NCBI GenBank assembly: GCA_020847545.1
Contig: JADLBV010000022.1
Span: 1-64,000 of the forward strand
Length of the DNA stretch: 64,000 nucleotides
Direction: 5' to 3'
From: Phycisphaerales bacterium
GTDB taxonomy: Bacteria; Planctomycetota; Phycisphaerae; Tepidisphaerales; Tepidisphaeraceae
Each line of letters starts with the position of its first letter. Position 1 is the first letter of the stretch. Shown here piece after piece: positions 1-64,000 of the stretch. The position numbers were made by a program, and so were the translations under genes. Below the pieces are notes generated by a model. It was not told the origin of the DNA. It made no database searches and saw only the letters and a program-made list of their open reading frames with translations.

Positions 1-1
1 C

Positions 2-502
2 ACCCTCCAATACTGGATCGATCAGCCGGCCGTCGCCCACGTCCACAACGATGCGTTTCAACCCCTCTGGGACGCCGCCCACAACTGTGCCCGCAACCGT
101 TTTTTCAGCATCGACCGCAACGACTACCGTGACGGCCTGCTGACCACCTTCCCGGTCATCTCCGAGCAGTTCTTCGAACCCTGGCGTCGCGACACCGGTG
201 ACGGCCGGGAATTGCTGCAAAGCTCCCTGGCCACCGTCCGCCGCACCTTGAGATTTGAATTTGAACGCGAAGGCCAATTCTGGACCGTGACCCCCAAAGT
301 GATTGTCGAACGCTATTCGCTGGCCGAACGACGAATCACCTCCGTCACCCAATACCGCACCATCGTCCAAGGCTCAACCGATCCCGACCGCCTCGGCCTC
401 AATGGCGAACGCATCGCCAATTCCTACTGGTACGCCATCGGCCGCGACACCGCCCTGGAAAAAACCCTCGCCGACGAAATCCACGACCAGCTCCAACCTT
501 AG
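2..502 (+). CDS. C-terminal part of an unknown protein (5' end outside the window)
   Basis: The reading frame is open from base 2 to the TAG-side stop at 500-502, so the gene begins before the window. The 166 visible residues are soluble-looking and rich in Arg, Asp and aromatic residues, with no membrane segment and no motif I recognise. Repeated RNRFFSIDRNDYRDG-like and WRRDTGDGRE patches and a mixed beta-like C-terminal half suggest a folded domain. Codon use (GCC, CGC, ACC) matches later genes, which supports real coding. I cannot assign a function. Confidence 0.7.
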   Translation, partial: TLQYWIDQPAVAHVHNDAFQPLWDAAHNCARNRFFSIDRNDYRDGLLTTFPVISEQFFEPWRRDTGDGRELLQSSLATVRRTLRFEFEREGQFWTVTPKVIVERYSLAERRITSVTQYRTIVQGSTDPDRLGLNGERIANSYWYAIGRDTALEKTLADEIHDQLQP

Positions 503-628
503 GCTCTACCTGAGAGCTCCGGTGGCCCACGATGGACCGCAAACAGGCCAGTGGCCAGGCGTCGGCGACGAAGCAGTATTTTGATACTACGGCGAGGAGC
601 CGCGACGACGCCAACGGCCTGTTTGGGA

Positions 629-668
629 CGAAGATAAGGTAGGCGAAGATAAGGGGGCGAAGATAAGG
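629..668. repeat. Tandem CGAAGATAAGG repeat, three copies
   Basis: The 11-mer CGAAGATAAGG occurs at 629, 644 and 658. The two right-hand units share GCGAAGATAAGGGG exactly. It lies in non-coding sequence downstream of the first gene and may be the edge of a mobile or REP-like element. Confidence 0.7.
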
Positions 669-901
669 GGACGCAGATAGTGCTTTTAATCAATTGATTC
701 CCTTTCTCGATTCGTTGCACCATGACATTCCAGATTAACACAACGCAGCGATTCCACGCACTGCGCCTAAGTTCACGTTTTTGGACGGACAAGGGAAGAA
801 TGGATCATCCCGCCGATTATCGGATGAAAAAGAACCCGATCCGTTTGGGACCGGGTTCCGTGCGGATTTTGCCGCTGTGCGCTGCCGTGGCAGCCGCGTG
901 A

Positions 902-924
902 ACCGCGGGGGTTTCACCCGCGGT
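902..924. repeat. Perfect inverted repeat (8-bp stem)
   Basis: ACCGCGGG at 902-909 pairs with CCCGCGGT at 917-924 around a 7-nt loop. It is followed at once by a second hairpin, GCTGC (926-930) with GCAGC (936-940). There is no T-run, so it is not a classical terminator. It could be a Rho-independent-like pause, an RNA-stability element or part of a dispersed repeat. Confidence 0.75.
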
Positions 925-1041
925 AGCTGCTCACAGCAGCCCACTCGTACAGTAAGAAGTCAAAGATCACCTCCATTTCCAGTGGGACGAATCGTCCCAG
1001 GCCATGCCCAGCCGTCGCGGTGGCCGCCGCCAGGCTCTTTC

Positions 1042-1063
1042 TCCCGCGAACGCCTTCGCGGGA
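1042..1063. repeat. Perfect inverted repeat (9-bp stem, CGCC loop)
   Basis: TCCCGCGAA at 1042-1050 pairs with TTCGCGGGA at 1055-1063 around CGCC. It lies about 110 bp before the guaB promoter and has no T-run on either side. Confidence 0.75.
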
Positions 1064-1170
1064 ACGATTGAGGTACGGTTATTATACGATATGATTCGGC
1101 TCGGGACCAAAATAAATCCGCCAAAGTTGCGAAATTTATCAATACAATTTGGGGCATTGCGCGGATATGC

Positions 1171-1199
1171 TTGACTTGGAGGCGGGGTTTGCGTAATTC
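1171..1199 (+). promoter_or_regulatory. Sigma-70-like promoter of guaB
   Basis: TTGACT (1171-1176), a 17-bp spacer and TAATTC (1194-1199) lie just before guaB. Only 6 nt separate the -10 box from the ATG at 1206, so transcription would start at or next to the start codon and give a leaderless mRNA. No Shine-Dalgarno sequence is visible. Confidence 0.6.
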
Positions 1200-1205
1200 T
1201 TTAAC

Positions 1206-2752
<1,547 letters not shown>

Positions 2753-2753
<1 letters not shown>

Positions 2754-2989
2754 TGGGTAAAACGGGATATCTTCCGATCCTGTGCATGGCATTGGCCGGC
2801 GGTTTGTCGTGTACCGTTGGCAAGCCAACAACTCGGCCGGCCGGCATCGAACAGCGGCAGAGCGATGCGATCAATGACCCGTATGGCTATTCCCCGTTTC
2901 CGCAAAAAGACGATAAAGGCAACAAGGACACTCATCGCGATGACCGCGATGGTTTACAAAGGGATTTGGATCATGTGTTTAATCCGTAA
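2753..2989 (+). CDS. Small putative lipoprotein
   Basis: The product has 78 residues. The ATG at 2753 overlaps the guaB stop (TGATG), which implies translational coupling. The N-terminus MGKTGYLPILCMALAGGLSC is a signal peptide ending in a lipobox (GLSC), so the mature part would be a lipid-anchored, Asp/Lys/Gln-rich tail of about 58 residues. A GTG at 2750 is an alternative start. No family is recognised. Coupling to guaB is positional and need not mean a nucleotide role. Confidence 0.55.
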
Positions 2990-3389
2990 AAATACGATCA
3001 AACTGGCGGCGGCGATCCTGGGTGCTGGCCTGGCGGCGGGATGCCAGAACAAGCCGATGGGGTATCAGGAGGCGGTCAATGAATCGCCATTGCTGGTGGA
3101 TGGCGCCATGGAACAACGCAACTGGACGCCGGTGATGGCGTATTATGCCAGCGGCGCGGTGCCGGCGGGCGGGACGGGATTTTTGTTTGAACCATCGGAC
3201 AAAATGCCGCAGGTGGCGCAGGCATTGGTTGATCCGCCATTGTTCGCGGCACAGGTGGTGGCGCTGCCTTTGACGATCTTCATCAGCCAGCCCTGGACAT
3301 TGCAGGGGTATCATGGGGCGGTGGTGGAGCCAACATACACGGCGATGCCGCCATTGCCGACATCGCCGCGAGAAAGTGGATCACGTTAA
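2973..3389 (+). CDS. Putative lipoprotein
   Basis: The product has 138 residues. I chose the ATG at 2973 because it gives a clean lipoprotein signal (MCLIRKNTIKLAAAILGAGL then AAGC); the frame stays open further upstream, but that part is Arg-rich and reads like an out-of-frame stretch. The mature part contains NWTPVMAYYASGAVPAGGTG and a hydrophobic region near residues 95-110 and ends Pro-rich. It overlaps the preceding lipoprotein gene by 17 nt in another frame. No function is recognised. Confidence 0.6.
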   Translation: MCLIRKNTIKLAAAILGAGLAAGCQNKPMGYQEAVNESPLLVDGAMEQRNWTPVMAYYASGAVPAGGTGFLFEPSDKMPQVAQALVDPPLFAAQVVALPLTIFISQPWTLQGYHGAVVEPTYTAMPPLPTSPRESGSR

Positions 3390-3400
3390 GACAAAGCCAA

Positions 3401-4195
3401 TCAGACAGCGGCCGCCTGCTGAAGTTCTTTTTTGCGGTCGGCCATCTGGGCTTTGAGACGGGCCAGGATGGAGGAGTGCATCTGGCTGACGCGGGATTCG
3501 CTTAAATCCAGCGTGGTGCCGATCTCCTTCATGGTCATTTCCTCAAAATAGTAAAGGATGATGATCAGCCGTTCGGCGCGGGAAAGGCCCTTGGTGATCA
3601 GTTCCTTGAGGTCTTTGCGTTGAATTTCGCGGATGGGGTCGGCACCGCGCTTGTCTTCCAGAACGTCGATTTCGCGAACATCCTTGTTGGAATCGGTTTC
3701 AAACCATTTGCGCGACAGGGAGACCACGCCGACGGCGCTGGCGTCCTTGACGATTTTTTCAAACTCGCCCATGGAGATGTTCATTCGACTTGCGATCTCA
3801 TCATGGGTGGGAGAGCGGCCCAGTTCCACCTCAAGCTGGCGTGAGGCGGAATCGAGCTTGTGGGCGCGGGAACGGACCAGCCTTGGAACCCAGTCCATCG
3901 AACGCAATTCATCGAGAATGGCGCCGCGGATGCGGGGGGCGCAATAGGTTTCAAATTTGACGCCGCGATCGAGGTCAAAGGCGTTGATCGCGTCCATCAG
4001 GCCGAAAATGCCGGAGGACATCAGGTCATCCAATTCCACCTCATCGGGCAGTTTCAGATGGATGCGTTCGGCGTTGTAGCGGACGAGGTGGAGATAACTC
4101 TCCATCAGGATATTCCGCAGTGCCTCGGTTTTGGTTTTTTTATATTCGATCCAGACTTTGGTCAGATCCTGCTTTGGCGTCTTGCCCATAAACAA
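3401..4195 (-). CDS. fliA: RNA polymerase sigma factor FliA/WhiG (sigma-28)
   Basis: This is a sigma factor that directs late flagellar and motility transcription. The product has 264 residues, normal for FliA. Region 2 has YAPRIRGAILDELRSMDW-like residues (CAPRIRGAILDELRSMDWVP), region 3 follows, and region 4 has a helix-turn-helix (MKEIGTTLDLSESRVSQMHS). The start ATG at 4195 has GGGAGTTG upstream. It is the last gene of the flagellar cluster, as in many bacteria that encode flhF-flhG-fliA together. Confidence 0.95.
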   Translation of the reverse strand: MFMGKTPKQDLTKVWIEYKKTKTEALRNILMESYLHLVRYNAERIHLKLPDEVELDDLMSSGIFGLMDAINAFDLDRGVKFETYCAPRIRGAILDELRSMDWVPRLVRSRAHKLDSASRQLEVELGRSPTHDEIASRMNISMGEFEKIVKDASAVGVVSLSRKWFETDSNKDVREIDVLEDKRGADPIREIQRKDLKELITKGLSRAERLIIILYYFEEMTMKEIGTTLDLSESRVSQMHSSILARLKAQMADRKKELQQAAAV

Positions 4196-4320
4196 CTCCC
4201 GATCCTTGGGTTAGGGCGGATGAGTCAATCCGCTCGTGCTCCTGTAAACGGCCTTGCGACAATGGGGTTTGGATCTCCTTATCCAGGCCGCATTGTGCCG
4301 GCGACACACGCCACTTTCAT

Positions 4321-4566
4321 TTATCGGTCTTCGGTGGCTGTTTTCGCCTCATTATTTTTTAATTTTTTTACCTCGTCGTTCAAATTCTCGTCCAACATCT
4401 TCCGCGCAACAGCGCCAAGAATCAACCCGACGACAAAAGTGCCCGCCATCGCCACCAAGGCCCGGCTGACGGTGGTGGTGAAGGTATTGTCCGCCTGCAA
4501 GCCGCCGATCAGCAGGCAGATCGCAAACGCCAGGACCGCCATTGAACCTGCCATTCGTTGTTGCAT
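4321..4566 (-). CDS. Small membrane protein in the flagellar cluster
   Basis: The product has 81 residues with two hydrophobic segments (about 8-24 and 37-55) and a charged C-terminal tail rich in Lys, Glu and Asn. It has a perfect AGGAGG 5 nt before the ATG, so it is probably well translated. It sits between flhG and fliA, where other bacteria often have small uncharacterised proteins. A role in flagellar assembly or in anti-sigma-type control of FliA is only a guess from position. Confidence 0.7.
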   Translation of the reverse strand: MQQRMAGSMAVLAFAICLLIGGLQADNTFTTTVSRALVAMAGTFVVGLILGAVARKMLDENLNDEVKKLKNNEAKTATEDR

Positions 4567-4605
4567 CGCAACCTCCTGAAAAAACAGCCGTTTTTAATCA
4601 ATATC

Positions 4606-5460
4606 TCACTTGCGGAACCATCGGCTCATGCGGTTAAAGAATCCGCTGGTTTCAGGTCCGGGGGCCACGCCGCGCTCCAGCCGCATCGCCAGTTGGACAA
4701 TGCACTGGCTGGCGGGGCAATTGGGAGATCCCATCACAAAGGGGAGCCGTTTTCGCACGGCGGCGGGAACCTGATCGTCCGCCGGCACATGTCCGGCATC
4801 CAATACGCTGATGCCGAGGAATTGTTTGGCCACCCTTGCGATACGTTCGTAGACGATTCGGGCTTCGCCGGTGGATTTGGCCTGGTTGACCAGCAGACTG
4901 ACCCGCCGATCGCCACCGTCGCGGCTGATGACCTTGATGGCGGCATAGGCATCCGTGATGGCGGTCGGTTCGGGGGTGGTGACGACCAGCACCTGGTCGG
5001 CCGCCCGTGTGAATGACAACACGTTGGGGCTAATGCCCGCGCCGGTGTCGATGAGGATAAGGTCGGCCTGTTCCTCCAGTTCGGCCAATGCCACCACCAG
5101 TCGCTGGCGGTCAAAATCGCTCAGGTCGGCCATGCGCGCCAACCCGGACGCCCCGCCGATAAGTCGAAACCCGCCGGGAGCCTTGAAAAGAACCTCGGAG
5201 AGGTCTTTTTTGCGGGCGATGACGTGCGACAGGTTGTAGGGTAAATCCACATTGCACAGGACATCGGCGTTGGCCAGACCCAGGTCCGCGTCCAGCAGCA
5301 CGACTTCCTTGCCGGCGGATGCGAGTTTGATCGCCAGATTGACCGCGATGTTGCTTTTGCCGACGCCCCCCTTGCCGCTGGTGACCGCGATCACGCTGGC
5401 GCGTGAGCGCTGGCGGACCAGCGTGCGTAGATGGGTGGCTTGATCGATCATGGCCGTCAT
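4606..5460 (-). CDS. flhG: FlhG/FleN-type MinD-like ATPase
   Basis: This cytoplasmic ParA/MinD-family ATPase works with FlhF to control flagellar number and placement. The product has 284 residues. The deviant Walker A (VTSGKGGVGKSNIAVNLA) lies near residues 27-44, followed by LLDADLGLANADVL and LIDTGAGISPNVL. The C-terminus (SGFFNRMSRWFRK) is amphipathic and could bind membrane, as in MinD-like proteins. The ATG overlaps the flhF stop (ATGA), which indicates tight coupling. Confidence 0.93.
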   Translation of the reverse strand: MTAMIDQATHLRTLVRQRSRASVIAVTSGKGGVGKSNIAVNLAIKLASAGKEVVLLDADLGLANADVLCNVDLPYNLSHVIARKKDLSEVLFKAPGGFRLIGGASGLARMADLSDFDRQRLVVALAELEEQADLILIDTGAGISPNVLSFTRAADQVLVVTTPEPTAITDAYAAIKVISRDGGDRRVSLLVNQAKSTGEARIVYERIARVAKQFLGISVLDAGHVPADDQVPAAVRKRLPFVMGSPNCPASQCIVQLAMRLERGVAPGPETSGFFNRMSRWFRK

Positions 5461-6653
5461 ACGCCCTCTCCCAGTATCAACCGCGCCAATCGTTTGCCCC
5501 GCCCCACTTCGATGTCATCCGGCACATCCTGGCCGGTTGTGACGTAGGACAACGCCTTGTTTACCTTTCGCACCACGTTCAGCACGATGCCGACGTGGGC
5601 GGCTTCATCCAGTTTGGTGAAGATGATTTTGTCCACACGCACATCCGCGAACCGCGAAATCGCCAGTTCCACACACGCCTGGCTGGCGGTGGTGGAAAGA
5701 ACCAGATGCACCTCATCGGGGCCGGCGGCGGATAGGAATGTTTTGAGTTCATTGAGTTTCAAGGTGTCATTGGGGCTTCGGCCGGCGGTGTCGATCAGGA
5801 CAAAGTCGCAATCACACATGGATGACACGCCATTGCGAAGGTCTTCGGGGGTGGAAACCACCTTTAGTGGTGAGCCGATGATGTCGGCGTATTTTTTCAA
5901 CTGGTCGATGGCTGCGATGCGGTAGGTATCGATGGTGATCAGACCCACGCGGTGTTTTTCACGCAGTTTCAGGTTGGCGGCCAGTTTGGCGATGGTGGTG
6001 GTTTTGCCCACGCCGGTGGGGCCGATCAACGCCACCACATGCGGGCCGGAGGTTTTGGTACGGCGGATGGCGCCGGAGGTGGGAAGCGTCTTTTCTAGCA
6101 GTTCGGCCAGTTTGTCGCGGACAAATTGAGGCTGGGAAAGGTGTTCGGGGCGAAGCTGGCGGTGAAGGGTCTTGACCAGTTCCGTGGCCAGTTCTCCGGA
6201 GACCTGATTTTGGGTCAGTTGAAGGTAATGTTCAAACAATTCTTCGGGAACCTGCGGTGACTGGCTCTGGCGGGTTTGTGTAACCAGGTCCTTGACCATG
6301 GTTTTGACGGCCGTCAGTTCCTGTGAGAGATTGAGCATCATCACGCTGCCGGCCGCGGGCGATTCGAGCAGTTGCCGGCCATTTTCGGATGGGGTGCGCA
6401 GCGTGGTCGTCGCCGATGCTGATCGTGCGTATGCGGCGGGAAGCGATCCAAGTCCGTTGCGTTTCACGGTTCGTTCGTTGGTACGCAAATCGCGCCCCGC
6501 GGTGATCTCCACGACCTCCTGACGGCGGATGCCCAGCCAGTATCGTTGCTGATAAGTGCGCGTATGCAGGATCACCGCATCCATGCCCATCGTGCTTTTC
6601 ACCTGCGACAGCGCTTCGGCCATCGTCGATGCTTTGAAGGTTTGCAGGTTCAT
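5457..6653 (-). CDS. flhF: Flagellar biosynthesis GTPase FlhF
   Basis: FlhF is an SRP-type GTPase that sets the site and number of flagella. The product has 398 residues. I chose the ATG at 6653 (MNLQTFKASTMAEALSQVK, the family's usual start), which has AGGAAC just upstream; an earlier in-frame start would overlap flhA. The N-terminal B domain is followed by the NG domain with GPTGVGKTTTIAKLA, DTYRIAAIDQL, DTAGRSP and TKLDEA. It is coupled to flhG by an ATGA overlap. Confidence 0.94.
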   Translation of the reverse strand: MNLQTFKASTMAEALSQVKSTMGMDAVILHTRTYQQRYWLGIRRQEVVEITAGRDLRTNERTVKRNGLGSLPAAYARSASATTTLRTPSENGRQLLESPAAGSVMMLNLSQELTAVKTMVKDLVTQTRQSQSPQVPEELFEHYLQLTQNQVSGELATELVKTLHRQLRPEHLSQPQFVRDKLAELLEKTLPTSGAIRRTKTSGPHVVALIGPTGVGKTTTIAKLAANLKLREKHRVGLITIDTYRIAAIDQLKKYADIIGSPLKVVSTPEDLRNGVSSMCDCDFVLIDTAGRSPNDTLKLNELKTFLSAAGPDEVHLVLSTTASQACVELAISRFADVRVDKIIFTKLDEAAHVGIVLNVVRKVNKALSYVTTGQDVPDDIEVGRGKRLARLILGEGV

Positions 6654-6690
6654 CGTTCCTGTTTCCCGTCGCTTGGGTTGTGTAGCGACC

Positions 6691-8790
6691 TTAGCCATTC
6701 AATCCCACCAGTGCCACGGCCTCAACGGCCACTTCGGAGTTCACTTCGTTGTATGCCAACACCGCAACGTGCGGCAGGCTGGATTCGATCATTCGCCGCA
6801 CCGCCGAGCGCGTCTGCGGGCTGCACAGCAACACCGCCGACCGGCCGGTCTGCGTCAGTTCCGTCACCTTGGACGCAACCTGCTGCACGATCTGTCGGGC
6901 CGTCTGCGGGGGCATGGTGTTGGTCTGTCCCCGCTCGGACCGTTCGATGTGGCCGTTGATCAGGTCTTCAAGGGCCGGATCAAGCGTCAGACACCACAGC
7001 CGGTCCTGTTCATCGACGTATTGTTTGCAGATCGTGCGCGACAACGCATCGCGGACATATTCGGTCAAAACGTCCAAATCCTTGGTCCGCGTGGCGAAAT
7101 CGCCCAGTGTTTCCAGAATTGTTTCCAGATCGCGCACCGGCACGCGCTCGCGCAACAGGTTTTGCATCACTTTCTGCAACTCACCCGGCTTGATCTGTGT
7201 CGGGACCACCTCTTCCACCAGCGCCGGGAGGCGTTGTTTGAGGTTGTCCAGCAGGTTTTTGACTTCCTGACGGGTCACCAGTTCATGCGCGTGGGATTTG
7301 ACCACCTCGGTCAGATGGGTCGCCAAAACGCTGGTGGCCTCCACGACCGTATAGTTGAGCAATTCGGCCTGCGCCCGCTGCGATTCGGTGATCCAGTAGG
7401 CCGGCAGGCCGAATGCCGGTTCGGTCGTCTGTTCGGCACCTGGAATCGGTCCGGAGGTCGCCCCGTTGTCCATCGCCAGAAATTGTTCAGGGTAGGTGAC
7501 ACCACGGGCGATGGCCTGGCCTTTGATTTTGACGATATAGTCGTTGGCCGAAAGCTGCATGTTGTCACGGATGCGGATCGGCGGCACGATGATGCCCAAA
7601 TCCATCGCCACCTGCCGACGAATCAGGCTGATGCGATCCAGCAGGTCGCCACCCTTGGCCTGATCGACCAGTCGAACCAGCCCATAGCCGACTTCCAGCT
7701 CCATTGTGTCCAGATCGAGCAGTTTTTCGACTTTTTCGGGTTCTTTTTTGGCCGCTTTTTCAACTTCCTTGGCACGGGCGGCCACCGTGGCGCGCTGTTC
7801 GTTGCGGCTGAGGACAAACGCCAACCCGCCGCAACAAGCCCCCATGACAAACAGCGGCAGCTTGGGCAGCCCCGTCACCATCATCAACAGCAGGAACATC
7901 GCCGCGACGATCAGGGCGCGGGGCTTGGCCAGAATCTGACTGAGCATCTCATCGCCCAGGTCTTTTTTGCTGCTGGAACGGGTGACGATCAACCCCGCGC
8001 CCAGTGAGACGATGAACGCCGGCACCTGACTGACCAGGCCATCCCCGATGGTCAGCTTGGTGTACAGTTCCAGGCATTTCAGCAATGGCCACCCATGCTC
8101 CACCATGCCGACGTACAAACCGCCCAATATGTTGACGAACGTGATGACGATGCCGGCGATGGCGTCACCCCGCACGAATTTGCTCGCACCGTCCATCGCC
8201 CCGTAAAAGTCGGCCTCCTGTGCGATGTCCTCACGACGTTGGCGGGCCTGTGCCTCGGTGATGATGCCGGCATTGAGATCGGCATCAATCGCCATCTGTT
8301 TGCCGGGCATCGCATCCAATGTGAACCGGGCGGCGACTTCCGAAATGCGCCCGCCACCCTTGGTGATGACGACAAACTGGATGATGAAGATGATGATGAA
8401 GATGATGACGCCCACTTCCAGCCGGCCGCGCGTCACAAAGCTGCTGAAGGCCAGCACCACCTCGCCGGCCGAATGAATCGCCGTTTCCGGGCTGCCCGAT
8501 GCGGTCAAAATCAACCGCGTCGTCGCCACGTTCAACACCAGCCGAAAGAGCGTCACCGCCAATAGCAGCGATGGAAAAACCGCGAATTCCAGCGGGCTTT
8601 TGACGTAAATCGTCGTCACCAGCACGATGACCGAAATCGTGATGTTCAACACCAGCAGCAGATCCAAAACACCCGTCGGCAGCGGAACCAGGATGACCAT
8701 CAGCAGCGACACCACCGCCAAGGGGAAAATCATCCCCCGGTTGTCGTGCAACCGCTGAAGAATCGGATTGGATGCCACCGCCAATGCCAT
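6691..8790 (-). CDS. flhA: Flagellar export gate protein FlhA
   Basis: FlhA is the large inner-membrane component of the flagellar type III export gate and receives substrate-chaperone complexes. The product has 699 residues, as expected. The N-terminal half has about eight membrane segments and the conserved cytoplasmic loop (MPGKQMAIDADLNAG, RRREDI-like RQRREDIAQEADFYGAMDGA). The C-terminal half is the cytosolic docking domain. It starts 1 nt after the flhB stop, in the operon order flhB-flhA-flhF-flhG. Confidence 0.97.
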   Translation of the reverse strand: MALAVASNPILQRLHDNRGMIFPLAVVSLLMVILVPLPTGVLDLLLVLNITISVIVLVTTIYVKSPLEFAVFPSLLLAVTLFRLVLNVATTRLILTASGSPETAIHSAGEVVLAFSSFVTRGRLEVGVIIFIIIFIIQFVVITKGGGRISEVAARFTLDAMPGKQMAIDADLNAGIITEAQARQRREDIAQEADFYGAMDGASKFVRGDAIAGIVITFVNILGGLYVGMVEHGWPLLKCLELYTKLTIGDGLVSQVPAFIVSLGAGLIVTRSSSKKDLGDEMLSQILAKPRALIVAAMFLLLMMVTGLPKLPLFVMGACCGGLAFVLSRNEQRATVAARAKEVEKAAKKEPEKVEKLLDLDTMELEVGYGLVRLVDQAKGGDLLDRISLIRRQVAMDLGIIVPPIRIRDNMQLSANDYIVKIKGQAIARGVTYPEQFLAMDNGATSGPIPGAEQTTEPAFGLPAYWITESQRAQAELLNYTVVEATSVLATHLTEVVKSHAHELVTRQEVKNLLDNLKQRLPALVEEVVPTQIKPGELQKVMQNLLRERVPVRDLETILETLGDFATRTKDLDVLTEYVRDALSRTICKQYVDEQDRLWCLTLDPALEDLINGHIERSERGQTNTMPPQTARQIVQQVASKVTELTQTGRSAVLLCSPQTRSAVRRMIESSLPHVAVLAYNEVNSEVAVEAVALVGLNG

Positions 8791-8791
8791 C

Positions 8792-9874
8792 TTACGCCGC
8801 CTGCTCCTGTCTGATCTTTCCGGTCAGTTCGTACACATACGCCAGAATCTCCGCGACGGCCGAATAAAACTGTTCGGGAATCTCCTGCCCCACCTCCACC
8901 AGCCGATACAACGCCCGCGCCAGGGGCTTGCGTTCCAGGATCGGAATGCCGTTTTCGATGGCGATCTGACGAATCTGCGCCGCCATGTACCCCTGCCCCT
9001 TGGCGACCACCTTTGGCGCGTGCATGGAATTGGAATCGTATTTCAGCGCCACCGCGAACTCGGTTGGATTGGTCACGATGACATCGGCCGTCGGCACATC
9101 CTTTCGCAGCTTGTTTTTCATCATCTGCATGGCCACCGACCGTCGGCGCTGCTTGATCTGCGGATCACCCTCCATCCGCTTCATCTCCTCCTTGACCTCC
9201 TGTTTGGTCATTTTCAACTGTTTTTCAGTGCGATATCGCTGAAAGATGTAATCCACAATCGCCAGCACCAGCAACAGCACGCCGATCCGCATCGAGATCG
9301 AATAAACGATCTGGGAACCAAGCGAAAATATCTGGATAAACGACAACTGCTGTGCCATGACAATCTCGTCGAGACGGCCATGCACCGCCGAATAGGCCGC
9401 CAGCCCCACCAGCGACAGTTTCAGGCTGTTCATCAAGAGCGAAAACGCACCCTTGCCCTGCCCCAGCAGCTTTCCGACTCCCTTGAATGGATTCAGCGCC
9501 GCCGCGTTGGGCTGCAACCGTTTGGTGTTGAAATTAAATCCGACCTGAATGATGTTCACCACCACCGCGATCAACAACAGCCCAACAAATACCGGCAGCA
9601 ACGCCAGTGCCACCGACATCCCCAGCCGCATCACCCCTTCGGCCACCCCCACCGGCGACAAATCGCCCAATACCGTTGGCCCAAGCATCTGCGCCACCGC
9701 ATCCCGCAGGGCGCTCATCAGCCCCAGGCCGTACCAGTTCAACAAAACCATCATCCCAAGCAGAATCGCCGCCGCCGTCAGGTCCGCGCTGTGGGGGATG
9801 TTCCCCTGTTCGCGCGCCTCCTGACGCCTTCGTGGCGTGGGTGCCTCGGTTTTGTCGCCCATGTCTTCGGCCAT
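8792..9874 (-). CDS. flhB: Flagellar export switch protein FlhB
   Basis: FlhB switches export from rod/hook to filament substrates by self-cleavage. The product has 360 residues: a short EAPTPRRRQEAREQGNIP-type N-terminus, four membrane helices (to about residue 210) and the cytoplasmic domain. The autocleavage site NPTH appears here as NPTEFAVAL (Asn-Pro-Thr followed by Glu rather than His); the Asn-Pro bond needed for cleavage is present. It lies between fliR and flhA. Confidence 0.95.
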   Translation of the reverse strand: MAEDMGDKTEAPTPRRRQEAREQGNIPHSADLTAAAILLGMMVLLNWYGLGLMSALRDAVAQMLGPTVLGDLSPVGVAEGVMRLGMSVALALLPVFVGLLLIAVVVNIIQVGFNFNTKRLQPNAAALNPFKGVGKLLGQGKGAFSLLMNSLKLSLVGLAAYSAVHGRLDEIVMAQQLSFIQIFSLGSQIVYSISMRIGVLLLVLAIVDYIFQRYRTEKQLKMTKQEVKEEMKRMEGDPQIKQRRRSVAMQMMKNKLRKDVPTADVIVTNPTEFAVALKYDSNSMHAPKVVAKGQGYMAAQIRQIAIENGIPILERKPLARALYRLVEVGQEIPEQFYSAVAEILAYVYELTGKIRQEQAA

Positions 9875-9880
9875 AACCGT

Positions 9881-10666
9881 CTATCCCGTGTGGGTTAATG
9901 CGCCAACCCATCCATTGCGCACCGTCTGCATCGAATCGACAATCGCCTCGCGCATCACGTTGCTGGTCATCACCAGCCCGACAATCATCACCATCATCCC
10001 CACCACCGATCGTACCGTCATGCCGGCCGTCATCACGTTCAGTTGCGGAACCGTCTTGCTGATGAACCCCAACGACAAATCCACCACCAGCATCGTCACC
10101 AGCATCGGGGCGGCCAACTGCACCGCCAGTTCGGTGCTGGCCTGAAACAACCCCGTCGTCGTCGCCAGCAAGTCCTTGCTGACCCCCAGCGACAACAGCG
10201 GCATCGCTTCAAAACTATCCCGCACCCCCCGCAACATCGCGTGATGTCCGTTAAGCCCCAGAAAAATCACCAGCGTCAACATGAAATACAATTCCCCCAC
10301 CACCGATCCCTGCGCCCCGAATTGCGGATCAAACACCTCGCTGAGGTTAAATCCCATCTGCTGGCCAATCATCTCGCCCGCCCACTGCACCGCCACCAAC
10401 ACAAAGCTCAACACCATCCCCATCGCCAACCCAAAGAGCATTTCGCCGCCGATTCCCAGGGCGATTCCCAGCCCGCTGTCGGGCAACCGCGGCACGGCCT
10501 TGACCGATCCCAGCATCCCCACCGTCAGCACCAGAGCCAGCATCAGTCGAACCCGACGCGGGATTTTGGCGCTGCCGAACAACGGCGCGAAGAGCATCAT
10601 TCCCGCCACGCGGAAGAAGACCAGCGCGAAGGTCGGTGCGAATTGTCTGATCTGATCCAACGTCAT
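9881..10666 (-). CDS. fliR: Flagellar export gate protein FliR
   Basis: FliR is an inner-membrane component of the FliPQR export channel. The product has 261 residues from the ATG at 10666 (MTLDQIRQFAPTFALVFFRV). An in-frame TTG at 10702 would add 12 residues that do not resemble the family. It has about six hydrophobic segments and the family's conserved PRRVRLMLALVLT and GFNLSEVFDPQFG stretches. The order fliP-fliQ-fliR-flhB is standard. Confidence 0.93.
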   Translation of the reverse strand: MTLDQIRQFAPTFALVFFRVAGMMLFAPLFGSAKIPRRVRLMLALVLTVGMLGSVKAVPRLPDSGLGIALGIGGEMLFGLAMGMVLSFVLVAVQWAGEMIGQQMGFNLSEVFDPQFGAQGSVVGELYFMLTLVIFLGLNGHHAMLRGVRDSFEAMPLLSLGVSKDLLATTTGLFQASTELAVQLAAPMLVTMLVVDLSLGFISKTVPQLNVMTAGMTVRSVVGMMVMIVGLVMTSNVMREAIVDSMQTVRNGWVGALTHTG

Positions 10667-10712
10667 GTTCCAAACCCGAAATGCCCCGATACAACAACCC
10701 AACCATCCCCAA

Positions 10713-10982
10713 CTATGGCAAACTGCCCGTGGCGAACATCGCGGCGGTGTATTCCAGCAGTCGATGGCTGATCCACGGCATGAAAAAAATCGCCGCGGCG
10801 ACCATGGCCGCGATCTTCGGCAAAAACGTCAACGTCTGTTCCTGGATTTGTGTGACCGCCTGAAAGAGCGAAATGATCACCCCCACCACCAGCCCGATGA
10901 CGAGCATCGGCGCGGAAATCACCAATGCCAGCACCAGCGTGTGGCGCACCAGATCAGTCGCCTGATCGATTGTCAGATTCAT
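10713..10982 (-). CDS. fliQ: Flagellar export gate protein FliQ
   Basis: FliQ is a small two-helix component of the export channel. The product has 89 residues from the ATG at 10982 (MNLTIDQATDLVRHTLVLAL), with a GGGTGT-type upstream sequence. The typical VGVIISLFQAVTQIQEQTLTF loop between the two helices is present. An upstream extension of the frame is open, but it is rich in Arg and Ser and does not fit the family. Confidence 0.94.
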   Translation of the reverse strand: MNLTIDQATDLVRHTLVLALVISAPMLVIGLVVGVIISLFQAVTQIQEQTLTFLPKIAAMVAAAIFFMPWISHRLLEYTAAMFATGSLP

Positions 10983-11007
10983 CTTCACACCCTTCCATGA
11001 GTGCGGC

Positions 11008-11035
11008 CGAATTCGCGAAGAAAATCGCGACTTCG
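11008..11035 (-). repeat. Intergenic hairpin between fliP and fliQ
   Basis: CGAATTCGCGA (11008-11018) pairs with TCGCGACTTCG (11025-11035) with one mismatch in 11 and a 6-nt loop. It lies in the unusually long (125 bp) gap between fliP and fliQ. It has no T-run, so an mRNA-processing or stability role is more likely than termination. Confidence 0.55.
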
Positions 11036-11107
11036 AACCTGATTGTTTTGGACACAAAAAATCATGTCCTGTCCCGCGCCTCATCCATGAAGCACTCAGG
11101 ACAACCG

Positions 11108-11980
11108 CTACGTCATAAAACTACCCATCAAGCTGCCCGTAATCAAGCGCCAACCATCCACCAAAACAAACAGCAGCAGCTTGAACGGCAGCGAGATCAA
11201 CACCGGCGGCAGCATCATCATCCCCATGCTGATCAAAACCGCCGAAATCACCATGTCGATGATCAAAAATGGCAGATAAACCTTGAATCCCAGCAAAAAC
11301 GCCGTCTTCAACTCGCTGAGCATGAACGCCGGAATCAGCGTCATGGTCCCCACCTGCGAAAAGTCCTTCGGTTCGGGTTGATGGGAGAATTCCGTAAAAA
11401 GCAAAACATCCGCCTCGTTGCCGCTTTTGCGAATCTGACCTTCCATGAACTCCCGCAATGGAACCTGCGCCGTCGCCAGCGCCGTCTTCTGGTCCATCGT
11501 CCCATCCATGTACGGCTGAACCGCGCCCCCATAAATCTTCTGCCACGTCGGCCCCATCACCACGCAGGTCATGAAGAGCGCCAACCCCATCAACACCTGA
11601 TTGGGGGGCAACTGCTGCGTTCCCAGCGCCTGCCGCAACAGCGACAAGACGATGATGATCCGCGTGAAGCTGGTCATCATGATGAGAATCGCCGGCACCA
11701 GCGACAAAACGGTGAGCAGAATGACGATCTGCATCGCCGAGGACAGATTTTCCTTTTTGGTCAAATCCGGAAGCTGTCCCACCCCCGGCAGCAGCGGGGT
11801 AGGCTGAGAATTGGCATTGGCAACGGGTGGATGATTGGCCGCTGGGGTCGAATCAACTGTCGGGGTCGTCTCCTCGGTGGTGTCGCCAGGCAATACTTGC
11901 GCGGATATCGGCCGCACCAGCGCCAACAGCGCACCCATCGCCAGGATGACCGCAATCCATTGCTTCACGCGAGCCTCCAT
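11108..11980 (-). CDS. fliP: Flagellar export gate protein FliP
   Basis: FliP is the core of the export channel. The product has 290 residues, with a cleavable-looking signal (MEARVKQWIAVILAMGALLALVRPISAQ, first 20: MEARVKQWIAVILAMGALLA), a Pro/Thr-rich linker, and then the conserved MTSFTRIIIVLSLLRQALGT and MLPPVLISLPFKLLLFVLVD blocks. Four membrane helices are visible. The Thr-rich N-terminal linker (about residues 30-70) is longer than in E. coli. Confidence 0.96.
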   Translation of the reverse strand: MEARVKQWIAVILAMGALLALVRPISAQVLPGDTTEETTPTVDSTPAANHPPVANANSQPTPLLPGVGQLPDLTKKENLSSAMQIVILLTVLSLVPAILIMMTSFTRIIIVLSLLRQALGTQQLPPNQVLMGLALFMTCVVMGPTWQKIYGGAVQPYMDGTMDQKTALATAQVPLREFMEGQIRKSGNEADVLLFTEFSHQPEPKDFSQVGTMTLIPAFMLSELKTAFLLGFKVYLPFLIIDMVISAVLISMGMMMLPPVLISLPFKLLLFVLVDGWRLITGSLMGSFMT

Positions 11981-11992
11981 GCTCGTCGGTGG

Positions 11993-12688
11993 TTACTTGC
12001 GAAATTGCCGCGACAAGAGGCGAACCTTATCCATCAGCCCGCTGATCTCCTGCCGCGTGTCACTCATTTCCGCATCCGGCATCCCCTCGGCCATCTTCAC
12101 CGGAGCCGAAGGTAACACATCCACGTCATACTTCTCTTCCTGACGTCGAAACAGCGCCCCAAACGTCTTGACCATCGAATCGCCCCGCTCCTGACGAACC
12201 TGACCCACCAACTCGGCCACCTCGGCCGGGTCGGTGATCTCGCACACCGTGTTGATCTGTGTGCCGTTGTTCGCCAACACGACGATTCTCCGCCCCACCT
12301 GCACCAGCATCAAATGCTGCCTGGGCGTCACCAGCGACCGGCCCAGAACCGTAATCGCCTTGGTGGAACCCGCCCCCAAATTATTGCCGAATAATCGTTT
12401 GCCCCCCCATCGCAAAAGCAAAATCAGCCCCACCACGACCCCCATCGCCATGAAGACCTGTCCAAAATTAAACGCCCCATCAGAACCCGCCTGCTGGACC
12501 GGCCGACTAGCCGGACCGGCCGCGCGGTCGAAACGAAGGGGTTGGTTTTCATGTTTTCCAGGAGGAATTGCTGGAACCACCGGCTGTGTGGCCTGTGCCC
12601 ATCCCGTGATCTGAACCGACAAGATGGCCAATATGCCTGCAAACCAGGCAATCCAAGGACGATGATGGCCAATTGACGCCAGACTCAC
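11993..12688 (-). CDS. fliO: Flagellar biosynthesis protein FliO
   Basis: FliO helps FliP to assemble. The product has 231 residues. It starts with GTG at 12688, overlapping the fliN stop (GTGA). A signal/anchor segment near residues 12-30 is followed by a second membrane helix ([20 protein letters not shown] region, about 75-92). The FliO domain then shows [20 protein letters not shown] and [19 protein letters not shown]. The C-terminal 80 residues are charged and variable. Confidence 0.85.
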
Positions 12689-13257
12689 ATCCCCTCTTCC
12701 TTGATCCCCGCCACGATCTCATTGATGCGAACACAGAAATTGTCGTTTAAGACCAGCACCTCGCCGCGGGCAACCAGGCGATCATTGACGAAAACATCCA
12801 CCGGATCGCCGGCCAGTTTGTCCAACTCCACCACCGATCCCTCGGCCAGTTTCAGCACATCCTCCACCAACATGCGCGACCGCCCCAGTTCGATTTTGAC
12901 ATTCAGGTCCACATCCCGCAGTAGGTCTATACTGGAGACCTGCGCATCCTGAATCACCTGACTGAAATTGGGAAGCTGAATCCCATCCGTGTCGATGGCA
13001 GCGTTTTCAACGGCCTCAACATTAGCCGACGTCGCAACAGGAATTTCGATGCCCGCACCGCCTGCAACGGCACTGGGTTCGTCAAAACTGGCCTGTTTGA
13101 GCAGTTCGTCAATCGAAGCCTGATCAATCGACGCGGCCGCATCGGCAACCGCATCAATGGCGTTCTCCACCGATTCGGTGGAAGCCTCCGCCGACGGCAC
13201 GGCGTCCAATTGATCCGCGTTTTCGTTCCCCGAGACAGGCGGCTGTTGTTCAGCCAT
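12685..13257 (-). CDS. fliN: Flagellar switch protein FliN with a long N-terminal extension
   Basis: FliN is part of the C-ring that sets motor direction. The product has 190 residues; the C-terminal SpoA domain (about 115-185) is typical ([32 protein letters not shown]). The first 110 residues are Ala/Asp/Glu-rich and carry [11 protein letters not shown] at about 46-56. This resembles the EIDALL CheY-binding motif normally at the N-terminus of FliM or FliY. No fliM is found in this cluster, so this protein may take over part of FliM's role. FliY is another possible name, but no CheC domain is seen. Confidence 0.9.
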
Positions 13258-13341
13258 ATGGCACCATCCTTGGCCAAGCCTTCGGCGGCATCCATGCCGC
13301 GCTTGTATTTTGACACTTCCGTGGCGGGCGGAAAAATCCGC

Positions 13342-13941
13342 CTAAAAATCCACCCGGAAAGGCGTACACCGCGGAATCAGCACATCCTCGATCATCCCTT
13401 CGCCGATGATCTCATCCAACTGATATTTGACCTGCCGCCGCAATGTTTCCAGACCCGGTTCACCGCCCCCACCCAGTTTCTCCGGATCACTTTGCGCTAT
13501 GATCGTACGGATGCGGTCTTTAATCAAGGCCTCGCGATCCTTAATAATCTCCTTTAGTTTGTCAGCAAACTCTCCCTTTGTCACGACAAAAATGCTGACA
13601 TCGTACAAAAATAATCGCCCGGTCTGTCGATTGGGGGTCTTAAAATCAATGACATTGATCTCGACGGTTTTGCGTTTATCGACCGCTCCATGACCCTCAC
13701 CTTCCTCGCCATGCGCCCCCTCGCCTCCTTCGGTAGTGGTCAATTCAGCGCCCTGGGCCGGATGAGACCCTCCGCCGCCAAGGAATTTAATCCCCGCGAA
13801 GAGAACCACCGCCTCGATGATCATCACCCCACCCAACAAAACGGGGGTTTTGCTCATCAGGCCACCTTTGGCCTCTTCCTTTTTCTCCGTTGCCGCGGGC
13901 GCTGGTGCCGCTTCCGCTTTCTTTTCCTGTTTTTCCGACAT
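13342..13941 (-). CDS. fliL: Flagellar basal-body-associated protein FliL
   Basis: FliL is a single-pass membrane protein near the stator that affects torque. The product has 199 residues from the ATG at 13941 (MSEKQEKKAEAAPAPAATEK); the upstream part of the open frame is unlike the family. A Lys/Glu/Ala-rich cytoplasmic tail leads to a membrane helix at about residues 31-50 (PVLLGGVMIIEAVVLFAGIK) and a periplasmic domain ending in the typical VLIPRCTPFRVDF. motA and motB, often next to fliL, are absent here. Confidence 0.87.
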   Translation of the reverse strand: MSEKQEKKAEAAPAPAATEKKEEAKGGLMSKTPVLLGGVMIIEAVVLFAGIKFLGGGGSHPAQGAELTTTEGGEGAHGEEGEGHGAVDKRKTVEINVIDFKTPNRQTGRLFLYDVSIFVVTKGEFADKLKEIIKDREALIKDRIRTIIAQSDPEKLGGGGEPGLETLRRQVKYQLDEIIGEGMIEDVLIPRCTPFRVDF

Positions 13942-14070
13942 GGGCCGTACCTCTTTTTCGTCCAATAAACGGGCGCGCGTCGGCACCCGTCTACTTGCTC
14001 TATCGGCAAAGACGACCGGCCCCTTGGGCAATGACCGCCCAAATCAGGGAATATTTGGATGTGGATTCGA

Positions 14071-14265
14071 TCAGTCGGTGATCGGCCGGCGGATCAGCCG
14101 GGCGTATTCAATGGCCTTTCTCATCACCTCGGCCAATGATTCCCGGACCATCATCTTTTCCCCCGTGTCCGAACAGATGATGGTGTCGGGCGTCTGTTCG
14201 ACATACCGAATCTTCTCGGCGTTCATCACAAACGCCTCGCCATTGAGACGGGTCAACTGAATCAT
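14071..14265 (-). CDS. flbD: FlbD-family flagellar protein
   Basis: The product has 64 residues. The ATG at 14265 (MIQLTRLNGEAFVMNAEKIR) has GGAGG 5 nt upstream. The start and the later TPDTIICSDTGEKMMVRES match the small FlbD/SwrD family, which in Bacillus raises motor power by affecting stators. It sits just after flgE, the family's usual place. The reading frame is open for 42 more codons upstream, but these are not needed and do not fit. Confidence 0.88.
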   Translation of the reverse strand: MIQLTRLNGEAFVMNAEKIRYVEQTPDTIICSDTGEKMMVRESLAEVMRKAIEYARLIRRPITD

Positions 14266-14387
14266 GTTGCCTCCGCTGTAATAAATCACCGGCTCCGCCG
14301 GCGGTTTGAGATTAAAAATGCCCCCGCGACAGCAGAATAAACACCTGCCGCGAGGGCTAGTATCGCGCGGCCCAAAGCCGCCAAACA

Positions 14388-16073
14388 TCATCGCGAGGAG
14401 TTCAACAACTCCGTCAACAACTGATCGCTCGTCGAGATCACCCGGCTGGATGCCGTGAATCCCGTTGACGCGATGATCAGATTGATGAACTCCTTGGACA
14501 AATCGACGTTGCTCAATTCCAACGCGCCCGAACGGATCGATCCCGCCCCCAGCGACAATGGCGCGCTGATGATCGGCACGCCGCTGTTGGCGCCCGATGA
14601 ATACATGTTGCCGCCATTGTCAACCAACCCCAGCGGGTTATTGAATGTCGCCATGGCGACCTGTCCCAGGTTACGGGTCAAACCGTTGCTGAACGAACCG
14701 GTGATCATGCCATTGGCGCCGATGGAAAAATTATTGAGCGTCCCAATGGCCGATCCATCCTGTTCGGTCATCACCAGCTCTGAATTGCGGCTGGTCAAAG
14801 AGGTCATTTCGCCAAAATCCAGTTTCATGGCCAGCGGCGTCTTGGCCCCGGTCCCCTGTCGGTCGATGCTGATGGTTGAACCGGTGCTGGTGAGGAGCTT
14901 TCCGTTGTTGTCAAACGTCAGCGTACCCGTTCCCAGACCGATCGTGCCCCCCGTGTTGTCGCCCGATGAGGCGTAAAACCGCCAGGTGTTGCCGGTGTCG
15001 GCCTTGGATTCCAGAACCGATGTCACCGAAACGGTGATGGGCGTTCCCAGCGAGTCATACGCGACAAAACTGGTCTGCACGCTTTCGCCGGTCGGGTTGC
15101 TGGTGGGGGAATCCGTAAAAGTGAAGGGTGTCACACCCGATGAACTTGTCAGCGCCGCGCCGGCCAATGAAAGGCTGTTTTCCGCACCCATGTTGCCGGT
15201 GACATCCAGCGTGACATCGGTTCCCGTGGTCGTCAATGTCACACCAGGGGTGGGCGAGGCGACGACGCCGGTTTCAATGCCCAATCCGTTCTGTAAGAAC
15301 GACTGCAAATCACCCAATGTGCTGCCCGCGGTGACGGTATATGTGCTGGAAGGCAGGTCACGCCCACCTTTTTTCCCCTGCAACGTCAGCACATCACCGG
15401 CCGCAAATTTGGGCACGGCGTTGGTCGATGAATCCGCGATGTTGGTCAAAAGCGTCGTCGCATCCGGCGCCGCCAATCCACCCAACGTGGTCAGGGATTG
15501 GCTGTTCAACACACTCGCCCCGGAAGCCACCGCCCCGTCGGCGTTCAGATTCCCTTCCAGCTTGACGTTCTCAGTCGCCTGGGCGGCCGTCATCGCGCCC
15601 AACGGAATGGTGACATTCTGCAATTGCCCAGGAATGATGTTGAAATCCGAATCAACCCCGAATCCTTGCAGAAAATCACCATTGGTATTCACGATCTGGT
15701 TGGAACTGTTGAGCTGAAATGACCCATCACGGGTGTATTTTTGCGTATTGCTCTTGACGACAAAAAATCCCTGCCCATCAATCGCCAAATCGGTGAGCTT
15801 ACCGGTCGGCTCAATGGAACCGGGAGAAAAATCCTTTTCAATCGCCGCCACGGTGGCGCCCAAACCCCGCTGGCTGGGGTTGGTTCCGCCAAATTCACTC
15901 GAAGGGGGCGATCCGCCCGAATCGGTCACATAAAACTGCGGCCGAAACAACGCCCGCGAGCTTTTGAATCCAACCGTGTTGACGTTGGCGATGTTGTTAC
16001 CGACGACATTTAACCGGGTCTGGTTGACATCCAGTCCCGAAAGTCCCGTGAATAGCGTGCTGGTGAGTGCCAT
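14388..16073 (-). CDS. flgE: Flagellar hook protein FlgE
   Basis: FlgE polymerises into the hook outside the cell. The product has 561 residues. The N-terminal D0 part (LFTGLSGLDVNQTRLNVVGN and NIANVNTVGFKSSRALF) and the C-terminal D0 part (LSNVDLSKEFINLIIASTGF) are classical. The long middle region is Thr/Ser/Gly/Asn-rich with variable surface domains, larger than in E. coli (about 400 residues), as in many planctomycetes and other phyla. Confidence 0.96.
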   Translation of the reverse strand: MALTSTLFTGLSGLDVNQTRLNVVGNNIANVNTVGFKSSRALFRPQFYVTDSGGSPPSSEFGGTNPSQRGLGATVAAIEKDFSPGSIEPTGKLTDLAIDGQGFFVVKSNTQKYTRDGSFQLNSSNQIVNTNGDFLQGFGVDSDFNIIPGQLQNVTIPLGAMTAAQATENVKLEGNLNADGAVASGASVLNSQSLTTLGGLAAPDATTLLTNIADSSTNAVPKFAAGDVLTLQGKKGGRDLPSSTYTVTAGSTLGDLQSFLQNGLGIETGVVASPTPGVTLTTTGTDVTLDVTGNMGAENSLSLAGAALTSSSGVTPFTFTDSPTSNPTGESVQTSFVAYDSLGTPITVSVTSVLESKADTGNTWRFYASSGDNTGGTIGLGTGTLTFDNNGKLLTSTGSTISIDRQGTGAKTPLAMKLDFGEMTSLTSRNSELVMTEQDGSAIGTLNNFSIGANGMITGSFSNGLTRNLGQVAMATFNNPLGLVDNGGNMYSSGANSGVPIISAPLSLGAGSIRSGALELSNVDLSKEFINLIIASTGFTASSRVISTSDQLLTELLNSSR

Positions 16074-16187
16074 ATCAATTCCGCCGGCCGACCGTCCACC
16101 GCGTCGCCGGCTCCGCCGTCGCTGCGATCACCTGTTGTCCCAAGGCGACTATCCCGCGCCTTCCTTTCACGCCGTCCAATACAAAAC

Positions 16188-16613
16188 CTATGCCGCGATC
16201 TGGCTTGGCCCCGGAGCGCCGGCGATGTTCGTGACATTGTTGAGCGCCAACTCCTTGCCGCTGTCCAATTCCAGAAACACCCCATCCTTGGTCACGCGAA
16301 CCGAACTGACCAGCCCGCTGATCGATTCCTGATTGGCATCCGCCCCTTCCACCATCTTGCCGATCAAATTGCCCGCCGATCCGATTTGATTCTGCAACAC
16401 CAGCCCCTTGAGGCTGTCCTGCAGAGATGTCGCCGACTGAAGCTGGCCGATCTGGCTCATCTGCGCCAGCAATTCCTGATTCTTCGCCGGCTCCATCGGA
16501 TCCTGATTCTGCAACTGGGTGATCATCATTTTGATGAAATCCTCGGTCTTCAGTTGCATCTTGTTGCTTTTCAACTGCGTCGGGGGATTGGTTGTTTGTG
16601 GCTGCACTTGCAT
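16188..16613 (-). CDS. flgD: Flagellar hook assembly (capping) protein FlgD, short form
   Basis: FlgD forms the cap on which hook subunits assemble. The product has 141 residues from the ATG at 16613 (MQVQPQTTNPPTQLKSNKMQ); a TTG at 16631 would add six residues. The N-terminal domain (FIKMMITQLQNQDPMEPAKN, QLAQMSQIGQLQ-like) is clear and the end is a short beta-rich segment. The Ig-like C-terminal domain of the E. coli protein is missing, as in Bacillus-type short forms. flgD is the first gene of the cluster. Confidence 0.92.
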   Translation of the reverse strand: MQVQPQTTNPPTQLKSNKMQLKTEDFIKMMITQLQNQDPMEPAKNQELLAQMSQIGQLQSATSLQDSLKGLVLQNQIGSAGNLIGKMVEGADANQESISGLVSSVRVTKDGVFLELDSGKELALNNVTNIAGAPGPSQIAA

Positions 16614-16696
16614 GTCTTTTCGTTTCGGCAAGCATTTGCATCATTAATCAATAATCCGACGTGGTAAAATAGCCCCGCGCGAATCATGCGCCCCAC

Positions 16697-16713
16697 CGCG
16701 CCGATTCGGCGCG
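16697..16713. promoter_or_regulatory. Perfect 17-bp palindrome between divergent flgD and the Nif3-like gene
   Basis: CGCGCCGA (16697-16704) and TCGGCGCG (16706-16713) flank a single central base. It lies in the 150-bp gap between flgD (minus) and the Nif3-like gene (plus), so it could be an operator or a cruciform. No clear sigma-28 or sigma-54 promoter was found in this gap. Confidence 0.5.
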
Positions 16714-16763
16714 ATTTTGGACCTTGTACAAGTGAAGGTATAAGAGTCGCCCATGGAGGTTGC

Positions 16764-17858
16764 ATGATTCAAGTCAGCCATCTGGTTGAAGCAATGGAGC
16801 GGATCGCCCCCACGCAATATGCCGAAGCCTGGGACAACGTCGGTCTGCTGGTTGGAGACCCACATCAGAAAATCCGCCGGATTCTTTTGACCATCGATTA
16901 CACACGGGCAGTCGCCGCCGAAGTGAGACAAAAACGATGCGATGCCGTGGTGGCCTATCATCCACCCATCTTCAATCCGTTAAAACGCCTGCCGGCCGAC
17001 AATCTGATCTTTGACGCCATCTCCCGTGGTGTTGCGATTTACTCCCCCCACACCGCACTGGATGTCGCTGATGGTGGAACCAACGACCTGCTGGCGGATG
17101 TTCTTGGATTGGAAAACCGCGCCCCTTTACGCCAGATCGAACCCAAATCCATCCAATACAAGCTGGTGACTTTTGTTCCGCGCGACCATCTGGACTCCGT
17201 CAGCAAAGCCCTTTTCAATGCCGGCGCCGGCCAAATCGGCGACTACTCCCATTGCAGTTTCCGCTCCGCCGGTACGGGAACATTCTTTGGCCAACCAGGC
17301 ACCAACCCCGCCGTCGGCCGACGCGGACATCTTGAACAAGTCGATGAAGTACGGCTTGAAACCATCGTCCCCATCTCCAAAATTCAATCCATCCTCTCAG
17401 CCCTGCGAACAGCACACCCCTACGAAGAACCGGCGTATGACCTGCTGCTAACAGCCCCTGTCTCCGAAAACAAAGGCCAAGGCCGCATCGGCGACCTGAA
17501 ACCCATCGATCGCCGCGGGGTCATTCAAAAAATCAAAAAAACACTCGGCCTCAAGCATCTCCTTGTCGCCGGCCCAACCACAGGGACCATCACCCGCGCC
17601 GCCGTCTGTGCCGGCTCCTGTGGCGACCTTTTACAAGATGCCCGCAACCAAAAAGCCCAACTTTATCTCACCGGCGAAATGCGCCATCACGACGCCCTTT
17701 TGGCCGCCCAGGAAGGGATGACCATCGTCTGCACCCTCCATTCCAACAGCGAACGAGCCGTCCTTAAACGCCTCCAACAAAAATTACTTCGTGAACTTCG
17801 TGGGATAAAAATCATCCGCAGCCAAAACGATGCGGACCCGTTCAAAATATTGCCGTAA
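16764..17858 (+). CDS. Nif3-like dinuclear metal centre protein (DUF34/YbgI family)
   Basis: The product has 364 residues, from the ATG at 16764 with GGAGGT just before it. Two Nif3 half-domains flank an inserted domain of about 100 residues (about 125-235), as in the long bacterial form. The metal ligands are visible: VVAYHPPIF (His), YSPHTALDVADGG (His, Asp) near the N-terminus, and CTLHSNSER (His...Glu) near the C-terminus. The family is conserved; proposed roles include GTP cyclohydrolase I type 2 annotation and metal handling, but the true function is uncertain. Confidence 0.92.
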   Translation: MIQVSHLVEAMERIAPTQYAEAWDNVGLLVGDPHQKIRRILLTIDYTRAVAAEVRQKRCDAVVAYHPPIFNPLKRLPADNLIFDAISRGVAIYSPHTALDVADGGTNDLLADVLGLENRAPLRQIEPKSIQYKLVTFVPRDHLDSVSKALFNAGAGQIGDYSHCSFRSAGTGTFFGQPGTNPAVGRRGHLEQVDEVRLETIVPISKIQSILSALRTAHPYEEPAYDLLLTAPVSENKGQGRIGDLKPIDRRGVIQKIKKTLGLKHLLVAGPTTGTITRAAVCAGSCGDLLQDARNQKAQLYLTGEMRHHDALLAAQEGMTIVCTLHSNSERAVLKRLQQKLLRELRGIKIIRSQNDADPFKILP

Positions 17859-17909
17859 ATACATATTATTTAATTACTTACAACTGTTTTATAAATACTA
17901 AAAACACAC

Positions 17910-17938
17910 TTGACCCAATCCAATGAGTACCGTACAAT
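17910..17938 (+). promoter_or_regulatory. Sigma-70-like promoter of the topoisomerase VI genes
   Basis: TTGACC (17910-17915), a 17-bp spacer and TACAAT (17933-17938) lie in AT-rich DNA about 88 bp before top6B. The implied transcript has a leader of about 80 nt that contains the hairpin at 17973-17990 and a strong ribosome binding site. Confidence 0.65.
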
Positions 17939-17972
17939 ACCCTAACTATTACAGTCGGAACCCCCCGGCTGA

Positions 17973-17990
17973 CGATAACCTTGGTTATCG
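17973..17990 (+). promoter_or_regulatory. Perfect 8-bp inverted repeat in the top6B leader
   Basis: CGATAACC (17973-17980) pairs with GGTTATCG (17983-17990) across two bases. It is either an operator downstream of the promoter or a short RNA hairpin 20 nt before the AGGGAGGAG ribosome binding site. Confidence 0.6.
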
Positions 17991-18025
17991 GAACCTTGCA
18001 ATCCCACCGTCCAGGGAGGAGAAAC

Positions 18026-20107
18026 ATGGCCAAAATAGCAACCTCGGATCAGTTGGAATTTGAAACCCAAGGAATCGGCAAACCCATGAAAGCATCGGAA
18101 GCGCCCGCCTCAAACAAAACATCATCCAAATCCACCGCCGCACGCGACCAGCGCGAAACCGCCGAGTCGATGGCCTCCAAACAAAAGGAGATCGCCGTCA
18201 GCGAGTTCTTCGCCAAGAACCGCCACCTGCTCGGTTTTGACAATCCCCGCAAGGCGCTGCTCACCACCGTCAAGGAAGCCGTGGACAACGCCCTCGACGC
18301 CTGCGAAGAGGCCGGCATCCTTCCCGAAATCTGGGTCAAGATCGAAGCGCTCAACGGCGGGTCAAAAACCCCGTCCGCATTGCCACCTGAAAAACCATCC
18401 AAGAAGAAAAAAGACAATCAACCCTCACTCATTGAAGCCACCAATCCCGAACTCGCCCAACCAGTCGCCCCTTCCATCGCCAATGCAACGCGATTTCGCG
18501 TCACCGTTCGCGACAACGGCCCCGGCATCGTCCGCGCCCAAATCCCCAATGTTTTCGGCCGGCTTCTTTACGGTTCCAAATTTCACCGTCTGCGAATGAG
18601 CCGAGGCCAGCAGGGGATCGGCATCAGCGCCGCCGGCATGTACGGCCTGCTCACCACCGGCCAAAGCGTCCAGATCGTCTCCCGCACCGGCAAAAAGAAA
18701 CCCGCCCATCGGTTTGAACTGCAAATCGACACCCTCAAAAACCGCGCCGAGATCATCGTCGATCAGGAAGTCTCATCCTGGACCCTCGAAAACCTCCCCT
18801 ATGTCGAAGGTGGCCCCGAAGGCCAGGAGATGGAGCGCGGCACCGAAGTCACCATCACCCTCGAAGCCAAATTTCAACGTGGCCGGGCGTCGGTGGACGA
18901 ATATCTCGAACAGACCGCCATCGCCAACCCACACGCCTTCATCCACTGGATCGCCCCCGATGGCGTCACCCGCGATTTCCCCCGCGAAGTGCTGGAGGTG
19001 CCCCCTTCCCCCCAGGCCATCAAACCCCATCCCTATGGCGTCGAACTGGGCGTGCTCATTCGCATGTTGAAGGAGACGGACCACAAACATCTGGGCGCGT
19101 TTTTGCAGGAGGAATTTTCCCGCGTCTCCTCCAAAGTCGCCAAGGAAATCTGCGAAAAAGCGGGCCTCAGCACCAACACCTGGTGTACGCAGGTGGCCCG
19201 CGAGGAGGCCGACCGTCTTCACGCGGCCATTCAAGACACCAAGATCATCGCCCCGCCAACCGATTGTCTGGTCCCCATCGGTCCGCAACAAATCCTCAAA
19301 GGGTTGCTCAAGGAAATCAAAGCTGAATTTTACACCGCCGAAACCCGCGAGCCGGCCGTCTATCGCGGCAATCCGTTCCAGATCGAAGTCGGCATCGCCT
19401 ATGGAGGCAACCTGCCGGTCGAAGACCAGGCCCGCGTGATCCGATTCGCCAACCGCGTGCCGTTGCTCTATCAACCTTCCGCCTGTTGCATCACCAAGAG
19501 CGTGATCGACACCAACTGGCGAAACTATGGCCTGAGCCAACCCCGCAGCGGCCAACCCGAAGGGCCACTGATCATCTTCGTCCACATGGCCAGCGTCTGG
19601 GTTCCATTCACGAGCGAATCCAAGGAGGCCATCGCCGATTACGATGAGATCCGCAAGGAGATCAAGCTGGCGATTCAGGAGTGCGGCCGCAAGCTCAACA
19701 CCTACATCCGCCGACGACAACGCATCGCCCGCGAAGGCCAACGCCGTCACATTTTTGAAAAATACATCGGCGAAGTCGTCATGGCCTGCGACAAGATGGC
19801 AACCATCGACGCCAAGAAGCTGTATGCCCAGCTACAGGAGGTCGCCAAGATGCGCACCGCCACGGCGGATGTGCAGTTTGACGAGGATGGCAACCCCATC
19901 AGGCCAACCCCCGGCGCCGGCCGACTGGAAGGAGACGACAACGTGGTCGTCATCGAAAGCGCCGTCAGCGACGCCGCCGAAGCCGCCACCGAGGAGGTCT
20001 TGGAACCCGAAACCGACGAGGCCAAACCGACGCGCAAAAACGCCAAGGCCAAATCCAAGGGTTCCAAATCCCAAAACGACCTGTTTGCCGACACCGAAGC
20101 GGCCTGA
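18026..20107 (+). CDS. top6B: DNA topoisomerase VI subunit B
   Basis: This is the ATPase subunit of type IIB topoisomerase, which gates and relaxes DNA together with subunit A. The product has 693 residues; the ATG at 18026 follows AGGGAGGAG. The GHKL fold is clear: VKEAVDNALDACEEAG (Glu84, Asn88, Asp91), VRDNGPGI (about 161-168), the ATP lid YGSKFHRLRMSRGQQGIG and GTEVTITLEA. An insert rich in Lys and Pro (about 112-150) separates the first two motifs. The transducer domain follows and the tail is acidic then basic. Topoisomerase VI is typical of archaea and plants and is only sporadic in bacteria. Confidence 0.96.
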   Translation: MAKIATSDQLEFETQGIGKPMKASEAPASNKTSSKSTAARDQRETAESMASKQKEIAVSEFFAKNRHLLGFDNPRKALLTTVKEAVDNALDACEEAGILPEIWVKIEALNGGSKTPSALPPEKPSKKKKDNQPSLIEATNPELAQPVAPSIANATRFRVTVRDNGPGIVRAQIPNVFGRLLYGSKFHRLRMSRGQQGIGISAAGMYGLLTTGQSVQIVSRTGKKKPAHRFELQIDTLKNRAEIIVDQEVSSWTLENLPYVEGGPEGQEMERGTEVTITLEAKFQRGRASVDEYLEQTAIANPHAFIHWIAPDGVTRDFPREVLEVPPSPQAIKPHPYGVELGVLIRMLKETDHKHLGAFLQEEFSRVSSKVAKEICEKAGLSTNTWCTQVAREEADRLHAAIQDTKIIAPPTDCLVPIGPQQILKGLLKEIKAEFYTAETREPAVYRGNPFQIEVGIAYGGNLPVEDQARVIRFANRVPLLYQPSACCITKSVIDTNWRNYGLSQPRSGQPEGPLIIFVHMASVWVPFTSESKEAIADYDEIRKEIKLAIQECGRKLNTYIRRRQRIAREGQRRHIFEKYIGEVVMACDKMATIDAKKLYAQLQEVAKMRTATADVQFDEDGNPIRPTPGAGRLEGDDNVVVIESAVSDAAEAATEEVLEPETDEAKPTRKNAKAKSKGSKSQNDLFADTEAA

Positions 20108-20134
20108 AACCAAACCCATTAACCGAGAAAACCC

Positions 20135-21241
20135 ATGGCAACCAAAACCAAAAAGCACGCCGATACCGCCAAAAAACTGGAAAACATGGCGCAGGTCGTC
20201 GTCAAATACGCCAAGTCCAAGGAAGACCCCGGATTTGACATCCCATCCCGAACGCTTTCCAACGCGCGGTTCGATGAGAAGAAAAAAATCATCACCATGG
20301 GCGAAAGCGTCCAGCGCCGGAATTTCTTCAACCTTGGCCAGGCGAAAAAGTTCATGCAGACGATGCTCATCGCTTCCGGATGCAAGGAACTGGCGGATCA
20401 GGCCAAAAGCACCTCGATCCGCGACATGTACTATCACACCAAGCACACCATCGAGGGAACCAGCGAAAACACCTTCGACGATCAGTCCGAATCCGATCCG
20501 ATCATCGAAGACCTCGAAGTCGCCATCACCAGCCTGCGAGAAGAGTTGGGATTGTTCGCTGAAAACCGCGGCGCGATGGTCGGCCCGATGACGCTGGTGG
20601 ACAATGGCGACACCATCGACCTGACCCGCATGGGATCGGGCGGATGGGCGGTCCCTTCCATCGTTGAAGACGACATCATCCAGTTCAAAAAGCACAACGC
20701 CAAATACATCCTGTTGATCGAAAAAGGGGCGGTCTGGAACCGGTTCAACCAGGACCGATTCTGGGAAAAGGAAAAGTGCATCATCATCCACGGCCAGGGC
20801 CAGCCGCCGCGCGGCGTGCGCCGGTTGATGTACCGATTGCACAACGAGTTGAAACTGCCGGTCTATGTCCTGACCGACAACGACCCGTGGGGCTATTACA
20901 TCTATTCCGTGGTGAAGCAGGGTTCAATCAACCTCGCCTTTGAATCGCAGCGCATGGCCGTGCCGGCGGCGCGGTTCATCGGCATGAGTTCGTTCGACGT
21001 TGAACGGTTCGGCATCAACAAGACCGTCACCATCAAGCTGACCGATGAGGACACCCGCCGGGCCAGGGAGATCATGAACTACCCGTGGTTCAAGAATAAA
21101 AAGGACTGGCAGAAGGAAATTCAGAAGATGCTCCAGTCGCAGGTCAAACTGGAACTCGAAGCGCTCAGCTCCAAGGATTTTTCCTTCATCACCGAAACGT
21201 ATCTGCCTGAAAAACTGAAGAAAAAACAGTGGCTAGATTGA
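20135..21241 (+). CDS. top6A: DNA topoisomerase VI subunit A (Spo11-like)
   Basis: This is the DNA-cleaving subunit, homologous to the meiotic nuclease Spo11. The product has 368 residues. The winged-helix domain carries the catalytic tyrosine in TSIRDMYYHTKHT (Tyr99 or Tyr100). The Toprim domain has the acidic residues in ILLIEKGAVWNRF (Glu196) and YVLTDNDPWGYYIY (Asp248, Asp250). It starts 27 nt after top6B, so the two are one operon and should be made in equal amounts. Confidence 0.96.
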   Translation: MATKTKKHADTAKKLENMAQVVVKYAKSKEDPGFDIPSRTLSNARFDEKKKIITMGESVQRRNFFNLGQAKKFMQTMLIASGCKELADQAKSTSIRDMYYHTKHTIEGTSENTFDDQSESDPIIEDLEVAITSLREELGLFAENRGAMVGPMTLVDNGDTIDLTRMGSGGWAVPSIVEDDIIQFKKHNAKYILLIEKGAVWNRFNQDRFWEKEKCIIIHGQGQPPRGVRRLMYRLHNELKLPVYVLTDNDPWGYYIYSVVKQGSINLAFESQRMAVPAARFIGMSSFDVERFGINKTVTIKLTDEDTRRAREIMNYPWFKNKKDWQKEIQKMLQSQVKLELEALSSKDFSFITETYLPEKLKKKQWLD

Positions 21242-21255
21242 ACGCAACAACCGGC

Positions 21256-23265
21256 ATGAAAATCGGAACGTATTATTATCCCGAACAATGGCCGCGATCC
21301 CAATGGGAGCGTGATTTTGACAACATCGCCGCGATGGGGCTGAAGATCGTCCACATGGGGGAGTTCGCATGGTTTACCATGGAACCGTCCGAAGGGGATA
21401 TTCAGCTTGATTGGCTGGGCGAATGCGTCGAAATGGCCGCGTCGCGGAAGCTGGATGTCATCCTCTGCACCCCCACCGCCGCCCCGCCGATCTGGCTGGT
21501 GCAAAAACACCCGCAAATTCTCATTCTCGACCGTCATGGCGGATGTCAGCGGTTCGGCGGGCGTCGCCATTATTCACCGACATCCCCCGACATGCACGAG
21601 GCGACAACACGCATTGTCACCGCGCTGGCAGACCGTTTCGGCGGACATGGTTCCATCATCGGCTGGCAGATCGACAACGAATACAGTGGCGCGTTTGACC
21701 AAAACGAACACGCGCACGTCGCGTTTCGCCAATGGTTGCAGGATCGCTACGGCACGCTCGATGAATTGAACCGCGCCTGGGGATGCCAATTCTGGAACAC
21801 CTATTACACGGATTTCAATCAGATCCTGCTGCCGGTGGACCGCGATCCGCGTTATGCCAACCCGCATCAACATCTGGACGCCTCGCGGTTCTGGTCGAGC
21901 GCCTATGCCATATTCAACAAAATTCAGGCGGATATCCTCAAATCACGCCTCAAACCATTGTCGGATGGCAAGCCTCCGTTTGTCACAACCAACTTCATGC
22001 CGTTCCATCCCGATTGCAATCCGGCCGATATGGCAAGCGAACTGACCTTGATGTCATGGGATTCCTATCCGGTTGGGATTTTTGGAGATCAGCTTTCGGA
22101 TGAAACCTTTCGCATCGGCAACCCCGCCCAGATCGGCCTGATGCACGATGTGATGAAAAGCCGCCTCGACCGCTGGGCGCTGATGGAGATTCAGCCGGGT
22201 CAGGTGAACTGGTCCGAAGCACCGGTATTGGTGCATCCCGGCGCGGTTCGATTGTGGCTGTGGACGGCCTTTGCCCACGGCGCGGAATTTGTCACCACCT
22301 ATCGCTATCGCCAAGCGCGATTCGGCATCGAGCTGTTTCATCATGGATTAGTCGGACCCGATGGAACCACCCCCAGTCCCGGCGGGCGCGAATTTGTACA
22401 GACCATCGACGAGATCAAGCACCTGGATGTCAACCGGCTCAACACCCCCCCCGCCGGCGCCGCAACGAACGCCAAGGTTGGATTTTTATTTGATTTCGAG
22501 CAACTCTGGTATTTCCTGACGCTGCCACAGGCGCCCAAATGGAATCTGGTCGAATTCTGGCAGACGTGGTACGCCGCGCTGATGAAGTTGGGGTTGAACG
22601 TGCAAATCATCCACCCGGATCGCCCCTGGCCGGACGATCTGTCATTGATCGTCGCGCCCGCGATTCAGATGGTTGATGGTGAACTGATCGCTCGACTGGA
22701 ACAACACATCCAACACGGCGGCCACCTGCTGCTCACCTGCCGCAGCGCCCTGATGGACCGCAATGGCCAGCTTTGGGAAGGACCGGCCGGGAAACCGATC
22801 CTGGACCTGATCGGCGGCGCGATCGAAGCCTATGATGCGCTGCCCAAATCCGTCGTCGGGATCGTCGAGATGGATGGTAAAAAGTACCCTTGGAACGTCT
22901 GGGGCGACCTGCTGTATGCCCAGCCGGACACCAAGGTGCTGGCCAAATATGCCGACCAGTTTTACGCCGATGCCGCCGCCATATTGCAAAAGCAGCACGG
23001 TGAATCGACCGTCACCTATTGTGGCGTTTATCCCAATGACCCACTGGCCGAAGCGGTCATTGAAAAACTGGCAAGTCAACTTAAAATTCCCGTCGTCACG
23101 TTGCCACCGCGCGTGCAGTGGCTTCGTCGTGGCGGTTACAATATTCTGTTGAACTATCAGGACAAACCGGTGGATGTGCCGGCTTCCAAAACCGCACGCT
23201 TCATCATCGGAGATCGCCAGATCGAACCGGCGGGCGTTGCGGTCTGGGAGGAAAATAACCCATGA
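21256..23265 (+). CDS. Glycoside hydrolase family 42 beta-galactosidase
   Basis: This enzyme probably releases beta-linked galactose from oligosaccharides. The product has 669 residues, from the ATG at 21256 (MKIGTYYYPEQWPRSQWERD). The TIM barrel shows GWQIDNEYS (acid/base Glu) and ALMEIQPGQVNW (nucleophile Glu), both in family positions. A trimerisation domain and a C-terminal beta domain follow. No signal peptide is present, so it acts in the cytoplasm. Its stop overlaps the next gene's start (ATGA), so the pair likely serves one sugar pathway; the specificity is not shown by the sequence. Confidence 0.92.
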   Translation: MKIGTYYYPEQWPRSQWERDFDNIAAMGLKIVHMGEFAWFTMEPSEGDIQLDWLGECVEMAASRKLDVILCTPTAAPPIWLVQKHPQILILDRHGGCQRFGGRRHYSPTSPDMHEATTRIVTALADRFGGHGSIIGWQIDNEYSGAFDQNEHAHVAFRQWLQDRYGTLDELNRAWGCQFWNTYYTDFNQILLPVDRDPRYANPHQHLDASRFWSSAYAIFNKIQADILKSRLKPLSDGKPPFVTTNFMPFHPDCNPADMASELTLMSWDSYPVGIFGDQLSDETFRIGNPAQIGLMHDVMKSRLDRWALMEIQPGQVNWSEAPVLVHPGAVRLWLWTAFAHGAEFVTTYRYRQARFGIELFHHGLVGPDGTTPSPGGREFVQTIDEIKHLDVNRLNTPPAGAATNAKVGFLFDFEQLWYFLTLPQAPKWNLVEFWQTWYAALMKLGLNVQIIHPDRPWPDDLSLIVAPAIQMVDGELIARLEQHIQHGGHLLLTCRSALMDRNGQLWEGPAGKPILDLIGGAIEAYDALPKSVVGIVEMDGKKYPWNVWGDLLYAQPDTKVLAKYADQFYADAAAILQKQHGESTVTYCGVYPNDPLAEAVIEKLASQLKIPVVTLPPRVQWLRRGGYNILLNYQDKPVDVPASKTARFIIGDRQIEPAGVAVWEENNP

Positions 23266-24374
23266 AAAAACAAATTCGGGTGGGCGTCATCGGCTGCGGT
23301 GCGATCAGCGGGGCATACCTGGGGATGGCAAAAAATTTCCCCATGGTGGAGATCGTCGCGTGCAACGACCTGGACATGGACAAAGCACGCGCCAAGGCGG
23401 CGGAATTTGGCGTGCCCAAGGTCTTGAACATCGATCAAATGATGGCGTCGTCTGAGATCGACCTGATCTTGAATTTGACCATTCCCAAGGCGCACGTCGC
23501 GACGGCGCTGCGGGCCATTGAAAACGGCAAACACACCTACAGTGAAAAGCCACTGGGAGTGGATCGAGCCGAGGGATTGAAGCTGCTGGAGGCGGCGAAA
23601 AAGAAAAACGTCCTCGTCGGATGCGCGCCCGATACATTCATGGGGGCGGGAATCCAAACCGCACGCAAGCTGCTGGATGATGGGATCATCGGCAGGCCGG
23701 TGGCGTTCACGGCATTGATGATGTGTCCGGGGCATGAAAGCTGGCATCCCAGCCCGGAGTTTTATTATCAAGTCGGCGGCGGGCCGATGTTTGACATGGG
23801 GCCGTATTATCTGACGGCGTTATTAAACCTGCTGGGTCCGGTCAAACGACTGAGCGGCATGGCATCGGTGGCGATCCCGCAGCGCACCATTACCAGCAAG
23901 GACAAATTTGGCCAGACGATTGTCGTCCAGACGCCCGACCACATCTGTGGCATGCTCGAATTTCAAAACGGCGCCGTGGGGAACATCATCACCAGCTTCG
24001 CGACACGGTTTCCCACCTATGACGGCAGGCAGCCAATCACAATTTATGGCACGCAGGGGACGATGCGCGTGCCGGACCCGAACGATTTTGACGGGCCGGT
24101 GCATTATCGCCGCAAGGATGATGCGGACTGGATCGAGGCGCAGCCGGAGTTTGTAAAAGGGTATGGGCGGTCCATCGGCGTGGCGGACATGGCCTATGCG
24201 ATGCAAAGCGGGCGTGCCCATCGCGCCGATGGCCAGCAGGCATACGCGGTGCTGGATTTAATGCAGGGTTTTCTGGACAGTTCCGAAAGCGGGCGCTCAT
24301 ACGAGCCAAAAGCCGCATATGAGCGGCCCGCCCCCATGCCGGCGGGATTGCCGTTTGGGGTGTTGGATTTTTGA
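23262..24374 (+). CDS. Gfo/Idh/MocA-family oxidoreductase
   Basis: An NAD(P)-dependent sugar or inositol dehydrogenase-like protein of 370 residues. The N-terminus is a Rossmann fold (VGVIGCGAISGAYLGMAKNF). The conserved EKPLGVDRAEGLKLLEAAKK lies near residues 94-113, and GGGPMFDMGPYYLTALLNLLG in the C-terminal domain carries the family's Asp in the active-site region. It is translationally coupled to the GH42 gene. The substrate cannot be read from the sequence. Confidence 0.9.
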   Translation: MKKQIRVGVIGCGAISGAYLGMAKNFPMVEIVACNDLDMDKARAKAAEFGVPKVLNIDQMMASSEIDLILNLTIPKAHVATALRAIENGKHTYSEKPLGVDRAEGLKLLEAAKKKNVLVGCAPDTFMGAGIQTARKLLDDGIIGRPVAFTALMMCPGHESWHPSPEFYYQVGGGPMFDMGPYYLTALLNLLGPVKRLSGMASVAIPQRTITSKDKFGQTIVVQTPDHICGMLEFQNGAVGNIITSFATRFPTYDGRQPITIYGTQGTMRVPDPNDFDGPVHYRRKDDADWIEAQPEFVKGYGRSIGVADMAYAMQSGRAHRADGQQAYAVLDLMQGFLDSSESGRSYEPKAAYERPAPMPAGLPFGVLDF

Positions 24375-24381
24375 TCAAACC

Positions 24382-24417
24382 CCCTCCCTCGCCCTCCCCC
24401 GGAATACCGAGGGAGGG
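24382..24417. repeat. G/C-rich inverted repeat between convergent genes
   Basis: CCCTCCCTCG (24382-24391) pairs perfectly with CGAGGGAGGG (24408-24417) across a 16-nt loop. It lies between the stop codons of the oxidoreductase (plus) and the DAHP synthase (minus). It may act as a two-way terminator without a T-run, or be a REP-like element; the large element at 61288-61397 is of similar style. Confidence 0.7.
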
Positions 24418-24429
24418 AACCAGAGCGAG

Positions 24430-25452
24430 CTACACCTCCCGGTCAACGGCCGCGGCAATTCGGCGTATTGCTTTCATCATGTCGGCGAACATCGGCGGCG
24501 TGATGGATTGAGCGCCATCGGTCATGGCGTGTTCGGGGTCGTTGTGAACCTCGATGATCAACCCATCCGCCCCGGCCGCGACGGCGGCCCGGCACATGGA
24601 ATCAACCAGGTTGCTTTTGCCCGTCCCCTGACTGGGATCGACGATCACCGGCAGATGGGTGACACGATGCAATTCAGGGACGGCCGCCAGCGCCAGGGTG
24701 TTGCGGACGTATTCCTCGTAAGTGCGAATACCCCGCTCACACAGCATCACCTTCTGGTTGCCGTGTGACATGATGTATTCGGCCGCCAGCAGAAATTCCT
24801 CCAGCGTGGCGCTCATGCCCCGTTTGAGCAAAATGGGTTTGGGCTGATCGCCAACGGCATTGAGCAAATTGAAATTCTGCATGTTACGGGCGCCGATCTG
24901 TAGCACATCCGCATACTTGGCCACCAGCGCCACCTGCTCCACCGCCATGACTTCGGTGACGATGGCCAGGCCGGTCTGCTCGCGCGCTTCGGCGAGGATG
25001 TCCAGCCCCTTTTCAGCCATTCCCTGGAAGGAATAGGGATTGGTGCGCGGCTTGAACGCGCCGCCGCGCAGGGCAACCGCCCCGGCTTCCTTGACCGCAT
25101 GGGCAATTTCAAGTGTCTGCTTCTTGCTCTCGACGCTGCACGGCCCGGCGATGACGCCGATGCGCTTGCCGCCGATGCGGGCGGAAGCATCCGACCCCAT
25201 GGGGACGACCGAACGCTCCTTTTTCATCTCCAGCGAGGCCATCTTGTATGGGGCCAGAATCGGCACGACACGATCCACCCCATCGACATTTTCCAATACG
25301 CCGTGGTCCTTGAACCGGTCGTTGCCGATGACGGCGACCACCGTGCGTTCCTCGCCTATGATGACATGATCCTTCAATCCCATTTCGCGCACCCGTTTGA
25401 CAACATGTTCAACCTGTTCTTTGGTTGAACCTTCCTTCATCACCACAATCAT
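24430..25452 (-). CDS. aroF: 3-deoxy-7-phosphoheptulonate (DAHP) synthase
   Basis: This enzyme joins phosphoenolpyruvate and erythrose 4-phosphate, the first step of the shikimate pathway. The product has 340 residues. Residues 1-75 form a ferredoxin-like regulatory domain as in Thermotoga-type enzymes, where it binds aromatic end products. The barrel shows [49 protein letters not shown] and [15 protein letters not shown]. The ATG at 25452 has AGGAG 8 nt upstream. It is preceded by an aromatic-rich leader peptide and a terminator, which points to attenuation control. The gene symbol follows common usage for this subfamily. Confidence 0.95.
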
Positions 25453-25515
25453 GATCGGACTCCTTGAAGTTTGAATCGCCAGTATCGAAACACGTTGACC
25501 TCGCTGAACACAAAT

Positions 25516-25543
25516 AAAAAACCCCGGGATCGGCGTCCCGGGG
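25516..25543 (-). terminator. Intrinsic terminator (attenuator) upstream of aroF
   Basis: On the minus strand a GC-only stem, CCCCGGG (25537-25543) with CCCGGGG (25522-25528) around an 8-nt loop, is followed by a run of six T (25516-25521). It lies 64 nt before the aroF start and 28 nt after the stop of the leader peptide, so it would stop transcription before aroF unless prevented. The weaker TTTT on the plus strand makes that direction less likely. Confidence 0.85.
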
Positions 25544-25571
25544 CTTTTGATTACTTGATGAATCGAACCAC

Positions 25572-25646
25572 TCAGGACGCGCGTTGGCCGGCCGGATAAA
25601 AATATCCGTTAAACCAGAAGCCAAAACCCGCGAATCGAGTGTTCAC
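25572..25646 (-). CDS. Aromatic-rich leader peptide of aroF
   Basis: A 24-codon frame from GTG (25646) to TGA (25572) encodes a peptide with the core [14 protein letters not shown]: five Phe, one Trp and two Tyr in 14 residues. Such runs of codons for the pathway's end products are the mark of ribosome-mediated attenuation, as in the phe, trp and pheST leaders. A hairpin (CGGATA with TATCCG) covers the last Tyr-Phe-Tyr codons, so ribosome position would change the RNA folding. The start GTG lies about 7 nt after a -10-like box and has no Shine-Dalgarno sequence. It is too short for standard gene calling. Confidence 0.75.
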
Positions 25647-25653
25647 AGGGTCA

Positions 25654-25681
25654 AATTTATCATGGTTTGGGATGGAGTCAA
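25654..25681 (-). promoter_or_regulatory. Promoter of the aroF leader transcript
   Basis: On the minus strand TTGACT (25681-25676), a 16-bp spacer and TAAATT (25659-25654) precede the leader peptide. Transcription would start near 25647, next to the GTG start, so the leader mRNA would be nearly leaderless. Confidence 0.55.
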
Positions 25682-25705
25682 ATATTTTTCAGATTTTTTG
25701 GCGAC

Positions 25706-25734
25706 TTGAGGGATAAATCCGCCGGCGATATGTT
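25706..25734 (+). promoter_or_regulatory. Promoter of the hydroxyacid dehydrogenase gene
   Basis: TTGAGG (25706-25711), a 17-bp spacer and TATGTT (25729-25734) lie 6 nt before the ATG at 25741. The arrangement again predicts a leaderless mRNA, although GGGGA directly before the ATG could also act in ribosome binding. It is divergent from the aroF leader promoter 25 bp away. Confidence 0.5.
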
Positions 25735-25740
25735 CGGGGA

Positions 25741-26691
25741 ATGCAAGATAAACCGGTTGTATTGGTGACGGAAGGTGGCGATCCAAGGCCGTTGGCGTGG
25801 CTCAAGGAGCGGGCCCGGGTGATCGAGGCGAAGGTGGATGAGCCTGCGTATGGTGAGGCGCTGGGACAGGCACAGGCATTGAGCGTCCGGACATACACCA
25901 GGGTCAATGATGCGTTGCTGGATCGGATGCCGAAATTGCGTGTGGTCGGCCGGGGCGGGGTGGGGTTGGAAAACATTGATGTGGCGGCCTGTCGGGCGCG
26001 GGGGGTGGAGGTGGTCTATACCCCCGATGCCAATACGCTTGCTGTGGGAGATTATGTGATCGGTTATATCCTGCAACTGTTGCGACCGTGGGAATTGTTT
26101 TCGGATGCGGCCTATACGCCGGCCGAATTTAAGCGAATTCGCAATACGGTTCGGGGCAGGCAGTTGAATGAGTTGACGATTGGGATTTTGGGGATGGGTC
26201 GGGTTGGCCGGCGGGTGGGTCATCTGGCGGCCAACGGGTTTGGGATGCGGGTGTTGTACAACGATCTGTTGGATGTGGGGGGCCAATTGTCGTTTCCCGC
26301 GCGATCGGTGGACAAGGAGACGTTGCTGGGTGAGGCGGATGTATTGACGATCCATGTGGACATGCGGCCGGGGAATGAAAATCTGGTGGGTCGAGATCAA
26401 CTGGCGCGGATGAAGCCGACATCGGTGGTGATCAACACCAGCCGGGGGGAAGTATTGGACGCGGCCGCGTTGGCGGAGGCGATCAGGTCAAAGAAATTGT
26501 TCGGCGCGGCATTGGATGTGTTTCATCCAGAGCCGCCGGGGGATGATTTTCCACTTTTGGGGTTGAACAACGTGCTGTTGACGCCGCATATCGCAGCGCG
26601 GACGCAAACCGCGATGGAGAACATGAGCTGGGTGGTGCGGGATCTGATGGAGGTTCTTGAGGGAAGAAAGCCGAAATATCCCGCGCCGTGA
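25741..26691 (+). CDS. D-2-hydroxyacid dehydrogenase (phosphoglycerate dehydrogenase-like)
   Basis: An NAD-dependent enzyme of 316 residues that oxidises a D-2-hydroxyacid, possibly 3-phosphoglycerate in serine synthesis. The NAD fold shows ILGMGRVGRRVGHLAANGFG. Catalytic residues of the family are present: Arg in INTSRGEVLD, the Glu/Asp region DVFHPEPPGDD and His in LLTPHIAARTQTAMENMS. There is no C-terminal ACT domain, so full-length SerA is not proven; glyoxylate or hydroxypyruvate reductases are alternatives. Confidence 0.88.
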   Translation: MQDKPVVLVTEGGDPRPLAWLKERARVIEAKVDEPAYGEALGQAQALSVRTYTRVNDALLDRMPKLRVVGRGGVGLENIDVAACRARGVEVVYTPDANTLAVGDYVIGYILQLLRPWELFSDAAYTPAEFKRIRNTVRGRQLNELTIGILGMGRVGRRVGHLAANGFGMRVLYNDLLDVGGQLSFPARSVDKETLLGEADVLTIHVDMRPGNENLVGRDQLARMKPTSVVINTSRGEVLDAAALAEAIRSKKLFGAALDVFHPEPPGDDFPLLGLNNVLLTPHIAARTQTAMENMSWVVRDLMEVLEGRKPKYPAP

Positions 26692-26702
26692 TTGAGAAAC
26701 AA

Positions 26703-28199
26703 TCAGGCAGCTTTGGTCTGGGTTTTTGGCGGCGAGAAGACGCGAACGCAATTTCGGCCGGCGTGTTTGGCGGCGTAGACGGCCAAGTCGGCGGCTTTGA
26801 TCAACTGGGCGGGTTCCTTGAAGATAAACGGTGGTTCGAGTGTTGCGACGCCGAAGCTGGCGGTAACGGGGATGCTCAGGTTACCGGCGGCCACGGGTTT
26901 GGCGGCCAATGCCCTGCGGATGGTTTCGGCGAGAGTGGTGGCGACCGCACGGGTGGACCCGGGCAGGATGATACACATCTCCTCACCGCCGTAACGAACG
27001 GCGAGATCCTGCTGACGGGCGGCGGCCTTGATGATCCGGGCGACGTATTTCAGAACCTGATCGCCCGTGGGGTGTCCATGTTTGTCGTTGATGGACTTAA
27101 ATTTGTCCACATCCAGCATCAACAATGACAACTGTTTGTTTTCACGGATCGACTCGGCGAATTTTTCGGAAATAAACTGATCGAAGGTGGCTCGATTGTT
27201 CAGTCCGGTCAGGGCATCCGTGGTGGCCTGAACCTTCAATTGCTGATTTTGCGCCTGAAGCGTCGACGTCTGCCTTTGTGAACGCAGTGTCAGTTCCACC
27301 AGCGCCTCATTGGCCTTTTTCAAAATTGCTTCAAAGGTGGTGGCCGGGCCGATGTTGATCTCGAACAACGGCGCCACCTCGCGCGTGCGGCGGCCGATCT
27401 CGTCGAGCAGCGCATCGCAATCGGCTTCGTTGAGCTGGTATTTTTCCTGACAGAACTTGCGCACCATGCCGATGGGACCGGCCGCGTTTTCATCGACGAA
27501 AACATCCGCGCAGATGCTTGACAGATAAACCAGGTCAGCCAGTTTGCGCAGCGATGGGTCCTCCACCTTCTCCGGTTCATGGTGGAACGTCATCGGTACG
27601 CTCAACAAGGGAGGCAGTTTCCATTGCTCGGCCAGCATCCCGCTGACCTGGGCATGGGTGAGTTCAAATGCCTCCTGCTCGGCGGCGGGCAATTCACAGT
27701 GCGTTGAGATTTTTTCACAGACCGCGCCATATTGATCGCCCAATACCTGGTCAAACACCAACACGCCGATATCCTTCATCAGCGCGGCCAGAAAACATTC
27801 CTCCTGCTGCACCAGTTTGATCTTGCTCGCGATGGTTCGGGCCGCGGTGGCGCTGTAAATGCTGCGCCGCCAGAAGGTCAGATGCTTGAATCCCTTCCCC
27901 TTGTCCTTTGCCAGCGTCGTGACCAGCGAGAAACCAAGCACCAGCGTCTTGACCGATTGCAACCCCAGAATCACCAGCGCGTGGCTGATGGTCCCAATGC
28001 TCTGGCTGCGGCCATAAAAACTGGAATTGACCGTGCGGAGAATTTTCGAGGATAAGGCGGGGTCTTTGGAGATCACCCGCGCGATCTCGGCGATGTCAAC
28101 CGATTCACGCTGTGCCAGGTCCAACACCTGAATGGCGATGGTGGGAAGCGAAGGCAGTGTAGGACATTCGCGGATACGACTCAGAAGCTGTTCATTCAT
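26703..28199 (-). CDS. HDOD-GGDEF signalling protein (probable diguanylate cyclase)
   Basis: The product has 498 residues, from the ATG at 28199 (MNEQLLSRIRECPTLPSLPT). Residues about 5-205 form an HDOD domain (SLPTIAIQVLDLAQRESVDI, ISKDPALSSKILRTVNSSFY). A coiled helix (about 300-330) leads to a GGDEF domain with TDALTGLNNRATFD and the active-site signature GGEEM, which is compatible with cyclic-di-GMP synthesis. An N-terminally longer frame exists but is not needed. It is not linked to a receiver or sensor domain in the same protein. Confidence 0.9.
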   Translation of the reverse strand: MNEQLLSRIRECPTLPSLPTIAIQVLDLAQRESVDIAEIARVISKDPALSSKILRTVNSSFYGRSQSIGTISHALVILGLQSVKTLVLGFSLVTTLAKDKGKGFKHLTFWRRSIYSATAARTIASKIKLVQQEECFLAALMKDIGVLVFDQVLGDQYGAVCEKISTHCELPAAEQEAFELTHAQVSGMLAEQWKLPPLLSVPMTFHHEPEKVEDPSLRKLADLVYLSSICADVFVDENAAGPIGMVRKFCQEKYQLNEADCDALLDEIGRRTREVAPLFEINIGPATTFEAILKKANEALVELTLRSQRQTSTLQAQNQQLKVQATTDALTGLNNRATFDQFISEKFAESIRENKQLSLLMLDVDKFKSINDKHGHPTGDQVLKYVARIIKAAARQQDLAVRYGGEEMCIILPGSTRAVATTLAETIRRALAAKPVAAGNLSIPVTASFGVATLEPPFIFKEPAQLIKAADLAVYAAKHAGRNCVRVFSPPKTQTKAA

Positions 28200-28356
28200 T
28201 CGTTGCTCAGATTTAGCGCACACCCTGATTGCTCTCGTCGCTGATACGACGCCGACATGTAATTTATCGTACACATGGGCCGGCGACTTTGCTTTTTGAT
28301 AAGCCAAAAATGGATTTGGGGGATTTGAAGATGTTGTCCAATAAAAGCGGGGTGGA

Positions 28357-29565
28357 CTATTTTTTAGTCGATACCATGTCGGATGGTTGGGGCGTGTAGA
28401 TCGACAGGTCGGGATACCAGTATTTCATCACCGGCCAGTAGAGTGATTCATCGGCCGCGATGGGGGCGAGCTTGTTTCCGCGGCGGGTTCCATCCAACGC
28501 GGTTCCATCGGCATTCCACGCGGTGTTGGTGGCGGTATCAATCAGAAATGCCTTGGGCCGTCGGGGATCGGTGTTGGGGATGAATCGGAGATATAAATCC
28601 TGTTCGATTCGCCGATCAAAGGCGCGTGGGGCGCTGGTGCGCGGGTCGCGGTAGAGCAATACGGTCTGGCCGGCGGCGGTGAGATTGAGCGGGCTGCCGC
28701 CCAAGGCGTTTTCGGGCAGAGCGACCGGCGGCGTGGTTTCGATCTGAATAATACGCAGATTTGTCGATGTATCGCCCGGCTCGCGTGGAAGTTTGTAATG
28801 GGGCAACACGGGGGCGGCCGGCGCATTGGCCGGTGTGCGCACTGGTTGCAACACGCGGGTTTGAGGGTAGCGGGTGCGCCATGTGGACCAGGGCATTTTC
28901 CATGTGCGGATCGGATCGCGCACGCCGGCCGGTTTATCGCCAAGTTTGCGGCCAAGGGGCTGGGTCAGGCCAGTGAGTCCGTTGATGAACTGGCCGAGCC
29001 GGGAATTGTACAAAAGCAGCGCGTTGGCCGGCATGGAGACGATCTCCAGATCGCGGGCCTTGAGTTCGCGGGTGATTTCAAAGGCCTGTGCCCGATTGGC
29101 GAACGCGGACCAGAAGAGGATCATCCGCCGATCATGATCGGTTTGGATCACCACCGGATTGGAAAAAAGCACGGCATAGGGATAGGCATACGGGACATCG
29201 GCGAAGATCAGGCCGACCACCTCATCCTCATCACGGATCAAATGGGTCTGTTCGGCCGCGATGAAGGTGGGATTGTCGATGATCCCCAAAGCATTGATCG
29301 ATTCGTTGGAGAAGCGATGAAAAAAGAGGGCCAAAATGGGCGCCAGGCCGATCAGCCACCATGCACGGCGCTTGCCGGAGACCACCATCACGATCAGGAG
29401 GATCGCCAGCAACATGGAAATGGCCACCAACAACCACTGAAATCGCCGGGTGATGAGGATCAGATCCAGGCCGTGGGAAAACTGCGCGAGGTTGGGATGC
29501 GTGCCGTACGCCATGATGGCGGCGAAGAACAAATCCAGGCCGATCACAAGCAACGGCAGAACCAT
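28357..29565 (-). CDS. DUF3179-family membrane protein
   Basis: The product has 402 residues. Three hydrophobic segments occupy the first 85 residues (VLPLLVIGLDLFFAAIMAYG, WLLVAISMLLAILLIVMVV, WWLIGLAPILALFF). The rest looks like DUF3179: AYPYAVLFSNPVVIQTDHDR, WSAFANRAQAFE, NSRLGQFINGLTG, WSTWRTRYPQTRVL. Family function is unknown. The usual WCPLC-like cysteine pair of many relatives is absent (FWSAFANRA instead). A TAAAGT box lies 8 nt before the ATG, so the mRNA may be leaderless. It is divergent from the ABC ATPase gene. Confidence 0.75.
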   Translation of the reverse strand: MVLPLLVIGLDLFFAAIMAYGTHPNLAQFSHGLDLILITRRFQWLLVAISMLLAILLIVMVVSGKRRAWWLIGLAPILALFFHRFSNESINALGIIDNPTFIAAEQTHLIRDEDEVVGLIFADVPYAYPYAVLFSNPVVIQTDHDRRMILFWSAFANRAQAFEITRELKARDLEIVSMPANALLLYNSRLGQFINGLTGLTQPLGRKLGDKPAGVRDPIRTWKMPWSTWRTRYPQTRVLQPVRTPANAPAAPVLPHYKLPREPGDTSTNLRIIQIETTPPVALPENALGGSPLNLTAAGQTVLLYRDPRTSAPRAFDRRIEQDLYLRFIPNTDPRRPKAFLIDTATNTAWNADGTALDGTRRGNKLAPIAADESLYWPVMKYWYPDLSIYTPQPSDMVSTKK

Positions 29566-29584
29566 GAGGCGTTACTTTACGATT

Positions 29585-29613
29585 TTGGCACGGCCTTTGC
29601 CAGTTGATACAAT
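29585..29613 (+). promoter_or_regulatory. Sigma-70-like promoter of the ABC ATPase gene
   Basis: TTGGCA (29585-29590), a 17-bp spacer and TACAAT (29608-29613) match the consensus well. The ATG at 29622 is 8 nt after the -10 box, so transcription should start within 1-2 nt of the start codon. Confidence 0.7.
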
Positions 29614-29621
29614 CCGAGGTG

Positions 29622-30362
29622 ATGTCGACGGTGGCTTCCATTCAGCAATTGAGCAAGATTTACCGCAAGCCGGGAACGGATGTGGAGGTTTATGCCCTGC
29701 GGAGCATCGACGTCGATTTTGAGGAGGGGGAATTCACCGCGATCATGGGGGCCAGCGGTTCGGGCAAAAGCACGCTGATGAACATCATCGGCTGTCTGGA
29801 CCAACCGACGGCCGGCCGATATGTGCTGGGTGGGGATGACATCAGCCTGATGAACGATGACGCGCTGTCCGAAATCCGCAGCAGCCGGATCGGGTTTGTC
29901 TTTCAAAATTTCAATTTGATCCAGCAACTGACGGTGCTGGAAAACCTCGAAGTGCCGATGTTTTACCTCGGTATCAGCCCGCACGAACGTCGCCAACGGG
30001 CAACCCAACTGGCCGAACGGGTGGGATTGACCGAACGGCTCGACCATCGCCCCATGCAACTATCAGGCGGCCAGCAGCAGCGCGTCTGCATCGCGCGGGC
30101 GTTGATCAACGAACCATTGATTTTACTGGCCGATGAGCCAACCGGCGCGCTGGACAGCAAGACCGGCCAGCAGATTTTGGCGCTGTTCGATGAGCTGGTG
30201 GCCGATGGCCGGACCATCATCATGGTGACGCACGATCCCAGCGTGGCGCATCGCTGTCATCGGGTGGTTCATCTGCACGATGGGCAGATCGTCAGGGATG
30301 AACGCAACGCGCGCCATGCGGTGCATGTTGAGGGGGCGCAGCTCTCCGAAACGGGCGATTGA
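29622..30362 (+). CDS. ABC transporter ATP-binding protein (MacB/LolD type)
   Basis: The product has 246 residues. It has Walker A GASGSGKSTLMNIIGCLD, the Q-loop in VFQNFNLIQQLTV, the signature LSGGQQQRVCIARAL, Walker B LLADEPTGALD and the switch His in VTHDPSVAH. The NIIGCLDQPTAG pattern is typical of MacB/LolD/FtsE-like ATPases that serve export or lipoprotein release. No permease gene is adjacent, so the partner must be encoded elsewhere. I chose the ATG at 29622 from its position after the promoter; an ORF start at 29604 is inside the promoter. Confidence 0.92.
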   Translation: MSTVASIQQLSKIYRKPGTDVEVYALRSIDVDFEEGEFTAIMGASGSGKSTLMNIIGCLDQPTAGRYVLGGDDISLMNDDALSEIRSSRIGFVFQNFNLIQQLTVLENLEVPMFYLGISPHERRQRATQLAERVGLTERLDHRPMQLSGGQQQRVCIARALINEPLILLADEPTGALDSKTGQQILALFDELVADGRTIIMVTHDPSVAHRCHRVVHLHDGQIVRDERNARHAVHVEGAQLSETGD

Positions 30363-30401
30363 TGATTTCACAGGCTCCGACAATCCATCCATGACCCTCC
30401 A

Positions 30402-31352
30402 ATGACCCTTCAATGCACCCGACTTGCCCCCTCCCCCACCGGCGCCCTGCATCTGGGCAATGCGCGAACGTTTCTGGTCAACTGGCTGCTGGCCCGCCGA
30501 TTGGGCTGGCATATCCTTTTGCGGATCGAGGACCTGGATGGCCCGCGCATCAAACCCCATGCGGCCGAACAGGCGATGGAAGACCTGCGCTGGCTGGGAT
30601 TGGATTGGGATCAAGGCCCCATCATGCAATCTGTTCGACAGGCGCGATATGATCAGGCCATCAACCAATTGATCGCAAAGGGCAATGCCTACCCCTGCAC
30701 ATGCAGCAGAAGTGAAATCGAATTGGCCGCCAGCGCCCCACATGCAGAGGATGGGGCGGCCATTTATCCGGGTACCTGTCGGGGCCGGTTCGCCACCGTG
30801 GAGGATGCCACCCATCAATCGGGCCGACGGCCGGCCATTCGTTTTGCCGTGCCGAATCAGATCATGCTCATCCATGACCAGTTGATCGGCGACATTCAAT
30901 TCAACCCGGTGCGGCAACTGGGCGATTTTGTCATCGCCAAAAACGATGGCACGGCCGCCTATCAACTGGCCGTGGTGGTTGATGATGCCGACAGCAAAGT
31001 CACACAGGTTGTTCGCGGCGACGACCTGCTCGATTCCACCCCCCGCCAGATGCTCCTCTATCAGGCGTTGGGATTGTCGGCTCGTATTCCAACCTACACC
31101 CACCTGCCGCTGGTGATCGGCCCCGATGGTCGACGACTGGCCAAACGGCATGGTGACACCCGCCTCGCCACCTATCGCCAACGCGGTGTGCCGGCGACCA
31201 GGGTGCTTCAACTGCTGGCGGGATGGTGCGGCATTCAATCCGATCCCACATTGTCCCATCCGGCCGATTGTATTGACCGATTCTCTTTGTCCTCACTCCC
31301 CCGCCACCCCATCGTATATGATCCCGTACACGACCCTTTATTGAAGGATTGA
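30402..31352 (+). CDS. gluQ: Glutamyl-Q tRNA(Asp) synthetase
   Basis: This truncated glutamyl-tRNA synthetase-like enzyme attaches Glu to queuosine in tRNA(Asp). The product has 316 residues. It has the HIGH-like APSPTGALHLGNARTFLVNW, the zinc site split between YPCTCSRSEI and YPGTCRG, and LAKRHGDTRL in place of KMSKS. The anticodon-binding domain of full GluRS is missing, as expected. It agrees with queD being present at 52171-52536, since both concern queuosine-related chemistry. The last codons overlap the next gene. Confidence 0.9.
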   Translation: MTLQCTRLAPSPTGALHLGNARTFLVNWLLARRLGWHILLRIEDLDGPRIKPHAAEQAMEDLRWLGLDWDQGPIMQSVRQARYDQAINQLIAKGNAYPCTCSRSEIELAASAPHAEDGAAIYPGTCRGRFATVEDATHQSGRRPAIRFAVPNQIMLIHDQLIGDIQFNPVRQLGDFVIAKNDGTAAYQLAVVVDDADSKVTQVVRGDDLLDSTPRQMLLYQALGLSARIPTYTHLPLVIGPDGRRLAKRHGDTRLATYRQRGVPATRVLQLLAGWCGIQSDPTLSHPADCIDRFSLSSLPRHPIVYDPVHDPLLKD

Positions 31353-32428
31353 AGCTGGTGCTGAAACAACGGGCAGTATTCCTGATGCGCGACAATACAC
31401 CCGGCCTGCGGGCGAGGTTGTTGCGTCTGCCGCTGCGCCTGTTGGAAATCCCCTACACACTGGTGATGCGAGCCCGCAATCATCTTTACGACCGCAATAT
31501 TCTCCCCGCGCGTTCCCTTGGCCGGGCCACCATCAGCATCGGCAATCTCACCACCGGCGGCACGGGCAAAACCCCGCTGGTGCGCTGGCTGGCCGAACAA
31601 CTCCATCAACGTGGTTGGTCCTGCGCCATCCTTTTACGCGGCTACGCGGCCAAAGATGGGCAAAGTGATGAAGAATCCGAGCTGCGCCAGTTGCTCCAAT
31701 CCACGAACGACAATCCAACCCTGGTGAAAGCCGGCCCCGACCGCCTCGCCAGCGCCCGTGCGATTCTGGCCGATCATCCCAAAATCAACCTGTTCCTCCT
31801 CGATGATGCCTTTCAGCATCGCCGTGCCGGCCGGGATCTGGATGTGGTGTTAATCAACGCGGCCGAGCCGTTTGGATTTGACCATGTCCTTCCCCGCGGC
31901 CTGTTGCGCGAACCACTGATCGGCCTGAATCGTGCCGATGCGATTGTTCTCACCCGCGCCGATGCCGTTTCATCCGCCGATCTCGATGCAATCATTCAAA
32001 CCATCAAAACGCACAACCCCGCCGCTCCCATTTACAAATCCCGCCATGTCATCACCGGCTGGACCGATGCATCGGGGAACCTTCACCCCGCTGACGCCAT
32101 CCGCAATCAACCCGTCCATCTCATCTGCGGCATCGGCGATCCCGACAGCTTTGGCCGCCATATTCGGTCGATGGGCGCGAATGTCGTCGGGTCTCAAATT
32201 TTCCCTGATCATCATGCGTACACCAGGCATGATCTGAACATCCCACCCTCCAGTGCCGGTTTGTTGCTCACCACCGAAAAGGACTGGGTGAAAATCGCCC
32301 CCCTGCTTACACCGGATTTTCCCACCAACATCCGACGCGCCCGCCTGGAACTCCAATGGCTCGATGGGGATGCTGAAAAACTCATGGCCTTGATCGATTC
32401 CCGTCTGGGAAAATCCCGCATTCCATAA
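31349..32428 (+). CDS. lpxK: Tetraacyldisaccharide 4'-kinase LpxK
   Basis: LpxK phosphorylates the lipid A precursor at the inner membrane, so the cell makes lipopolysaccharide. The product has up to 359 residues. The P-loop is SIGNLTTGGTGKTPLVRWLA, followed by LLRGYAAKDG, LVKAGPDRLASARAIL, LLDDAFQHRRAGRDLDVVLI and TEKDWVKI. The start is uncertain: TTG at 31349 overlaps the gluQ stop (TTGA), while the ATG at 31385 (MRDNTPGLRARLLRLPLRLL) also fits the family. An N-terminal amphipathic or membrane segment is visible. Confidence 0.93.
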   Translation: MKLVLKQRAVFLMRDNTPGLRARLLRLPLRLLEIPYTLVMRARNHLYDRNILPARSLGRATISIGNLTTGGTGKTPLVRWLAEQLHQRGWSCAILLRGYAAKDGQSDEESELRQLLQSTNDNPTLVKAGPDRLASARAILADHPKINLFLLDDAFQHRRAGRDLDVVLINAAEPFGFDHVLPRGLLREPLIGLNRADAIVLTRADAVSSADLDAIIQTIKTHNPAAPIYKSRHVITGWTDASGNLHPADAIRNQPVHLICGIGDPDSFGRHIRSMGANVVGSQIFPDHHAYTRHDLNIPPSSAGLLLTTEKDWVKIAPLLTPDFPTNIRRARLELQWLDGDAEKLMALIDSRLGKSRIP

Positions 32429-32490
32429 TCACCCCGGCAGCAACCTCACCCCCCTACCTTTCGCCGCCGGGCCGACTACAATTCCAATCC

Positions 32491-33987
32491 ATGCGGCGAT
32501 ACTTTCCCGATCTCGAAACATTTACCCAACAAGCGCAATCAGCGCAACTGATCCCCGTCTATCGCCAGCTTCTGGGCGACCGTCTAACCCCCGTCAGCGC
32601 CTTTGAGGTGCTGGGCCGGGATGAACATGCGTTTTTGCTCGAATCGGTCATCGGCGGCGAAAAGATCGGCCGATACAGCTTCATCGCCACCGGCCCATCG
32701 CTGGTCTATCAGGCGGCCGGCGGGCGGGCCTCGGTCCAACAAGCCGGCCAACCGCCGCACGAATTTGACACCACCGACCCATTGGCCGACCTGGCCCGGC
32801 TGCTGCCCCCCGTACGCTATCACCACAATCCCGCCCTTCCCGCCTTCACCGGCGGCTTGGTTGGTTACGCGGGATACGACACCATCCGCTATTACGAAGG
32901 TGAAAAACTCACCCAACCACCAAAGGATGACCGCCGATTGCCGGATGTGCTGTTTGGTCTGTATGGCGAGCTGGTGATCTTCGACCACGTTGACAAAACG
33001 ATCAAAATCGTCGCCAACGCCGACTTACGGTTAAATCCTGACCCACAAACGGCTTATAACCATGCCTGCCGGCGGATCGATCAGATCGTCTCCCGGCTGG
33101 CACAGCCCCCATTGTCCGGCCTGGGCGAAATAGACCCGCGCTCCCCGTTGACGTTGAAGTTTGAATCCAATTTCACCCGCGAAGCATTTGAGCAGGCCAT
33201 TGAAGCTGGAAAACAGTACATCCGCGCGGGGGATATTTTCCAATTCGTCCCCAGCCAGCGACTGCGGGTTTACAGCCAGGCCGATCCGTTTGATGTTTAT
33301 CGCGCGCTGCGGATCATCAACCCATCCCCCTTCATGTTTTACCTCAAAAGCCCGGCCTGCACGCTGATCGGCTCCAGCCCGGAGATTCTCTGCCGGGTTG
33401 CCGACCGCCGCGTCACCAGCAGGCCATTGGCCGGCACCAGAAAACGGGGATCCACGCCGCAGGAAGATCAGGAGCTTGAAAAGGAACTGCTGGCCGACCC
33501 CAAGGAACTCGCCGAACACATCATGCTGGTGGACCTGCACCGCAACGACATCGGCCGGGTGGCCCGCGTTGGCAGTGTCGAGATCAGCGATGTCATGACC
33601 GTGGAGCGATACAGCCATGTCATGCACATCACCTCCAACGTCACCGGCACGCTGGATGATCCGTACACCGCATTGGACGCCCTTCGGGTGTCGCTGCCGG
33701 TTGGGACCGTGAGCGGCGCGCCAAAAGTCCGCGCCATGCAGATCATCGACGAGCTGGAACCGACCCGTCGGGGCCCTTATGGCGGCGCGGTGGGTTATAT
33801 CGATCTGGCCGGCGACATGGACACCTGCATCGCATTGCGCACCATCGTCTGGAGATCGGGCGTCTTTGATGTGCAGGCGGGCGCGGGAGTCGTGGCCGAT
33901 TCGGTCCCATCATCGGAATATGAGGAGACCATGAACAAGGCCAAGGCGTTGCTCAAGGCGGTGGAGATCGCGCAAAACGGGTTCTGA
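32491..33987 (+). CDS. trpE: Anthranilate synthase component I
   Basis: TrpE converts chorismate to anthranilate with TrpG, the first step of tryptophan synthesis. The product has 498 residues. It shows the N-terminal LLESVIGGEKIGRYSFI region (with the tryptophan-feedback LLES-type motif), then GGLVGYAGYDTIRYYE, SSPEILCR, RPLAGTRKRG, LVDLHRNDIGRVA and LPVGTVSGAPKVRAMQIIDE. TACAAT at 32477-32482 lies 8 nt before the ATG, which suggests a leaderless start. trpG is not in the window. Confidence 0.96.
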   Translation: MRRYFPDLETFTQQAQSAQLIPVYRQLLGDRLTPVSAFEVLGRDEHAFLLESVIGGEKIGRYSFIATGPSLVYQAAGGRASVQQAGQPPHEFDTTDPLADLARLLPPVRYHHNPALPAFTGGLVGYAGYDTIRYYEGEKLTQPPKDDRRLPDVLFGLYGELVIFDHVDKTIKIVANADLRLNPDPQTAYNHACRRIDQIVSRLAQPPLSGLGEIDPRSPLTLKFESNFTREAFEQAIEAGKQYIRAGDIFQFVPSQRLRVYSQADPFDVYRALRIINPSPFMFYLKSPACTLIGSSPEILCRVADRRVTSRPLAGTRKRGSTPQEDQELEKELLADPKELAEHIMLVDLHRNDIGRVARVGSVEISDVMTVERYSHVMHITSNVTGTLDDPYTALDALRVSLPVGTVSGAPKVRAMQIIDELEPTRRGPYGGAVGYIDLAGDMDTCIALRTIVWRSGVFDVQAGAGVVADSVPSSEYEETMNKAKALLKAVEIAQNGF

Positions 33988-33988
33988 C

Positions 33989-35137
33989 ATGCCGGCGACA
34001 TCGTGGGAACATTTTGAGCGGTATCGACAAAAGGGCCTCGACGCCCGCCGGGCCGGGCAATGGGAGTCGGCTCGAATTTATCTGTTGGAAGCTGCCCGTT
34101 CGATGGTCGCGCTCAGCAAGGAGGCCCAGAGCGAGGAATTGCGCAGCGCCCGACAGGAAATCGCCTCCAAATTGCTGGAACTGGGCCGCGATTGCGAGTC
34201 GGCCAACAATGAAAAACGCCGGGCGCCGGCAATGCGCGGTTCAGCCTCCAATCGCGAGGAATCCTCCGAATCCGAAGGAGCAAAGGATGTCCAGCAATGG
34301 ATCGTCCGCGAAAAACCCAAATTGCGTTTTGATGATGTGGCCGGCCTGGAGGAGGTGAAGCAGGACATTCGCCTCAAGATGATTTACCCATTTGAGCATC
34401 CGGAACTGGCCGAGCGGTTTGGCATCCGTCCCGGCGGCGGCGTTTTGCTGTACGGCCCACCCGGCACGGGCAAGACGATGCTGGCCAAGGCGACCGCCGG
34501 CGAGATCGATGCGACATTTTTCCGCATCTCACCGGCCGATGTTCTCAGCAAATGGGTGGGTGAGGCCGAACAGAACATCAAAAAACTGTTCGACGCCGCC
34601 GCGGGCGAAAAACGGGCGATCATCTTCATCGACGAGATCGAGGCGCTGGTCCCCGCCCGCCGCGATGAAGGCTCCAGTGTCATGCAGCGGGTGGTGCCGC
34701 AGATTTTGCAGGGGATGGAAGGGTTTGACGAAAAGGCCATCAGCCCGATTCTGTTCATGGGGGCCACCAACGTCCCCTGGCAACTGGACCCGGCCGTGCT
34801 GCGGCCCGGCCGATTCGACGAAAAAGTCTACATCCCCCTGCCGGACCTCCCCGCCCGCATGAAAATGCTCGAAATCTACCTCTCCCACCGCCCTCTGGCC
34901 GATGACATCCAACTGGACGACCTGGCAAAACAACTCGACGGTTACAGCGGCGCCGACATCAAATACATCTGCGACCGCGGCGCCACCGTCCCCTTTTTGC
35001 AATCCGTCGCCACCGGCCAGGAAGGCCAAATCACCGACAAAATCCTCTCGGATGTCATCACCGACACCCCCCGCTCCGTCACGCCGCAAATGCTGGAACG
35101 ATTCGACCGCTGGATGCGGGAAGCAAGTACGGCGTGA
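33989..35137 (+). CDS. Vps4/katanin-like AAA ATPase with an MIT-like N-terminal domain
   Basis: The product has 382 residues. Residues about 5-70 are three helices with the pattern of MIT domains (HFERYRQKGLDARRAGQWES, then ARIYLLEAARSMVALS). A polar linker (71-105) leads to the AAA core: LRFDDVAGLEEVKQDIRLKM, Walker A YGPPGTGKT (155-163), the ILSKWVGEAE-like VLSKWVGEAEQNIKKLF, Walker B IIFIDEIEAL (211-220) and GATNVPWQLDPAVLRPGRFD. This order is that of eukaryotic and archaeal Vps4, which takes apart membrane-remodelling polymers. It starts 1 nt after trpE. A partner protein is not evident. Confidence 0.88.
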   Translation: MPATSWEHFERYRQKGLDARRAGQWESARIYLLEAARSMVALSKEAQSEELRSARQEIASKLLELGRDCESANNEKRRAPAMRGSASNREESSESEGAKDVQQWIVREKPKLRFDDVAGLEEVKQDIRLKMIYPFEHPELAERFGIRPGGGVLLYGPPGTGKTMLAKATAGEIDATFFRISPADVLSKWVGEAEQNIKKLFDAAAGEKRAIIFIDEIEALVPARRDEGSSVMQRVVPQILQGMEGFDEKAISPILFMGATNVPWQLDPAVLRPGRFDEKVYIPLPDLPARMKMLEIYLSHRPLADDIQLDDLAKQLDGYSGADIKYICDRGATVPFLQSVATGQEGQITDKILSDVITDTPRSVTPQMLERFDRWMREASTA

Positions 35138-35245
35138 TGTTCGACATTTCGGTCAAATAATCCATTCAGAACCGAATTTACCTGCGATGAGTCACGAATA
35201 GAATCTGACACTATTGAACGGTGCATTTCAGGAGTACAGGACAAT

Positions 35246-35350
35246 TTGTTTCATGGTAAACTGACATACATGGAACGCCTGAAATCAGTGCTGTCGTCGA
35301 ACTTGCGTGGTGCGGCGGTCAACCTCAGTCCAAACCGAAAAGTAACATGA
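35246..35350 (+). CDS. Short ORF or relic upstream of the AbiEii-type gene
   Basis: A frame of 34 codons from TTG (35246, GGAG at 35231-35234) or of 26 codons from ATG (35270) ends with TGA overlapping the next start (ATGA). The same frame is open from the AAA stop (35137) onward, 71 codons without a stop, and reads like a real protein C-terminus (SGVQDNLFHGKLTYMERLKS). It may be a small coupled gene, or the remains of the antitoxin that normally precedes AbiEii. Not recognised. Confidence 0.35.
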   Translation: MFHGKLTYMERLKSVLSSNLRGAAVNLSPNRKVT

Positions 35351-36009
35351 AGACGATTGACCCGCTTGCGGAAGCGATCCTTCTTGAACTCTCACATCGA
35401 CCGGAGAGCAGTGAGATTGTTCTTGGAGGGTATTTTGCTTTGCGCCAATATGTTGACTACCGCGCTACTCATGACATTGACGCATGGTGGAAGTCGCGAG
35501 CGGACTCGAACGCGGAGAATGCCATTCGCGATTCCATGCGGAATGTGGCAATCGACAAAGGCCTGGAACTGCAAGAGCGACGATTCGGTGAAACCTTGTC
35601 ATTCGAGTTGAGTCGAAACAAGCAGAAGGTGTTCTCCTTCCAGATTGCGGTGCGTTCGGTGGAATTGGAACGGCCGCAAACAAGCGCCTGGCCTCCGATT
35701 CTGATCGAAACCTTCGTGGACAATGTAGCGTCAAAGATGAACGCGCTGGTGGACCGAGGCTCCCCACGGGATTTTACTGATATCCACCAGTTGGTGCAGG
35801 CCGGCCTGATTCAGCCCGAAATCTGTTGGCAACTTTGGGAGCGGAAAAACCCCGATGCGGGAACAAGCGATTCCGCCAAAACGAAGGTTCTGCTGCATTT
35901 GCAATCCCTTGAACAACGTCGTCCACTCGGCAGTATTATTGATAACGCCGATAAACAGAGGGCTTCAACCGTTCGCCACTGGTTCAAGGAGATATTCTGC
36001 AAACCATGA
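35347..36009 (+). CDS. Nucleotidyltransferase of the AbiEii/AbiGii toxin family
   Basis: The product has 220 residues. The nucleotidyltransferase-like start ILGGYFALRQY-type (IVLGGYFALRQYVDYRATHD) and IDAWW give the family pattern of a Gly-rich helix followed by TxDID-like acids (ATHDIDAWW), and ASKMNALVDRGSPRDFTDIH is the DUF1814 C-terminal signature. Relatives are toxins of type IV toxin-antitoxin or phage-abortive systems and act by nucleotidyl transfer. The GC content is lower than in neighbours, which suggests acquisition. The start overlaps a short upstream ORF and the stop overlaps the next gene. Confidence 0.8.
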   Translation: MKTIDPLAEAILLELSHRPESSEIVLGGYFALRQYVDYRATHDIDAWWKSRADSNAENAIRDSMRNVAIDKGLELQERRFGETLSFELSRNKQKVFSFQIAVRSVELERPQTSAWPPILIETFVDNVASKMNALVDRGSPRDFTDIHQLVQAGLIQPEICWQLWERKNPDAGTSDSAKTKVLLHLQSLEQRRPLGSIIDNADKQRASTVRHWFKEIFCKP

Positions 36010-36344
36010 GTACGCCCATCGACCATAGCGTCTATCCCGATTTGGATCGACCGCCGAGCGAGCTTGAATCCGCTGAGGCGAAAGCGGACTACATTCATCG
36101 AATCTGTTCGGCGTGGGATTTCGGCATTCAACCTGAACCCGCAACATTCAATTTATTCTCACAATGGCGGGAGGTGTTTGACCGCTTTCCGATTGTCACA
36201 TCACCGGCCTATCATACCTTCCGCAGTTGGTTTGGATGGCCGTCGGTTCCGATCCCAACCGGTCTGCCCAAACCCACACTGCGGTGGGAACATCTCGATC
36301 GGCTTGAAGGCAGACCGCCCGATCCATGCGACGGCATGATCTAG
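36006..36344 (+). CDS. Unknown protein coupled to the AbiEii-type gene
   Basis: The product has 112 residues. Its ATG overlaps the toxin stop (ATGA), so it is co-translated with it. The sequence is acidic, rich in Pro and Trp, with no membrane segment; FNLFSQWREVFDRFPIVTSP is the most structured part. No family is recognised. Its place suggests a partner (possibly antitoxin) of the nucleotidyltransferase, but AbiEi antitoxins normally lie upstream and contain a winged helix, which is not seen here. Confidence 0.65.
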   Translation: MSTPIDHSVYPDLDRPPSELESAEAKADYIHRICSAWDFGIQPEPATFNLFSQWREVFDRFPIVTSPAYHTFRSWFGWPSVPIPTGLPKPTLRWEHLDRLEGRPPDPCDGMI

Positions 36345-36387
36345 TCGATAACCAACCGAACCAACCAAGCAATGGCTGTACAATGCG

Positions 36388-38181
36388 TTACTTATTCATC
36401 TCCCCCTGTGGCGATTCCGCAGGCTCGGTTTGGGCGGTGGGGAGTTTCCAGAGTTCACGTATGGCGCGGTAAACGCCATCCGTCCGGCCGGCGCGTTTTT
36501 CGGCCAAGTCGAGCCAGGCGGCCGCCTGACGCTCGTTGCCGGTGTTGTAGGCGATGTAGGCCAGCAAAAAGACCGGCGTGGTTTGATTCTGCTCGTTGAC
36601 CGAGATGTTTTTCAATTCCTTGACGACATCCGTCAACCGGTCGGCACCAATGAATGCCTTCAGGTCATATTGACCCACCAGAACGGCCGGGTCTTTGGTC
36701 ACGGCTTCGCGGATGTGTGACTCGGCGCGGGCATAATAGCCGGCGCCCAGTTCCGCATGCGCACGGCCCAGAACGATCAGCGGATTGTTGGGGGCGATCT
36801 GCTGGGCGATGTCATACTGATCCAGCGCCGATGCGAATTTCCCCTCTTTCATCAACTCTTCGGCCTTGCGCAATACATCCGCCAAACCCTTGGCCTGTAC
36901 GCCGTTTGCCAGCGTGTCCACCTTGATCGGTTCGGGCTTTTCGGGCTGGCCTTTGTCGGCCTGCGCTTCCTTATTTTCCGAGTTATCCGATGGCGTTGTC
37001 GGCTGTTGCGGCGGGGTTGTGGGCTGGCCGGGGGTCGCCACCTGACCCGGCTGACCGGGTTGTGCGGGCTGATTTGGGAGAACTGGCTGATTCGGTTGAT
37101 TCGGCTGGCTTGGCTGGCCGGACTGATTCGCGTTGGCTTCTTCCTGCGCCTTTTTCTGACGGAGTTGTGCCTGATATTCCCGGTTATATTCCGCATCGGT
37201 TTTGGATTTTTCATCCTTGAACCGATCATACCGATTGTGCATCTCCGCAAACTGCTGGCTCTGTTGCGTGGGAGGAACCAACAACCGATTGCGCAGGCTC
37301 TGGTCCGTGCCGAGATTGCCCGCCTGATCCGGATTGCCCCCGATCTGGCCGCGGTTGACACTGCTGTCCAGCGCCTGATTTTCAGGCGTCTGCGGCACAT
37401 TCATCGCGGGGTTGTTCAACTGATTGGGATTGGCATTCTCATCAGTCGGCGGCTGATTGCCGGAATTGCGCAGCTCCTGACGATACCGCTCCAGCGTCTG
37501 CGCATCAAGCGGCCCGCGCCCCTGATTGCCCATGCTCGTGTAATTATTCAAGAAATAGGCATCGCTGGGATTGTTCACATCCCATTGGCGAATCCCATAC
37601 AACGGCGACGCGGTCAAAATCGAATTCGCATCCGCTCCGGGTGAAGGCAAAATCATTTCGCCCGGCATCGGCGGGCCGGACATGGTTTGATTGTTCACCG
37701 TCCCCACAGGTGGATGTCCCGCCGTCGCATCATTCACCAGCGGCGCCGGCGCGTAGGTTCCGTTGGAAGTCTGCACATATCCCGGCGGTGGCGTGATCGT
37801 CCGATTGCCATAAAACGGCCTCGGCTGGTTCATGTCCACCTGGGTTGAATATTCAGGCGCGCCGCTTGAGCCGCGGATAAACCGATCGGTGATACCCGAT
37901 CCGCTCGGCCCGGCAAATGTATTGGGATCGCTATAGGGAACCGGCCCGCGAAATTCCCGGCCGGCCGTCACGTTGCCGGTCACGATCTGGTTGCCGCTGG
38001 GCTGGTCTATGTCCCGCCCTTCGTTGTATCCACCCGACCCCACGCGATTGTTGGCATCCAATGCCCGCCCATCCTGATTGGAGTTGCGAAACTGGGCCTG
38101 GGACACGCCGGGCAAAAAGACCGCCGGCAAGGCGGCAACCACGGCCAAAGACAATCGGCGAACGGCAATTTTGTTTCTCAT
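36388..38181 (-). CDS. Exported Pro/Gln/Asn-rich protein with C-terminal TPR repeats
   Basis: The product has 597 residues, with a signal peptide (RLSLAVVAALPAVFLPGVSQ then AQ). Residues about 30-340 are low-complexity, Asn/Gly/Pro/Gln-rich; about 340-410 is a QPNQPNQPVLPNQPAQPGQP-like linker. The C-terminal 170 residues hold tetratricopeptide-like repeats (KFASALDQYDIAQQIAPNNP, LGAGYYARAESHIREAVTKD, GNERQAAAWLDLAEKRAG). It is probably a periplasmic or surface scaffold. No enzyme motif is seen. It is convergent with the toxin island. Confidence 0.8.
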   Translation of the reverse strand: MRNKIAVRRLSLAVVAALPAVFLPGVSQAQFRNSNQDGRALDANNRVGSGGYNEGRDIDQPSGNQIVTGNVTAGREFRGPVPYSDPNTFAGPSGSGITDRFIRGSSGAPEYSTQVDMNQPRPFYGNRTITPPPGYVQTSNGTYAPAPLVNDATAGHPPVGTVNNQTMSGPPMPGEMILPSPGADANSILTASPLYGIRQWDVNNPSDAYFLNNYTSMGNQGRGPLDAQTLERYRQELRNSGNQPPTDENANPNQLNNPAMNVPQTPENQALDSSVNRGQIGGNPDQAGNLGTDQSLRNRLLVPPTQQSQQFAEMHNRYDRFKDEKSKTDAEYNREYQAQLRQKKAQEEANANQSGQPSQPNQPNQPVLPNQPAQPGQPGQVATPGQPTTPPQQPTTPSDNSENKEAQADKGQPEKPEPIKVDTLANGVQAKGLADVLRKAEELMKEGKFASALDQYDIAQQIAPNNPLIVLGRAHAELGAGYYARAESHIREAVTKDPAVLVGQYDLKAFIGADRLTDVVKELKNISVNEQNQTTPVFLLAYIAYNTGNERQAAAWLDLAEKRAGRTDGVYRAIRELWKLPTAQTEPAESPQGEMNK

Positions 38182-38234
38182 GATGACCTCTTTATCGGCC
38201 CGTCCACCCCCGAAACCGGACCCCTAATCCACTA

Positions 38235-39269
38235 CTATAGTGTATTAGACCCAATAGAGGGATGAAAGTTGTCATCCAAATGCCGTTGCAAAAATAAACA
38301 GACCTGCTCGATCGTCAAATCTCGACTGAAAATGCTGTAAGTCTCTGAATTAACAAAGGTTAGAGATTTCCCCTTATTATAGACATCAGAAAAACTATCC
38401 GCCCTTAAATCTTCAAGATTCACCCCATAAGCAACCTCAAATGCCCATTGATAAAGGGGTTGCAGAAATTTTAACGCGGCCGATCGGGGGATAAACCGAT
38501 CCATCACCTTTTTTGGATCGCAGATCGGGCGGTCCAGCACCAACGCCGCGATGGCCGGGTCTTGTTGTGCCGCCAGCAAGGCGGCGTTGGCACCCGTGCC
38601 CGTGCCGATGATCGCGATGCGGTCGGGGTCGATGTAAGAGCGTCTGCGTAACATCTGCACCCCCGCCAGAACATCCTTGGATTCATTGAGGCCAAATGTC
38701 TGCCCGCCGGCCGCGCTGTTGCCGCAACCTCGCAAGTCCAATACCAGCACCACCATGCCGGCATCGTGCAGGGGTTTGACCAGCGGCAGCATCTGTTCGC
38801 TCGATCCGCCCAGATCATGCGCCAAAACCACGGCCGGGAAGCGCTTTCGCAAGATTTTGTCTTTTTGTTCCAAAACCTTGCGGGCATCCAATGCCGGGAC
38901 CAGAACCCCTTCAATTCGGGTCTGATCCTCGCTGAGCATTGTCACCGGTTCGTAATAAATCCCCAAATCCTGTGGCGTCAATCCGGCCTGGACATGCGGC
39001 GGATGGGTGGTGATCGCCACCGACAACCCCACCAACAGCCCGATGCACAACTGCACAAATGCCAACCGATAAAGAACCCCTCGAAACACCCGGCCGGCCA
39101 ATGTGCCTTCTTCGGCTCGTAAGTGTTTTCGCCTGCGAGGGATAACATCCATCGACAACAACGCCCAGGTGCGACGAAACAGTCGCCGGGTCATCAACCC
39201 CCATTGCCGCCGTGGCGCGGGGGCAATGGGATCGGGCGCAAAATCGGGATTCATCACCGGCCGCTGCAT
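38235..39269 (-). CDS. Alpha/beta hydrolase with one membrane anchor
   Basis: The product has 344 residues, from the ATG at 39269 with AAGGGGAT upstream; an in-frame TTG at 39308 is an alternative. A hydrophobic segment near residues 60-82 (LAFVQLCIGLLVGLSVAITT) anchors it. The hydrolase core shows FPAVVLAHDLGGSSEQMLPL (oxyanion region), DLRGCGNSA and the nucleophile elbow GTGTGANAAL. Here the elbow is G-T-G-T-G, so the usual Ser of GXSXG is replaced by Gly or Thr; it may be inactive or use Thr. The target is unknown. Confidence 0.75.
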   Translation of the reverse strand: MQRPVMNPDFAPDPIAPAPRRQWGLMTRRLFRRTWALLSMDVIPRRRKHLRAEEGTLAGRVFRGVLYRLAFVQLCIGLLVGLSVAITTHPPHVQAGLTPQDLGIYYEPVTMLSEDQTRIEGVLVPALDARKVLEQKDKILRKRFPAVVLAHDLGGSSEQMLPLVKPLHDAGMVVLVLDLRGCGNSAAGGQTFGLNESKDVLAGVQMLRRRSYIDPDRIAIIGTGTGANAALLAAQQDPAIAALVLDRPICDPKKVMDRFIPRSAALKFLQPLYQWAFEVAYGVNLEDLRADSFSDVYNKGKSLTFVNSETYSIFSRDLTIEQVCLFLQRHLDDNFHPSIGSNTL

Positions 39270-39429
39270 ACGATCCCCTTCCTCTACCTCAATATGTATC
39301 AGATACAATATGTTGAGTTGAAAAGGCCAATCGAAAAATCCACATCTCGCGTAGGGTGGGGTCTGAGGGTATGTTATGGGGCCTGGTCAGGGATGGCCGG
39401 ATTCGTTTTTACGGAAGAATTGGATTGGC

Positions 39430-40284
39430 ATGTCTTTGTCGTCGCGCATGACTTCAGTAAAGCCCATTTCGGCTCATACACCGGTGATTCATCTTGTGGC
39501 GGTGGATCTGGATGGGACATTGTTGAATGACACCAAACAGGTGACAAAACAGACGGCCGAGGCATTGGCGAAGTTGCCACAGCGCGGCGTCAAACTGGTA
39601 ATCGCTTCAGCCCGGCCGCCACGGTCGGTCCGGCACATCTATCAATCATTGGGTTTGGACACCTGGCAGATCAATTACAACGGGGCATTGATCTGGGATG
39701 AGCCGGGCCATAAGGCGATTTTTCATCGCCCGATGAATTGCCGGCTGGTACGGCAGATGATCGAAGTCTCGCGGGACATGTATGAGGAGGTTCTGGTCAC
39801 CTGCGAGATCATGGACCGCTGGTACACCGACCGATTGGACGATCAGTTCAACACCGAGACCGGCAAACTCTTTAAGCCGGATGTGGTGGCCCCGATTGAG
39901 GAGATCTGCACCCAGCCGATCACCAAATTGCTGTTGTTGGGCGAACCGAGGGTGATCGGCAGGTTGGAGCCGATGTTGTCGCAGCGGTTTGGCGAGCAAT
40001 TCACGTTTGTGCAGACCGATGATCATATGTTGCAGATCATGGACAAACGGGTCTCCAAGGCGGTGGCATTGGAGAAGGTGGCCCGGCATTATCGCGTGTC
40101 GATGGAGCATGTGATGGCGATCGGCGATGCGCCCAACGATGTGGGGATGCTCCAGTCGGCCGGCGTTGCGGTGGCGATGGACAACGCGGCGGCGGTGGTG
40201 AAGGAGGTGGCGGATTGGGTGGCGCCGTCGAACAACGATCACGGGGTGAGTGCGGCGCTGCGGCGGTATGGGTTGTGCGAGTGA
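39430..40284 (+). CDS. HAD-superfamily hydrolase, Cof type
   Basis: A phosphatase of 284 residues. Motif I is VAVDLDGTLLND, motif II lies in KLVIASARPPRSV, and motifs III-IV are KRVSKAVALEKVARHY and IGDAPNDVGMLQSAG, with the large C2 cap domain of the Cof family between them. Relatives dephosphorylate sugar phosphates and cofactors. The start is uncertain: ATG at 39430 or 39448. It has no operon partner on the left and is followed by a simple repeat. Confidence 0.85.
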   Translation: MSLSSRMTSVKPISAHTPVIHLVAVDLDGTLLNDTKQVTKQTAEALAKLPQRGVKLVIASARPPRSVRHIYQSLGLDTWQINYNGALIWDEPGHKAIFHRPMNCRLVRQMIEVSRDMYEEVLVTCEIMDRWYTDRLDDQFNTETGKLFKPDVVAPIEEICTQPITKLLLLGEPRVIGRLEPMLSQRFGEQFTFVQTDDHMLQIMDKRVSKAVALEKVARHYRVSMEHVMAIGDAPNDVGMLQSAGVAVAMDNAAAVVKEVADWVAPSNNDHGVSAALRRYGLCE

Positions 40285-40289
40285 GGGAA

Positions 40290-40317
40290 TTTTTGATTTT
40301 TGATTTTTGATTTTCGA
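40290..40317. repeat. TTTTTGA tandem heptamer repeat
   Basis: Three exact TTTTTGA units (40290-40310) are followed by one TTTTCGA (40311-40317), between the HAD gene and the glycosyltransferase gene. It is strongly strand-biased and AT-rich against a GC-rich background. Similar runs occur between genes in other planctomycete genomes, as far as I recall. Confidence 0.8.
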
Positions 40318-40338
40318 TTTCTATCTGGGGTTGGATTG

Positions 40339-41430
40339 ATGATACGGATTGTGCATCTGATGGGTCGGGAGGCTTCGTTTGAGCAACAGCGCGGGGTGAT
40401 GGCGCTGGCGCGGGGGTTGGGGGAGGGATTTGAGTCGGAGGTGGTGCGGATTGGAAGTGGGGAATCATGCCGGTCATGGTTGGCGGCGGCGCGGATGATG
40501 CGCCGTCGGGCGGGGCAAATGGATTTGGTGCATGTGTGGGATGGGGTGGGATTGGCGGCGGGCATCGGGGCGGGTGTGCCGATGGTGGTCAGCATGGATG
40601 TGCCGCCAGGACGGGGGATGACACGATGGTTGCGGGCGGTGATGGCCTATCGGGATGTGCAGGTGGTGGCCTCGACCGCGACGGCCCGGCGGATTTGCGT
40701 GGAACGGGGGATGGCACTGCAACGCTGTCATATGATCCGGCCGGCGGTCGATTTTGGCGCGATTGCAAGCCGGCGCGATGCGGGTTTGCGGCGGGAGCTT
40801 GGTTTTACGGATGAAGATTATGTCATGCTGGCGGTGGGTGAATCCACCCCGCCGGCCAATCATGAGCTGGCGGTCTGGGCGAGCGGAATTCTGAACGTGT
40901 TGGACCGGAGCTACAAGCTGCTGGCATGGGGACGAGGTGGGAAGAGCGGAAAATTGGCGCGATTCGCAAGGAGTTTGAAACAGGGTGAGATGATCCGTCT
41001 GGCCGAGCGGACATTGGGACGGCCGATGGATTTTGAAAAATTGCTGCCGGCGGCGGATTTACTCTTGTACACCGCCCGGGGAGCGCAGCCGACATTGCCC
41101 CTGGCGATGGGGATGGCGGCGGGATTGCCAATTGTTTCAACCGTCACCTACACCAGCGGCGAACTGCTGGAGGACCATCACAACGCGCTGATGACCCCCA
41201 AAGCCACGGCCCGCATGTTGGCCCAAAGGGTGATGTCATTGCGATACGATTCAGGATTGCAATGGGAGTTGTCCGATCGCGCCCGGGTGGAGGCGTTTGA
41301 ATATTTTTCAACCAGCCGGTTTTTGGAACAGTACCGATCGCTCTATCGGCAAATGATGGAAGGCAAGGAGGTTCACATTCCGGATATCGAACCGGGGGCG
41401 GGGACACGGTTTCACGGACGGGCGGGGTAA
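40339..41430 (+). CDS. Glycosyltransferase family 4-like protein
   Basis: The product has 363 residues, from the ATG at 40339 (MIRIVHLMGREASFEQQRGV). It has two Rossmann-like halves: residues 1-165 with DLVHVWDGVGLAAGIGAG, and a C-terminal half with ELGFTDEDYVMLAVGESTPP, the lLPAADLLLYTARGAQPTLP region and MAAGLPIVSTVTYTSGELLE. It probably transfers a sugar from a nucleotide sugar for a surface glycan; donor and acceptor are unknown. The acidic EX7E motif is poorly conserved. Confidence 0.8.
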   Translation: MIRIVHLMGREASFEQQRGVMALARGLGEGFESEVVRIGSGESCRSWLAAARMMRRRAGQMDLVHVWDGVGLAAGIGAGVPMVVSMDVPPGRGMTRWLRAVMAYRDVQVVASTATARRICVERGMALQRCHMIRPAVDFGAIASRRDAGLRRELGFTDEDYVMLAVGESTPPANHELAVWASGILNVLDRSYKLLAWGRGGKSGKLARFARSLKQGEMIRLAERTLGRPMDFEKLLPAADLLLYTARGAQPTLPLAMGMAAGLPIVSTVTYTSGELLEDHHNALMTPKATARMLAQRVMSLRYDSGLQWELSDRARVEAFEYFSTSRFLEQYRSLYRQMMEGKEVHIPDIEPGAGTRFHGRAG

Positions 41431-41460
41431 ATGAATATGATGGGGAAGAACCCCACCCAA

Positions 41461-42048
41461 TTAATCGTCCAGGCCCTTGTTATCCAATATTTGTGGCATC
41501 CATTTCTCGACCCGCGCGGTTCGGGTTTTGGACTGTTTGGCGGTGGAGAAATGGAGGAGATACGCGCGCTGTCGGCCGGGGGTGAGGGTGAAAAATGCGG
41601 TTTTCAATGCGGGGAGTTGATCCAGTTTGGATTGGAATTCGGGTGGGATGGCCATCGGGGGGCTGTTTTGAAAATCAAATTTCCGGCCGGCTTTTTCGAG
41701 CTTGATCGCCTGGGCCACATAGGCTTTGATGTCTGATTGATGTAAGTGGATTTGCTCAACGTCGGTGAATCGGATCATGCGGGCCGAGCGCGTGTTTTCA
41801 CCCGGTTTGACGAGAATTCGAGCGGGGTCTTTGAGCAACGCCCCTTTGACGAAAGTGATGACGCAATTGTCCTTCAACGCCCCCAGCAGGGCGACATTGT
41901 TGGATTCAAAGGTGTAACAGGGAACGCGCCATTTGATCTCTTCGATCAACGGTGTATCCAGAAGGATCGATCTCAAGGCCTGTAAATGCGCCTGCCATTT
42001 TTTATTTTTTCGGATGTAACCATCGACTTTGGGATTGGGTGGATTCAT
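41461..42048 (-). CDS. YdeI/DUF1801-family protein
   Basis: The product has 195 residues: an N-terminal DUF1801 fold (about 15-115; LIEEIKWRVPCYTFESNNVA, VITFVKGALLKDP) and a C-terminal helical YdeI/OmdA part (about 140-190; TPGRQRAYLLHFSTAKQSKT, RVEKWMP). Relatives are linked to peptide resistance in Bacillus, but the molecular function is unclear. It is downstream of the microcompartment regulator on the same strand but probably not part of that operon. Confidence 0.85.
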   Translation of the reverse strand: MNPPNPKVDGYIRKNKKWQAHLQALRSILLDTPLIEEIKWRVPCYTFESNNVALLGALKDNCVITFVKGALLKDPARILVKPGENTRSARMIRFTDVEQIHLHQSDIKAYVAQAIKLEKAGRKFDFQNSPPMAIPPEFQSKLDQLPALKTAFFTLTPGRQRAYLLHFSTAKQSKTRTARVEKWMPQILDNKGLDD

Positions 42049-42058
42049 GGCATCGCCA

Positions 42059-42862
42059 TTATCCCTTGGCAGCGGCGGAAGTGGAAGCGGCCGGGTCGGC
42101 CAGAATCAACTGGCAGCCGGCGGCGCGGGTCTGCTCCTGATGCGCGGCTTCAAGACCACAGTCGCTGACGACCGTGTGAATCTCTCCCAGATTGCACAGC
42201 CGTGCGAGGGCCTGCTGGCCAAATTTGCTCGAGTCTGCCAACAAAATGGCCTGCTGCGTTTGGCGCATCATGGTCTTCTCGGCCTGCACCAGCAGCATGT
42301 TCTGGTTGTAAAGCGAACCTTCATGAATCCCCGCGACCGAAAAAAACATGCGTTTGACATGAACGGTCGCCAGCACGTTTTCAAGGATGGGACCAAGCAG
42401 CACACCATAGCGCGGATAGGCGATCCCGCCGGTCAAGACCAGCTCGACATTTTCATCATTGAGAAACAGATTGGCGATCGGCAATGAATTGGTGACGATC
42501 TGCAATGGAATGCCAACCAGTTCCTGGGCGAGATAAAAGGTGGTGGTGCCGCCGTCGATCAGGACGGTTTCGCCCGGTTGGATCAACTGGGCGGCGGCGC
42601 GGGCGATTTGTCGTTTGACATCAAGCTGATATCCCATGCGCTGGTCAAAGGCGTAGGGGCGCGTGCCCGAAGTGATGCGCTCCCCCACCCAGATGACGCC
42701 GCCGTGGGTGCGCGTCACAAGGCCGCGTTGAACCATCGCGTCGATGTCGCGGCGGATGGTCGATTGCGAGACGTTCAACTCACCCGCCAGCAGCTCCAAA
42801 TTGGCCATCCCCCTGCGGGATAGCAGCTCTTGCAGGCGGGATTGACGTTCGGGGATGAGCAT
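42059..42862 (-). CDS. DeoR-family regulator of the microcompartment operon
   Basis: A sugar-sensing repressor of 267 residues. The N-terminal winged helix (RQSRLQELLSRRGMANLELL, LNVSQSTIRRDIDAMVQRGL) binds DNA. The C-terminal ISOCOT-like domain (ETVLIDGGTTTFYLAQELVG, NIELVLTGG-like VELVLTGGIAY) senses a phosphorylated sugar or catabolite. It is the last gene of the operon, which is usual for the PVM-type locus. A likely binding site is the inverted repeat at 52064-52079 over the operon promoter. Confidence 0.9.
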   Translation of the reverse strand: MLIPERQSRLQELLSRRGMANLELLAGELNVSQSTIRRDIDAMVQRGLVTRTHGGVIWVGERITSGTRPYAFDQRMGYQLDVKRQIARAAAQLIQPGETVLIDGGTTTFYLAQELVGIPLQIVTNSLPIANLFLNDENVELVLTGGIAYPRYGVLLGPILENVLATVHVKRMFFSVAGIHEGSLYNQNMLLVQAEKTMMRQTQQAILLADSSKFGQQALARLCNLGEIHTVVSDCGLEAAHQEQTRAAGCQLILADPAASTSAAAKG

Positions 42863-42884
42863 CTATTGAATAACGCAATTCCGC

Positions 42885-44093
42885 TCACGCTCCGCTGCGC
42901 GAAAGATCAGCGCGGATGCGCTGGCGGGAATAGGCGACTTTCTGGGCCGGGGTCATTTTTGAAAAATCAGCGGAACCATCCGATTTTTTGGGCAATGCCG
43001 CCGGTTGGGCAATGACGGCGGTGGCGGTCTTTTGCGCGGGTTTTGTCGCGCCCGACAAGGAAACGGTGCTGCCGCCGCCGCTGTAACTGGTGGCGGTGTC
43101 GGTGAGCTGCATGTCATCCTTCAGAGGGCGATACGGCGGGATTTTGAGCTTTTCCAACTCGCCATGATACGCCTTGACGGCCTCCTCGGCCGTGATCTGC
43201 GCATCGGCAATCGCCCGCAGGTATTTGATAAAGGTCAGTTGATGTTCGCTGTTGTTGATTTTACGCCCATACAACGCCGCCCGCGCACCATATTTTTTGG
43301 CCTCTTCCAACAACTTAAAGGCATCGTAAGTCGTTCCACTGGAACCACCCAGAATGCCCGGAATCAGCAGTGGATCATAATTGACCAGTTCTTCCATCGC
43401 CTTGGGGCCGTGATAGGCGATCTTGAGGAAGACCGGCCGGCCGGAACTGGGAACGCCCGCCAGCAGACGGACGATCAGGTCGTTGATGAACCGCCCCAGA
43501 TCGGCCGGGCAGGCGGTTCCGCAGGCGTTGGGATCAAAGACTTCGAGAAAATGTCGAAATCCCTTCTGCTCCGCCTCAATGCGAAATTCCTTGTACGCCT
43601 CGAGGGTGGGATAGTCGAATTCGATGTTGTTGTTGGGTGTGATCGAATAAAGACCCAGATTGGCGCCCAATCGGCGCTGTTCGGGGGTGGGATTGACCCG
43701 CCCGCTCTGAATCTGCTCGATGGTGGCGGTACGGAATGGACGCGATGGGGAGGTCGGGTAGGTTCCGCCGGCCATCAGGTGAATGTCGGTGGTGTCATTG
43801 GCACGGCACGCGGGGGTGATGTGCGAATTTTCAAACAGTCTTTCATGGATGGTCAGCATCTCGCTCGAACTGGCCGACATCAGCATGATGTCAACCAGCC
43901 CCTGTCGGGTGACCTGACGCATCTGGTCACGAAATTCGGCCAGCGACCGCACCTTTCGCGTCAAAGCATCAATGCCCGGCGCGGCCAGACCGGCCGCCAT
44001 GTCGGCATCCTTGGCATCGGCGAGGATGAAATCCTTGGCGCCCGAAGGATTGGCGCGAATGTTTGCGATTTTCTGATCGAGTGATTTTATCAT
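42885..44093 (-). CDS. Microcompartment-associated TIM-barrel (aldolase-like) protein
   Basis: The product has 402 residues. The barrel part (1-320) contains FLKIAYHGPKAMEELVNY, where the Lys sits as in class I Schiff-base aldolases of the LacD/DeoC type, and DPLLIPGILGGSSGTTYDAF. A flexible Ala/Ser/Thr/Pro-rich linker (about 330-375) ends in an amphipathic helix (SKMTPAQKVAYSRQRIRADL). That tail has the form of an encapsulation peptide, so the protein is probably cargo. It belongs to the PVM-type locus by position. The exact reaction is not known to me. Confidence 0.7.
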   Translation of the reverse strand: MIKSLDQKIANIRANPSGAKDFILADAKDADMAAGLAAPGIDALTRKVRSLAEFRDQMRQVTRQGLVDIMLMSASSSEMLTIHERLFENSHITPACRANDTTDIHLMAGGTYPTSPSRPFRTATIEQIQSGRVNPTPEQRRLGANLGLYSITPNNNIEFDYPTLEAYKEFRIEAEQKGFRHFLEVFDPNACGTACPADLGRFINDLIVRLLAGVPSSGRPVFLKIAYHGPKAMEELVNYDPLLIPGILGGSSGTTYDAFKLLEEAKKYGARAALYGRKINNSEHQLTFIKYLRAIADAQITAEEAVKAYHGELEKLKIPPYRPLKDDMQLTDTATSYSGGGSTVSLSGATKPAQKTATAVIAQPAALPKKSDGSADFSKMTPAQKVAYSRQRIRADLSRSGA

Positions 44094-44108
44094 GATGACA
44101 ACTCCTGT

Positions 44109-45035
44109 TTACTTCTGAACCTGTGCGTAAGTGGCATCCAGTTGCTTGGCCCCCGAAACCAGCGAGGCCGCCTCACGGGGCCACAATTCCACCTCGTATC
44201 GCCTCACGACGCCGGATCGATTGATCATGGTGGGCAGGCTGGTGCAGGTTCCACGGATGCCATATTCGCCGGTCAACTGCGATGAAACCGGCATCACCTT
44301 GGATTGATTCAAGGCGATGGCGTGAACGACCTCGGCGATGGTCAAACCAACCGCCCAGCCGGCGCCACCCTTGAGTTTGATCGCCTCGGCGCCGCTGGTC
44401 TTGGTCCGTTCAAAGATGCGCTGCTGCACATTGGCGCCGAAGTTGGGCAGCTTGACCAGCGAAACACCCGCCGCGGTGGCGCTGGACCAGATGGGGACCA
44501 TGCTGTCCCCATGTTCGCCCAGGATCAACGCCTTGATCTGCGTGGGGGGCAGGCCGGTCTCCAGTGCGATCAACGAACGGAAACGGGCCGTGTCCAACTG
44601 CGTCCCCAAACCAATAACCTTGTTGGGGTCCAGTTTCAGATGGTCGATGGCCAGCCGGGTGAGGATGTCCACCGGGTTGGAGACGACAAAGACGATGGCA
44701 TCCTTTTTCAACCCCGCGGTCTTGATCGAATCGAGAATCTGTTTGAACAGCGAGACGTTGCGGTTGATCAGATCCAGCCGCGATTCATCGGGCTTTCGCC
44801 GCAGGCCGGCGGTGATGACGATCACGTCGCTGTCGGCGCACCGGTCATAATTGCCGGCGTAGATGGTCTGATCGCCGGCGACGCTGGCGCCATGAAGCAG
44901 GTCCAGCGCCTCCCCCGCCGCCATCTGTTCGTTGGCGTCCAGCAGGTGCATTTCGGAGATGATGCCGGCGCATTGCATGGCGAACGCCGCGTTTGAGCCG
45001 ACTCGTCCGCCGCCACCGATGATGCTGACTTTCAT
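44109..45035 (-). CDS. Lactate/malate-type dehydrogenase of the microcompartment
   Basis: An NAD-dependent 2-hydroxyacid dehydrogenase of 308 residues. It has VSIIGGGGRVGSNAAFAM (NAD site), VVSNPVDILTRLAI, and the catalytic His in LILGEHGDSMVPIW. In the microcompartment it probably turns NADH back to NAD for the aldehyde dehydrogenase; lactaldehyde or pyruvate/lactate are plausible substrates, but this is inferred. No obvious encapsulation tail is present. Confidence 0.85.
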   Translation of the reverse strand: MKVSIIGGGGRVGSNAAFAMQCAGIISEMHLLDANEQMAAGEALDLLHGASVAGDQTIYAGNYDRCADSDVIVITAGLRRKPDESRLDLINRNVSLFKQILDSIKTAGLKKDAIVFVVSNPVDILTRLAIDHLKLDPNKVIGLGTQLDTARFRSLIALETGLPPTQIKALILGEHGDSMVPIWSSATAAGVSLVKLPNFGANVQQRIFERTKTSGAEAIKLKGGAGWAVGLTIAEVVHAIALNQSKVMPVSSQLTGEYGIRGTCTSLPTMINRSGVVRRYEVELWPREAASLVSGAKQLDATYAQVQK

Positions 45036-45063
45036 GATTGATCAATCCTTCAATGACTAAAAA

Positions 45064-45996
45064 TTATCCCACCGTCGCCATGATCTGGTCGGTGATGGTC
45101 TGCACAAGCTGTTCGATATCCGCCTCTGAATACTGCTGGGGGACCATCGACGAAATCGCACTGGCCAGCGGCGATGAGGGTTGCCCAGACTGTCCCTGCG
45201 GCACGGGAGCGACGCCGCTTCCGCTGACCATCAACCCCTTGGTGGCGACCTCTCCGCCGACACGCGACAGGAAATCGGTGTTGCAGGTCATCTTGTCCAG
45301 CCCGTTGGTGATGCGCGAATCGCTCAGGCCGATTCGACCCTTGAGTTCCAGCAATTCCTTCATCTCATCGGCCGCCAGCGGACGGATGTTCCCCACCTGT
45401 TTGGCCAGCAGCAAAATGCGGGCATAAGCATCGACGATTTCGAGCTTGTAATACGCCTGTTCCAGATCGGCGTCGTAACAGATCACACCATGATTCCCCA
45501 GCAGGATCGTGTTGGAATCTTTGATAAAGGGCGTGATCGATTCACCCAGTCGCTTGTCACCCGGTGTGACATATTTGGCGGTCTTGACCGTTCCCAGAAA
45601 AATTTCGGCCTCAGGATGAATGCAGGTGGGCAGATCCACCCCCGCCACCGCGAACGCCGTTGCATGGGGTGGATGGCTGTGAATGACCGCCTTCACATCG
45701 GGTCGTTCCTTGTAGACGGCCAGATGCAGCCGGATTTCGCTGGTGCGCTTGCGCGTGCCGGAAATCTGCTTGCCTTCGAGGTCCACGATGCAAAGATCAT
45801 CGGGCTTGAGATTTCCCTTGCTGATGCCGGTGGGCGTGCAGATGATGCGGTTTTCGCCCAATCGGTACGAATGATTCCCCTCGTTGCCCGCGCAAAACCC
45901 TTTGAGCCAGATGCGCCGGCCGATGTCGCACATCAAATCCTTTAATTTCCACTCGCTGACGCGATGGTTGGTGCTGCCCGCTTTAACGTATGCCAT
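45064..45996 (-). CDS. Class II aldolase (fuculose/rhamnulose phosphate type) with a C-terminal targeting tail
   Basis: This enzyme probably splits L-fuculose 1-phosphate or L-rhamnulose 1-phosphate into dihydroxyacetone phosphate and L-lactaldehyde. The product has 310 residues. The zinc ligands are AVIHSHPPHATAFAVAG (His-x-His) and LGNHGVICYD (His). Residues about 240-285 are a Gly/Ser/Gln linker and the last helix (ADIEQLVQTITDQIMATVG) is a typical encapsulation peptide. It is the signature enzyme of the PVM-type locus. Confidence 0.9.
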   Translation of the reverse strand: MAYVKAGSTNHRVSEWKLKDLMCDIGRRIWLKGFCAGNEGNHSYRLGENRIICTPTGISKGNLKPDDLCIVDLEGKQISGTRKRTSEIRLHLAVYKERPDVKAVIHSHPPHATAFAVAGVDLPTCIHPEAEIFLGTVKTAKYVTPGDKRLGESITPFIKDSNTILLGNHGVICYDADLEQAYYKLEIVDAYARILLLAKQVGNIRPLAADEMKELLELKGRIGLSDSRITNGLDKMTCNTDFLSRVGGEVATKGLMVSGSGVAPVPQGQSGQPSSPLASAISSMVPQQYSEADIEQLVQTITDQIMATVG

Positions 45997-46027
45997 AAAT
46001 CACCTGACCTTCCATCAATGGCGGGGT

Positions 46028-46330
46028 TTATAAACCCGCCACATCAATCTCCACCGAGGCATGGTCCAGAATCGCCGCGTTGTACGCATCAAGCGGGACA
46101 CGCTTTTCCGGGTAGAACGGCATGCACGCCTCGCGGCTTTCGCTGAAGGCGATCAAATCGCCGTTGCCCGCGCCCAGGTTGTCGTAAACCACCAACGATT
46201 CGCCCGATTTTCGTTTCTGCCCCGCCAGCGAAAATCGATCCTGCACATCCACAATCAAAAACCGCCCACCCGCCAGCGTTTCATACGCGCTGGTCAATGT
46301 CACCCGGCCGACCACCTTCCCTATCCGCAT
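46028..46330 (-). CDS. Microcompartment pentameric shell protein (BMC-P, EutN/CcmL family)
   Basis: One of three vertex proteins of the locus. The product has 100 residues. It starts with the family motif MRIGKVVGRVTLTSAYETLA and has LVVYDNLGAGNGDLIAFSES; the conserved VDxxGAGxGDxV pattern is present in the form VYDNLGAGNGDLI. Pentamers cap the twelve corners of the shell. The start overlaps the preceding gene by 10 nt. Confidence 0.93.
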   Translation of the reverse strand: MRIGKVVGRVTLTSAYETLAGGRFLIVDVQDRFSLAGQKRKSGESLVVYDNLGAGNGDLIAFSESREACMPFYPEKRVPLDAYNAAILDHASVEIDVAGL

Positions 46331-46995
46331 GATGCCAGCTCCCCAAGCTGCCGATTCAATTCATCGGAAACCTGTCTGTTGGCTCGCACAAACCGCGACA
46401 ACAGATTGCGAATCTGTTGCAGGGTCTGATACGGATACTCGATCACCAGCACGTTGGCCGCCACCTGTGCGATCCCCTGCTCCACCGTTTGCAAACAGGT
46501 TCCCACAATCGCCCGCAACGATGGGCAGCGATTGGCTAAAACCAGCGCCCCGGCGGCCGATTGAACCATCAATATCCCACCGGCCGCGTGGCCGGCTTTG
46601 ACCTGCGCCGACAAATGCTTCACCACGGTCGGCAATTGCCGCACATCGGCCGGTTTATCCAACTCCGCCAAACTCGATTCGCGCCCCACGGCCATCAACG
46701 CGGCCTTGGCCGTCCCGCATGGCCCATCGCACCACCACAAAAACGTATTGCTGGCCGTGGCCGTCTTGGACGCACAGGCGCTGCAAGTCTTCACAGGGCC
46801 ATCACAGCACGAAACCGCCCCACCATCACCGGCCGACGATGTCTTTCCGTCGCTGTATTCAAGCGTAATCCGTTTTTCCTTGATCCAGTCGGCCGCCAAC
46901 GGCGTCAATCGGGCGCGAAACGGCAGCACAATCTGCCCCGTGCCGCCCGCGGCTTTCCAAAGATCATCGAGCTGTCGGGCCGTATAAATCATCAC
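46321..46995 (-). CDS. Cys-rich microcompartment protein with an RpiB-like C-terminal domain
   Basis: The product has 224 residues. The N-terminus (VLPFRARLTPLAADWIKEKR) resembles a motif of other microcompartment proteins. The middle (about 58-92) has seven cysteines in CCDGPVKTCSACASKTA and WWCDGPCGTAK, which could bind metal or an Fe-S cluster. The C-terminal part (LMVQSAAGALVLANRCPSLR, AQVAANVLVIEYPYQTLQQI) looks like the RpiB/LacAB fold. The role is unknown; isomerisation of a sugar phosphate is only suggested by the fold. It is coupled (ATGA) to the upstream shell gene. Confidence 0.65.
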   Translation of the reverse strand: MMIYTARQLDDLWKAAGGTGQIVLPFRARLTPLAADWIKEKRITLEYSDGKTSSAGDGGAVSCCDGPVKTCSACASKTATASNTFLWWCDGPCGTAKAALMAVGRESSLAELDKPADVRQLPTVVKHLSAQVKAGHAAGGILMVQSAAGALVLANRCPSLRAIVGTCLQTVEQGIAQVAANVLVIEYPYQTLQQIRNLLSRFVRANRQVSDELNRQLGELASCG

Positions 46996-47258
46996 TTGCC
47001 GATTTCATCCACGATCGCGATGACAAACCACCGCACGGGGCTTTTATCATCCCCCACCAGCTCCCGCGCCGCCTTGCCGTCGCAGTTGAGTACCACCACC
47101 TGGCCCGTTGCCGATCCCAGTTTGTCCACCGCGATCACCGGGTCCCCTTCGGGCTGTTTTTCAACCCCCAGCAACTGCACGATCACCAGCCGCCACCCCA
47201 CCATCGATGGGTGTTTCAATGTGGCGGTGGCGTGACCAATGACTTTGCCCAGTTGCAT
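46992..47258 (-). CDS. Microcompartment pentameric shell protein (BMC-P, EutN/CcmL family)
   Basis: The product has 88 residues. It starts MQLGKVIGHATATLKHPSMV and has VIAVDKLGSATGQVVVLNCD, the family's loop around the pentamer pore. It is the second of three BMC-P genes. It is coupled to the Cys-rich RpiB-like gene by an ATGA overlap. Confidence 0.93.
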   Translation of the reverse strand: MQLGKVIGHATATLKHPSMVGWRLVIVQLLGVEKQPEGDPVIAVDKLGSATGQVVVLNCDGKAARELVGDDKSPVRWFVIAIVDEIGK

Positions 47259-47295
47259 TCGTTTCCCGTGCCGTGGGCGTTGCCCAAAAACACAA

Positions 47296-48765
47296 TCAAA
47301 TCATCCGCATCGCGCCGGTCACCATCGTCCGCCGATAGCGCGTAAAAGTCAGCGGCGTGGTAATCCCTTCCCCTGTCGGCGTGGCGATGCTGTAGCTCAA
47401 ATAACCCTGACCACCCAGCCCCAGCCCCGCCATGCTCGCCCCGTTGACGACATACAGCGTCGTGTTGGCCAACCGGCCGAATTTGCTCACCCGATCCATG
47501 TCGCGCGAGTGCATCAATGCGGTGTGCCTGAACCCATGTTCCGCCTGTAACGCACGGTCCATCGCCTCGTTCACATCCCGCACGCGGACGAACGGGATGA
47601 ACGGCATCATCTGTTCTTCCTGCACAAACGCATGATCCGCATCGGTCTCCCCCACCAGCAGTTGCGTCGTCGGTGGCACATCCAAACCGATGGCCCGCGC
47701 CAGCACGGCCGCATCCTTGCCCACAAACTGTTTGTTCACATGCGGCTTGCCATCATCACCCTTGGTGAAGGCCGCCTTGGTCAGCGCCTCGATCTGCTGA
47801 CTGTTGAGAACATATCCGCCGCTGCGGGTCATCTGGTTCATCAGCTCGCCAAAGACGCTGCTGACGCAGAAGACCTCCTTTTCTCCGATGCACAACAGGT
47901 TGTTGTCATACGCGCCACCTTTGACAATGGAGGCGGCCGCGTTCACCAGGCAGGCGGTTTCATCCACAATCACCGGCGGATTGCCCGGCCCGGCCACAAT
48001 CGCCCGTTTCTTGGCCGCCAACGCCGCCCGCGCCACCGCCGGGCCGCCGGTCACCACCAGAAGCGGAATCCCGCGATGCTGAAAAATCGCCTCGGCCGAC
48101 TCCAACGTCGGCGGCACAATGCAACTGATCAGGTGTTCGATCCCATATTTGGCCGCGATCAGGCGGTTGTATTCGCGCACCGCGATAGCGGCGCAATTGG
48201 TTCCACTCGGATGCGGATTGGCGACGATCGAATTGCCCGATGCGATCATGTTGATCGCGTTGGCCGACAGCGTCGGCACGCTGTGCGTCACCGGCGTGAT
48301 GATGCCGATCACGCCAAAGGGGGCGTAATCTTCAAGACACACCCCGTTGCTGCCGCCGGTGGCGCCGGTGCGCAAAAATTCAACGCCCGGCACCAGTTCC
48401 AGAATCTGCAATTTTTCGATCTTGTGATCCAGCCGACCGATCTTGGTCTCCTGTAGCTCGATCTCGCCCCATGCCTTGGCGTGCTGTTTGGCGGTTGATT
48501 TGATCAGCTTGACGATGGCGTCCCGGTCATCCATCGACAGCTTGACCAGCTTCTTGTGCGACTCGGCCGCCGCCGACACCGCATCATCCACCTTGCTGAA
48601 AATGCCATATTCCCCATCGGGCATGTTGGGCCGATGGGAAAGTCCCGCCGACTCCTGTTTGGCGGCGGATCCCGACGAACCCGCGCCGTGCGAACGAGCC
48701 GCGCCATTCCCTCCCAGCCGACGCATCACCTCGGATACCACATCTTCAACAATTGCCTGATTCAT
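47296..48765 (-). CDS. pduP: CoA-acylating aldehyde dehydrogenase (PduP-like)
   Basis: This core enzyme oxidises the aldehyde (here probably lactaldehyde) to an acyl-CoA with NAD and CoA. The product has 489 residues. The first helix (NQAIVEDVVSEVMRRLGG) is an encapsulation peptide, followed by a Gly/Ser/Ala linker. The catalytic Cys is in NNLLCIGEKEVF, with PVIVDETACLVNAAASIVKG before it. It has the short CoA-acylating form of the family. The symbol is by homology to the propanediol system. Confidence 0.93.
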   Translation of the reverse strand: MNQAIVEDVVSEVMRRLGGNGAARSHGAGSSGSAAKQESAGLSHRPNMPDGEYGIFSKVDDAVSAAAESHKKLVKLSMDDRDAIVKLIKSTAKQHAKAWGEIELQETKIGRLDHKIEKLQILELVPGVEFLRTGATGGSNGVCLEDYAPFGVIGIITPVTHSVPTLSANAINMIASGNSIVANPHPSGTNCAAIAVREYNRLIAAKYGIEHLISCIVPPTLESAEAIFQHRGIPLLVVTGGPAVARAALAAKKRAIVAGPGNPPVIVDETACLVNAAASIVKGGAYDNNLLCIGEKEVFCVSSVFGELMNQMTRSGGYVLNSQQIEALTKAAFTKGDDGKPHVNKQFVGKDAAVLARAIGLDVPPTTQLLVGETDADHAFVQEEQMMPFIPFVRVRDVNEAMDRALQAEHGFRHTALMHSRDMDRVSKFGRLANTTLYVVNGASMAGLGLGGQGYLSYSIATPTGEGITTPLTFTRYRRTMVTGAMRMI

Positions 48766-48791
48766 CGCCTGTTACCTGTCGCGTTGGCGGT

Positions 48792-49112
48792 TTATTGCTG
48801 CAAATCCAAACTCTTGCCCGCGTATTGGGCGCTGTCCACGATCCCGACGATGACCGCGTCGGCCGGCAGATTTTTCGTCTGCTCGGTCATGCGGGCGCTG
48901 CTCCCCTGCACCACCAGCACCAACTGCCCCTCGCCGCACCCCACCGCGTCAATCGCCACGATAGCGCGGTTGGTATGGCCCAGGGAGGCCGGCTGATTGG
49001 TCGACTGGTCGTATTTGACGTTCAGCGGCTCGACGACAAACAGCTTTTGGCCGTTAAGCGTCTTGTCCTTCTGTGTCGCCACGACATGGCCGGTCACTTT
49101 CGCCAGAAACAT
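48792..49112 (-). CDS. Microcompartment pentameric shell protein (BMC-P, EutN/CcmL family)
   Basis: The product has 106 residues and starts MFLAKVTGHVVATQKDKTLN. AIDAVGCGEGQLVLVVQGSS matches the family's conserved VDAVGAGxGExVLVxxGSSAR core, and RMTEQTKNLPADAVIVGIVD follows. It is the third BMC-P gene and the most canonical of the three. Confidence 0.95.
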   Translation of the reverse strand: MFLAKVTGHVVATQKDKTLNGQKLFVVEPLNVKYDQSTNQPASLGHTNRAIVAIDAVGCGEGQLVLVVQGSSARMTEQTKNLPADAVIVGIVDSAQYAGKSLDLQQ

Positions 49113-49136
49113 GGTTGCGCTCCGTCGGCGAAAACA

Positions 49137-49406
49137 TCAACCCATCTTCGAGACATCGTTGTGCGGGCGCGCGATGACATGCACCGACACCACCTCGCCC
49201 ACGCGGCCGGCCGCCTCGGCGCCGGCATCCACCGCCGCCCGCACCGCCGCCACATCGCCCCGCAGCGTGATCGCCACCAGGCCGCTGCCGACCTTGTGCT
49301 GTTCGACGAAGGAGACATTCGCGGCCTTCAATGCCGCATCACACGCCTCCACCGCCGCCACGATGCCCTTGGTCTCGATCAATCCGATTGCTTCACCATT
49401 TGCCAT
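49137..49406 (-). CDS. Microcompartment hexameric shell protein (BMC-H)
   Basis: The product has 89 residues. It has the BMC fold signature [20 protein letters not shown] at the N-terminus, the [20 protein letters not shown] strand region and the helix [20 protein letters not shown]. Hexamers of this protein tile the flat faces of the shell. It is the shortest of three BMC-H genes in the operon. Confidence 0.96.
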
Positions 49407-49436
49407 GATTGCTCCTTTGCACTTGTTGGTTTGTTG

Positions 49437-50552
49437 TCAATTGGCCGTCAAAACCGCCTCGGTCAGACGGGCCACAATCAATTCTTCATTGGTCGGCACG
49501 ATCCATATTTCCGTGCCGCTCTCGACCTTGCTGATTTTCGTTTCCTTGCCGCGAACCTGATTTTTCTGCAAATCCAGCTCGATACCGGCCCATTGCATGT
49601 TCCGGCAAACCGCCTCGCGGATGCCGCCGCCGTTCTCGCCGATGCCGCCGGTGAAGACCAGCACATCGCATCCCCCCAGCACCACCAGGTACGCCCCGAC
49701 AAAATGGCGGATCGACTCGACAAACGCATCGATCGCCAACTTCGCCTGTTCGTTGCCTTCGTGGGCCGCCTTTTCAATGTCCCGCATGTCGGCCGAGACA
49801 CCGCTGAGACCCAGCATTCCACCTTCCTTGGACAACCGGCGAAAAATCTCATCCAGACTCACGCCGTGGCTCATCAGCGTACGGATCGCGAAGGCGTCAA
49901 AATCGCCCACGCGGTTGTTGTGCGGAACGCCAGACTGCGCCGTCATCCCAAACGAATTGGCGACGCTTTTGCCATTCTCGATGGCGTTGATCGAACACGA
50001 TCCGCCCAGGTGGCAACTGATGATCCGCCGGCTGTTTTCTTTTCCGACGATCTCCGGCACGCGGGTCGCGATGTACCGATGGGATGCGCCGTGAAAACCG
50101 TATCGCCGGATGCCCAGCTTCTCGGTCCATTCGTGCGGAATCGCATACACCTGCCTGGCCAACGGGATCGTCTGGTGATACGCGGTTTCAAAACAGGCCA
50201 CCTGCGGCACCTTCGGCAGCTTGTCCCGCAACGCCCGCATCGCCGCGACATACGGCGGGTTGTGCGCCGGCGCCGCATCCGAAAAACGCTCCTGAATCGC
50301 CAGCACCTCATCGGTCACGCGCACCGCGCCGCTGATCGGCCCACCATGCACCGCCTTGAACCCGATCGCATCGGGTGTTCGCTTCAGTTCCTTGAGGATC
50401 ACATCGATCACGTCGCCATGCGTCTTATACGCCGATCCCGCCTGACCAATGCGCTCATACGCGCCACGGGCGATTTCCTGCCCGTTTTGCTCCATGTCCA
50501 GCAACCTGAACTTGAAGCTGGTGCTGCCGAGATTGGCGACAAGTATCTGCAT
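49437..50552 (-). CDS. ackA: Acetate/propionate-type kinase
   Basis: This enzyme makes ATP from an acyl phosphate produced by PduL. The product has 371 residues, from the ATG at 50552 (MQILVANLGSTSFKFRLLDM); an earlier in-frame ATG at 50576 adds eight unlikely residues. Family motifs are NLGSTSFK, RRYGFHGASHRYIA, SCHLGGSCSINAIENGKSVA and FTGGIGENGGGIRE. There is no encapsulation tail, so it may work outside the shell. The physiological acid may be lactate or propionate rather than acetate. Confidence 0.92.
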   Translation of the reverse strand: MQILVANLGSTSFKFRLLDMEQNGQEIARGAYERIGQAGSAYKTHGDVIDVILKELKRTPDAIGFKAVHGGPISGAVRVTDEVLAIQERFSDAAPAHNPPYVAAMRALRDKLPKVPQVACFETAYHQTIPLARQVYAIPHEWTEKLGIRRYGFHGASHRYIATRVPEIVGKENSRRIISCHLGGSCSINAIENGKSVANSFGMTAQSGVPHNNRVGDFDAFAIRTLMSHGVSLDEIFRRLSKEGGMLGLSGVSADMRDIEKAAHEGNEQAKLAIDAFVESIRHFVGAYLVVLGGCDVLVFTGGIGENGGGIREAVCRNMQWAGIELDLQKNQVRGKETKISKVESGTEIWIVPTNEELIVARLTEAVLTAN

Positions 50553-50612
50553 TGGCGGCCTGCCGATGTCTTCCACAGTCTCACCGGAGTCTTAACAACG
50601 CCGGTGCGAACC

Positions 50613-50924
50613 CTACAGCGAGCTTCCACCCGCGCCGGCACCGAATCCGGCCAGCAAATCACCATGCGGCCGCGCGATCACATGCGAAGCCACCAGTTCG
50701 CCCACGCGGCCGGCCGCCTCGGCGCCGGCATCCACCGCCGCCTTCACGCTCCCCACGTCGCCGCGAACGATGGTCGTCACAAAGGCTCCGCCGATCTGGA
50801 TCGTCTTCACGATCTCCACATTGGCCGCCTTCACCATCGCATCGGTCGCCTCAACCAATCCCACCCAACCCTTGGTCTCGATCAACCCCAACGCGCTGCC
50901 CGATGATCCATTGCTATCTGCCAT
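50613..50924 (-). CDS. Microcompartment hexameric shell protein (BMC-H)
   Basis: The product has 103 residues. [40 protein letters not shown] and [20 protein letters not shown] are the BMC-domain landmarks. A short Gly-rich C-terminal tail ([15 protein letters not shown]) extends beyond the core. It is highly similar to the neighbouring gene at 50958-51269, so the pair probably arose by duplication. Confidence 0.96.
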
Positions 50925-50957
50925 GACTTGTTCCTTTGTTTTTGTGTGGTTCGATTT

Positions 50958-51269
50958 TTACTTCTTCACGGCCGCAACCGCCGCCGCACCCTTCTTCTTG
51001 GGCATCATTCCGCCCAATTCATCGTGCGGACGCGCGATCACATGCACGCTGACCACCGTCCCGACGCGGCCGGCCGCCTCGGCGCCGGCATCCACCGCCG
51101 CCTTCACCGCCGCCACGTCACCCTTCACAAACGCCGTGACCATGCCGCTGCCGGCCTTGTCCCAGCCCATCATTTCCACGTTCGCCGCCTTCAGCATCGC
51201 GTCGGTCCCTTCCATCAAGGCGACCAGCCCTTTGCATTCCAGCAGTCCCAATGCTTCTCCGTTGGCCAT
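50958..51269 (-). CDS. Microcompartment hexameric shell protein (BMC-H)
   Basis: The product has 103 residues. GEALGLLECKGLVALMEGTD and [20 protein letters not shown] mark the BMC domain. The C-terminal tail is Lys/Ala-rich (MPKKKGAAAVAAVKK), unlike the Gly-rich tail of the neighbouring paralogue, which hints that the two faces of the shell are chemically different. It is the first shell gene of the operon. Confidence 0.96.
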   Translation of the reverse strand: MANGEALGLLECKGLVALMEGTDAMLKAANVEMMGWDKAGSGMVTAFVKGDVAAVKAAVDAGAEAAGRVGTVVSVHVIARPHDELGGMMPKKKGAAAVAAVKK

Positions 51270-51315
51270 AAACCTTTCCTTTCAATTGCCAGGAGGCAAC
51301 CGCCTCCGGCGAAAA

Positions 51316-52059
51316 TTACTTCACCAGTTCCATATGCGTCGCCGACTCCAGGTCGCACGCATTACCTTCATCCGTATCTATATGCACTTCCAGCACCACC
51401 TTCGGGTGATACCGCACTCTCAGATTGTCAAACGTCACCCCACACGGCCCGTCAATCCGCAGCTTCATGTGATCCCCATCCTTGACGCCATAATACGCCA
51501 TGTCCTCGGTGGACATGTGAACATGCCTCGCCGCGCGAATCACACCCTTGCTGAGCGTCAAAGCCCCCTTTGGCCCCAAAACCGTACAGCCGGCCGTCCC
51601 TTCGATCTCCCCGCTGGTCCGCAACGGCAGATCAAGCCCCAGATACACCCCATCCGTATAGCTCAATTCAATCTGAGTGATGTTTCGCGTCGGCCCCAGA
51701 ATGCGCACGTTGGGAATGATCCGCTGCCGCGGCCCGATGACCGTCACCAACTGTTCTGAAGCGAATTCCCCCTGCTGATACAGATCCTTCATCTTCGTCA
51801 GCTTCGACCCCGCCCCAAACAAAATCTCCACCGCTTCCGGCGTCACATGCATGTGCCGAGCCGACACATTCACCACCAAAGGATGCGGCGGCCCCTTCGA
51901 CTCGCTCAGGGCAGGCCCGCCCGCCTGCTGATAACTGGCGCGCTGTTCCCGAACCGCCGGCGGATTGATCTGACCCCGCAAACGCTGGGTCAAAACCTCT
52001 CGAACCAGCGCCTCAACTTCCTTGCGCTCCACCCGTTTAACAGCCGCTTCTGCAACCAT
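51316..52059 (-). CDS. pduL: Phosphate propanoyltransferase PduL
   Basis: PduL converts acyl-CoA plus phosphate to an acyl phosphate and frees CoA inside the shell. The product has 247 residues. Residues about 8-28 (RVERKEVEALVREVLTQRLR) form an encapsulation peptide. The two zinc-binding barrels follow: VNVSARHMHVTPEAVEILFG, GCTVLGPKGALTLSKGVIRA and RAARHVHMSTEDMAYYGVKD. The linker (about 45-60) includes ALSESKGP, encoded by a REP-like repeat (51892-51916). The start ATG is 7 nt from a -10 box with no Shine-Dalgarno sequence. Confidence 0.94.
   Translation of the reverse strand: MVAEAAVKRVERKEVEALVREVLTQRLRGQINPPAVREQRASYQQAGGPALSESKGPPHPLVVNVSARHMHVTPEAVEILFGAGSKLTKMKDLYQQGEFASEQLVTVIGPRQRIIPNVRILGPTRNITQIELSYTDGVYLGLDLPLRTSGEIEGTAGCTVLGPKGALTLSKGVIRAARHVHMSTEDMAYYGVKDGDHMKLRIDGPCGVTFDNLRVRYHPKVVLEVHIDTDEGNACDLESATHMELVK
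51892..51916. repeat. REP-like CCCTTCGACTCGCTCAGGG element inside pduL
   Basis: The sequence CCCCTTCGACTCGCTCAGGG and the following CAGGC lie in frame in the linker of pduL and add ALSESKGP to the protein. I recall this motif as a widespread dispersed repeat in bacterial genomes (often translated ALSESKG). The flanking gene is otherwise intact, so the linker tolerated the insertion. Confidence 0.55.
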
Positions 52060-52063
52060 GAAA

Positions 52064-52095
52064 GATATTATTCAATATCTTCCAAAACTTGTCAA
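52064..52095 (-). promoter_or_regulatory. Promoter and overlapping operator of the microcompartment operon
   Basis: On the minus strand TTGACA (52095-52090), a 17-bp spacer and AATAAT (52072-52067) lie 7 nt before the pduL ATG. The inverted repeat GATATT (52064-52069) with AATATC (52074-52079) overlaps the -10 box and the probable start site, a good place for a repressor such as the operon's own DeoR protein. Confidence 0.6.
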
Positions 52096-52170
52096 ATAGA
52101 ATACGAGATAATCACAAGCTACTGATATAGCAGGAGTTACAGTGGTAATTATTGGCAATTCATGAAATTT

Positions 52171-52536
52171 TTAATTGCCACCACAGTATTCACACGACGA
52201 TGAGCAAGTCTCATGGACAATCACCTTGCTCAATTGTGGCAACAACGGTTTGACCCCATCCCAAATCCATTTGGCGAGGTTTTCACTGGTGGGGTTCGAC
52301 AACCCTTCGATTTCATTCAGATAATAATGATCCAGCCGTTTCACCAGCGGCTCAACCACCTTTGAGATGTCCCCATAGTCGATCAAATACCCGCTGGCCG
52401 GATCAACCTCCCCTTCCACCACCACGTCAAACCGAAACGAATGCCCATGCAATCGACGACATTTATGTCCCGGCGGAAACGTCGGTAGATCGTGGGCGGC
52501 CTCAAAATGAAATGTCTTGCTCAAACGGACGCGCAT
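52171..52536 (-). CDS. queD: 6-carboxy-tetrahydropterin synthase QueD (PTPS family)
   Basis: QueD makes the pterin precursor used for queuosine and other deazapurines. The product has 121 residues. The zinc His are in FHFEAAHDLP and LHGHSFRFDVV, the catalytic Cys is in FPPGHKCRRLHGH, and DYGDISKVV and the Glu in VIVHETCSSSC are in place. The C-terminus SSCEYCGG contributes extra Cys. The gene fits with gluQ at 30402-31352. Confidence 0.9.
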   Translation of the reverse strand: MRVRLSKTFHFEAAHDLPTFPPGHKCRRLHGHSFRFDVVVEGEVDPASGYLIDYGDISKVVEPLVKRLDHYYLNEIEGLSNPTSENLAKWIWDGVKPLLPQLSKVIVHETCSSSCEYCGGN

Positions 52537-52621
52537 GCCAATACCAATTAAAGGTTTGACATTCTACGCATCCTCCACCCCCTGTCGATGCCACAGATGC
52601 ACCGATTTCGCGTTTTGCGTC

Positions 52622-53011
52622 CTACGCCGCCTCTTCCATCGCACCCGGCTCAACCGCCCCCGTCCACATCGATTCAAAGATCGCCCCCATGGCGTTCAAA
52701 TCCTCATTGACCTTGCGCCAATACTTCACCACGCACAGAATTCGCACTGTCTGCTCATCCTGCGTCTTCAATTCCAGGATAAATTTCTGGTTATTTTCCA
52801 GCAACCGATATTGCAGGATGCAAACACCCATCACCGAGATGTCGCGCACCCCCACCGGCATCGACGGCTCGATCTTCTCCCCCTTCATGGGGTAGATGAC
52901 CACATCCGAACAACCATTGATGCGCGGCCTGCGCCGCCGCTCATCGTGCGGTTGTTCCTGGCCTCGTGTTTCCCCCATGATCCGCTTGAATAGATCCGAA
53001 GAGAGTTCCAT
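52622..53011 (-). CDS. PilZ-domain protein
   Basis: The product has 129 residues. The domain starts with ERRRRPRINGCSD-like (DERRRRPRINGCSDVVIYPM), matching the RxxxR cyclic-di-GMP motif in the RRRRPR stretch, followed by VRDISVMGVCILQ, matching D/NxSxxG. It therefore probably binds cyclic-di-GMP, made for instance by the GGDEF protein at 26703-28199. It is divergent from the STAS gene. Confidence 0.85.
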   Translation of the reverse strand: MELSSDLFKRIMGETRGQEQPHDERRRRPRINGCSDVVIYPMKGEKIEPSMPVGVRDISVMGVCILQYRLLENNQKFILELKTQDEQTVRILCVVKYWRKVNEDLNAMGAIFESMWTGAVEPGAMEEAA

Positions 53012-53222
53012 CTGCCAAATTTTCCTTGCCCGGCGTATCGATTACTTTCAGTCCACGACATGTTTCTGTGGACCAATTGTGTTGGGTCTACTATATAAAT
53101 CGGGCCACTCCATACCCCATCTTGAGCAATTTTCTTGAACTATTGCTAGAATGCGCCGCTATATTAAACGTCACCGTACATACAACCGATAGACCTTCTA
53201 ACCTTCACCTGAGGTCGCCCAC

Positions 53223-53585
53223 ATGAAACTCAGCCTCCTTTCCATCGATCCGGGCGGGTTTATCCGCCTGGCCAATGAAGGAAACATCATCTCCACCGAT
53301 TTCACCGCCGAGGGGAAAAACCCCTTTGAAGCCCTGCTCGGGGCCAACTGGGCCACCCATCGCGTATTACTGGACCTGGACAAGACCGCCTTCATCGACT
53401 CGGCCGCCATCGGGTGGCTGATCGACAGCCATAAATCGTTCAAATCCGCCGGCGGACGGCTGGTGGTCCACTCGATTCGCCCCAAGGTACGCCAGGTGCT
53501 CGACCTGCTCAAAATCGGCCGCGTCGTTGCGCTGGCCGACGATGAATCTTCCGCCAAGGCGCTGTTGCAAGGAGCCGCCCAATGA
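53223..53585 (+). CDS. STAS-domain protein (anti-sigma-factor antagonist type)
   Basis: The product has 120 residues. The core RVLLDLDKTAFIDSAAIGWL has the family's phosphorylatable Ser in the DSAAIG motif, followed by SAGGRLVVHSIRPKVRQVL. GAGGTC lies upstream of the ATG. The stop overlaps the next gene (ATGA). Its link to a secretion-type ATPase suggests a role in switching that machine rather than a sigma factor, but this is inferred. Confidence 0.88.
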   Translation: MKLSLLSIDPGGFIRLANEGNIISTDFTAEGKNPFEALLGANWATHRVLLDLDKTAFIDSAAIGWLIDSHKSFKSAGGRLVVHSIRPKVRQVLDLLKIGRVVALADDESSAKALLQGAAQ

Positions 53586-54826
53586 CCACCGCTACCACTG
53601 AATCGACAACTCCTACTCCCACCTTTGATGTCAGCAAGCTGACGGTGGAGCACGCCGTCGCGAAGCTGATCGACCACGCCAACACCCTCTCGGCCAGCGA
53701 TCTGTTCATCGCCGCCGATGAAGACCGCACGGTCATTTCGGTGCGCGCCCTGGGACTGGTCCGCCCCATCAGCATTACAACCGCTGAACTGGGCCGTCGC
53801 TATGTCGCCCATTTGAAGGCTCACGCCGGCATGGAAGTGTCCGAAAAGCGACGACCGCTCGATGGACGCTGGATTTATCGCGATTCAGATCAGGAAGCCA
53901 CCGACCTGCGCATCAACATCATCCCCACCGTGCATGGTGAGGATGTCGCCATTCGACTACTGCCTCGATTGCGAAATCTTTACAATCTTGAAAGCGTCGG
54001 CCTGACCAATGAACAATTCAATCTGGTCAGCGGCATGGTGGACAGCCTCGGCGGGCTGGTGCTGATCACCGGCCCCACCGGATCGGGCAAAACCTCAACA
54101 CTCTACGCCTGTTTGCAGCGGCTCAATGACGGCCAGCGCAAGATCAACACCATCGAAGACCCGGTCGAATACACCTTGCCTGGCCTGCGCCAATCACAGG
54201 TCAATCCGGTCATCGAGCTGGGTTTCGCACAATTGTTGCGCAGCGTGCTTCGCCAAAGCCCCGATGTCATCATGATCGGCGAAATCCGCGACGCCGAAAC
54301 CGCCGCCACCGCCGTCCATGCCGCCAATTCCGGCCAACTTGTCCTGGCAACCCTCCACTCCGGACAGGCCGCCGGCGCGATCCAATCGATGCGCAGCCTC
54401 GGAGTCCATTCGCATTTTCTGGCCACCTCCCTGCGCGGTGTCGTTGCCCAGCGATTGGCCCGCACCCTCTGCCCCAAATGCAAAACCTCCTTTGAACTCG
54501 ATGAAGCATTGGAAACCTTCGATGAAGTCAAAGGTTGGCTAAAAGGGGATGAAGGCAAACGCCTCTACGCCCCTGGTCACTGCGAAACCTGCAATCAGGT
54601 CGGCTACGCAGGCCGAACAGGCATCTTTGAAGTCATCAACGTCACCACCCCAATCCGCAATCTGATCTCGGATGGCAAACCAACCGCTGATATCCGCAAT
54701 CAGGCGATCAGCGAAAAAATGCTCACCCTCCGCCAGGCCGCGCTCCTCAAAGTCGCCCGCGGCGAAACCAGTACCGAGGAAATCTTCCGCGTCATCCCCT
54801 CCGAACACCTGATGTTGGAGGATTAA
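53582..54826 (+). CDS. GspE/PilB-like secretion or pilus ATPase, short form
   Basis: A hexameric ATPase of 414 residues that would drive type II secretion or type IV pilus assembly. It has the central domain, Walker A ITGPTGSGKTSTLYA, the Asp box INTIEDPVEYTLPGL, Walker B IMIGEIRDAETA, the His box TLHSGQAAGAIQSM and a tetracysteine zinc site (LCPKCK, HCETCNQVGYAGRTGI). The N-terminal GspE domain of about 150 residues is missing. No pilin or GspF gene is adjacent, so partners are elsewhere. Confidence 0.9.
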   Translation: MTTATTESTTPTPTFDVSKLTVEHAVAKLIDHANTLSASDLFIAADEDRTVISVRALGLVRPISITTAELGRRYVAHLKAHAGMEVSEKRRPLDGRWIYRDSDQEATDLRINIIPTVHGEDVAIRLLPRLRNLYNLESVGLTNEQFNLVSGMVDSLGGLVLITGPTGSGKTSTLYACLQRLNDGQRKINTIEDPVEYTLPGLRQSQVNPVIELGFAQLLRSVLRQSPDVIMIGEIRDAETAATAVHAANSGQLVLATLHSGQAAGAIQSMRSLGVHSHFLATSLRGVVAQRLARTLCPKCKTSFELDEALETFDEVKGWLKGDEGKRLYAPGHCETCNQVGYAGRTGIFEVINVTTPIRNLISDGKPTADIRNQAISEKMLTLRQAALLKVARGETSTEEIFRVIPSEHLMLED

Positions 54827-54868
54827 GGGCTATCTCTATATATTGGCGGCCATTGTGAGGACTCCGCC

Positions 54869-55381
54869 ATGACCCCCCAACAAATGATCCCCCTCATCCA
54901 GGATCGCTTCGGCCCCGCGATCCTGGCGACATTCCCCAATGACAAACACCCCCGTTTCCATATCGATGCCAAAGACTGGCGCGACATCGCCCAATATCTG
55001 ACCGGCGAACCATTGCGGCTCAACTGGCTGCAATCCCTCACCGGCGTGGATTACGTCGCGGACGATAAACTCTGTGTAGTCTATGACTTATTCAGCTTCG
55101 ATCTAAAACACATGCTGGCGATCAAGGTCTTTTGCGCCCGCACCAACCCGCACATCCCAAGCGTTTGCGACCTGTGGCCCGCCGCCAATTGGCAGGAACG
55201 CGAGGCGTTCGACCTGCTGGGCATCATCTTCGACAACCATCCCGACCTGAGACGAATCCTGTGCGCCGACGACTGGGTTGGCCACCCCCTCCGCAAAGAT
55301 TACATCTTCCCCCGCGAATACCACGGCATCCCCGGCAGCGTCGAACTGGACTGGCAACAACAACCCGACTACCCCAAGTGA
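54869..55381 (+). CDS. nuoC: NADH-quinone oxidoreductase subunit C (30-kDa subunit)
   Basis: NuoC is part of the peripheral arm of respiratory complex I. The product has 170 residues, normal length. The signature is NWQEREAFDLLGIIFDNHPD and RRILCADDWVGHPLRKDYIF. No other nuo gene is in the window: it stands alone between a GspE-like ATPase and a terminator. It may be a scattered member of a split nuo set. Confidence 0.9.
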   Translation: MTPQQMIPLIQDRFGPAILATFPNDKHPRFHIDAKDWRDIAQYLTGEPLRLNWLQSLTGVDYVADDKLCVVYDLFSFDLKHMLAIKVFCARTNPHIPSVCDLWPAANWQEREAFDLLGIIFDNHPDLRRILCADDWVGHPLRKDYIFPREYHGIPGSVELDWQQQPDYPK

Positions 55382-55405
55382 CCCTTCCCACAACAACAAT
55401 TTGAT

Positions 55406-55438
55406 AAAAAAACGGGGCCTGAGGGTGAGTCAGGCCCC
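55406..55438 (-). terminator. Strong intrinsic terminator
   Basis: GGGGCCTGA (55414-55422) pairs perfectly with TCAGGCCCC (55430-55438) across 7 nt; on the minus strand it is followed by seven T (55412-55406). It can end transcription from the RACo-like gene at 55735. It also lies just after nuoC on the plus strand, where the 3' T-run is missing. Confidence 0.85.
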
Positions 55439-55734
55439 TAGGCCCGCGCTTGGTCGGGGTGTCGCGCGGACCGTTAATCTGATGTTTTCAACTTGGGAAT
55501 TCAATCCGACATCGCTGTCGTCACCCTTATTTCTCCAAGTAGTCTATCGGCGTGTGCGCCACTCCATATTTACTCGAAAATTAGTGGCAGACAAGAGTTA
55601 AGCGCAATGTGTATCTTCAAACAGACACCGATGCACAATTATAACGCAAATATGAATTAAATATTGTACGGGACGTGAAATAATTTTTTATTTACAGCCG
55701 TATCAAATTTTTGCTTTTCCGTTCTGGAGATAGA
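55439..55734. other. Non-coding spacer downstream of the RACo-like gene
   Basis: No credible gene lies here. The sequence becomes AT-rich from about 55580 (several TTTATT/TAATTT stretches) just after the RACo-like stop. I see no further terminator or repeat. Confidence 0.5.
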
Positions 55735-57390
55735 TCACGGCAGCGAAAGTTGATCGACAAACCGATCTTCAAAACCAGGATCGAGGTTCAGCTCAATGAT
55801 TTCCATCTTCCTGGCGATGTCGGACATGATATCAATCGTGGTCGCATCCAACAGGGAAAGATAAGCGCCCGCCAAGGCCGTATCGCCGACAAACTGGACT
55901 TGCTGAGGAGTAAATCCCGGCAACAGGCCGCTGGCGATGGCATTGGCGGCGATGACATGCTGACCGAACCCGCCGGCCAAATAAAGAGTTTTCACATCCG
56001 ATGGGTCAATTCCCATGCGGCCCAGCAGCGTCAAAATGCCGGCGGCAATGGCCGCCTTGGCCTGAAGCAACCGGGAGATATCCAATTCAGAGATGACAAT
56101 CGGAGTTTTAGCCTGTCCATAGGCCAGTCGAAGGGCGATATCATTGCCCGGCCGGGTTTCAATCAGTCGGGCGGCATCCCCGGTCAAAATCGAGGTTTGG
56201 AACCGCCCCGCCGGTGACAACAAACCGGTGCGACGGCCCTCGGCCAGAATATCCACATAAGCCGACCCGCACAGTCCGGCCGGCTTGGTCTTTGGGCCTT
56301 GCGGGCCGGGAATCACATCATTTTCAACATGCAACGGATCGGATTTGAAACGTACATGCCCGATCGCGCCGGAACCGGCACGCATCCCGCATTCGAGCCT
56401 GGCCCCTTCAAACGCCGGCCCGGCGGCCGTGGCGCATCCAACCAGCCGATCACCATGCTTTAAGATGATCTCCCCATTGGTCCCCAGATCGACCAGCAAA
56501 CTTGGCCCATCATCATAAATCAACCCGCTGGCCAGCACACCGGCGGTCAAATCCGCCCCGACATAGGCCGCGGCGCTGGGCAACAGATGAATGGTGGTCT
56601 GTTTTGCAATGGCCAGCGGCAAGGCATCGGCATCAAAGCGTTTGTATTCAATGAACGCCGGCGTAAATGGCGCCGTTCCCATCGGCGATGGATCAACCCC
56701 CGCGAACAAATGCAGCATGATCGTATTGGCCGCGATGGAAAAACAGCCGATTTCAGCTTCTTCCCGGCCGGCCAGCGTCAGGGCCTCAATCACCAATGGG
56801 CGAAGGGTCTCCTCCAATACCGCCATCTGCAATCGGGAGACCATGGATGCATCCGCGGTGCAAAGATTAATCCGCGTCACCACATCATCGCCCAGGTTCA
56901 TCTGTTGATTAAACCCCGCGGCACGGGAAAGAATCGAACCATTGGCCAGATCGACCAGCATCAACGCAACCGTGGTGGTGCCGATGTCCACCGCAATGCC
57001 CAATGGCCTTTGCGGATCGACGCACAACGGATTGCGTCCCGCGGTGACGTTGATCTTGAAATCGGTCACAACCTGCGGCTCATACGCCAGCAGCGAACGC
57101 TGGGAAATCTCGATGCGAACACCTCGTGCCTTGGGATCAAGTCGATATTCGCACCCGCGAACCTTGATGGGCTGTCCGTCGGCATGAATGGTTTCATCCC
57201 CGTTTCGCCGAATCAAACTGCCCGACAACAGCGACACCACACACCCATCGCAGGCGCTGCGCTGGCCGCATCGGGTATTTAACGGCAACCGCGCGCCCCG
57301 CAGCAACTCAGTCAGGGGCTGATCGACATTCTCATCCTCCACAACCACGCGAAGCGGTTCACCCGCGGCGTCGATATGCAACTCACGCAT
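55735..57390 (-). CDS. RACo-like ATP-dependent reductive activator of corrinoid proteins
   Basis: This enzyme uses ATP to reduce inactive Co(II) corrinoid proteins to Co(I). The product has 551 residues. The N-terminal 2Fe-2S ferredoxin domain has Cys at 41, 47, 50 and 80 (TRCGQRSACDGCVV, VRGCEY). The ASKHA ATPase half shows IAVDIGTTTVALMLVDLANG, SLLVDLGTNGEIILKHGD and LYLAGGFGQHV. The length and order match RACo/RamA-type activators. It follows DUF1638 with an 8-nt overlap and faces the corrinoid gene set, which fixes its role in methyl transfer. Confidence 0.92.
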   Translation of the reverse strand: MRELHIDAAGEPLRVVVEDENVDQPLTELLRGARLPLNTRCGQRSACDGCVVSLLSGSLIRRNGDETIHADGQPIKVRGCEYRLDPKARGVRIEISQRSLLAYEPQVVTDFKINVTAGRNPLCVDPQRPLGIAVDIGTTTVALMLVDLANGSILSRAAGFNQQMNLGDDVVTRINLCTADASMVSRLQMAVLEETLRPLVIEALTLAGREEAEIGCFSIAANTIMLHLFAGVDPSPMGTAPFTPAFIEYKRFDADALPLAIAKQTTIHLLPSAAAYVGADLTAGVLASGLIYDDGPSLLVDLGTNGEIILKHGDRLVGCATAAGPAFEGARLECGMRAGSGAIGHVRFKSDPLHVENDVIPGPQGPKTKPAGLCGSAYVDILAEGRRTGLLSPAGRFQTSILTGDAARLIETRPGNDIALRLAYGQAKTPIVISELDISRLLQAKAAIAAGILTLLGRMGIDPSDVKTLYLAGGFGQHVIAANAIASGLLPGFTPQQVQFVGDTALAGAYLSLLDATTIDIMSDIARKMEIIELNLDPGFEDRFVDQLSLP

Positions 57391-58144
57391 GGCCGTTGCA
57401 CTCCCTTTTTTTTGAAAATTTACATGTTTCGCAGACGCGCGAGTCGGAGGTCATGCGGATGGTCTGCCCCGGCGGGACGACAACGAAACGCTCCTCATCC
57501 CATGGGCCGCTCAATAACGTACACAACAGTTCCGGATTGCCATGCTGGCGGTCATAGTTCCATTTCAACCAGTCAGCGCACCCTTTGGTGTAAGACAGAT
57601 CGTTCTCAGTGACTGCAACACCCAGATCGACATAGGTGGCGCGATCGTAGGTGGTGAACCAATGCTGTTCGGTTTCCATCAGAAATTCCGCGTTGTCCTG
57701 CCCATATTGTTCGATGTATTGGTTATAAAGTTTGTCATAGCGCTCTTTGCCCGGCGGTGTGTGATATTTATTCCATCCGGGAGAATACCAATAGGTTCCA
57801 GGATGCTGTGAGACATAGTCGGCGTATTTTTCCTTGCTCCCCAACAGCAATGTGATGCAATCATGTGCCCGCGTCATGACCAGCGTGCATCGTTGTGCCG
57901 TCACGTTTTCAGTTCCGCGACTGCACAGGCCGTAACCCAACACAATGTATTCGGCCTGCGGAACCTGTGCCTCAACACGATCGATCGCCACCTGCAATTC
58001 GCTTCGCAGCTTGGGTGGATCGTTGTGCAAACCCTGTCTTAAAAATTCCAGATGGACGATGTTTTGCAATCCCTTGGCATAATGCTCGATCTCCGCGTCG
58101 AGCACGCCGCAAGCGATTATCGCAGTTTTGGGTGGGTTGTTCAT
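57383..58144 (-). CDS. DUF1638-family protein
   Basis: The product has 253 residues, from the ATG at 58144 (MNNPPKTAIIACGVLDAEIE); a TTG at 58156 would add four residues. It shows YIVLGYGLCSRGTENVTAQR, MTRAHDCITLLLGSKEKYAD, GTYWYSPGWNKY and a C-terminal CETCKFSKKRECNGH cysteine cluster. DUF1638 proteins occur next to corrinoid methyltransferases and their activators, as here; their function is not known. The Cys cluster suggests metal or Fe-S binding. Confidence 0.88.
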   Translation of the reverse strand: MNNPPKTAIIACGVLDAEIEHYAKGLQNIVHLEFLRQGLHNDPPKLRSELQVAIDRVEAQVPQAEYIVLGYGLCSRGTENVTAQRCTLVMTRAHDCITLLLGSKEKYADYVSQHPGTYWYSPGWNKYHTPPGKERYDKLYNQYIEQYGQDNAEFLMETEQHWFTTYDRATYVDLGVAVTENDLSYTKGCADWLKWNYDRQHGNPELLCTLLSGPWDEERFVVVPPGQTIRMTSDSRVCETCKFSKKRECNGHA

Positions 58145-58233
58145 AATGAAATCCAAAAGGTCACATTAAATCACAACTTTATTTGTCAAAACAACTTACG
58201 TCTTTTATCGATCCACTACAGCAAAATATTATA

Positions 58234-58263
58234 CAAATATGTTTGATATTTGGATACAAATAT
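58234..58263. promoter_or_regulatory. Triple half-site operator between the divergent corrinoid operons
   Basis: CAAATAT (58234-58240), ATATTTG (58246-58252) and CAAATAT (58257-58263) form two overlapping perfect palindromes with 5- and 4-bp spacers. They sit in an AT-rich intergenic stretch (58145-58324) between DUF1638 (minus) and the corrinoid protein gene (plus), so one regulator could control both directions. No regulator gene is adjacent. Confidence 0.65.
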
Positions 58264-58324
58264 CTTATATTATCTTCAAGAGTTGCACAATCGTTTGCAT
58301 TCCAACTGTTTTTAGGAGCATCCT

Positions 58325-58972
58325 ATGACCGAGCTTCAGACATTGTCGGATGTGGTATCCAAGGGCAATCGCGCCGAGGCCAAAAGGCTGACGCAGGCGT
58401 TGATCGACGCCGGCGTCGCCCCAAGCGATGTCCTGGACAACGGGTTGATTCCCGGCATGGCGATCATCGGGACCAAGTTCAAGAACAACGAGGCGTTTGT
58501 TCCCGAAATGTTGATCGCCGCCCGCGCGATGAAAGAGGCGATGACCATTCTCGAACCGCTGCTGGTCGGCGCCGGGATCAAGCCCAAATACACCGCCGTC
58601 ATCGGCACGGTGCAGGGAGACCTGCACGACATCGGCAAGAATCTGGTTGCGTTGATGTGGAAAGGGGCCAACATCGGCGTGGTCGATCTGGGGACGAACG
58701 TGCCCCCCGCGAAATTTGTCGCGGCCGTGCAGGAACACAAGGCGCAGATCGTCGGTTTGTCGGCGCTGCTGACGACGACCATGACCGCTATGCAGGCGAC
58801 GATCCAGGCGATTCGCGACGCCGGACTGGCAAGTGTCAAGGTGATGATCGGCGGCGCGCCGGTGACACAGGAATTCGCCGACCGGATCGGCGCGGATGGT
58901 TTCGCGGCCGATGCGGCCACCGCCGTCGAGCGGGCGATTGCCCTGATCGAAGGCGCGCCGGCCGCCGCTTAA
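58325..58972 (+). CDS. Corrinoid (cobalamin-binding) protein of a methyltransferase system
   Basis: This is the methyl carrier. The product has 215 residues, with AGGAG before the ATG. The N-terminal four-helix cap (residues about 5-85) is followed by the B12-binding Rossmann domain with GTVQGDLHDIGKNLVALMWK; the lower-ligand motif D-x-H-x-x-G (Asp99, His101, Gly104) is intact. VGLSALLTTTMTAMQATIQA and VMIGGAPVTQEFADRIGADG complete the fold. It resembles MtbC, MttC and MtvC of methylamine and methoxy demethylases. Confidence 0.95.
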   Translation: MTELQTLSDVVSKGNRAEAKRLTQALIDAGVAPSDVLDNGLIPGMAIIGTKFKNNEAFVPEMLIAARAMKEAMTILEPLLVGAGIKPKYTAVIGTVQGDLHDIGKNLVALMWKGANIGVVDLGTNVPPAKFVAAVQEHKAQIVGLSALLTTTMTAMQATIQAIRDAGLASVKVMIGGAPVTQEFADRIGADGFAADAATAVERAIALIEGAPAAA

Positions 58973-59020
58973 GGATGAAATTCGTTCGACGGGTTTTGGT
59001 CCTTTCGGGGGAGATAACCT

Positions 59021-60361
59021 ATGTTCGCCAAAGCGGTCGCGCGCGTTGAATCGCTGGTCAAAGGCACACTGTTCGACTGCCGAATGTGCGGGCAGTGTGT
59101 CCTGAGCCAGACCGGCCTGGTCTGTCCGATGACCTGCCCCAAAGGCCTGCGCAACGGCCCATGCGGCGGGACGTTGCACGGAGAGTGCGAAGTCCATCCC
59201 GACCGGCCGTGCGTCTGGGTGAAGATTCACCATCGCACCGTGGGCGATCAATCGCTGGAACGCCCCAATCTGCTCCCCTCCTGCGATGCCAGCCTGCAAA
59301 ACACCTCATCTTATTTGAATCTGCTCTCCGGCGCGGACAAGGTGGGCCGGACTCCGTTGGAATATCTCGATTTGGGCAACCGCCGGACGACACAGCCCAT
59401 CCAGACGCAATCCAAGCTGGAACAACGACTTAAGAGCGGCGATTTTGTAAAGACCTGCGAATTGCGCGCCCCGCGCGGGGCAAGCATGGAAAAATTGATC
59501 GAACAAGCCTCCCATGTGCAAGGCCATTTTGACGCGGTCAACGCCACGGCCTATCTCAACGCGCGCCCATCGCTCTCTTCCGCGGTGGTGGCCGCAAAAC
59601 TGGCCGAGATGGGAATCGAGGCGGTTTGCCAATCCACCTGCCGCGACCACACCAAGACATCCTTCATCGCCGAATTGTTGAGCAATCAGCTCAATGGCGT
59701 CAACAACACGCTTTGTCTGACCGGCGATGCGTATCATGGCGTGCCGAGAATCAAGCAGGTTTTTGACATGGATGGCGCGATCATGCTCTATGAAGCGCGT
59801 CACCTGCGCGAAAAAGGGACGATCTATTTCACCGGCGAGCGCGTGGCCAATGCGCCCAGAATGTTTTTGGGCGCGGCGATCAACCCGTTCACCGAACCGT
59901 CAAACGTGCCGATCCGGCGGCTGAAACAGAAAGCCGATGCCGGCGCGGATTTCATCCAGACGCAGCTCATCTTTGACATGCAGGCGTTTGACCAGAGGTT
60001 CATGTCGCTGGTTCGACAGGAAGGCCTCCATGAGGAGTTGTTCATCCTCGCCGGTGTGCCGGTGGTCACGTCGAAAAAAGCCCTTGAAATCATGCCGCGA
60101 ATCCCTGGGGCATGGGTTCCGGAAGAGGCGTTGCGACGATTGGCGGCGGCATCGGATTGTCAGGCCGAGGGGGTCCAACTGGCCAGGGAACTGGTGGAAC
60201 AGGCAAGGCAAATCCCCGGCATTGCAGGCGTTCACCTGATGCTTTTCGGCCCGGACCATTCGGTGCTGCCGGACGTCATTGAATCACTGGAATCAACCTC
60301 TGTTCAACAACCCACGACTCATTTTCGAGCCGACAAATCGGCGGAGCCAACCACCTTATGA
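59021..60361 (+). CDS. MetV-MetF fusion: methylenetetrahydrofolate reductase with N-terminal zinc/Cys domain
   Basis: The product has 446 residues. The first 60 residues have the MetV-type Cys motifs DCRMCGQCVLSQTGLVCPMT and CPKGLRNGPCGGTLHGECEV. Residues about 135-400 form a MetF-like barrel (KTCELRAPRGASMEKLIEQA, DAGADFIQTQLIFDMQAFDQ, ILAGVPVVTSKKALEIMPRI). In acetogens MetV and MetF work together on methyltetrahydrofolate; here they are one chain. In this operon it would oxidise methyl groups carried on folate. The end overlaps the next gene (ATGA). Confidence 0.9.
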   Translation: MFAKAVARVESLVKGTLFDCRMCGQCVLSQTGLVCPMTCPKGLRNGPCGGTLHGECEVHPDRPCVWVKIHHRTVGDQSLERPNLLPSCDASLQNTSSYLNLLSGADKVGRTPLEYLDLGNRRTTQPIQTQSKLEQRLKSGDFVKTCELRAPRGASMEKLIEQASHVQGHFDAVNATAYLNARPSLSSAVVAAKLAEMGIEAVCQSTCRDHTKTSFIAELLSNQLNGVNNTLCLTGDAYHGVPRIKQVFDMDGAIMLYEARHLREKGTIYFTGERVANAPRMFLGAAINPFTEPSNVPIRRLKQKADAGADFIQTQLIFDMQAFDQRFMSLVRQEGLHEELFILAGVPVVTSKKALEIMPRIPGAWVPEEALRRLAAASDCQAEGVQLARELVEQARQIPGIAGVHLMLFGPDHSVLPDVIESLESTSVQQPTTHFRADKSAEPTTL

Positions 60362-61239
60362 TCGAGAAACTCACCATCATCGGCGAACGGATCAACCCCG
60401 GCTTCGCCTCCTCCAAAATCCTGCTTGAAAACCAGGACATCAAGGGAATTCAGGCGCTGGCCGTCTCACAGGCCCAGAAAGGCGCGGCCTATCTGACGAT
60501 CAACGTCGGCGAATCGGCGATGGAAAACATTGCGTTCATCGTCGAGGTCGTCAAGGCGATTCAGGCGGTTGTGGATCTCCCCTTGTCGTTTGATTATCCC
60601 CATGTTTCGGTGCAGGAAGCCTGCCTGAAAGCATATGACCCGGCCAAATCACGCGGCCGAAAGCCGATCATCAACTCCGTCACCGAATTGCGCTGGAACA
60701 TGCTCGACGTTCTGAAAATCCAGCCGGCGAAGGTCGTCCTGATGGCCTCCGAGCGGGTTGAAAACGGGGAGGAAGTCTCCAACCAGACCGCGCAACAAAT
60801 CGCCGACACCGCCCGTCGAATGGCGCTGCGGGTCGTCAACGATGGTCACGACCTGACGATGGACGACCTGATGATCGATGTGTCGCTATGCCCGATCGCC
60901 ACCGACACCGAAGGCCAGACCCGCCGTGCGATTGAGTCGATCCAACTCATCGGAAACGACGCCGACCTGAGCGGCATCCACACGCTGGTCGGCCTGTCGA
61001 ATCTGGCCGTGATGTTGCCCAAGGATGCGCTCGATGGGCAGCGACTCGGCGTGAGGGTGGAGTCGGCATTTTTGACGATGGCAATGCCACTCGGATTGGA
61101 TGTGATTTTAGGAACCCCCGGCCGCGACTATCGAATGTTGCCGGATGATGATTTTGTAATGCAAGGTGTCAGGGAAGCCATCAATCTGGATGGTTTTGAG
61201 ACGCTGGAACGGGTTCAGCAGCTTTATCGACGGGATTAA
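60358..61239 (+). CDS. Methyltetrahydrofolate:corrinoid methyltransferase (pterin-binding)
   Basis: This enzyme moves a methyl group between the corrinoid protein and tetrahydrofolate. The product has 293 residues with a pterin-binding TIM barrel: IIGERINPGFASSKI, KGAAYLTINVGESAMENIAF, LSFDYPHVSVQEAC, PIINSVTELRWNMLDVL and LVGLSNLAVMLPKDALDGQR. The family includes AcsE and the MT II proteins of O-demethylases. It is coupled to the MetV-MetF gene by ATGA. Confidence 0.92.
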   Translation: MIEKLTIIGERINPGFASSKILLENQDIKGIQALAVSQAQKGAAYLTINVGESAMENIAFIVEVVKAIQAVVDLPLSFDYPHVSVQEACLKAYDPAKSRGRKPIINSVTELRWNMLDVLKIQPAKVVLMASERVENGEEVSNQTAQQIADTARRMALRVVNDGHDLTMDDLMIDVSLCPIATDTEGQTRRAIESIQLIGNDADLSGIHTLVGLSNLAVMLPKDALDGQRLGVRVESAFLTMAMPLGLDVILGTPGRDYRMLPDDDFVMQGVREAINLDGFETLERVQQLYRRD

Positions 61240-61287
61240 ACAGGAGACCATGAACCCCGCATAACAACTTCTGGAATCGATCCTTTA

Positions 61288-61397
61288 CTCCCTCTCCCTG
61301 TACTCAGGGAGAGGGTTGGGGAGAGGGTTCTTAATGCCTCACCAAACAGAACAGAACCCTCTCCCCTGCCCCTCTCCCTGAGTACAGGGAGAGGGAG
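61288..61397. repeat. Large nested inverted repeat (about 44-bp arms)
   Basis: The arms 61288-61331 and 61353-61397 are reverse complements apart from about two mismatches and one indel, around a 21-nt centre. Each arm contains its own hairpin (CCCTCTCCCTG, TACT loop, CAGGGAGAGGG). It lies between the methyltransferase and the amidohydrolase. It looks like a REP/BIME or miniature element and, as RNA, would fold into a very stable structure. Confidence 0.85.
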
Positions 61398-61450
61398 AAT
61401 GCCCATAAATGATTCGACAACCATGTACTGCTAAATATCACGAGTTCACG

Positions 61451-62638
61451 ATGGCCACTTTAACACTACTCGCCGACTCCTACTTTGATGGCACTCGGCA
61501 TCATGCCAACGGCCCCTATCAAATTGAGATCAGCGACGGTGTGATCTCGCGGATTGAGCAAGGTCAATCGGATGTCCCACCCGTCGGCAATGTTGTCCGC
61601 GCCCCCTTTGTCATGCCGGGAATGGCCGAGGCGCACTGCCATCTGTTCCTCGACGGCGCCGAACTGGACCTCGATAAACGGAAAAGATATCTGAGCGCCC
61701 CCCGTGACCAGATGCTCGAAGTCGGTCGTCGCAGCTTGAAGGAAAATCTGGCCTCCGGCATTACCTTGATCCGCGACGCCGGCGACATTCATGGCATCAA
61801 TCACGAATTGCGAACCGAATTGTCGCAAACGAATGGCATCACGGCCGACCTGCGCAGTCCCGGCCGGGCCATTCGCAAAGCCGGCCGATACGGCGGGTTC
61901 ATGGCCGAGGAGACCACCGACGCCCAGAGCATCGAACGCACGGTTCGACGCCTGGCCGAGACGGCCGATGACCTGAAAATCCTGCTGACCGGCATCATCG
62001 ATTTTGAAAAAGGGCAAATGAAGGGTGGCGTTCAATTCGATCTGTCCGAAACCCGCCTGATCGTGAAAATCGCCCATGAACACGGCCTGAAAACCTTCGC
62101 CCATTGCAGCGGACAAGATGGCCTGCAAATCGCGGTCGATGCCGGCATCGACTCCATCGAGCACGGGTTTTTCATGGATCGCCAAATCGTCGCCAAAATG
62201 GCGGACAAGGGGATCGCGTGGGTGCCGACGTTCTCGCCGGTCTGGTTTCAATACGAACGCCCTGAATGTTGCGGTTGGAACCAAGCGAGCGTGGAGCGAT
62301 TGAATCAAATTCTCAACAACCATTTTGAACACATCGCGGCGGCCAGCGACGCCGGTGTTCCAATCGTCGCCGGCTCCGATGCCGGCAGCTATGGCGTCCC
62401 GCACGGCCGGGGTCTGATCGACGAATTGCTCTTCCAACATCGCGCCGGCATGTCGATGGAAAAGGTACTCGCATCGGCCACCTCCACCCCCCGCCGGCTG
62501 TGGGGCTGCCCATCGGCCGACATCAAGGCCGGCAATGAAGCCAACCTGCTGGTGCTGGATGGGTCGCCATTCGATTCAATTGAGAATCTCCGCAGCATCC
62601 GCCAAATCATCCGCGGCAAGATGCAATATGAATTTTAA
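61451..62638 (+). CDS. Amidohydrolase-superfamily enzyme
   Basis: A metal-dependent hydrolase of 395 residues, from the ATG at 61451 (MATLTLLADSYFDGTRHHAN). Metal ligands are visible: MAEAHCHLFLDGA (His-x-His), TFAHCSGQDGL, DSIEHGFFMD (His) and VAGSDAGSYG (Asp). It resembles imidazolonepropionase- or Xaa-Pro dipeptidase-type members with an N-terminal beta-sandwich and VLDGSPFDSIENLRS at the end. In this operon it may release a methylated amine or acid from a precursor; the substrate is unknown. Confidence 0.88.
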   Translation: MATLTLLADSYFDGTRHHANGPYQIEISDGVISRIEQGQSDVPPVGNVVRAPFVMPGMAEAHCHLFLDGAELDLDKRKRYLSAPRDQMLEVGRRSLKENLASGITLIRDAGDIHGINHELRTELSQTNGITADLRSPGRAIRKAGRYGGFMAEETTDAQSIERTVRRLAETADDLKILLTGIIDFEKGQMKGGVQFDLSETRLIVKIAHEHGLKTFAHCSGQDGLQIAVDAGIDSIEHGFFMDRQIVAKMADKGIAWVPTFSPVWFQYERPECCGWNQASVERLNQILNNHFEHIAAASDAGVPIVAGSDAGSYGVPHGRGLIDELLFQHRAGMSMEKVLASATSTPRRLWGCPSADIKAGNEANLLVLDGSPFDSIENLRSIRQIIRGKMQYEF

Positions 62639-62644
62639 GGACAA

Positions 62645-63769
62645 ATGATGATGACCGAGACAAACACAACCCTGACCGATCAATTGCCCCGATGGGCCGC
62701 CGACCTGACCCGCATCGCGTCGTCGCCATTGGAATATTGTCCCGATTTTCCCCGCATCGCAGCGCGGCATGAACAATGGTGGAAGGGGGAATTGACCGAT
62801 GGCCCGCTGTTGCTGGCGACCGCCGACTCGAACCCTTCCCGCCCGATCACCCGTCGTCTGGAAGACCTTGAAAACCCCGACCGCTGGTTCGCCCAAAAGA
62901 TCCAGGACCTGCGCCAGTCTTATCGCGCCGGCGATGCGTTGCCCAATGTGCGCGTCGATTTCGGGGCGGTGGCCCTGGGGGCGATGATGGGGGCCACAAT
63001 CGAGTTCGGCTCGGACACCACATGGACCGAGGCTTTCATCGACGATGACTGGTCCAATGCCCCGCAGTGGGAGCTGAAGGCGGACAACCCCTGGTGGGTC
63101 TTGATGCAAAAACTGCTGGCGCGCGTCGCGGCCGACGCCGCGGGCAAATATCTGGTCTGCACGCCTGACATCGGCGGGTCGGCCGACCTGCTGTTGAATT
63201 TCCGCGGCTCAACCGGCCTGTGCATGGATGCGATCGACGCCCCCCACCGCATCGTCGAGGCGATCGATGCGATCTATCCGATCTGGCGCGAAGCCTTTTG
63301 CGCACAGTATCACCTGACCGTCGAGCGCGGCGCGGGGGTTTGCCATTGGCTGGGGCTTTGGTCCAACCAACCTTATGTGATTCCCGCGTGCGATTTTGGT
63401 TACATGATTGGCCCGAATGAATACGCGGCCACCTGCCTGTCCGACATCGCCCGCCAGGCCGATGAGGTCGGCCGGGCGATTTTTCACCTCGACGGCCCCG
63501 GCTCGGCCCGCCACATCGACGCCTTGCTGGACCTGCCCCAACTCCAGGCCATCCAATTCACCCCCGGCGAGGGAACCATCTCGGCTTTGGCATGGGTGGA
63601 CATGTTCCGAAAAATCCAAAAACGCGGAAAATCGGTGCTGGTCTTTTGCCCCCTGGATGAAGTGGTTGAACTCTCTCAAAAAGTCGATCCCGCCCGACTG
63701 GCCATGATCTTTTCCGCCCCGACCCCCAAAATTCTGGATGAAACAATCAAACAAATACGACACCGTTGA
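62645..63769 (+). CDS. UroD-family methyltransferase-like protein (probable MT I)
   Basis: The product has 374 residues. It has the uroporphyrinogen decarboxylase fold of MtaA/MtbA-like methyltransferases, with the family patterns FHLDGPGSARHIDALLDLPQ and QFTPGEGTISALAWVDMFRK. Candidate zinc ligands are Cys/His in AGVCHWLGLW and Cys in VIPACDFGYM. It is not the haem enzyme: the usual RQAGR-like N-terminus is missing. As the last gene of the corrinoid operon it is the best candidate for the enzyme that takes a methyl group from the unknown substrate. ATG at 62645, 62648 or 62651 are possible starts. Confidence 0.82.
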   Translation: MMMTETNTTLTDQLPRWAADLTRIASSPLEYCPDFPRIAARHEQWWKGELTDGPLLLATADSNPSRPITRRLEDLENPDRWFAQKIQDLRQSYRAGDALPNVRVDFGAVALGAMMGATIEFGSDTTWTEAFIDDDWSNAPQWELKADNPWWVLMQKLLARVAADAAGKYLVCTPDIGGSADLLLNFRGSTGLCMDAIDAPHRIVEAIDAIYPIWREAFCAQYHLTVERGAGVCHWLGLWSNQPYVIPACDFGYMIGPNEYAATCLSDIARQADEVGRAIFHLDGPGSARHIDALLDLPQLQAIQFTPGEGTISALAWVDMFRKIQKRGKSVLVFCPLDEVVELSQKVDPARLAMIFSAPTPKILDETIKQIRHR

Positions 63770-63796
63770 TCCGCAAGAATTCAATATTTATCAGGC

Positions 63797-63824
63797 TTGA
63801 CATTATTCACGAGTTGGATATATT
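63797..63824 (+). promoter_or_regulatory. Strong promoter of a short downstream transcript
   Basis: TTGACA (63797-63802), a 16-bp spacer and TATATT (63819-63824) form a near-consensus promoter just after the UroD-like gene. No ORF follows; instead there are two hairpins and a terminator. Confidence 0.6.
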
Positions 63825-63830
63825 TAGTTT

Positions 63831-63920
63831 CTGACCAATCGATTTGGAACGATGATGTTTTCAAATCGACTTTCATGAGCCAAGAAGGCTCCGTCGCTTA
63901 ACAGCGCCGGAGCTTTTTTT
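63831..63920 (+). ncRNA. Candidate small RNA (or 5' leader) of about 90 nt
   Basis: The unit runs from the predicted start near 63831 to the T-run at 63920. It contains an 8-bp hairpin, TCGATTTG (63839-63846) with CAAATCGA (63862-63869), an unpaired linker and the terminator hairpin. No start codon with a ribosome binding site leads to a meaningful peptide. It could be a trans-acting RNA or a terminated leader of a gene beyond the window. Confidence 0.5.
63888..63920 (+). terminator. Intrinsic terminator with a T7 run
   Basis: GCTCCG (63888-63893) pairs with CGGAGC (63908-63913), followed at once by seven T (63914-63920). It ends either the corrinoid operon or the short transcript that starts near 63831. 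Confidence 0.85.
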
Positions 63921-63971
63921 GTCGGAGGTATCCCCGAAGAAGGTTCCCCCCCTCCTTCTTCAACCTCCGAC
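63921..63971. repeat. Nested long hairpin after the terminator
   Basis: Outer arms GTCGGAGGT (63921-63929) and ACCTCCGAC (63963-63971) enclose inner arms GAAGAAGG (63936-63943) and CCTTCTTC (63954-63961), all perfect. The function is unknown; the element may be a second terminator or a repeat. Confidence 0.75.
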
Positions 63972-64000
63972 ATTAAACCTCGTTTGTCCGGGTCCCCCCT

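Follow-up and report, generated by a model that had tools for sequence, protein, structure and literature searches.

Planctomycetes have unusual membranes, and the locus described here raises the question of whether one of them encodes a Vps4-type ATPase together with an ESCRT-III-like polymer on which it would act. In a 2024 survey of ESCRT, systems that combine Vps4 with ESCRT-III were confined to archaea and eukaryotes; the ESCRT-III superfamily polymers and relatives already known in bacteria are PspA and Vipp1 (PMC8281802).

The window, by which we mean the whole analysed stretch of 64,000 nucleotides from a Phycisphaerales bacterium (family Tepidisphaeraceae), contains a gene that the first-pass annotation had described as N-terminal helices followed by a linker and a SKWVGE-type AAA core. 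The same annotation noted a Vps4/katanin-type layout and assigned the helices to an MIT-like domain from pattern only.

The ATPase gene and its surroundings

The open reading frame begins with ATG and encodes 382 amino acids plus a stop. From the N-terminus, the protein comprises a domain of three helices, a short linker and a single AAA module, as follows.

33989..35137, + strand: putative Vps4-like MIT-AAA ATPase gene (open reading frame, orthologues, AAA tree)
33989..34222, + strand: predicted N-terminal MIT-like three-helix domain, residues 1-78 (AlphaFold2, fold searches, hhalign to the archaeal Vps4/CdvC MIT profile)
34223..34300, + strand: linker, residues 79-104 (pLDDT < 50 at residues 77-101; variable in the orthologue alignment)
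34301..35134, + strand: AAA module with ATPase domain, lid and C-terminal helix, residues 105-382 (Pfam AAA, structural match)
34454..34477, + strand: Walker A GPPGTGKT, residues 156-163 (invariant in orthologue alignment A2)
34550..34564, + strand: pore loop 1 KWVGE, residues 188-192 (invariant in A2)
34619..34636, + strand: Walker B IIFIDE, residues 211-216 (sequence; 212-216 invariant in A2)
34763..34789, + strand: sensor-1 region ATNVPWQLD, residues 259-267 (sequence; ATNxPWxxD form)
34802..34813, + strand: arginine-finger region RPGR, residues 272-275 (invariant in A2)
35075..35125, + strand: C-terminal helix SVTPQMLERFDRWMREA, residues 363-379 (model helix H366-381; S363, V364 and F372 invariant in A2)

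The reading frame, the Pfam AAA match (E 5.1e-40) and the AlphaFold2 model confirmed the succession of helices, linker and SKWVGE-type core. The Walker A and B motifs, the arginine fingers and the aromatic pore loop 1 are all present as invariant columns of alignment A2, and the ATN-PW-LD motif is conserved alongside the Walker motifs, KWVGE and RPGR. Orthologues across the phylum keep the whole architecture at about 42-92% identity, and this conservation places the architecture far beyond chance. Within the window's own family, 18 of the 26 genomes, the window's included, encode an orthologue with the N-domain, as do five other genomes sampled from the class. Across the phylum the ATPase family was found in 38 of 392 sampled genomes, mostly at 44-55% identity.

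The gene upstream is trpE (anthranilate synthase component I, 32491-33987); its end is two bases from the start of the ATPase gene, with which it is probably co-transcribed. A genome of the same genus (G001) has a gene comparable to trpE in length and position. Downstream, at 35347-36344, a nucleotidyltransferase-like protein of 220 aa overlaps a 112-aa open reading frame, and the two are perhaps a toxin-antitoxin-like pair. As neither the trpE gene nor the nucleotidyltransferase-like gene is conserved context, we drew no functional reading from the neighbours in the window.

The N-terminal domain and the AAA module

AlphaFold2, given the ATPase with ten orthologues, predicts helices at residues 6-21, 25-44 and 49-78, with a mean pLDDT of 90 for the N-domain. 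The top Foldseek matches were mostly MIT domains (VPS4B, katanin p60, Vps4p, MITD1), with TM scores of about 0.75-0.86 for most of them (0.81-0.86 for the VPS4B and katanin MIT domains) and every E > 0.05. The best VIA match was the MIT domain of katanin p60 (Z 12.6, rmsd 1.3-1.4 over 76-77 residues), and TPR rows reached Z 11.4. Fold scores separate small helical bundles poorly. Given the Foldseek E values and a TPR Z score so near that of MIT, the fold evidence alone is suggestive.

For a profile test, 48 planctomycete N-domains were compared by hhalign with Thermoplasmata, crenarchaeal and yeast MIT sequences. The archaeal and yeast MIT sequences aligned with a probability of 95.7 and a score of 43.9. 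None of 60 column shuffles exceeded 17.2, and the reversed profile and a TPR profile scored 15.6 and 12.5; the score fell to 20.9 when only the two non-Thermoplasmata MIT sequences were used. Pfam MIT is the best match of the bridging archaeal N-domains (E 1e-4 to 7e-3). The Pfam MIT model does not detect the N-domain of the ATPase, and the N-domains of Thermoplasmata Vps4/CdvC proteins likewise fall below its gathering score. Searching the PDB with the N-domain profile (hmmsearch) recovered no MIT domain, and TPR_2 is a sub-threshold Pfam match of the domain (E 0.07-0.2). Taken together, fold search and profile-profile comparison support a predicted MIT fold. The earlier assignment was thus borne out with the Pfam MIT model silent, and structure prediction gave MIT as the closest fold, not one unlike it.

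We assessed the subfamily of the AAA module with NCBIfam models, structure comparison and phylogeny. The NCBIfam scores were 241 bits for CDC48, 231 for PAN, 226 for CdvC and 197 for FtsH. The CdvC alignment extends almost to the end of the protein, and its 226 bits compare with an equivalog cut-off of 650; all these scores are far below the cut-offs and so do not by themselves settle the subfamily. In structure comparison the full model came closest to Metallosphera (M. sedula) Vps4 (Z 29.3), and p97 D2 followed closely. In an AAA tree of 68 rows (LG+C20 PMSF), the ATPase family shares a clade (100/93) with Vps4, crenarchaeal CdvC, katanin, fidgetin-like and Thermoplasmata Vps4-like proteins, apart from CDC48 D1/D2, PAN and FtsH, and it lies closest to Thermoplasmata Vps4/CdvC proteins (93/76). 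AU tests rejected a grouping with CDC48-D2 (p 2.1e-5) and one with PAN and FtsH (p 4.1e-4). These results support classification of the ATPase as a Vps4/CdvC-type single-AAA-module protein. The layout proposed in the first-pass annotation holds, and the placement with FtsH or proteasome ATPases that it had named as contrary evidence was not obtained.

The protein might instead be a general CDC48/VAT-type unfoldase in which one ring has been lost and a TPR-like helical adaptor acquired, and which extracts diverse clients. This would fit a CDC48 score slightly above that of CdvC, the weak TPR_2 match and the near tie of p97 rows with Vps4 in structure comparison. However, CDC48-D2 is excluded by both the tree and the AU test, and the N-domain profile favours MIT over TPR by 43.9 to 12.5. 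The unfoldase reading also makes the link to the protein family B, described below, incidental, whereas B both adjoins and co-occurs with the ATPase. We consider it very unlikely.

Reference letters for the eukaryotic, crenarchaeal and VAT proteins were taken from PDB alignments, and at sensor 1 they read GATNIPWQLD in yeast Vps4, GATNKPWRLD in CdvC and AATNFPWDID in katanin. The ATPase resembles eukaryotic Vps4 (yeast Vps4, VPS4B) in its predicted MIT fold, KWx pore loop, ATNxPWQLD motif and C-terminal helix. It differs in keeping RPGRF where eukaryotic Vps4 has RRRF, and in the absence of the beta-domain insert that precedes the C-terminal helix of the eukaryotic protein: 382 aa leave no room for such an insertion, and the model contains no such element. 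The crenarchaeal CdvC proteins (Acidianus, Metallosphera; 4lcb, 4d80) include the top structural match of the AAA module, from M. sedula, and show the ATNKPWRLD motif, whereas the score on the CdvC equivalog is low, as given above. The Thermoplasmata Vps4/CdvC proteins, which belong to minimal ESCRT systems (mBio 2024, PMC10936438), likewise combine an N-terminal MIT-like domain with one AAA module, and the nearest three are 35-38% identical to the ATPase over nearly the full length. One of them (L073) has an Snf7 gene about 5 kb away on its contig.

Another planctomycete AAA family (L053, L054, L055, L056), with a TPR-like N-terminal region, also sits inside the Vps4 clade, where it groups beside the Thermoplasmata Vps4-like proteins L129, L135 and L136.

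The ESCRT-III-like partner and its distribution

In other planctomycete families the ATPase orthologue has a conserved neighbourhood. At 16 loci a protein of about 200 aa (family B) is encoded 5' of it on the same strand, mostly within about 300 bp. The order on one strand is C, A or D, B, ATPase and, in most loci, F, where C is about 480 aa with a C-terminal coiled coil, A or D is a coiled-coil protein of about 200 aa, and F is a beta-propeller-like protein of about 600 aa. The F protein (L169:10498-12408 and equivalents), with its beta-propeller-like C-terminus, follows the ATPase in most loci outside the Tepidisphaerales; beside the ESCRT operon of the window's family none was found. An SPFH-like N-terminus of F and a winged helix in C, both read by eye, received no Pfam confirmation.

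The Pfam Snf7 model matches 12 of 16 members of family B (best E 2.7e-6, with the full model covered in the member shown). Against the PDB, eight of the nine matches of the B profile were ESCRT-III chains (CHMP3, CHMP2A, SNF7), CHMP3 at E 4.7e-4. An archaeal Snf7 protein was matched at 7.9e-9 in a small local set, which scales to 5e-5 for 100,000 sequences. In hhalign, B aligned with CHMP3, CHMP2A and the archaeal protein at 96.5% probability with a score of 66 over 142 collinear columns. The controls scored 19 (best of 60 shuffles), 18.8 (coiled-coil family A) and 13.8 (E. coli PspA). By these four comparisons, family B is an ESCRT-III homologue, closer to Snf7/CHMP than to PspA, and in this it differs from the PspA/Vipp1 polymers of bacteria. 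Family A was also considered as ESCRT-III and was dropped, as A and B do not align.

The tail of B contains the acidic stretch SDEEIDRMI, which is conserved, and after it a short amphipathic helix. Strict MIM1 motifs were seen in 7 of 69 B partners (shuffle mean 0.2), most of them in lineages closely related to one another; given this limited range, we make no general claim about MIM motifs.

In the window's family the ATPase is unlinked from the B operon, and in the window's lineage it sits next to trpE; the partner in the window's own genome was found only via the gene neighbourhoods of distant orthologues. It lies on a contig other than that of the ATPase (G000:C33:23103-23678, E 1.5e-70). 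Taken alone, this B protein has no Snf7 match; its homology is seen through the family. The operon (L203:4455-10209, equal to G000:C33:17954-23708) encodes, in order, a small hydrophobic protein, a Ser/Thr kinase with zinc ribbons (Pkinase 2.1e-39), a zinc-ribbon protein, a 308-aa protein, C, A and B. The hydrophobic stretches of the small operon proteins are likely transmembrane, and the coiled-coil proteins, kinase and small hydrophobic proteins are probably regulators or membrane adaptors. The Pfam MIT, PspA and Snf7 models gave no matches in this genome. Of the partners suggested in the first pass (PspA/Vipp1/ESCRT-III-like proteins), an ESCRT-III/Snf7-like protein was therefore recovered through its family and PspA/Vipp1 was not. 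Compared with the Thermoplasmata systems, the planctomycete system is bacterial; its conserved locus includes the coiled-coil families A or D and C and, in many loci, the beta-propeller-like protein downstream; and in the window's lineage the ATPase is kept apart from the operon.

We compared the distribution of the two genes. Among 61 relatives, 21 encode both, 2 the ATPase only, 4 B only and 34 neither (Fisher p 2.1e-10); the corresponding counts for 392 genomes of the phylum are 34, 4, 22 and 332 (p 1.1e-29), and both p-values overstate the association because related genomes are not independent. Many of the genomes with one gene and not the other are incomplete MAGs. One family (f41) accounts for 16 of the 22 B-only genomes, and six sampled genomes of that family encode, near B and D and on the same strand, a different AAA ATPase and no MIT-AAA protein. 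This second, divergent Vps4-like AAA ATPase near family B is represented by L246:7176-8414 and, at L169, by a gene about 1.8 kb upstream of the MIT-AAA gene. Contamination is rejected, since genomes that consist of a single contig (G013, G027, G059) have the pair and it occurs phylum-wide.

These data bear on two further readings. The ATPase could be a severing enzyme of the katanin or spastin kind whose substrate is a bacterial cytoskeletal filament, with B a soluble coiled-coil filament and not a membrane polymer. Katanin p60 MIT domains are the best VIA matches of the N-domain, katanin and fidgetin share its AAA clade, and the ATNxPWxxD form is common to katanin. Its nearest relatives are nevertheless the Thermoplasmata Vps4/CdvC proteins, and the contig of one of these also carries an Snf7 gene. 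The filament candidate B aligns with ESCRT-III, and the window's own genome has no FtsZ match; we regard severing as very unlikely. That the ATPase, kinase and coiled-coil proteins form an anti-phage or stress signalling complex without membrane scission, as the Ser/Thr kinase and zinc-ribbon proteins of the operon and a weak score (108 bits) on the anti-phage ATPase model IteA might suggest, is extremely unlikely, the IteA score being far below its cut-off of 510 and the phylum-wide, order-conserved inheritance being unlike that of mobile defence loci.

Proposed function and meaning

The gene product is very probably a bacterial ATPase of the Vps4 type that serves to recycle an ESCRT-III-like polymer. 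In the mechanism we propose, the MIT-like N-domain would dock on the C-terminal helix or tail of the ESCRT-III-like B protein and so recruit the ATPase, and the AAA modules would assemble as a hexamer on the B polymer. The KWV pore loops would then pull B subunits through the pore and unfold them, by which a membrane-bound B polymer would be remodelled or dissolved. Candidate cellular roles are inner-membrane shaping, repair, vesicle formation and division without FtsZ. No FtsZ model match over the cut-off was found in any of 61 genomes (the window's own and 60 relatives), with the pair present or absent. ESCRT as a general replacement for FtsZ is unsupported, nearly all relatives being without an FtsZ match whether or not they have the pair.

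We found no earlier report of a bacterial Vps4, or of ESCRT or MIT in Planctomycetota, in the open-access literature. It seems probable to us that Planctomycetota have a genuine bacterial ESCRT machine, in which an MIT-AAA Vps4 orthologue and a Snf7-type ESCRT-III, with a kinase and coiled-coil partners of their own, would remodel internal membranes or aid FtsZ-less division. If so, a Vps4/ESCRT-III pair with its own locus in many planctomycete families would overturn the view that such systems are confined to archaea and eukaryotes, and would bear on the origin of ESCRT. The unusual membranes of planctomycetes, and their division without FtsZ, would also gain a protein basis open to testing.
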